Part shown: piece by piece, positions 1-25,133 of the stretch
How positions within the stretch are numbered: position 1 is the first letter of the stretch
Layout of the letters: each line of letters opens with the position of its first letter
Source of the DNA: an uncultured Ruminiclostridium sp.
GTDB taxonomy: Bacteria > Bacillota > Clostridia > Oscillospirales > Ruminococcaceae
Direction: 5' to 3'
DNA: 25,133 nt
Assembly (NCBI GenBank): GCA_934454635.1
Contig: CAKSFR010000024.1
Span: forward strand, 1-25,133
Position numbers and translations under genes: made by a program
Notes under the pieces: model-generated
What the model was told of the DNA's origin: nothing
What the model saw: only the letters and a program-made list of their open reading frames with translations
The model's database searches: none

Positions 1-223
1 GGCAGAGAGGCGGCGGCGACAGCCGCCGCCTGCCGCATTACGGCGAAGCCGTAATGCGGCGCGCCGCACAAGTGCGCTCCCTCACACTCCGCCGTAATCG
101 GCGGGGCGCGGCGCACGGATTTCGTTTCGCTTCGCGAAACGAAATGTCAGCGCGGCTTCGCCGCGCCGACGAAATATTCCGCCTGCGGCGGAATATTTCC
201 CGTGCGCCGCGCGCTTGTCCCGC
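1..223. repeat. array of perfect palindromes (no gene)
   Basis: This non-coding stretch is made almost wholly of hairpins set end to end. Arms read at 8-17/22-31 (loop gaca), 32-44/48-60 (13 bp, loop GAA), 89-94/99-104 (loop taat), 119-130/134-145 (12 bp, loop TTC), 150-156/160-166 (loop TTC) and 171-183/187-199 (13 bp, loop TGC); all arms are perfect. An outer pair, 61-67 with 108-114, encloses the third hairpin. No T-run follows any hairpin on the minus strand, so none is a clear terminator for the ABC operon that ends at 224. The only open frame is a low-complexity translation of the palindromes. It is the same kind of array as at 4124-4304 and 10566-11012. Confidence 0.8.
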
Positions 224-1957
224 TCACACCTGCGCAAATTGGCTGTTATACAGCGTTGCGTAAAATCCGCCGCGCTGCAAAAGCTCGTCGTGACTGCCCT
301 GTTCGATAATATTGCCGTCTTTCATGACAAGAATGACGTCCGCGTCGCGTATCGTGGAAAGACGGTGCGCAACGATAAAGCTTGTGCGGCCTTTCATCAT
401 ACGCGCAAAGCCGTCCTGAATTTTCAGCTCCGTGCGCGTGTCGATTGAGGAAGTCGCCTCGTCGAGAATCAGCATAGGCGGCAGGCAAAGCATTATGCGC
501 GTGATGCAGAGAAGCTGCTTTTGACCCTGAGAAAGGCTTCCGCCATCCTCGCCGATAACGGTATCATATCCGTCGGGCAGGCGCTTGATGAAGCCGTGTG
601 CGTGTGAGGCTTTTGCCGCCGCTATCACTTCTTCATCGGTCGCGTCCGGCTTGCCCATCGTGATATTGTCGCGGATCGTTCCGCTTTTGAGCCATGTTTC
701 CTGCAAAACCATACCGTATGAAGCACGCAGGCTGTTTCGGGTCACTTCGCGGATATCCCGTCCCTCGACGGTTATCTTTCCGCCTGTAACGTCATAGAAA
801 CGCATCAACAGGTTTATCAGCGTGGTCTTTCCGCAGCCGGTAGGTCCGACTATCGCGATTTTCTGACCTGCATTTACCGAAAGATTGAGATTTTCGATAA
901 GTCTGCGGTCGGGAACGTAGGAAAAATCAACATTTTCCGTTGCGACATTTCCGTGAACATCGGTTAAAACGGCATTGCCCTCATCGCTTTCCTGCGGAGG
1001 TTCTTCGATAAGCTCGATAAGTCTGCCCGCGCAGGCAAGCGCGTTCTGAAGCTCGGTAACAACTCCCGAAATCTCGTTGAACGGCTTCGTGTACTGATTT
1101 GCGTAGCTTAAAAAGCAGGACAGCGCACCGACCGTGATACTGCCGTTTATTGCCGCGATCGCTCCCGCGAGTCCAACTCCCGCGTAAACAAGGCTGTTTA
1201 TGAAGCGGGTCGTCGGGTTCACCAACGAGGAGAAGAATGTAGCGCGGCGCGAATAGGTCTCAAGCCGATCGTTTATTTCGTCGAATTGTTCAAGCGACGC
1301 GTTTTCATGCGAAAAAGCCGCAACAACTTTCTGATTGCCTATCATTTCGTCGATAAGCGCGGTCTGTTCGCCGCGCGTTTCGCTTTGCAGGCGAAACAGG
1401 TTGTAGGTGCGCTTCGCGATAAACTTCGCGGTGAAAAGCGAAACAGGCGTAAGCACAACGACGACAAGCGTTATCCACGGGTCGATGCTCAGCATGAACA
1501 CAAGCGTACCGAGAATGGTCACTATTCCCGTAAAAAGCTGCGTAAATCCCATCAGTAAGCCGTCCGCAAACTGGTCGGCGTCGGCGATAACGCGACTTAC
1601 GATATCTCCGGAGGGGTGCGCGTCGAGGTAGCTTAACGGAAGCTCCTCAATTCGGCGAAATGCCGCGCTGCGCAGGTCGCGCACTACCTGAAACGTAATT
1701 TTGTTGTTTATGACGTTCATCAGCCATTGCAGAAAAGCGGTCGCTCCCGCAACAATTCCCGCCTGAATAAGCAGCGGGAAAATCTTAGCGAAATTCACTC
1801 CGCCCTCAACGATACAATCGATCGCGTCTCCCGCAATTATCGGAATATAGAGCGTTCCTGCGACGGTAGCCGCCGCAAGCAGAATCGAAAGAATGAGCCA
1901 GAACGTGTATCTTCGGATATATCTGAGCACTTTTTTCAGCGTCGAAGCGTTTTTCAT
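224..1957 (-). CDS. heterodimeric ABC exporter, subunit with canonical Walker B
   Basis: This 577-residue half-transporter has an N-terminal six-helix type IV exporter membrane domain (about 1-320) and a C-terminal ATPase domain. Visible motifs are Walker A GPTGCGKTT, Walker B LILDEATSSID with the catalytic Glu, and a signature reading LSQGQ instead of LSGGQ. In heterodimeric exporters of the TM287/288 and BmrCD type, the subunit with the intact Walker B Glu usually carries the altered signature, and that is what is seen here. The start ATG overlaps the stop of the upstream partner by four bases (ATGA), implying translational coupling and a fixed pair. Substrate unknown; drug, lipid or peptide export is possible. 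No regulator gene is adjacent. Confidence 0.93.
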   Translation of the reverse strand: MKNASTLKKVLRYIRRYTFWLILSILLAAATVAGTLYIPIIAGDAIDCIVEGGVNFAKIFPLLIQAGIVAGATAFLQWLMNVINNKITFQVVRDLRSAAFRRIEELPLSYLDAHPSGDIVSRVIADADQFADGLLMGFTQLFTGIVTILGTLVFMLSIDPWITLVVVVLTPVSLFTAKFIAKRTYNLFRLQSETRGEQTALIDEMIGNQKVVAAFSHENASLEQFDEINDRLETYSRRATFFSSLVNPTTRFINSLVYAGVGLAGAIAAINGSITVGALSCFLSYANQYTKPFNEISGVVTELQNALACAGRLIELIEEPPQESDEGNAVLTDVHGNVATENVDFSYVPDRRLIENLNLSVNAGQKIAIVGPTGCGKTTLINLLMRFYDVTGGKITVEGRDIREVTRNSLRASYGMVLQETWLKSGTIRDNITMGKPDATDEEVIAAAKASHAHGFIKRLPDGYDTVIGEDGGSLSQGQKQLLCITRIMLCLPPMLILDEATSSIDTRTELKIQDGFARMMKGRTSFIVAHRLSTIRDADVILVMKDGNIIEQGSHDELLQRGGFYATLYNSQFAQV

Positions 1958-3699
1958 GCAGGCTCGCCCCCTTTCTGAGTGTCTTCCTTGCGGAACTGCG
2001 ATTCGTAGATTTCGCGGTAAACCGAGCAGCCTTTCAGCAGCTCGTCGTGCGTTCCTATTCCCGCCGCCGCGCCGTCGTCAAGCACCACTATCTTATCCGC
2101 GTGGCGTATCGACGAGGTTCGCTGAGAAACGATGAACACCGTCGTGTTTTTAAGGGTCTTCAGCGCTTTTCGCAGCGCTGCGTCGGTCGCAAAGTCAAGC
2201 GCGGAAGCGCTGTCGTCAAGAATAAGTATTTCAGGCTTTTTTACAAGCGCCCGCGCAATGGTAAGGCGCTGACGCTGACCGCCCGAAAGGTTTCGTCCGC
2301 CCTGTTCGATCTCGCTGTCAAGTCCGCCCTCTTTTTTCTCGACAATTTCACGCGCCTGCGCAAGTTCGAGCGCGGCAAAAAGCTCCTCGTCGGTCGCATT
2401 CTCGTTGCCCCAGAGCAGGTTATCGCGGATAGTGCCCTTAAAAAGAACCGCTTTCTGCGGAACAATTCCTATTTTTTCGCGAAGCGCAGGCAATTTATAG
2501 TCCTTTACGTTCAGTCCGTCAACGTAAACGCCGCCCTCGGTCGCCTCGTAGAACCGACCTATCATGTTCACAAGAGAGGTCTTTCCCGAACCCGTTCCGC
2601 CGATTATTCCGACCGTGCTGCCCTGCTCCGCGGCAAAGTCAATGTCCGTAAGCGAATTTCCCGAATTATTGCGGTAAGCAAGCGAGGCGTGGCGAAATTC
2701 GACCGCGTAGCGGTATCCCTCAAAGCCGTTTTCTTCAACGCCGCTTTCGGTCGGAGTTCCGCTTTCAAGAGCGGACTGTATGCGCCGTCCGCAGGCAACC
2801 GATTTTGTTATATTTATTATCAGGTTCGCGAGCTTTATCAGCTCGACGAGTATCTGCGACATATAGTTGTAGAGAGCGACTACCGCGCCCTGCGTAAGAA
2901 CCCCCGCGTCAACGCGAAGCGCTCCCACATATATCAGCAGGATTATCGCGCCGTTTATTATCGCGAACGTAAGCGGGTTCATCAGCGCGGAAATTCTTCC
3001 CGAAACCTTCTGCCCTACGGTCAGCGCGTCGTTATATTCCTCAAATTCGCGGATCTCGTCAGATTCCTTGCGGAAAGCGCGGATAACGCGCACGCCCGTC
3101 AGATTTTCGCGCGTTTTTCCGAGCACCTTGTCGAGCTGACCGCGAACCTTGTTGTACATGGGTATCGTGATAAGCATTATGCCGAAAACGACTATAGAAA
3201 GAACGGGTATCGCGCCCGCAAAAACAAGCGCCGACGGCACGTCGATAGTGAACGCCATTATCATTGCGCCGAAAACAACGAACGGCGAACGCAGCAGCAG
3301 CCGCAGCGTCATATTAACGCCCGACTGAACCTGATTAAGGTCGCCCGTCATGCGGGTTATGAGCGCCGAGGTCCCCAGCTCGTCAAGGTCGCTGTACGAA
3401 AGCTTCTGAATGTGGGCGAAAAGCGCATGGCTGACCTGCCGAGCAAAGCCCGCAGCCGCCTTTGCCGCGAAATACTGCGCGGTTATCGAGAACGCCAGTC
3501 CCGCAAGCCCCAGACCGCCGAGTATAAGGCACATTTTTATGACATATCCCGTGTCGCCGCCGGCAATGCCGTTATCGATTATCGCCGCAACGACGATCGG
3601 CACAAACAGCTCAAGAAGCGCCTCGAGCATTTTGAACAGCGGGCTTAAAATCGTTTCTTTCAGATAATTTCCCGTCAGATATTTGAGTAATTTTCGCAA
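1954..3699 (-). CDS. heterodimeric ABC exporter, subunit with degenerate Walker B
   Basis: This 581-residue half-transporter is the first gene of the exporter pair: membrane domain about 1-320, then an ATPase domain with Walker A GGTGSGKTS, canonical signature LSGGQ and Walker B LILDDSASALD. The catalytic Glu is Asp, which makes one of the two composite ATP sites inactive, as is normal for the TM287/BmrC-type partner. The start is a TTG at 3697-3699, chosen because AAAGGA lies nine bases upstream and no ATG in frame fits the family N-terminus as well. It probably forms a plasma-membrane heterodimer with the downstream product. Substrate cannot be told from sequence. Confidence 0.92.
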   Translation of the reverse strand: MRKLLKYLTGNYLKETILSPLFKMLEALLELFVPIVVAAIIDNGIAGGDTGYVIKMCLILGGLGLAGLAFSITAQYFAAKAAAGFARQVSHALFAHIQKLSYSDLDELGTSALITRMTGDLNQVQSGVNMTLRLLLRSPFVVFGAMIMAFTIDVPSALVFAGAIPVLSIVVFGIMLITIPMYNKVRGQLDKVLGKTRENLTGVRVIRAFRKESDEIREFEEYNDALTVGQKVSGRISALMNPLTFAIINGAIILLIYVGALRVDAGVLTQGAVVALYNYMSQILVELIKLANLIINITKSVACGRRIQSALESGTPTESGVEENGFEGYRYAVEFRHASLAYRNNSGNSLTDIDFAAEQGSTVGIIGGTGSGKTSLVNMIGRFYEATEGGVYVDGLNVKDYKLPALREKIGIVPQKAVLFKGTIRDNLLWGNENATDEELFAALELAQAREIVEKKEGGLDSEIEQGGRNLSGGQRQRLTIARALVKKPEILILDDSASALDFATDAALRKALKTLKNTTVFIVSQRTSSIRHADKIVVLDDGAAAGIGTHDELLKGCSVYREIYESQFRKEDTQKGGEPA

Positions 3700-3742
3700 T
3701 GAAGTCAGTCCTTTCAGTTGTTCTTATTTTTGTCATTTTATT

Positions 3743-4096
3743 TCAGATTCCCTCGCTGACAAGCCATTCCTTGGCTTTTTCAAAATCAAGGAAAAATCCG
3801 AGTGCAAACCCGTGACCGTACAGACGTTTTTTAAGCATTCTTTTCGTATAGCTGTCCGCGCCGATAAATCCCACGCGCATAAAGCGCTTGTGCGTATTCA
3901 GCAGTTTGTCGGTTATCATTTCGATAAGATCGTCCGTTACCTCGGTTTCGTCAAGCACAAATCCGATAAACGAGGGGGACGACGGCCGCTGAAAGACAGG
4001 CGCGTCGGCGGCGAGCTTTTCAAGTGCAAGCTCGGTGTGATCGTAAAGTCCGTCCAGATGTTCAAACCATATTTCCCCGCCGTTAAACGGCAGCAC
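3743..4096 (-). CDS. small alpha/beta protein of unknown function
   Basis: I do not recognise this 117-residue protein. It is soluble and acidic, with alternating predicted strands and helices (for example FIGFVLDETEVTDDLIEMI, then a MRVGFIG strand), a pattern reminiscent of STAS/SpoIIAA-like folds but without a diagnostic motif. The only usable start is GTG at 4094-4096; an in-frame TAG lies six codons upstream (4115-4117), and the ribosome binding site is weak (AAGAAGAAA). The frame upstream of the GTG (YKKKSF) reads like protein and stops just before the palindrome array at 4124, so the original N-terminus may have been lost to that array. It lies 43 bp upstream of the ABC exporter genes on the same strand and may be cotranscribed with them. 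Confidence 0.6.
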   Translation of the reverse strand: MLPFNGGEIWFEHLDGLYDHTELALEKLAADAPVFQRPSSPSFIGFVLDETEVTDDLIEMITDKLLNTHKRFMRVGFIGADSYTKRMLKKRLYGHGFALGFFLDFEKAKEWLVSEGI

Positions 4097-4123
4097 GAAA
4101 GATTTCTTCTTATACTATTTTTC

Positions 4124-4304
4124 AATCTTCCTATAGACGTTGTCTATAGGAAGATTCGCCGCTTCTGCGAAGCGGCGTGGCGGCGCAGCCGCCGAAAAAG
4201 CCGTACAATACTAATTCCGTCAAAGCCGCCGGCTTTGACATACCGCTTTTTAAGCGGTAATCAATATATAGACATTGTCTATATATTGATTAGGAATTAG
4301 TATT
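4124..4304. repeat. nested palindrome array, MITE-like
   Basis: Six consecutive perfect hairpins are seen: 4124-4138/4142-4156 (15 bp, loop GTT), 4157-4165/4169-4177 (loop TGC), 4179-4184/4188-4193 (loop GCA), 4219-4228/4230-4239 (1-nt loop), 4241-4248/4252-4259 (loop TTT) and 4258-4273/4277-4292 (16 bp, loop ATT). The last three are enclosed by a 12-bp inverted pair, AATACTAATTCC at 4207-4218 and its complement at 4293-4304, giving a 98-bp unit that looks like a small inverted-repeat element. The first and last hairpins share the core TATAGAC(G/A)TTGTCTATA. No coding sequence lies here. Confidence 0.8.
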
Positions 4305-4309
4305 AAATC

Positions 4310-4333
4310 CGGGCAGTTCTCGCCCGTTTTTTT
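4310..4333 (+). terminator. hairpin with T7 on the plus strand
   Basis: CGGGC (4310-4314) pairs with GCCCG (4322-4326), loop of seven, followed by seven Ts on the plus strand. There is no plus-strand gene just before it. Read on the minus strand it follows the acetyltransferase-HAD gene but is trailed only by GATTTAAT. It may be half of a former bidirectional terminator whose other T-run was displaced by the palindrome array next to it; that part is inference. Confidence 0.45.
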
Positions 4334-5565
4334 CAATCATGTTGTTCCTCCATGGCGTCAAGTATTTTTATCATTTCTTTCCAGCTATGGATATGCAGGT
4401 ATTCAAAATCGACGGAAATACCGCTGTTCTGCGCCGAAAACGGATTTTCAACCGTAAGCTCCTCATAGTGTACGGGAAAAATTCCCACTCCGTGCGCACC
4501 GATAATGTCAGCGGAAATATTGTCGCCGCAGTACCAGATTTTTTCGGCGGGCAGCCGCGCTTTCTTCATAGCCGCGCCGAAAAGCAGCCTGTCGGGCTTG
4601 CGCAGACCGTATTCGCTCGAAGCCATGATAAATTCAAACCTGTTTTCGGGGAGCAGGCGGTTTATCCGCTCGGAAAGCGCGCGTCCCGACCAGCCGATAT
4701 TGCTGATGACTCCGCTGCGAATACCGTTTCTGTCCAGACATTCCAGCAGTTCGTCAACGTGCGGCATTCGCTCTCCGACGGAGGCGTTGTCCCAAAGAAT
4801 TTTCTCCGCCTGTTCAATGTCAACATCGAATTTAATGCCAAGATATTCGTATTTCAGCCGCAGAAGCGGGATCTCATGCGGTTCAAAGCCGTTTTTGCGA
4901 AGCTCGTTTTCCCGCGAGAAAAGCTCGTTATCAAGCGCGTTCGCCTGTTCGGGAGTTATGTTGTCGGGATTGCTTATTACATGGCGGAAAAGCGCGCGTT
5001 CGCCGCGAAGCAGGTCGAAGCCGTTCTCGTGAAGCAGGGTGCGACCGTAGTCGAAGAGTATCATTTCGGGCTTTCGCAGCGTTTTCATCTCCACGCATTC
5101 CCAAATCTCTCCGTGAAAATTGTACGGCTCGGATTTTCCTACCGGAACGAAGCCCGCCGCCTTATAGCAGTTAAGCGCAGGGGAATTGCACGCGAAAACG
5201 CCTATGCTTATCGTTTTTGCGCCGAGCTTTTCAAAGGCGTATTTTTTCGCCGTAAGCAGCATTTTTTTACCAAGTCCCGTGCCGCGCCGTGAGCCGTCAA
5301 CAACGATAAATCCAAAGCGGATAACGTCTTTATCGCCGCGCATTATGAGGTGTCCGACCGACTCGCCGTCAAGCGTCGCGATAAGCGGCAGGAATGTGCC
5401 GTTTTTTGCGCACTGTGTATAATTTTGCACAATATCTTCAGGAGAAATAGGGTACTCGCCGTATCTGCCCGCGCTCCAAAGACGGAAAATCCGCTCGTCG
5501 GGCAGCCATGAGAGTATTTTTTCCGCGTCTGCGGGGATAAAATCGCGAAGCTGTAATTGTTCCAT
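4333..5565 (-). CDS. GNAT acetyltransferase fused to HAD-family hydrolase
   Basis: This 410-residue protein joins two enzyme domains. Residues 1-165 are a GNAT N-acetyltransferase of the RimJ/RimL kind, with the acetyl-CoA loop RRGTGLG at 93-99 and the late NxxALNCYKAAGF element. Residues 167-400 are a HAD hydrolase: motif I FDYGRTL with the nucleophile at D172, motif II VISN, motif III Lys in GLRKPD, and motif IV GDNISADI. In motif I the second Asp of DxD, the usual general acid, is Gly, so phosphatase activity may be weak or altered; FDYG variants do occur in the superfamily. The start ATG has AAAGGAG seven bases upstream. No break separates the domains, so a true fusion is likely. Substrates unknown. 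Confidence 0.88.
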   Translation of the reverse strand: MEQLQLRDFIPADAEKILSWLPDERIFRLWSAGRYGEYPISPEDIVQNYTQCAKNGTFLPLIATLDGESVGHLIMRGDKDVIRFGFIVVDGSRRGTGLGKKMLLTAKKYAFEKLGAKTISIGVFACNSPALNCYKAAGFVPVGKSEPYNFHGEIWECVEMKTLRKPEMILFDYGRTLLHENGFDLLRGERALFRHVISNPDNITPEQANALDNELFSRENELRKNGFEPHEIPLLRLKYEYLGIKFDVDIEQAEKILWDNASVGERMPHVDELLECLDRNGIRSGVISNIGWSGRALSERINRLLPENRFEFIMASSEYGLRKPDRLLFGAAMKKARLPAEKIWYCGDNISADIIGAHGVGIFPVHYEELTVENPFSAQNSGISVDFEYLHIHSWKEMIKILDAMEEQHD

Positions 5566-5586
5566 AAAAATACTCCTTTGCGGGGG

Positions 5587-5615
5587 TTGATTTTTTTAAA
5601 AAAGTATGATATAAT
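5587..5615 (+). promoter_or_regulatory. sigma-A promoter of the zinc lipoprotein gene
   Basis: TTGATT at 5587-5592 and TATAAT at 5610-5615 are separated by 17 bp. The predicted transcription start, near 5622, lies just before a Fur/Zur-like palindrome. Confidence 0.75.
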
Positions 5616-5633
5616 AACACTCAATGCCGAAAT

Positions 5634-5648
5634 TGAAAACGATTATCA
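5634..5648 (+). promoter_or_regulatory. Fur-family (Zur/Fur-like) operator
   Basis: TGAAAAC-G-ATTATCA matches the Fur-family 7-1-7 pattern TGATAAT-N-ATTATCA at 12 of 14 positions. It lies about 12 bp after the predicted transcription start of a zinc-binding lipoprotein gene, a place where a bound repressor would block transcription. Zinc-dependent Zur control is the natural reading; iron-dependent Fur cannot be excluded from the sequence. Confidence 0.55.
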
Positions 5649-5676
5649 ATTTCAAATTGAGAAGAAGGGATTTTTA

Positions 5677-6591
5677 ATGAAAATGAACATAAAAAAAATC
5701 GCAGCCGCGCTTGTTTCGTTCGCTTTGCTTATCGGACTTGGCGGGTGCAGCGGCGAAAAGCCGCAAAGCGAGGGGCTGAATATTATCACCACGAACTTCC
5801 CGCCGTATGATTTTGTGCGGCAAATCTCGGGCGGGGACGTTACCCCGACAATGCTGCTTTCGGGCGGTCAGGACAGCCATTCCTACGAACCTACCGCTCG
5901 TGAAATGGTGAAAATTTCCGAGGCCGACCTGTTTATCTGCACGGGCGGCGAAAGCGACGCGTGGGTCGATTCGCTGACCGAGGGAATGAGCAATGTAAAA
6001 ATCGTGAAAATGCTGGATTTCGTCGAGCCGCTTGAAGAGGAACACGACGCGGACGGGCATGAGCACGACCACGAGGAGTATGACGAGCACGTCTGGACTT
6101 CGCCGAAAAACGCCATGCCTATCGCAAAGGGCATTGAGCAGGCGCTTTGCGAGGCTGACCCGCAGAACGCGGAAAAGTACAGCGCGGGGCTTGAAGCCTA
6201 CCTCGGCGAGCTTGAACAGCTTGACGGCGAGCTTTCCGACGCGGCGAAAAAGCTGGAAAAACCGCTGATTTTCGGCGACCGCTTCCCGTTCAGATACATG
6301 GCGCGTGATTACGGCATTGAATATTACGCGGCATTTTCGGGCTGTTCTTCCGAAAGCGAGCCGAGCGCCGCACGGCTGACTTTCCTCATTGAAAAGGCAA
6401 AGGAAACAGGCTCGTCGGTTATATATCACATTGAATTTTCAACCGAAAAGGTCGCAAAAACAATAGCCGAGGCTGTCGGCGGCGAGGTTCGCCTTATGCA
6501 TTCCTGCCACAGCCTTTCGGACGAGGACCTTGAAGCGGGCGAAACCTATATTTCGATAATGCGGCGAAATATTGCCGCAATGACGGAGTAA
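5677..6591 (+). CDS. zinc-binding ABC transporter lipoprotein (ZnuA/AdcA-like)
   Basis: This 304-residue lipoprotein has a signal peptide ending in LGGC (C24 lipidated) and a cluster A-I metal-binding fold. It carries H68 in DSHSYEPT, H138 in DEHVW, and a His/Asp/Glu-rich flexible loop at 119-138 typical of zinc rather than manganese binders. The third canonical His is absent; the equivalent segment reads FGDRFPFRY, as I recall for some clostridial members. The start ATG at 5677 has AGAAGAAGGGA just upstream; an open frame reaching back to 5557 has no such site and would bury the signal peptide. The usual ATPase and permease partners are not next to it, so it is an orphan here. Probably induced on zinc starvation. 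Confidence 0.88.
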   Translation: MKMNIKKIAAALVSFALLIGLGGCSGEKPQSEGLNIITTNFPPYDFVRQISGGDVTPTMLLSGGQDSHSYEPTAREMVKISEADLFICTGGESDAWVDSLTEGMSNVKIVKMLDFVEPLEEEHDADGHEHDHEEYDEHVWTSPKNAMPIAKGIEQALCEADPQNAEKYSAGLEAYLGELEQLDGELSDAAKKLEKPLIFGDRFPFRYMARDYGIEYYAAFSGCSSESEPSAARLTFLIEKAKETGSSVIYHIEFSTEKVAKTIAEAVGGEVRLMHSCHSLSDEDLEAGETYISIMRRNIAAMTE

Positions 6592-6600
6592 ACTCAGAAG

Positions 6601-7338
6601 CTATTTCTCGGCGGGCGAATTTTCGTCCGCTTTTTTATTTTCACTGCCCCAGATATAGCCGAAACCCCATACCGTGCGGATATACTGAGGATTTGAGGGG
6701 TCGTCCTCTATCTTCATGCGCAGGCGGCGAATATTCACGTCAACGATCTTTTCATCTCCGTAATAGCTTTCGCCCCAAATTTTCCGCAGAAGCGTTTCAC
6801 GGTCAATAGCGTCGCCCTTGTGACGGATAAAATAATCCAGAACGTTAAATTCCATCTGCGTCAGTTCGAGATTTGCGCCGTTTTTATATACAACGTGGCT
6901 TTTTCGGTCGATATGAAAGGGGCCGCTGTCCGCCTCGGCGCTTGTTTCCGCTTCGGGGATCGTCATGCTTACGCGGCGGTATATCGCGTCAACGCGCGCG
7001 ACAAGCTCAGACGGAGAAAACGGCTTTGTAACATAGTCGTCAGCGCCCATCATAAGGCAGTTCACCTTGTCCATTTCCTGCGTTTTTGCCGAAAGCATTA
7101 TTATTCCGATCGTGCTGCTGCGTTCGCGCAGAAAACGGCACACCTGACAGCCGTCGATCCCCGGCATCATTATATCAAGTAAAGCGACGTCGAACCGCAG
7201 CCCTCGGTTCCAAGCCTCTATCGCTCTTTCTCCACAGTTTACGTCATACACCTCATAGCCCGAACGCTTTAGATGTATCACAACAAAGTCGCGTATTGCG
7301 TCCTCGTCCTCGCAGACCAGTATTCTTCTGGGCTTCAT
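6601..7338 (-). CDS. OmpR/PhoB-family response regulator
   Basis: This 245-residue two-component regulator has a receiver domain (about 4-120) with the acidic pair E10/D11, phospho-acceptor D55 in LLDIMMPG, S83 and K105 in VTKPF. A winged-helix DNA-binding domain follows (about 150-235), with the family's LTQMEFNVLDYF and VDVNIRRLRMKI segments. I start it at ATG 7338 (MKPRRIL) because a G-rich ribosome binding site precedes it; the longer frame from 7371 would overlap the preceding gene. It is the third gene of an operon with a lipoprotein and a membrane protein. No histidine kinase is in the window, so its partner must be elsewhere. Its last codons also encode the terminator of the convergent zinc lipoprotein gene. 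Confidence 0.9.
   Translation of the reverse strand: MKPRRILVCEDEDAIRDFVVIHLKRSGYEVYDVNCGERAIEAWNRGLRFDVALLDIMMPGIDGCQVCRFLRERSSTIGIIMLSAKTQEMDKVNCLMMGADDYVTKPFSPSELVARVDAIYRRVSMTIPEAETSAEADSGPFHIDRKSHVVYKNGANLELTQMEFNVLDYFIRHKGDAIDRETLLRKIWGESYYGDEKIVDVNIRRLRMKIEDDPSNPQYIRTVWGFGYIWGSENKKADENSPAEK
6611..6641 (+). terminator. terminator of the zinc lipoprotein gene, inside the regulator CDS
   Basis: GCGGGCGAA (6611-6619) pairs with TTCGTCCGC (6622-6630), with one G-T pair, and is followed by TTTTTTATTTT on the plus strand. It begins 20 bp after the lipoprotein stop. The minus strand uses the same bases to encode the C-terminal tail of the response regulator. Confidence 0.75.
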
Positions 7339-7349
7339 TCGCGCACCCC

Positions 7350-8666
7350 CTATGAAATTACTCTGAAGCAATCCGAAAGCTCCGCGTCGGTAAGCGCAAA
7401 GGATTCGGCCTTGTTATTTTTAATGTAAAAGCTGTACCCGCTCGTTTCGCTGCTGCCGTAGGAAGCATAGCCATCGGGCGCAGCCTGACCCGTAGGAACG
7501 GAGCATATCGTCAGAAGAGTCGCTCCCGCTTCACGCCTGCGGCTGTCGTATTCGCTGAACGTAACCGTTCCGTCGGAAATCGAAACTGAGGCGGTTATCC
7601 GCCCCTCCCAGCGCGTCGGGATAAACAAAGCGTAATCGCCGCGTATGCTTATATAGGAAAGGCAGTCGAGCCTTACGGAATAGCCCTGTCCCTCAAGGCG
7701 GTACCACGCGGTCATGTTCATCTGCTCGGTTCGCGTAAGGTATTCATAGCCCGGGAAAACGGCTGTCGCGGGGATCTCGGTTATTCCGTCGCCATCGATA
7801 TCCTGAGAATAGATATTCGGGGTATAGCTGTTCGTGCGGCGGGTTATGATCTCGGAAAGACCCTCGACCGCCGAAATCCTGCGGTCATAGCAGACGAGCG
7901 CGTCCGTGCCGAAGGTTCCGTCCGAAAGAGCGTAGTCGATGAATATCGCGCGGTATCCGTCCGTATCGCACTGCCCCAGAAGCACGTTTTTACAGCTTGA
8001 AAAGCTGCCGCTCAGGGGTGCGGACGAAATAACGGCAAAGTTGTTCTGCTCGATCCAGCCGAGTAGATACGCGGCCGCCGTGCCGCTTGTCCTGTCGCCG
8101 TTTATAAGAAACATTTCGTCCGTTCCGTCGTCGTTCAGGTCGAGAAGCCGCATATACATATGACGGCTCTTGTAGACCTCTGTCGGAACGCCGTCCTTAT
8201 AGCGCAGAACGCTTGTGGCGCTGTCCGAGGAGTTTTGTATGGTGTAGGTTATTATTATGCTTGTTTCGCCGTTCCCGAGGTCGTCGAACTGAACGCGTTC
8301 GACCTCGCTTCCGAGCGCGGCAAAGTCATAGACCGACACCCATTCCCCGTCCTCCATATCGAGAAAGTTCAGCCGCAGGGAAGAACCGCCGTCGGAAACG
8401 TTGGACGCTTCATAGAACACGATAGCCTCTTCGGTTTCCTCGTCGTCGATATTGCGAATAACAAAGGCGCTTCGGTACTGCCCGCTTTTCGGATATTTCA
8501 GGTGAATGTCGCCGCCCATGCTTTTTTTGAGAGCTTCGTATATCGCGGACTGCTCTTCGTCAAGCTTCGGAGGGCTTAAAAGTCCCTCTACCGAAGCAGA
8601 ACAGCCCCCCGCGGCGATGATCGCCGCCGCAAGGACTGCCGATAAAACTTTTTTATTTTTCTTCAA
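7350..8666 (-). CDS. lipoprotein with Ca-binding-like (FG-GAP/VCBS-like) motifs
   Basis: This predicted 438-residue lipoprotein starts at TTG 8664-8666, chosen because GGAGG lies seven bases upstream and the product then begins with a clean signal peptide (KKNKKVLSAVLAAAIIAAGGC, C22 lipidated). A longer frame to 8768 lacks a signal. The mature part is rich in beta strands and has two Asp-rich loops, LNDDGTDEMFLING and IDGDGITEIPA, like the calcium-binding loops of FG-GAP/VCBS propeller repeats. It overlaps the upstream membrane-protein gene by 14 bp and ends 11 bp before the response regulator. I do not know its function; an extracytoplasmic sensor or accessory for the regulator is a guess from context. 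Confidence 0.75.
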   Translation of the reverse strand: MKKNKKVLSAVLAAAIIAAGGCSASVEGLLSPPKLDEEQSAIYEALKKSMGGDIHLKYPKSGQYRSAFVIRNIDDEETEEAIVFYEASNVSDGGSSLRLNFLDMEDGEWVSVYDFAALGSEVERVQFDDLGNGETSIIITYTIQNSSDSATSVLRYKDGVPTEVYKSRHMYMRLLDLNDDGTDEMFLINGDRTSGTAAAYLLGWIEQNNFAVISSAPLSGSFSSCKNVLLGQCDTDGYRAIFIDYALSDGTFGTDALVCYDRRISAVEGLSEIITRRTNSYTPNIYSQDIDGDGITEIPATAVFPGYEYLTRTEQMNMTAWYRLEGQGYSVRLDCLSYISIRGDYALFIPTRWEGRITASVSISDGTVTFSEYDSRRREAGATLLTICSVPTGQAAPDGYASYGSSETSGYSFYIKNNKAESFALTDAELSDCFRVIS

Positions 8667-9501
8667 GCTTTTCCTCCGTATCGTCTGTTTTGTCGGAGAT
8701 GAAATTTGCGCTTTTGCGCTGCGCAAAGCAGCACACGGTAACCAGCCAGCCCAGCGACAAAGCCGCAAGAGAAGCTGCCGCCGCGTCTATTCCGCCCATT
8801 CCCGCGAGATTTTCTCCGCCGCAGATCAATCCGAGCGTTCGGGCGATAACGTGCGTGAGGGTAAGGACAAGAGTAAAACAGGCGGTGATTATTTCGCGGA
8901 GCCTTGCGTATTTTGTTTCAAGTCCCGTAAAAAAACGAGCCATAGACGCAAGAAAAAGCACTCCGCAAACATATCCGAGAAGCAGTATAAGGCTTTCGGA
9001 ATGGCTTTTTATGATGATATCCGAGCTGAAAAATCCCGTAAGGTGAAGAAAAAGACAGAGGGCGGGAATGAGATTGAGAAGTCCCGCAGCTTTCGGCGGA
9101 ACGCTGTTTTTAAGCAGGAGAAAGCCGATTGCCGCAAGTGAAACCGCGGAAATAATTCCTCCTATCAGAGTAATCCCGCTGCTGCCGATAAAGCCTATGC
9201 ACTGTATCACCGCTGCCGCAAGCCAGCATATCCCCTGAATGAGGGTCGCCCTTGAGCCAAGCCCGTCGGATGCGGCGGTCGTCGCCGTCCAGCCGCGCTT
9301 AAAGCCGAAAATAGCGAGGAAAACGACTGCCGCACCGAACAGCGCAAGAGCAATGTATATTATCGTTCCCGCAAAGCCGCTTTCACGCGTGAAAAATCCC
9401 GTTTCAAAATCCAAAATCGTAACATACTGAAAAAAACGGATAACAGAGCAGACGATAGCCCCGAAAACCGCAGTTATCAGAATAGGAAGTCCTTTTTTCA
9501 T
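8653..9501 (-). CDS. polytopic membrane protein, unknown function
   Basis: This 282-residue protein has about eight hydrophobic helices (for example ITAVFGAIVCSVIRFF, GTIIYIALALFGAAVVFLAI and LILLLGYVCGVLFLASMA) and a charged C-terminal tail (SDKTDDTEEKLEEK) that overlaps the start of the next gene. ATG 9501 is preferred: AAAGGA lies upstream, although at a long spacing, whereas the TTG at 9522 has no site. It is the first gene of the operon that continues with a lipoprotein and a response regulator. I see no catalytic or transport motif. Confidence 0.7.
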   Translation of the reverse strand: MKKGLPILITAVFGAIVCSVIRFFQYVTILDFETGFFTRESGFAGTIIYIALALFGAAVVFLAIFGFKRGWTATTAASDGLGSRATLIQGICWLAAAVIQCIGFIGSSGITLIGGIISAVSLAAIGFLLLKNSVPPKAAGLLNLIPALCLFLHLTGFFSSDIIIKSHSESLILLLGYVCGVLFLASMARFFTGLETKYARLREIITACFTLVLTLTHVIARTLGLICGGENLAGMGGIDAAAASLAALSLGWLVTVCCFAQRKSANFISDKTDDTEEKLEEK

Positions 9502-9539
9502 ATTATCAGCAAGTCCTTTCAAAAAAAGCTTATAAATTT

Positions 9540-9568
9540 ATTATAGTATATTTTCACGGTTAAGTCAA
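9540..9568 (-). promoter_or_regulatory. sigma-A promoter of the membrane protein/lipoprotein/regulator operon
   Basis: On the minus strand TTGACT (9568-9563) and TATAAT (9545-9540) are 17 bp apart, about 40 bp before the first gene. Confidence 0.75.
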
Positions 9569-9606
9569 TATAAATGATAAAAACAAAGCTGAAAGGAAGA
9601 ACAAAA

Positions 9607-10557
9607 ATGAAGGACAGGCTTTTTATCGCTTTTTTTTACATTGCCGTGTGCGTTCTGCTGCCTCTCTGCGGTGGTGGGACAGCCTTTGCGCAGCCGACGG
9701 GCGGGCTTCCCGAGAATTTTACGGTCCTTATCTCGCAGACGGGCGAGGTGCGGACCATGACTGCGCGGGAATATCTCGTCGGCTGCCTTGCCGCACAGAT
9801 ACCTCTCGACTATGAGCAGGAGGCGCTGAACGCGCAGGCTGCCGCCGCATATACATACGCGCTTCGGCTCACAGCGGATTTTTCCGCCCGCCCCGAAAAC
9901 GCTCCGCAGGGAGCTTTGCTTTCGGACGACAGCCGAAACTGTCAGCCTTATTTTACACCCGAAAAGTGCCGCAGCGAATACGGCGCGGATTACGAGAAAT
10001 ATCTCCCCCGCCTTGAAAAAGCGGCGCAGTACGGCGAAGCGCACCCGATAACCTACGAAAACGCGCCGATTTACGCGGTGTATCATTCGGTAAGCGCGGG
10101 ACGAACCTGTTCGGCTTACGGCGTGTGGGGACGGGAGCTGCCTTACCTAAAGCCTGCGGACAGTTTCTCCGACAAAAATTACACGAATTTTGAATGCAGC
10201 AATGAAATGACGGCGGAACAGGCGCGTTGTGCGCTCGTTGCCTACAAAAGCGACATTGTAACTCCCGCCGATTACGGAAAATGGTTTAGCGAGGTCAACG
10301 CGAACGAGGACGGCTACGTTATTTCGCTTAAAATCGGCGAAAATCTGTTTTCGGGCGGGGATATATGGCGGATCTTCGGGCTTCGCTCGACTGCTTTCAC
10401 GGTTTCCTATCAAGACGGAGTGTTCACATTCGTCACAAAGGGCTACGGGCACGGAGCGGGGCTGAGTCAGTACGGCGCAAACGAGCTTGCCAAAAGCGGC
10501 AAAAGCGCCGACGAGATACTTCGGCACTACTACGGCGATGAGGTTCGCATCGGGTGA
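9607..10557 (+). CDS. spoIID: SpoIID/LytB-family protein with altered catalytic site
   Basis: This 316-residue protein has an N-terminal membrane segment or signal (LFIAFFYIAVCVLLPL) and a full SpoIID domain. Marks include EYLVGCLAAQIP, QEALNAQAAAAYTYAL, the YHSVSAGRT segment and the C-terminal KGYGHGAGLSQYGAN. SpoIID is the lytic transglycosylase that trims stem-free glycan during engulfment in sporulation. The family normally has Glu in AAEMP as the catalytic acid (E88 in Bacillus subtilis); here the codon is CAG, giving Q64. Activity may therefore be lost or the role structural. The start at 9607 has GAAAGGAAG upstream; the ATG at 9574 has none. Partners SpoIIP/SpoIIM are not in the window. 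I see no convincing sporulation-sigma promoter in the short upstream gap. Confidence 0.85.
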   Translation: MKDRLFIAFFYIAVCVLLPLCGGGTAFAQPTGGLPENFTVLISQTGEVRTMTAREYLVGCLAAQIPLDYEQEALNAQAAAAYTYALRLTADFSARPENAPQGALLSDDSRNCQPYFTPEKCRSEYGADYEKYLPRLEKAAQYGEAHPITYENAPIYAVYHSVSAGRTCSAYGVWGRELPYLKPADSFSDKNYTNFECSNEMTAEQARCALVAYKSDIVTPADYGKWFSEVNANEDGYVISLKIGENLFSGGDIWRIFGLRSTAFTVSYQDGVFTFVTKGYGHGAGLSQYGANELAKSGKSADEILRHYYGDEVRIG

Positions 10558-10565
10558 GGCAGCGA

Positions 10566-11012
10566 GCCGCCAGCGGCGGCGTTACAGCGGGAATTTGGGT
10601 ACTGAAAAGACCGCGAAAGCCGCCGCGCCCGCCGACGAAGGGGCGAGCCGAACAGCTTTGCGGAGCAAAGCTGCGGCGAGCTCCTTCAGGAGGCGGGCGC
10701 TTGTATATGCGGGAGTTTTCGACGAACGCCGAAACAGGGCAGCAAAAACGTCCGCTTTTGAGCATCTGTTCCTGCCGTTCAAAAGCGGACGTGGCGGCTT
10801 TCAACTTGCCGATTTCCTTTCGCAGACAGCAAAACGCCGCGGTTCGGGGGATACTTCTCCCCTCACACCCTCGGCGCACTTTCTGCCCCCTCGCACTCGT
10901 GCGCGCGCGGCAAGCGCCGCACGCAAAGCCGCCATGCGGCTTTGCGCGGCGCTGCCCGCTTGCCCGTCAACGGCTTCGCCGCTGACGCCTGCAATTCTCC
11001 GAATTGCAGGCG
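10566..11012. repeat. palindrome array, non-coding, between spoIID and the Abi gene
   Basis: This 480-bp intergenic stretch holds perfect hairpins at 10566-10571/10575-10580 (loop AGC), 10654-10661/10665-10672 (loop GGA), 10681-10685/10688-10692, 10748-10761/10779-10792 (14 bp), 10922-10932/10936-10946 (11 bp, loop CAT) and 10986-10997/11001-11012 (12 bp, loop TCC). The 10922 hairpin extends to 10914-10919/10947-10952 past a 2-nt bulge. Just before the last comes GTCA-A-CGGC/TTC/GCCG-C-TGAC at 10966-10986. Open frames here are low-complexity translations with many Arg, Ala and Pro and no ribosome binding site. It resembles 1-223 and 4124-4304. Confidence 0.75.
10743..10792 (-). terminator. 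minus-strand terminator downstream of the Abi gene
   Basis: A 14-bp perfect stem (10779-10792 with 10748-10761, loop of 17) is followed on the minus strand by TTTTT (10748-10744). It would end transcripts coming from the methyltransferase/Abi operon, leaving a structured 3' region of about 250-290 nt, or would end a separate small RNA in that stretch. Confidence 0.55.
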
Positions 11013-11039
11013 CGCGCCCTTATCCATAACCCTGCCGCT

Positions 11040-11927
11040 TCAGCAGACCTCGTTGAGCAGCAGCTCTTTCCAGTTGTCGGGGAAGCCGAGGTAATGAAGC
11101 TCAATAACATCGTGAAACTCCATTATCAGCAGCTCAAGGCGCGTGATGAACATAAGGTTCCACGTCTGCGGACGCGGGTAAAGACGTTTAAGCACCAGCA
11201 TATAGTCAAAAAGAGTATTTGAAAAACGATGCTCGGGTTCGGGCGGCTGCTTGGGCGTTTCATCCATATTGTTGGCGTAAAGTCGATTGTAATGCGCACA
11301 GTGATTGCGCAGCGCGGAAAGGCATTGCAGCCAGTTTTCTGCGTATCGCCACGGCAGATGAAACGCAGCCTGAGATATTTCGCGCTTATCCTCCTGAGAA
11401 AGGTCGGAGAAAAACGTATTGAGCGTGCCGAAGCTGAACAGCTCCATGATTACCCAGAGAGGAAAGGCTCCGCCGTATTTGTTTATGTGGTGCGTAACGA
11501 TCGCTTCGCCGTTGTTGCTTTCTATCATACGCTCTATTTTTTTCAGGAATTGCCTGTGATTGTGGTGAACGTCAAAGCTCGCCTCGTTCAGATACCCCAG
11601 CGCGCCGTATTTCATCGCGTGGTAGTTGGAGATCTGCGCGCGGAGGGCTATTTCTACTTCCTCGAGCGCCGTGAGCAGGAGCGAACGCAGAAGCCTGTCA
11701 AAATCGTATATGCTCATCACCATGTCGAAAGAAGTTCCCTCGCGGTATTGATGTTTATTTATAAGAAATACTTCAAAATAATGCACCAGTCGGTAGTAGT
11801 TCACCGTTGAAAGGACAAACGCCGCTTCTTTTTCGTCCTCGATTATACAGCCGCGGCTTTTAAGCTTTTCGATCTGCGCCGATATGCTCGCGGGGCTTTT
11901 TACTGTACTGTAACGCTTTTCTGCCAT
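11040..11927 (-). CDS. Abi_2-family (AbiD/AbiF-like) HEPN protein
   Basis: This 295-residue protein matches the Abi_2 abortive-infection family: an N-terminal ISAQIEKLKSRGCII segment followed by VNYYRLVHYF, then YDFDRLLRSLLLTALEEVEIALRAQI, a PLWVIMELFSFGTL segment and the HEPN signature R207-NHCA-H212. An earlier R96-x6-H103 may also contribute. HEPN proteins of this type are metal-independent RNases; family members act as phage-defence or toxin proteins. The gene lies 17 bp after a methyltransferase gene on the same strand with AAAGG upstream of its ATG, so the two are probably one operon. An RNA antitoxin has been reported for some relatives; the structured 3' region at 10743-11039 is a place to look. 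Defence is inferred from the family, not shown. Confidence 0.85.
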   Translation of the reverse strand: MAEKRYSTVKSPASISAQIEKLKSRGCIIEDEKEAAFVLSTVNYYRLVHYFEVFLINKHQYREGTSFDMVMSIYDFDRLLRSLLLTALEEVEIALRAQISNYHAMKYGALGYLNEASFDVHHNHRQFLKKIERMIESNNGEAIVTHHINKYGGAFPLWVIMELFSFGTLNTFFSDLSQEDKREISQAAFHLPWRYAENWLQCLSALRNHCAHYNRLYANNMDETPKQPPEPEHRFSNTLFDYMLVLKRLYPRPQTWNLMFITRLELLIMEFHDVIELHYLGFPDNWKELLLNEVC

Positions 11928-11944
11928 GTTAAAAACCTTTCTGT

Positions 11945-12598
11945 TCAGATAGTGTCCGCTTCAATGAAATAGTGCATCCCGCCGCCGTGCGAGAGCGGCG
12001 TGTCGAGGTCGAAAACGTGTCTTATTTTGTTCAGTCCGAACCCTGTCATAAGCTCGTCGATATCGCTGCGTTCAACGAAAAAATGCGGTATCCCGTCCTC
12101 AAGCCCACCGATAAAGCGAAGCGTATTTTCATCGATGCGCGGATAGTCCGATTCGGTAAAGCTCCAAGAGCTTTTTGAGCAAAGGTCGAAAAAAATCTCT
12201 CCTCCGGGGCGAAGAACGCGGCGCACCTCCGAAAGCACCTGCCTGAACCCCGCCGTGTCCGTATGCGAGAGAACGTGGTACGCGTAAATGCAGTCGAATG
12301 AGTTGTCGTCAAAAGGCAGTTTCTTCATATCGCACACGGCTGTCGGAAAGGAGATCCCCTTTTCGGACTGCCATTTTCGCAGGTGTTCAACACCGTATTC
12401 CGAAAGGTCGCAGGCGGAAACCTCAAACCCCTTTTCGTGAAAAAATACCGAGTGACGGCCAAGACCGCAGCCCAGATCGAGCAGGCGCCGTCTGTTCTCG
12501 CTTTTCCACTTTTCTGCGTAATAGTAGCTTTCTTCGGACGGGATAAGCCACGCCTCGCGCGGAGCAATGCTCCAGTCCCATTCTTTAGAGTTAACCAT
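11945..12598 (-). CDS. class I SAM-dependent methyltransferase
   Basis: This 217-residue Rossmann-fold methyltransferase has motif I LLDLGCGLGRHS (about 38-49), the acidic end of strand 2 in VSACDLS, motif IV FDCIYAYHVLSHT and the post-motif RRVLRPGGEIFFDL, typical of the Methyltransf_11/25 group. The ATG has GGAGG six bases upstream. Such enzymes act on small molecules or tRNA; the target cannot be read from sequence. It precedes an Abi_2/HEPN gene by 17 bp and shares its promoter. Confidence 0.88.
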   Translation of the reverse strand: MVNSKEWDWSIAPREAWLIPSEESYYYAEKWKSENRRRLLDLGCGLGRHSVFFHEKGFEVSACDLSEYGVEHLRKWQSEKGISFPTAVCDMKKLPFDDNSFDCIYAYHVLSHTDTAGFRQVLSEVRRVLRPGGEIFFDLCSKSSWSFTESDYPRIDENTLRFIGGLEDGIPHFFVERSDIDELMTGFGLNKIRHVFDLDTPLSHGGGMHYFIEADTI

Positions 12599-12629
12599 AA
12601 CGACCTCCGTTAAGCCTTTTTATATTTAT

Positions 12630-12658
12630 ATTATAGCACATTGCCGCGCTTTTTGCAA
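12630..12658 (-). promoter_or_regulatory. sigma-A promoter of the methyltransferase/Abi operon
   Basis: On the minus strand TTGCAA (12658-12653) and TATAAT (12635-12630) are 17 bp apart, about 30 bp before the methyltransferase start. Confidence 0.7.
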
Positions 12659-12761
12659 GGAAAAGCGAAATTTAAGCGCTGCCCGAAATTGCCCGATTTT
12701 ACGCTTTTTTCGGGTCAGAGCCGCGCTTTTTGCCAATATTCCGAATTTCTTTCCGCAGGTG

Positions 12762-12790
12762 TTGACATATTTCGGGAAAGGTGATATAAT
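12762..12790 (+). promoter_or_regulatory. consensus sigma-A promoter before the polyamine operon
   Basis: A perfect TTGACA (12762-12767) and a perfect TATAAT (12785-12790) are 17 bp apart. The predicted start near 12797 leaves about 314 nt before the first gene. It is the strongest promoter in the window. Confidence 0.85.
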
Positions 12791-12796
12791 ATATAT

Positions 12797-13090
12797 GTAT
12801 TGATTGCAGCTGCGATTGCATTTGATACAGACCGATCTCCGCAGGTATATTTGCGGAGATTAAGCCCTTACGGACAGGCGGGTCGGTTGCCGTGCGGTAG
12901 AATCCGCATTATTGATTGAGTTAAAAGCTCAAATTTTATAAGTTGATTACTTTATAATCAAATCATCTTGTGAAACGGTCAATAAAGAGCAATCGGGAAT
13001 GCTTCGCTCCGCATGGCGCAGGCAATCTCAGGCGCAGCTTATTCAAAAGATCGAACAGTCACGGATGAATTTCCGTGACTTTTATTTTTT
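12797..13090 (+). ncRNA. structured leader or stand-alone RNA, class not recognised
   Basis: A transcript of about 290 nt would run from the consensus promoter to an intrinsic terminator, 20 bp before the decarboxylase start. Internal hairpins are visible: 12835-12843/12852-12860 (9 bp), 12893-12897/12904-12908, 12916-12920/12928-12932 and 12943-12949/12955-12961. The two ends can pair: GATTGC occurs at 12802 and 12814 and GCAATC at 12989 and 13022, while AGCTGCG (12808-12814) matches CGCAGCT (13033-13039). No conserved open frame lies inside. I compared it by eye with T-box, SAM, lysine, cobalamin, guanidine-I, ZTP, c-di-GMP, tmRNA and RNase P signatures and found no match. It could be a regulatory leader for polyamine genes or an independent RNA such as a divergent 6S-like RNA. 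Confidence 0.55.
13057..13090 (+). terminator. intrinsic terminator at the end of the leader RNA
   Basis: AGTCACGGA (13057-13065) pairs perfectly with TCCGTGACT (13072-13080), followed by TTTATTTTTT. Placed 20 bp before the first polyamine gene, it either ends a separate RNA or acts as an attenuator. A short possible competitor for its 5' arm is CCGTG at 12890-12894. Confidence 0.75.
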
Positions 13091-13110
13091 CCGAGTTTTG
13101 GAGGAATATA

Positions 13111-14562
13111 ATGGACATTGAACGACAGAAATCCGCGCCGCTTTACGAGGCGCTTGAAGCGTTCCGCCGCAGAAGAGTCGTACCCTTCGACGTTCCGGGG
13201 CACAAGCGCGGCAGAGGCAACCCCGAGCTGGCGCAGCTCCTCGGCGAGAAGTGCGTCGGTCTTGACGTAAACTCAATGAAACCGCTGGACAACCTCTGCA
13301 ACCCCGTTTCTGTAATAAAAGAAGCGGAAGAGCTTACCGCCGAGGCGTTCGGCGCAAGTCACGCTTTTTTCATGGTTTCGGGCACGACAAGCTCGGTTCA
13401 GACAATGGTGCTTGCGGCGTGTAAGGCGGGGGAGAAGATAATCCTCCCCAGAAATGTCCACAAAAGCGTTATCAACGCCCTTATCTTATGCGGCGGTATC
13501 CCCGTTTACGTCAAGCCTGCGGTTCACCCCGACATAGGCATCGCCCTTGCAATGGAAACTGCGGAGGTCGAAAGAGCCGTGCTCGAAAACTCCGACGCTG
13601 TCGCTATTCTTGTGAACAACCCCACTTACTACGGTATCTGCTCTGACCTAAAGGCGATTACAAAGCTCGCACACGACCATAATATGCTTATGCTGGTCGA
13701 TGAAGCACACGGGACGCACCTTTATTTCGGCGAAAATCTCCCCTGCTCGGCTATGGAAGCGGGCGCGGATATGGCTGCGGTATCAATGCACAAATCGGGC
13801 GGAAGCCTTACGCAAAGCTCGCTGCTGCTGCTCGGCGAAAATATGGATCCCGGCTACGTCCGCAATATAATCAACCTGACCCAGACGACGAGCGCCTCTT
13901 ATCTGCTCCTGTCCAGCCTTGATATTTCCCGCCGAAACCTCGCGCTGCGCGGAAAGGAATCGTTTGCAAAGGTAGTAAAGCTGGCGGCGTACGCCCGCGA
14001 CGAGATAAACTGTATCGGCGGATATTACGCCTACGGCTCGGAGCTTATCGACGGCGTTACCGTTTCGGACTTCGACGTTACTAAGCTGCTTGTCTACACT
14101 CAGGGGATAGGACTCACGGGAATTGAGGTCTACGACCTGCTCCGCGACGAATACGACATTCAGATAGAGTTCGGCGATATAGGCAATATCCTCGCATATA
14201 TCTCAATAGGCGACAGGATACAGGACATTGAACGGCTTGTCGGCGCGCTTGAGGATATAAAACGTCTTTACAGCAAGGATCCGAACGGGCTTTATCTCGG
14301 CGATTACGTTCAGCCCGAGGTCGTATATTCCCCGCAGCAGTCCTTCTACGCGCAGAAAGAGTCATTGCCGCTTGAAAAAACTGCGGGAAGAATTGCGGGA
14401 GAGAGCATTATGTGCTATCCGCCGGGAATACCGATACTCGCGCCCGGCGAACGCGTTACCGAGGATATTATCCATCACATTCGGTTCGCAAAGGAAAAGG
14501 GCTGCTCGCTTCAGGGCACGTCCGACCAGAACGCCGATTATTTGCAGGTAATAAAGGAGTAA
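13111..14562 (+). CDS. speA: Orn/Lys/Arg decarboxylase, probably arginine decarboxylase
   Basis: This 483-residue PLP-dependent fold-type I decarboxylase is of the short Bacillus SpeA length. It shows DVPGHKRG near residue 27, MVSGTTSSVQ at 88, VDEAHGTH (D197 and H200 at the cofactor) and the PLP Lys K228 in SMHKSGGSLTQ. The family includes arginine, lysine and ornithine decarboxylases that cannot be told apart by motif. The agmatine deiminase and carbamoylputrescine amidase genes downstream make arginine the expected substrate and agmatine the product. The start has GGAGG seven bases upstream; the frame runs back to 13075 through the terminator but without a site. First gene of the polyamine operon. 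Confidence 0.92.
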   Translation: MDIERQKSAPLYEALEAFRRRRVVPFDVPGHKRGRGNPELAQLLGEKCVGLDVNSMKPLDNLCNPVSVIKEAEELTAEAFGASHAFFMVSGTTSSVQTMVLAACKAGEKIILPRNVHKSVINALILCGGIPVYVKPAVHPDIGIALAMETAEVERAVLENSDAVAILVNNPTYYGICSDLKAITKLAHDHNMLMLVDEAHGTHLYFGENLPCSAMEAGADMAAVSMHKSGGSLTQSSLLLLGENMDPGYVRNIINLTQTTSASYLLLSSLDISRRNLALRGKESFAKVVKLAAYARDEINCIGGYYAYGSELIDGVTVSDFDVTKLLVYTQGIGLTGIEVYDLLRDEYDIQIEFGDIGNILAYISIGDRIQDIERLVGALEDIKRLYSKDPNGLYLGDYVQPEVVYSPQQSFYAQKESLPLEKTAGRIAGESIMCYPPGIPILAPGERVTEDIIHHIRFAKEKGCSLQGTSDQNADYLQVIKE

Positions 14563-14566
14563 GCTT

Positions 14567-15436
14567 ATGGATATGTGGCTTTATACCGACAACTCGAAAA
14601 TGAGCATTCCCGTAAGCCGTCAGCTTTACAGCGCGGAAAGCGAATACCAGAAAATCGCGGTTTTTGAATCGCCGCAGTACGGCCGCCTGCTCACGCAAGA
14701 CGGGGACATTCTCTTTTCGGCTGCCGACGAATTTATCTATAACGAGATGGTCGTTCACGTCCCTATGTCGGTTCACCCGTGCGTTAAAAACGTACTTATT
14801 ATCGGCGGAGGCGACGGAGGCGTCGCCCGCGAGCTTATCGCCTATCCCGAGGTCGAAAATATCGACGTGGTAGAGCCTGACGAGGTGTTTATCAAAGTCT
14901 GCCGCGAATATTTCCCCGATATAACAAAGGCGTTCGACGACCCGAGAGTTAATATAATCGAGCGCGACGGACTGCGTTTTCTCCGCGGAAAAAGCGGCGA
15001 ATACGACCTCATCATAAACGATTCGACCGACCCTTTCGGTCACACGGAGGGACTTTTCACAAAGGAGTTTTACGGCAGCTGCTACCGCGCGCTCAAGGAC
15101 GACGGTATAATGGTATATCAGCACGGAAGCCCGTTCTTCGACGAGGACGAAACCGCTTTCCGCGCAATGCACCGCAAAGCGTACAGCACATTCCCCGTAA
15201 GCCGCGTTTATCAGGCGCATATCCCGACCTGTCCGTCGGGATACTGGATGTTCGGCTTCGCCTCGAAAAAATATCACCCGATAAACGACTTCAACCCCGA
15301 AAAATGGAACGCGCGCGGCATTAAAACGTGGTATTATACGACAAATCTCCACCTCGGCGCGTTCATGCTCCCGAAATATGTTGAGGATCTGCTGATCGAA
15401 GCGGAGAAAAATGAAATAAAGGGAAGTGCTGATTAA
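14567..15436 (+). CDS. speE: spermidine synthase-family aminopropyltransferase
   Basis: This 289-residue enzyme has the SpeE beta domain followed by a Rossmann domain with GGGDGG (80-85), VVEPDEVF, and NDSTDP with the likely catalytic D155. It would move an aminopropyl group from decarboxylated SAM to putrescine. In the usual YHEM motif His is replaced (DEFIYNEM, N59), a position near the amine site, so acceptor preference may differ. No SAM decarboxylase gene is in the window. It starts 4 bp after the decarboxylase with AAAGGAG upstream. The last four codons and stop lie within a MITE-like element, so the C-terminal tail (GSAD) is not ancestral. Confidence 0.9.
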   Translation: MDMWLYTDNSKMSIPVSRQLYSAESEYQKIAVFESPQYGRLLTQDGDILFSAADEFIYNEMVVHVPMSVHPCVKNVLIIGGGDGGVARELIAYPEVENIDVVEPDEVFIKVCREYFPDITKAFDDPRVNIIERDGLRFLRGKSGEYDLIINDSTDPFGHTEGLFTKEFYGSCYRALKDDGIMVYQHGSPFFDEDETAFRAMHRKAYSTFPVSRVYQAHIPTCPSGYWMFGFASKKYHPINDFNPEKWNARGIKTWYYTTNLHLGAFMLPKYVEDLLIEAEKNEIKGSAD

Positions 15437-15583
15437 ATCGGGTATGCAGATTGCGCAGACAGATTTTTCGTAGGATTGTATGAAAATGACGCAGGAATAC
15501 TTGATGTATTTCAAGGAGTTTTCGTGCAATCATGCGGAAAATATGCAAGTAAGATGCGTGCCGCGATTTATTCAGCGATTCCC
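15421..15583. mobile_element. 163-bp MITE-like element with 20-bp terminal inverted repeats
   Basis: The ends 15421-15440 (GGGAAGTGCTGATTAAATCG) and the complement of 15564-15583 (GGGAATCGCTGAATAAATCG) match at 17 of 20 positions. The inside folds back on itself: GATTGTATGAAAA pairs, with G-T pairs, to TTTTCGTGCAATC; CTTGA pairs to TCAAG; and flanking segments pair imperfectly, so the whole unit is one long hairpin. It has no coding frame. It forms most of the gap between speE and the dehydrogenase gene, and its left end encodes the last codons of speE. A target-site duplication is not obvious. Confidence 0.65.
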
Positions 15584-15640
15584 CAGGCTGTTTTCCGCTG
15601 AAATATGAAATAAATTACCGACAGAAAGGACTAAAATATC

Positions 15641-16900
15641 ATGGCTAAACTTTTAATTATCGGCTGCGGCGGCGTAGCCTCGGTCGCAATCAGCAAATGC
15701 TGCCAGAACAGTAAGGTTTTCACCGACATTTGCATCGCGAGCCGCACGGTTTCCAAGTGCGACGCTCTCGCAGAAAAGCTCAGACCCACGACCTCCACTA
15801 ATATCACCACTGCTCAGATCGACGCGGACAACGTTCCCGCGCTGACAAAGCTTATCAAGGAGTATAAGCCCGACGCGGTGCTTAACGTTGCGCTTCCCTA
15901 TCAGGATCTTTCGATAATGGACGCGTGCCTTGCCGCGGGAGTTCACTATATCGACACCGCGAACTATGAAGCCGAAAACACCGACGATCCCGAATGGCGC
16001 GCTATCTACGAAAAGCGCTGCAAGGAGCTTGGTTTTACGGCGTATTTCGATTATTCGTGGCAGTGGGCATATCAGGAACGCTATAAGAACGCGGGACTTA
16101 CCGCGCTTCTCGGCTCGGGCTTCGACCCCGGCGTTACCAGCGTTTTCAGCGCTTACGCTCTAAAGCATTATTTCGACGAGATACACACGATAGACATTCT
16201 GGACTGCAACGGCGGCGACCACGGCTATCCGTTTGCAACAAACTTCAACCCCGAGATAAACCTCCGCGAGGTTTCCGCGCCCGGCTCGTACTGGGAGAAC
16301 GGAAAGTGGGTGGAAGTCGAAGCGATGTCGATAAAGCGCGAATATGACTTTGCGCAGGTCGGCAAAAAGGATATGTACCTGCTCCACCATGAGGAAATCG
16401 AATCACTCGCGAAAAATATCCCCGGAATAAAGCGAATCCGCTTCTTTATGACATTCGGTCAGAGCTATCTCACACACATGAAGTGCCTCGAAAACGTCGG
16501 TATGCTTTCAACGACGCCTATCGATTTTAACGGTACCCAGATAGTTCCGATACAGTTTTTAAAGGCGCTTCTGCCCGATCCCGCTTCGCTCGGTCCGAGA
16601 ACTGTCGGAAAGACGAATATCGGCTGCATTTTCAAGGGCGTTAAGGACGGAAAGGAAAAGACGGTTTATATCTACAACGTCTGCGACCATCAGGAATGCT
16701 ACAAGGAAGTCGGAAGTCAGGCGATATCCTACACAACGGGCGTTCCCGCAATGATAGGCGCAATGCTCGTTGCGGACGGAACATGGCGCAAGCCGGGCGT
16801 ATTCAACCTCGAAGAATTTGACCCCGACCCGTTTATGGACGCGCTCAACAAGTGGGGACTTCCGTGGGTAGTCGAAGAAAACCCCGTTATGGTAGACTGA
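15641..16900 (+). CDS. carboxy(nor)spermidine dehydrogenase (CASDH), saccharopine dehydrogenase family
   Basis: This 419-residue enzyme has an N-terminal NAD(P)-binding Rossmann motif IIGCGGVASVAISKC and the family's LNVALPYQDLSIMDACLAAGVHYIDTANYE and GLTALLGSGFDPGVTSVFSAYA segments. It reductively condenses aspartate semialdehyde with a diamine: putrescine gives carboxyspermidine, diaminopropane gives carboxynorspermidine. Putrescine is expected here because the operon makes it, though agmatine as acceptor, as reported for cyanobacterial homologues, is possible. GAAAGGA lies ten bases before the ATG. The decarboxylase that completes the step follows after one base. Confidence 0.92.
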   Translation: MAKLLIIGCGGVASVAISKCCQNSKVFTDICIASRTVSKCDALAEKLRPTTSTNITTAQIDADNVPALTKLIKEYKPDAVLNVALPYQDLSIMDACLAAGVHYIDTANYEAENTDDPEWRAIYEKRCKELGFTAYFDYSWQWAYQERYKNAGLTALLGSGFDPGVTSVFSAYALKHYFDEIHTIDILDCNGGDHGYPFATNFNPEINLREVSAPGSYWENGKWVEVEAMSIKREYDFAQVGKKDMYLLHHEEIESLAKNIPGIKRIRFFMTFGQSYLTHMKCLENVGMLSTTPIDFNGTQIVPIQFLKALLPDPASLGPRTVGKTNIGCIFKGVKDGKEKTVYIYNVCDHQECYKEVGSQAISYTTGVPAMIGAMLVADGTWRKPGVFNLEEFDPDPFMDALNKWGLPWVVEENPVMVD

Positions 16901-16901
16901 G

Positions 16902-18023
16902 ATGAGATTTGAAGAGCTACCTACCCCCTGCTATGTCATCGACAAGGGCAGGCTTATAAAAAACCTTGAAATTCTTAAAAAAGTACAGGAGGATACGGGC
17001 TGCCGTATCCTTCTTGCGCAAAAGGCTTTTTCGGCGTATTCGCTTTATCCGCTTATAGGGAAATATCTCTGCGGAACGACGGCGAGCGGACTTTTTGAAG
17101 CGAAGCTCGGCCACGAAGAAATGGGCGGCGAAACGCATATCTTCGCCCCCGCATTTAAAGACGCGGATTTTGACGAGATAGCGTCGATATGCGGGCATAT
17201 CTCGTTCAATTCCTTTGTGCAGCTTGAAAAATACCGTTCGCGCTGCAAAAATATGAGCGTCGGCATACGCATTAACCCCGAATGCTCAACGCAGGGCGAC
17301 CACGCGATATACGACCCGTGCGCGGCGGGAAGCAGACTTGGCGTAACGCTTGAGAATTTTCGCGAGGACTTGCTCGACGAAGTTGAGGGACTTCATTTCC
17401 ACACGCTCTGCGAGCAAAATTCCGACGCGCTTGCGATAACGCTTGAAGCTGTCGAAGAAAAATTCGGGAAATATCTCGGGCGCATGAAGTGGCTCAACAT
17501 GGGCGGCGGACATCACATAACCCGCGCGGATTACGACATTCCGCTGCTTGAAAAGTGCATAAGAAAAATGTCCGAAAAATACGGGCTTACCGTTTATCTT
17601 GAGCCGGGCGAGGCTGTCGCGCTCAACGCGGGTTATCTCACCGCCGAGGTTCTGGACATTGTCGAAAACGGCGGCGTAAAAACGCTTATTCTCGACGCTT
17701 CGGCTGCGTGCCATATGCCAGACGTGCTTGAAATGCCGTACCGCCCGCCGCTTCGCGGTTCGGGAGAAGCGGGCGAAAAGCCGTATACCTACCGCCTTTC
17801 CTCATACACCTGCCTAGCGGGCGACATTATCGGCGATTATTCGTTCGACGAACCCGTAAAGGTGGGCGACAGGCTCTGCTTCGAGGATATGGCTATCTAT
17901 TCAATGGTGAAAAACAACACCTTTAACGGCATTCCGCTCCCGTCGATAGCAGTTATGGACGAGGACGGAAGCTGCGAAGTGATAAAAAGCTTCGGCTACA
18001 ACGACTTTAAATCGAGGCTGTAA
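16902..18023 (+). CDS. nspC: carboxy(nor)spermidine decarboxylase (CASDC)
   Basis: This 373-residue PLP enzyme is of the alanine racemase fold (type III): PTPCYVIDKGRL at the N-terminus, PLP Lys K41 in LAQKAFS, the GLHFHTLCEQNSDAL segment, LNMGGGHHITRADYD, EPGEAV for phosphate binding, and the late CHMPDVLEMPYRPPL with the conserved Cys from the partner subunit. It removes CO2 from carboxyspermidine to give spermidine. Start and stop fit the family length. It begins one base after the dehydrogenase stop and ends one base before agmatine deiminase, so translation is probably coupled along the row. Confidence 0.94.
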   Translation: MRFEELPTPCYVIDKGRLIKNLEILKKVQEDTGCRILLAQKAFSAYSLYPLIGKYLCGTTASGLFEAKLGHEEMGGETHIFAPAFKDADFDEIASICGHISFNSFVQLEKYRSRCKNMSVGIRINPECSTQGDHAIYDPCAAGSRLGVTLENFREDLLDEVEGLHFHTLCEQNSDALAITLEAVEEKFGKYLGRMKWLNMGGGHHITRADYDIPLLEKCIRKMSEKYGLTVYLEPGEAVALNAGYLTAEVLDIVENGGVKTLILDASAACHMPDVLEMPYRPPLRGSGEAGEKPYTYRLSSYTCLAGDIIGDYSFDEPVKVGDRLCFEDMAIYSMVKNNTFNGIPLPSIAVMDEDGSCEVIKSFGYNDFKSRL

Positions 18024-18024
18024 A

Positions 18025-19122
18025 ATGGAACTTACAACACCCGCAAAAAACGGCTTTTTCATGCCGGGAGAATTTGGAGAACACGACGGCTGCATCATGA
18101 TATGGCCCGAACGCCCCGGCTCGTGGGCATACGGCGCGGCTGCCGCACGAAAGGCTTTCGCCGAAATTGCCGCTGCGATCTCCGAAAGCGAAAGCGTATA
18201 TATGCTCGTAAACGACCGCACCGCCGAGAGCGCGCGGCAGCTTCTCCCCGAAAAGATACGCCTTATAAATATCGACACCGACGACGCATGGGCGCGGGAT
18301 ATGTGTCCGACCTTTGTGAAAAACCGTTTTGGGGAAATCCGCGGCGTTGAGTGGGAATTTAACGCTTGGGGCGGAGATTTCGACGGGCTGTACAAGAGCT
18401 GGGACAAGGACAATGCCGCGGCGCGTAAATTCTGCCGCGAGGTCGGGTACGAATGCTATAACGCAAAGCCTTTCGTGCTTGAGGGCGGTTCGGTGCATTC
18501 CGACGGACAGGGGACGGTAATAACGACCGAAGCCTGCCTGCTCAGCAAGGGGCGCAACCCGAATCTGACAAAAAAGCAGATCGAAGAAAAGCTGCGCGAA
18601 TATCTCGGCGCGGAAAAGGTGATTTGGCTTCCGCGCGGGATCTACAACGATGAAACAAACGAACACGTCGATAACGTCTGCGCGTTCGTGCGCCCCGCAG
18701 AGGTCGTTCTCGCGTGGACGGACGACGAAAACGACCCGCAGTACGAACTGAGCAAAGCGAGCCTTGACCTTCTCGAAAGCGAAACCGACGCGCGCGGGAG
18801 AAAATTTACCGTTCACAAGCTGCTTATCCCGAAAAAGTCAGTCTGCGTGACCGAAAAAGACCTTTTGGGTCTTGAATTTGAGGACGGAGAGGATATGCGC
18901 GAAGTCGGCGAACGGCTCGCGGCAAGCTATGCGAACTTCTATATCTCGAACGGCGCGGTTATCCTGCCAGTTTTCGGCGACGAAAACGACGAAAAGGCGG
19001 TCGCGCTTATGCAGCGGCTGTTCCCCGAAAGAAAGGTAGTCCCGATATTCGCGCGCGATATAATAATCGGCGGCGGGAACATACACTGCATAACCCAGCA
19101 GATACCGAAAGGAGCAAAATAA
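18025..19122 (+). CDS. aguA: agmatine deiminase
   Basis: This 365-residue enzyme belongs to the guanidino-group-modifying (pentein) family. It has MPGEFGEHDGCIMIWPERPGSW at the N-terminus, DDAWARDMCPTFV, LEGGSVHSDGQGT, and the C-terminal GGGNIHCITQQIP with the nucleophile C355. It converts agmatine to N-carbamoylputrescine and ammonia. It lies between nspC and aguB with one-base gaps on both sides. A deiminase acting on aminopropylagmatine would look the same, so the order of pathway steps is not fixed by this gene. Confidence 0.95.
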   Translation: MELTTPAKNGFFMPGEFGEHDGCIMIWPERPGSWAYGAAAARKAFAEIAAAISESESVYMLVNDRTAESARQLLPEKIRLINIDTDDAWARDMCPTFVKNRFGEIRGVEWEFNAWGGDFDGLYKSWDKDNAAARKFCREVGYECYNAKPFVLEGGSVHSDGQGTVITTEACLLSKGRNPNLTKKQIEEKLREYLGAEKVIWLPRGIYNDETNEHVDNVCAFVRPAEVVLAWTDDENDPQYELSKASLDLLESETDARGRKFTVHKLLIPKKSVCVTEKDLLGLEFEDGEDMREVGERLAASYANFYISNGAVILPVFGDENDEKAVALMQRLFPERKVVPIFARDIIIGGGNIHCITQQIPKGAK

Positions 19123-19123
19123 A

Positions 19124-19999
19124 ATGAGAAAAGTTACTGTTGCGGCGGTGCAGATGAAATGCTCCGCAGAACGCGCGGAAAATATAGAAAAAGCCGTGGA
19201 AATGGCTGAAAAGGCGGCGGCTTCGGGCGCGAACGTGATACTTCTCCCCGAGCTTTTCGAGCGGCCGTATTTTTGTCAGGAGCGCCGCTACGAATACTAC
19301 GATTACGCCGAAAAAACCGAGGAAAATGCGGCGGTAAAGCGCTTTCGCGAAACCGCGAAAAAGCTCGGCGCGGTTATCCCCGTAAGCTTTTACGAACGCG
19401 CGGGAAACTGCCTGTACAATTCGATAGCCGTTATCGACGCGGACGGCTCGCTTCTCGGAGTTTACCGCAAAACGCATATTCCCGACGACCATTATTATCA
19501 GGAAAAATTTTACTTCTCGCCCGGAAATACGGGCTTTAAGGTGTGGGACACCGCTTTCGGAAAAATCGGGATAGGTATCTGCTGGGATCAGTGGTTTCCC
19601 GAAACGGCGCGCTGTCTTGCGATAAACGGCGCGGAAATGCTGCTTTATCCTACCGCGATAGGGAGCGAACCTATTCTCGACTGCGACAGCGCGGGGCACT
19701 GGCGGCGCACCATGCAGGGACATTCGGCAGCCAACGTTATCCCCGTTATAGCCGCGAACCGTATCGGAACGGAAAGCGTTGAGCCGTGCGCCGAAAACGG
19801 CGGTCAGCGCTCAGCTCTGAGATTCTACGGCTCGTCGTTCATCACCGACGCGACAGGCGACGTTATTGCCGACGCGGGGCGCGACGAAGAAGCCGTTATT
19901 TCGGCGGGATTTGACCTTGACGAAATTAACGCCGAACGGCTCAACTGGGGGCTTTTCCGCGACAGACGGCCCGAGTGCTACGGTGATATTTGCAGATAA
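19124..19999 (+). CDS. aguB: N-carbamoylputrescine amidase
   Basis: This 291-residue nitrilase-superfamily amidase has the catalytic triad E43 (LLPELFE), K116 (YRKTHIPDD) and C153 (GICWDQWFPE). The segments around them match the AguB/plant NLP1 branch: DDHYYQEKFYFSPGNTGF and GSEPILDCDSAGHWRRTMQGHSA. It releases putrescine, CO2 and ammonia. AAAGGAG lies upstream inside the end of aguA. It is the last clear enzyme of the pathway; a hairpin without a T-run follows. Confidence 0.95.
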   Translation: MRKVTVAAVQMKCSAERAENIEKAVEMAEKAAASGANVILLPELFERPYFCQERRYEYYDYAEKTEENAAVKRFRETAKKLGAVIPVSFYERAGNCLYNSIAVIDADGSLLGVYRKTHIPDDHYYQEKFYFSPGNTGFKVWDTAFGKIGIGICWDQWFPETARCLAINGAEMLLYPTAIGSEPILDCDSAGHWRRTMQGHSAANVIPVIAANRIGTESVEPCAENGGQRSALRFYGSSFITDATGDVIADAGRDEEAVISAGFDLDEINAERLNWGLFRDRRPECYGDICR

Positions 20000-20008
20000 A
20001 TACAAAAA

Positions 20009-20042
20009 GCCGGTATAGTCCGCCCCCTCGGAGTATACCGGC
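20009..20042 (+). other. intercistronic hairpin without T-run
   Basis: GCCGGTATA (20009-20017) pairs perfectly with TATACCGGC (20034-20042) around a 16-nt loop, between aguB and the next gene. It is followed by AGTTCTGAC, so it is not a standard terminator. It may stabilise or process the upstream mRNA and lower expression of the distal genes. Confidence 0.5.
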
Positions 20043-20061
20043 AGTTCTGACAGGAGAATAA

Positions 20062-21684
20062 ATGAAAAAAACGGCTTCTTTTTTAACAGCTCTCGCGATT
20101 TTTCTGAACCTCCGCGTTATCAATGCTGCGGCGGAAAATGCGCTGTCGGGCAATACGCTTGCGGAAATTTCCGACCGAATCTGCGCCGCAATAGACAAAG
20201 GCGAAGCCGCAGTCGATATTTCCGATTACGGCGTAGTCGTGGAAATGCGTTCGGACAGCCTCAGCCCCGAGTATTCAGCCTTTCTTGATATGCTTCAAAA
20301 AACCGTCGGTATGTACAAATTCAATTTCGGGGAATATTACAGCGAAAGCCCCGTTTCTGCCGGGCCTGACTTTATTCCGACTGAAAACTGCAATGAATAC
20401 GGCGTCGGCGATAACCGAATAACCACGGTCTATATCAGCTATGACGAACGCTACCGCAACGACGACGGAACGTGCGATGCCGCGCTTCTCTCCGCAGACA
20501 GGCAGCGTATCGAAAACGAGTACGCAGCGGCGCTTTCCTCGGTCAAGGACGGCATGAACGACGTTGAAAAGGCGCTCGCGCTCTACGATTATGTTATCGC
20601 GCTTATAAATTACCCCGACGACAGCGTTATAACCCAATATGAGGACGGATTTGCGCAGTATCCTCCCGAAAAATATACCGTTGCGAGCGCCCTGCTCGAC
20701 AGGTCTGCGGTCTGCACGGCGTATGCCGCGCTTTACGCTGCACTGCTGAACGACGTCGGCATTCCCGCGATAACGGTCGACAGCGGGGAGATAAACCACT
20801 GCTGGACAATGCTTCGCATTGACGGAGCATGGTATCACGCCGACCCGACTTGGGACGACCCGAACTATATGTTCGCCGACGAAGCTACAGGTCTTTACCT
20901 GACCAAAAACTGGGATCACAACAACGACTGCTGGGACGAGGGTGCGGCGCGGCACGACTATTTTCTCAAAAGCGACAGCGAAATAACAGCGCTGGGACAC
21001 TACGGCTGGGAAAATTACTTCACGTTCAAAACCGCCGAAAATACGCCCTCTGCGGACGTTTCGGGCACGTTTAAGGACAAATTCTTCTCGACCTATGATG
21101 TCCTCAACACCTCGCATTTCTGCTACATAAACGGAAAATGGTACTTCGCGGACGATACGAGCGGAAAAATCATCAGCGCGAGGTACGGCGATACCCCGTC
21201 GGATTTCGTTTCGCTCGACCTGCCGCCCTATCTTTCGTCGGCAAAATACCTGTTCGCATACGGCGATTTTCTCTACGCCTGCAAAAGTGAAAAGATCTAC
21301 CGCATAGATCCCGAAACGCTTGATATTGCCGCAATAATCGTCGCGCCCGAGGGCTGCGGCTTTACCGAGATGTCGATAGTTTCCGACGCGCTCCGCACCG
21401 TCTGCGTGAACAATGAAACGCTTGAATTTACCGAAGCGGAGTACCCCGCCGCCGAGCTTGCGGAAATGCCTCCGCTTTCCGGCGAGGTTACGCCCGAAAT
21501 CTCTGCGGAAACGACCGAGCCGCCCGAAAATGAAGTTCCCGAATCGGATACTCCCGAAAACGCGGCGGCTTCACCCGCTCAGACAGCCATATCTAAAGAA
21601 AATATCGTCGTATGGCTGATAATCGGGGCAGGCGGCGCGGCGGCGGTAATAACCTCGGCGATAGCCCTAAAAAGGAAGAAATAA
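20062..21684 (+). CDS. membrane-anchored transglutaminase-fold protein
   Basis: This 540-residue exported protein has an N-terminal signal peptide (ending near INAAAEN), a transglutaminase-like domain with catalytic C218 (RSAVCTAYAALY), H246 (NHCWTML) and D261 (YHADPTWDD), and a later region (about 310-480) of short strands around tryptophan/tyrosine residues. A Pro/Glu/Thr-rich linker follows, then a C-terminal helix VWLIIGAGGAAAVITSAIA with KRKK, which leaves it fixed to the outer face of the membrane. No LPxTG motif is present. Bacterial members are mostly proteases or of unknown activity, some cross-link proteins. It lies 62 bp after aguB and one base before the next gene. A link to polyamines, which can serve as acyl acceptors, is speculative. 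Confidence 0.85.
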   Translation: MKKTASFLTALAIFLNLRVINAAAENALSGNTLAEISDRICAAIDKGEAAVDISDYGVVVEMRSDSLSPEYSAFLDMLQKTVGMYKFNFGEYYSESPVSAGPDFIPTENCNEYGVGDNRITTVYISYDERYRNDDGTCDAALLSADRQRIENEYAAALSSVKDGMNDVEKALALYDYVIALINYPDDSVITQYEDGFAQYPPEKYTVASALLDRSAVCTAYAALYAALLNDVGIPAITVDSGEINHCWTMLRIDGAWYHADPTWDDPNYMFADEATGLYLTKNWDHNNDCWDEGAARHDYFLKSDSEITALGHYGWENYFTFKTAENTPSADVSGTFKDKFFSTYDVLNTSHFCYINGKWYFADDTSGKIISARYGDTPSDFVSLDLPPYLSSAKYLFAYGDFLYACKSEKIYRIDPETLDIAAIIVAPEGCGFTEMSIVSDALRTVCVNNETLEFTEAEYPAAELAEMPPLSGEVTPEISAETTEPPENEVPESDTPENAAASPAQTAISKENIVVWLIIGAGGAAAVITSAIALKRKK

Positions 21685-21685
21685 T

Positions 21686-22483
21686 ATGAAAATATCGGTT
21701 TTTTATCATCACATTGCCGAAGCCGCCGAGCAGAGCGGCCGTGAAATACGCGACGTTATACGCTATGCCCGTTCGCTAGGGATAAAGTGGGCAGAAATGG
21801 ATTTTTCCGCGATTTCAGCCGCAGAAATGCTGAAAAACGAGGGAATGGAAATTTCCTCCGTTTACGCTTTTTACGATTTCGGGAACAACCCCGACGGCTC
21901 GGTCGGCTTCGGACATATCGACCGTGCGGCGGAGGTCGGCTGCGAAAAAATCATGATTATCCCGGGATTCTATTCCTCCGAGGATAGCTCCGCCCGCGAA
22001 AAAGAACGTGAAAATATGCTTGCGGGAATGCGCGAGATATGTGCATATGCCCGTTCAAGGGGCATTATACCGACAATAGAGGACTTCGACGACAGCAGAA
22101 GCCCTATCGCGACCGCGCGGCAGATGCTATGGTTCGCGGAGCGCATACCCGAGCTGAAAATAACATTCGATACGGGCAATTTTATGTTCAGCGGCGAGGA
22201 CGAGCTGACCGCGTTCGGCTTGCTCAAAGGCCGAATCGCTCACGTTCACTGCAAGGACCGCACTTTCTCAAAAAACGGCGGCGAGCCGAAAGCAGCCGCA
22301 GACGGCAGGATAATGTATCCCGCGGCAGTCGGCTGCGGCGACATAAAAATGTCGGAAATTATTTCGGAGCTTGAGCGCGGCGGATACGGCGGGATTTACG
22401 TTATAGAGCATTTCGGCTCGGAAAATCAGCTTGAATACATGAAAAGCTCCGCAGACTTCCTGCGGAAATTCAGCGAGGTGTAA
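21686..22483 (+). CDS. sugar phosphate isomerase/epimerase-like TIM barrel
   Basis: This 265-residue protein belongs to the xylose isomerase-like (AP endonuclease family 2) TIM barrels. Metal-ligand elements are visible: IEDFDD at the fifth strand, FDTGNFMFSGED, HVHCKDRTF and VIEHFGS near the end. Relatives include IolE, hydroxypyruvate isomerase and sugar epimerases, and the substrate cannot be assigned. AAAGGAAG lies at a proper distance before the ATG, one base after the transglutaminase stop. It is followed one base later by a ThuA-fold gene, a pair often seen together in sugar or polyol catabolism, but no oxidoreductase is present here. Confidence 0.85.
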   Translation: MKISVFYHHIAEAAEQSGREIRDVIRYARSLGIKWAEMDFSAISAAEMLKNEGMEISSVYAFYDFGNNPDGSVGFGHIDRAAEVGCEKIMIIPGFYSSEDSSAREKERENMLAGMREICAYARSRGIIPTIEDFDDSRSPIATARQMLWFAERIPELKITFDTGNFMFSGEDELTAFGLLKGRIAHVHCKDRTFSKNGGEPKAAADGRIMYPAAVGCGDIKMSEIISELERGGYGGIYVIEHFGSENQLEYMKSSADFLRKFSEV

Positions 22484-22484
22484 A

Positions 22485-23189
22485 ATGATAAAAGTTACCG
22501 TCTGGAATGAATTTGTTCACGAACGCGAATACGAGGGGATAGCGAAAATCTATCCGAAAGGCATTCACGGCTGCATTGCCGATTTTCTCGGCGCGCAGGA
22601 GGATATCGAGGTAAAATGCGCGACCCTCGATATGGAAAATCAGGGCATAAGCGCGGAGCTGCTCAGAAGCACCGATGTGCTGATATGGTGGAGCCACGCG
22701 CGGCAGGACGAAATAACCAACGAAAACGTCCGTCTTATCCGCGAAAACGTGCTTATGGGAATGGGCTTTATCGGACTTCACTCCGCGCATTTCAGCAAGC
22801 CTATGAAAGCGCTCCTCGGCACGAGCATGACGCTTAAATGGCGCAACGACGACAGCGAAAAGCTCTGGTGTACCGCGCCGTATCACCCCATTGCGCAGGG
22901 CGTTCCGCCGTGTATCGAAATTCCGTCCGAAGAAATGTACGGCGAATTTTTCGATATACCGAGGCCCGACGACGTGATTTTTACGGGCTGGTTCAAGGGC
23001 GGCGAGGTATTCAGAAGCGGCTGCACGTTCACGCGCGGAATGGGAAAAATATTCTACTTTCAGCCCGGTCACGAGGAATATCCCGTGTACCATATGCCCG
23101 AAATACAGAAAATAATCACAAACGCAGTGCGCTGGGCGGCACCGCACACGCGGCTTGAAACGCCGCCGAGGTGCGAGAACAGCCTTTGA
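22485..23189 (+). CDS. ThuA-fold protein
   Basis: This 234-residue protein matches the ThuA (trehalose utilisation) family of glutamine-amidotransferase-like folds: IKVTVWNEFVHE at the start, VLIWWSHARQDEIT, the conserved GFIGLHSAHFSKPMKALLG, and GRGMGK-like RGMGKIFYFQPGHEEYPVY near the end. The usual amidotransferase Cys nucleophile is not present, as is common in ThuA proteins. In rhizobia ThuA/ThuB act in disaccharide catabolism through 3-keto sugars. It ends just before a strong terminator, so it closes the long plus-strand transcript. Confidence 0.85.
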   Translation: MIKVTVWNEFVHEREYEGIAKIYPKGIHGCIADFLGAQEDIEVKCATLDMENQGISAELLRSTDVLIWWSHARQDEITNENVRLIRENVLMGMGFIGLHSAHFSKPMKALLGTSMTLKWRNDDSEKLWCTAPYHPIAQGVPPCIEIPSEEMYGEFFDIPRPDDVIFTGWFKGGEVFRSGCTFTRGMGKIFYFQPGHEEYPVYHMPEIQKIITNAVRWAAPHTRLETPPRCENSL

Positions 23190-23197
23190 GAAACGCG

Positions 23198-23245
23198 AAA
23201 AGCCCCGACAGGCATACAAAAGTACGTCGAGGGGCTTTGCATTTT
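23198..23245 (+). terminator. bidirectional terminator ending the polyamine transcript
   Basis: AAAGCCCC (23199-23206)... with GAC pairs to GTCGAGGGGCTTT (23226-23238), followed by GCATTTTT. On the minus strand the same stem is trailed by TTTTCGCGTTT, so it may also stop transcripts of the convergent transporter gene. Confidence 0.75.
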
Positions 23246-23272
23246 TGCGATGCGAGAATATCGGCAGGCTGA

Positions 23273-23301
23273 CGCGGGCATAACGCCCGCGCTTTTCTTT
23301 T
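23273..23301 (+). terminator. second hairpin with T-rich tail
   Basis: CGCGGGC (23273-23279) pairs with GCCCGCG (23285-23291), loop ATAAC, followed by CTTTTCTTTT on the plus strand. It lies just beyond the 3' end of the convergent ECF gene and backs up the terminator at 23198. Confidence 0.5.
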
Positions 23302-23304
23302 CTG

Positions 23305-23847
23305 TTATGATATACTCTGCGTATTTCTCAGAAGCCTGTTGTTGTACAGCTTATGTATCCCGCACTTCCAGCAAAGCAGCATTCCGAATACAGCGCCGAC
23401 CGCCGCCTGCAATATCTGATACGGCAGCTTGAGCATGGCGTATTCGGGAGTGCTGTAAATAAACGCTCTGCCGAGCGAATATCCCACAATCATTATCACC
23501 GCGCCGACCGTTACGCCTATCCCCGACGAAAGAACGGGGTGTTTTTTCATGACATGGTGCGAAAAAAGCGAGATAACTATCGCCTGTAAGCCGTGTGTTA
23601 CAAGCGAAACGAACATCGGCGTCGGGTAGAAAAACAGGTCACCAAGAAACGCGCCAACGCCGCCTACCATGAACGCCGCGAGCGGGTCGAGCAGTATCGC
23701 CGCCGTGCAGATCGCAATATCATTCAGGTAAAGATGTCCGCCGGGAACGGGAACGCCGAAAGAGCTTAGCGCCACGTTCAGCGCCATAAACATAGCCGTT
23801 GTGCATATCCATACCGTCAAATTTCTTTTGTTCTTTTTTTCATTCAT
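23305..23847 (-). CDS. ECF transporter S component (vitamin uptake)
   Basis: This 180-residue membrane protein has six helices and the ECF S-component pattern: VWICTTAMFMALNVALSSF first, then GGHLYLNDIAICTAAILLDPLAAFMVGGVGAFLGDLFF, a feature of the ECF_trnsprt/DUF3816 S components. S components bind a vitamin and work with a shared energising module (EcfT, EcfA, EcfA'), which is not in the window. AGGAGG lies nine bases before the ATG. The neighbour, divergently transcribed, is a MocR-type PLP-binding regulator, which suggests vitamin B6 as cargo; thiamin precursors or riboflavin are alternatives. Substrate is inference. Confidence 0.85.
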   Translation of the reverse strand: MNEKKNKRNLTVWICTTAMFMALNVALSSFGVPVPGGHLYLNDIAICTAAILLDPLAAFMVGGVGAFLGDLFFYPTPMFVSLVTHGLQAIVISLFSHHVMKKHPVLSSGIGVTVGAVIMIVGYSLGRAFIYSTPEYAMLKLPYQILQAAVGAVFGMLLCWKCGIHKLYNNRLLRNTQSIS

Positions 23848-23861
23848 TTCAGTTGACCTCC

Positions 23862-23890
23862 TTGCAATTTCTGCACTTACATGATATAAT
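23862..23890 (+). promoter_or_regulatory. sigma-A promoter of the MocR gene
   Basis: TTGCAA (23862-23867) and TATAAT (23885-23890) are 17 bp apart. A weaker promoter on the minus strand, TTTACT and TATACT 16 bp apart in the same 93-bp gap, could serve the ECF gene. Confidence 0.65.
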
Positions 23891-23897
23891 AAATTTG

Positions 23898-23916
23898 GTC
23901 AGTATAAAATAGTCAG
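23898..23916. promoter_or_regulatory. candidate MocR operator (direct repeat)
   Basis: GTCAG occurs at 23898-23902 and again at 23912-23916, 14 bp apart, next to the predicted transcription start. MocR regulators often bind spaced direct repeats, and the gap serves both divergent genes. The repeat is short, so chance is possible. Confidence 0.3.
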
Positions 23917-23940
23917 AAACGGAGTAAATAATATAACCAG

Positions 23941-25032
23941 ATGAAATATGCAGTAGACAAAGCGGCGCGCCCCGTATACCTCCAGATATACAGGTATATC
24001 CGCGACGATATCATTGCGGGGATATTCCCTTATAACACTAAGCTTCCGTCAAAGCGCGTGCTGGCAAACGAGGTCGGCGTAAGCACGATAACGATAGAGC
24101 ACGCTTACGCGCTTTTGTGCGACGAGGGCTATGCGGAAGCGCGGGAGAGAAGCGGATATATCGTGATTTTCCGACAGACGGACGGCTTTGCGGCTTCTGC
24201 GGCGGGTCAAGGCTCTCAGCTTCACCCTCGCATCGCTGCTGCGGCTTATCCGGGCTTTTCCGTTTCAATTCTCAGCAAAACGATGCGCAGAGTTCTTAAT
24301 GACTACCACGACATAATTCTGGAAAAATCGCCGAACGGCGGACGTGCGGAGCTGCGCGGTGCGATAAAGAACTACCTTGCGCGAAACCGCGGCATATATG
24401 CGGACGAGGAGCAGATAATTGTCGGCTCGGGCGCGGAATATCTTTACGGACTTATAGTGTATCTTCTCGGTCGGGATAAGATATACGGCATTGAAGCGCC
24501 GTCCTACGATAAAATCGAGCAGATCTACCGCACGACGGGCGCGCCGTATGAGCTGCTGCCGCTTTCGGACGACGGAATCGACAGCGAAGCTCTCGCGGCG
24601 GCAAAAGCCAATGTTCTGCACACCACGCCGTACCGCAGCTTCCCCAGCGGCGTAACCGCTTCGGCGTCAAAACGCCACGAATACATACGCTGGTCGAATA
24701 AATCGGGACGCTTCATCATTGAATCGGACTACGGCTCTGAATTTTCGGTGTCGTCGCAGCCCATGGAAACGCTTTTCGCGCTTTCGGGCTATGACAACGT
24801 GATCTACCTCAACACGTTTTCAAAAACAATTTCCCCGTCGATGCGCGTGGGCTATATGGTTCTCCCGAAGCGGCTAGTCAAGCCGTTTTACGAAAGGCTC
24901 GGATTTTATTCCTGCACCGTTCCGACCTTTGAACAGCTTGTCCTTGCCGAACTGCTCAACGGAGGCGATTTCGAGCGGCACATAAACCGCGTAAGAAGAA
25001 TAAAGCGCCGGGAACTTTCGGAGGAAAAATAA
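23941..25032 (+). CDS. MocR-type GntR regulator with PLP-binding domain, C-terminally short
   Basis: This 363-residue regulator has a GntR winged helix at 10-75 (PVYLQIYRYIRDDIIAGIF, LPSKRVLANEVGVSTITIEHAYALL) and a fold-type I aminotransferase-like domain from about 100. That domain shows ESDYGSEF with D263 and the PLP Lys K295 in NTFSKTISPSMRVGY. Typical MocR proteins have 450-500 residues; this one stops after HINRVRRIKRRELSEEK, without the C-terminal subdomain that carries the carboxylate-binding Arg. I see no family-like continuation in the other frames after 25032, so it is a truncation rather than a simple frameshift. The ribosome binding site is weak: GGAG, 17 bases upstream. It probably controls the divergent ECF transporter gene in response to a B6 vitamer. 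Confidence 0.82.
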   Translation: MKYAVDKAARPVYLQIYRYIRDDIIAGIFPYNTKLPSKRVLANEVGVSTITIEHAYALLCDEGYAEARERSGYIVIFRQTDGFAASAAGQGSQLHPRIAAAAYPGFSVSILSKTMRRVLNDYHDIILEKSPNGGRAELRGAIKNYLARNRGIYADEEQIIVGSGAEYLYGLIVYLLGRDKIYGIEAPSYDKIEQIYRTTGAPYELLPLSDDGIDSEALAAAKANVLHTTPYRSFPSGVTASASKRHEYIRWSNKSGRFIIESDYGSEFSVSSQPMETLFALSGYDNVIYLNTFSKTISPSMRVGYMVLPKRLVKPFYERLGFYSCTVPTFEQLVLAELLNGGDFERHINRVRRIKRRELSEEK

Positions 25033-25062
25033 AAAAAGATGCCCGCCGTCGTTACCAAGGTC

Positions 25063-25091
25063 TGGACAAAAAGCGCATAATATGGTATAAT
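25063..25091 (+). promoter_or_regulatory. sigma-A promoter at the right edge
   Basis: TGGACA (25063-25068) and TATAAT (25086-25091) are 17 bp apart. The first ATG lies at 25098, right at the expected transcription start. Confidence 0.65.
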
Positions 25092-25097
25092 ATAAGT

Positions 25098-25133
25098 ATG
25101 AGAAAAGCAAAAGAAATAGCAGGGCGAAAATGT
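25098..25133 (+). CDS. start of an unknown gene, cut by the window edge
   Basis: Twelve codons (MRKAKEIAGRKC) follow the promoter at 25063-25091 with no ribosome binding site. If this is the true start the mRNA would be leaderless; otherwise the gene starts beyond the edge. The fragment is too short to assign. Confidence 0.25.
   Translation, partial: MRKAKEIAGRKC

Follow-up and report, generated by a model that had tools for sequence, protein, structure and literature searches.

We propose that the polyamine operon encoded on a 25,133-nucleotide stretch of DNA from an uncultured Ruminiclostridium sp. (the window) is probably preceded by a riboswitch-type, cis-acting transcription attenuator in its 5' leader, the core of which is most likely a polyamine sensor, spermidine being the first choice, and thereby brings about feedback repression. 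The elements of the leader and of the operon behind it are as follows.

12762..12790, + strand: promoter with TTGACA, a 17-nt spacer and an extended -10 element TATAAT, putatively recognised by RNA polymerase
12797..13090, + strand: whole leader RNA, from the predicted start to the U-rich tail of the terminator, with an organisation common to relatives
12808..12819, + strand: 5' strand of the terminal stem P0/P1, AGCTGCGATTGC, paired with 12989-12994 and 13033-13039 in the MFE structure
12828..12990, + strand: conserved core
12829..12893, + strand: match to Rfam RF02440 (SpF59_sRNA, ldcC RNA), covering stems P2 and P2a
12864..12879, + strand: hairpin P2b with the conserved loop TACGGACA; its middle pair is GC in 23 of 48 sequences and CG in 17
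12894..12907, + strand: variable hairpin P3a; 72.6% of cells paired, 4 of 4 pairs changing on both sides
12909..12985, + strand: P3 (12909-12917 with 12977-12985), enclosing P4, P5 and P6; 97.4% of cells paired, nearly invariant
12918..12930, + strand: hairpin P4, GAG-TTAAAAG-CTC; one pair AU in 41, GC in 6 and CG in 1 of 48
12934..12942, + strand: 5' strand of P5, TTTTATAAG, pairing with CTTGTGAAA at 12967-12975; 95.0% of cells paired, near-invariant
12945..12959, + strand: hairpin P6, GATTACTTTATAATC; one pair GC in 21, AU in 20 and UA in 2 of 48
12963..12973, + strand: switch strand TCATCTTGTGA, overlapping the 3' strand of P5; its antiterminator partner is 13059-13068
13057..13090, + strand: intrinsic terminator, stem 13057-13080 and U-rich tail
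13111..14562, + strand: Orn/Lys/Arg-type decarboxylase (speA/ldcC-like), first gene of the operon
14567..15436, + strand: speE (NCBIfam), from which the further operon genes extend to 19999
15641..16900, + strand: carboxynorspermidine-synthase homologue (NCBIfam match below the equivalog cut-off, 421 of 800 bits)
16902..18023, + strand: nspC (NCBIfam)
18025..19122, + strand: aguA (NCBIfam)
19124..19999, + strand: aguB (NCBIfam)

The promoter carries TTGACA at 12762-12767 and TATAAT at 12785-12790 with TG in front and matches the consensus at 12 of 12 positions; as read off from its position, transcription would start near 12797. The resulting 294-nt leader folds at -103 kcal/mol compared with -74.5 (sd 4.7) kcal/mol for dinucleotide shuffles (z = -6.09, none of 200 shuffles as low), and 20 bp separate the end of the terminator at 13090 from the ATG of the decarboxylase gene at 13111. 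GATTGC is present at 12802 and 12814, GCAATC at 12989 and 13022, AGCTGCG at 12808-12814 and CGCAGCT at 13033-13039. An initial annotation of this DNA had described a perfect consensus promoter, about 290 nt of hairpin-rich sequence, a strong terminator 20 bp ahead of the decarboxylase gene and these repeat copies, and all of this is borne out, including every repeat position. The decarboxylase itself has no named NCBIfam family above the cut-off among the 25 matches listed. That it is an arginine decarboxylase is plausible, as aguA and aguB are encoded in the same operon.

The initial annotation knew of no class into which the RNA would fit and had called for a search against Rfam. This search returned RF02440, which matches 12829-12893 with 46.3 bits, above its gathering score of 37.2, and over model positions 1-54 of 54, so that the 5' part of the leader does belong to a known class. 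The RNA is therefore not unrecognised in these 54 positions, which Rfam holds as an sRNA (type Gene; sRNA), but it is so in the rest of the conserved unit: RF02440 consists of two stems, P2 and P2a, whereas the conserved unit in the window comprises at least 164 positions plus the terminal stem and the attenuator. Among the 50 genomes behind the best speA loci, 28 have an RF02440 match, 25 of them over its cut-off.

For the comparison with relatives, genome contigs were searched for the decarboxylase and the best 80 loci of 587 relatives were kept. Upstream of speA, long common blocks extend far beyond RF02440. From the window, 23 loci of this speA scan and 24 loci of the RF02440 searches (n=48) we built alignment A1 and the covariance model R1, which has 164 positions and 47 pairs. 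R1 matches the window end to end at 12828-12990 (137.4 bits, E 2.1e-38), the window being one of the 48 model sequences. A covariance search upstream of speA homologues had also been suggested in the initial annotation, and R1 was found at 59 of the 80 loci (best 80 of 587), 23 of which were model sequences; the remaining 21 gave no match. The closest SpeA relatives among the matches listed (L002 and L003) have no such leader and no R1 match, and two R1-negative loci (L007 and L041) have less than 150 nt of upstream sequence.

When pairing was scored on the hand-derived structure of A1 (n=48), standard pairs occupied 88.6% of the pair cells as opposed to 34-45% with the partners slid. Covariation, the absence of which in relatives had been named as an argument against the RNA, is present, with a score of 0.189 versus 0.102 in shuffled alignments (0 of 500 shuffles reach it). 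The number of pairs with two-sided changes shows no excess (16 versus 14.6 in shuffles, reached by 143 of 500); these changes are located in P2, P2a, P2b, P3a, P4, P6 and P7, the last of which is paired in just 51.5% of cells. P3 and P5 receive no support from covariation because they are nearly invariant. Taken together, the leader contains a conserved, structured, aptamer-like core of approximately 160 nt across species, as is characteristic of riboswitches, with many invariant residues and with conservation at the level of the bases. Its conserved loops include TACGGACA, TGCCG and TTAAAAG.

Several speA genes are preceded by shortened or different leaders. In five loci (L024, L030, L048, L053 and L059) shortened versions that lack most of P4-P6 are located before speA together with a terminator-like hairpin; these are apparently simplified switches. 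Two R1-negative loci from uncultured Ruminococcus and Oscillospiraceae records (L070 and L075) share another conserved leader upstream of speA, GGCAATCTGCAT ... GGTACGATGGCT.CGTGCAGGGTGC, and L078 and L079 a third, different long one; neither leader has an Rfam match at the gathering score. A search of 12 of the 21 R1-negative loci and of L205 against Rfam at gathering scores gave a single match, a GA-cis RNA at L044:7923-8004.

The ends of the RNA were thought from the outset to close on themselves, and relatives support this. The landmarks required were present in 72 of the 83 usable leaders, and 45 were non-redundant; the duplexes between their own 5' and 3' flanks average -22.8 kcal/mol, which none of 20,000 permutations reached, compared with -17.9 kcal/mol for flanks swapped between species, in a test that, like the antiterminator test below, ignores phylogeny. 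A possible local hairpin, AGAGT/ACTCT, would share bases with the P0/P1 3' strand.

In the window, the switch strand TCATCTTGTGA (12963-12973) can form 10 bp, with one bulged base, with TCACGGATGA (13059-13068), which is the 5' arm of the terminator, and the predicted energy of this antiterminator duplex is -10.9 kcal/mol. From 119 distinct leaders, 83 with an CTTGTGAA-type element and a terminator were retained, while in the other 36 the finder used did not detect the element or the terminator; 56 were non-redundant. Within these 56, the terminator 5' arm and the P5 3' strand region of the same leader pair with -13.86 kcal/mol, whereas permuted combinations reach -9.81 (sd 0.31) kcal/mol (0 of 20,000), and a control with the terminator 3' arm gives -5.37 kcal/mol. 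The P5 3' strand region is unmatched by any other scanned leader segment in 42 of the 56. A smaller, earlier set (n=47) had given -13.66 versus -9.65 kcal/mol, with the CTTGTG element as the best site in 34 of 47. Five or six pair types are seen at every switch-strand position from -9 to -4; as the duplex program chose these pairs, the evidence for co-variation is the swap test. The RNA thus possesses an expression platform of mutually exclusive structures, namely P5, antiterminator and terminator, which is a further hallmark of riboswitches. With this, the idea that the RNA chooses between alternative pairings holds for one pairing, which co-varies, that of the P5 3' strand with the terminator 5' arm; a choice between the GATTGC and GCAATC copies, which the initial annotation had in mind, is not the supported one and was discarded as the main switch.

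The two states were compared by constrained folding of 79 of the 83 leaders, using sequence from 190 nt ahead of the element. When the terminator is part of the transcript, the state that combines it with P5 is the more stable one in 78 of 79. If the transcript stops at the loop of the terminator, P5 comes out ahead of the antiterminator in 63 of the 79 leaders, with a median advantage of 3.7 kcal/mol over all 79 and of 3.8 kcal/mol in the window. Thermodynamics alone therefore favours OFF, which may be the default, and co-transcriptional kinetics would have to decide.

Genome-wide searches (E up to 0.001) started from the groups of an uncultured Clostridia bacterium record (G003) and a Streptococcus pneumoniae record (G033). 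RF02440 was found in 41 of the 391 genomes searched in the class of G003, 40 of them exceeding the cut-off, and in 4 of 198 genomes from the order of G033, where 3 exceeded it; R1 was found in 40 of 291 genomes of the former's class and in 21 of 398 genomes of the latter's phylum; G003, G033 and G049 are not independent here, as they had already been reached via the speA scan. In the phylum of G001 (found via L002, a Candidatus Avidesulfovibrio record), R1 matched none of 198 genomes in a search that had no positive control, and phage records contained no similar DNA. A scan of viral contigs yielded one locus with a synthase relative, which is among the sources for R1 matching and for the antiterminator swap test. 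As judged from these matches, the RNA occurs in Clostridia and streptococci and elsewhere in the phylum to which they belong.

The union of the RF02440 and R1 searches amounts to 69 genomes, and in 66 of them the nearest matched downstream ORF on the same strand is a polyamine gene: speA in 23, speD (followed by speA) in 21, potA in 13 and, in the remaining 9, a carboxynorspermidine-synthase homologue. The NCBIfam cut-offs were passed by one example each of PotA and SpeD; the other downstream genes were assigned by BLAST to these examples and to the proteins of the window. Where measured, 12-373 nt lie between the RNA match and the first possible start codon of the polyamine ORF, and in three genomes (G141, G163 and G435) a short unmatched ORF begins before it. 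The RNA is hence consistently tied to one metabolic pathway, as riboswitches are. In G618 (L204/L141) the RNA is kept and a transposase-like and then an adenosine deaminase-like ORF stand in place of the polyamine operon, while in G576 (L205/L142) an M28-type peptidase ORF follows a divergent RF02440-like RNA, whose 34.5 bits fall short of the gathering score; the ORF labels in these two genomes come from reading the translations and are not database assignments. P3 appears to be compensated in L205. A third genome, G297, has a partial, sub-cut-off match at the end of a contig.

We suggest the following mechanism. RNA polymerase would start near 12797 and produce the large conserved core, which would be closed by the terminal stem P0/P1. 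Once the core is folded, P5 would hold TCATCTTGTGA, the terminator at 13057-13090 could form and transcription would stop before the decarboxylase gene (OFF). If the core is not stabilised, TCATCTTGTGA would instead pair with the 5' arm of the terminator, and the polymerase would read through into the operon (ON). Feedback repression of the polyamine genes would thus result from a polyamine that binds the core directly and stabilises it. A polyamine is the most likely signal, since the same RNA precedes genes for polyamine synthesis and for import, and this gene set, with two routes of spermidine synthesis and polyamine import, might point to spermidine.

The antiterminator logic and the gene association are equally compatible with an attenuator in which a protein, or a protein-polyamine complex, takes the place of the small molecule in recognising the core. 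Leaders of the PyrR type are a known precedent, described in PMC6296669. A core of about 160 nt with so many invariant residues is large for a simple protein site, and we regard the protein-read core as rather unlikely. The initial annotation had listed arginine, agmatine and a polyamine as possible signals. Arginine, agmatine or another intermediate would suit the window, where the operon begins with a decarboxylase and has aguA and aguB further on; they explain poorly why the RNA also precedes potA (13 of 69), speD (21 of 69) and the carboxynorspermidine-synthase homologues, for which spermidine or putrescine would be better explanations. A polyamine is accordingly favoured, and we consider an intermediate as the signal improbable.

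In L036, the pneumococcal locus, the R1 match sets in about 33 nt downstream of the predicted start, and about 327 nt separate this start from the terminator. The adjacent gene SP0916 is presumably a speA homologue, which fits the operon in L036. Two transcripts, SN20 and F59, are described as sRNA on the + strand between SP0915 and SP0916 in PMC2887815 and PMC3395615; SN20 is 318 nt in the table given there, close to our value for L036, with coordinates 869478-869791 that span 314, and F59 is 82 nt and begins 32 nt into SN20, much as R1 does in L036. From a shared motif, SN20 was suggested to be FMN-switch-like (PMC2887815, PMC3395615, PMC4387999), and a review table places F59/SN20 under lung (PMC4387999). 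Whereas these papers speak of an sRNA, we read the same place as a cis-acting leader, and the pneumococcal "sRNA" SN20/F59 would be its terminated product.

The discrete pneumococcal transcript, the Rfam type of RF02440 and G618, which keeps the RNA next to a transposase-like ORF, speak for a stand-alone, trans-acting small RNA encoded upstream of the operon by chance. Chance placement hardly accounts for an RNA on the same strand 12-373 nt ahead of a polyamine-gene ORF in 66 of 69 genomes, or for a terminator arm that co-varies with the core, and on these two grounds we consider the stand-alone RNA very improbable. Of the two possibilities that the initial annotation had left side by side, the switchable leader is thus retained, on account of the relatives, the covariation, the gene association and the antiterminator, and the stand-alone RNA is disfavoured. 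We reject as barely credible a ribosome-dependent attenuator in which an upstream peptide ORF stalls on a polyamine or an amino acid: short ORFs with a start and an SD-like sequence occur in 74 of 83 leaders, a count for a loose pattern that is uninformative by itself as it has no computed chance level, while a reading frame running through the P3-P5 core without a stop exists in 3 of 83 leaders and is absent from 80 of 83, and it is the bases that are conserved.

Returning to the proposed polyamine-sensing leader, a spermidine riboswitch that is a SAM-I variant has been published (PMC10853860). As described there, it likewise precedes polyamine genes, among them ldcC, speE and speB, and it is an OFF switch that works by transcription termination, as we propose for the leader in the window. 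It has the four-stem SAM-I architecture, from which the core of the window RNA differs, being larger. No SAM-family match was obtained in the window at the gathering score, nor at E up to 1 within 12750-13120. The RNA thus shows neither the four-stem aptamer nor a family match and was rejected as a member of the SAM-I-variant class. The odc1 and potE candidate motifs (PMC8632094) are also RNA elements ahead of polyamine genes; in that account the odc1 motif is alphaproteobacterial and contains a uORF, unlike the window RNA, and the potE motif comes from Veillonella and environmental samples. In the CC-licensed part of PubMed Central, a partial collection, we found neither a description of this RNA as a riboswitch nor the name "ldcC RNA", and SpF59 turned up in just two entries, both apparently on other subjects. 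A term search of the main texts found no such leader named in PMC6296669, PMC6212727, PMC11109978, PMC8632094, PMC10043782, PMC9971707 or PMC10942264.

We lean, with some reserve, towards a second natural class of polyamine (spermidine) riboswitches, structurally unrelated to the first and present in Clostridia, streptococci and others in the phylum, the terminated product of which would be the pneumococcal sRNA SpF59. The RNA is a complete, testable candidate, for which the core boundaries, the controlled genes, the competing helices and the mutations to make can all be named. If our reading is true, a catalogued sRNA becomes a fragment of a leader, and the switch would reveal how polyamine levels are set in many gut bacteria and streptococci.
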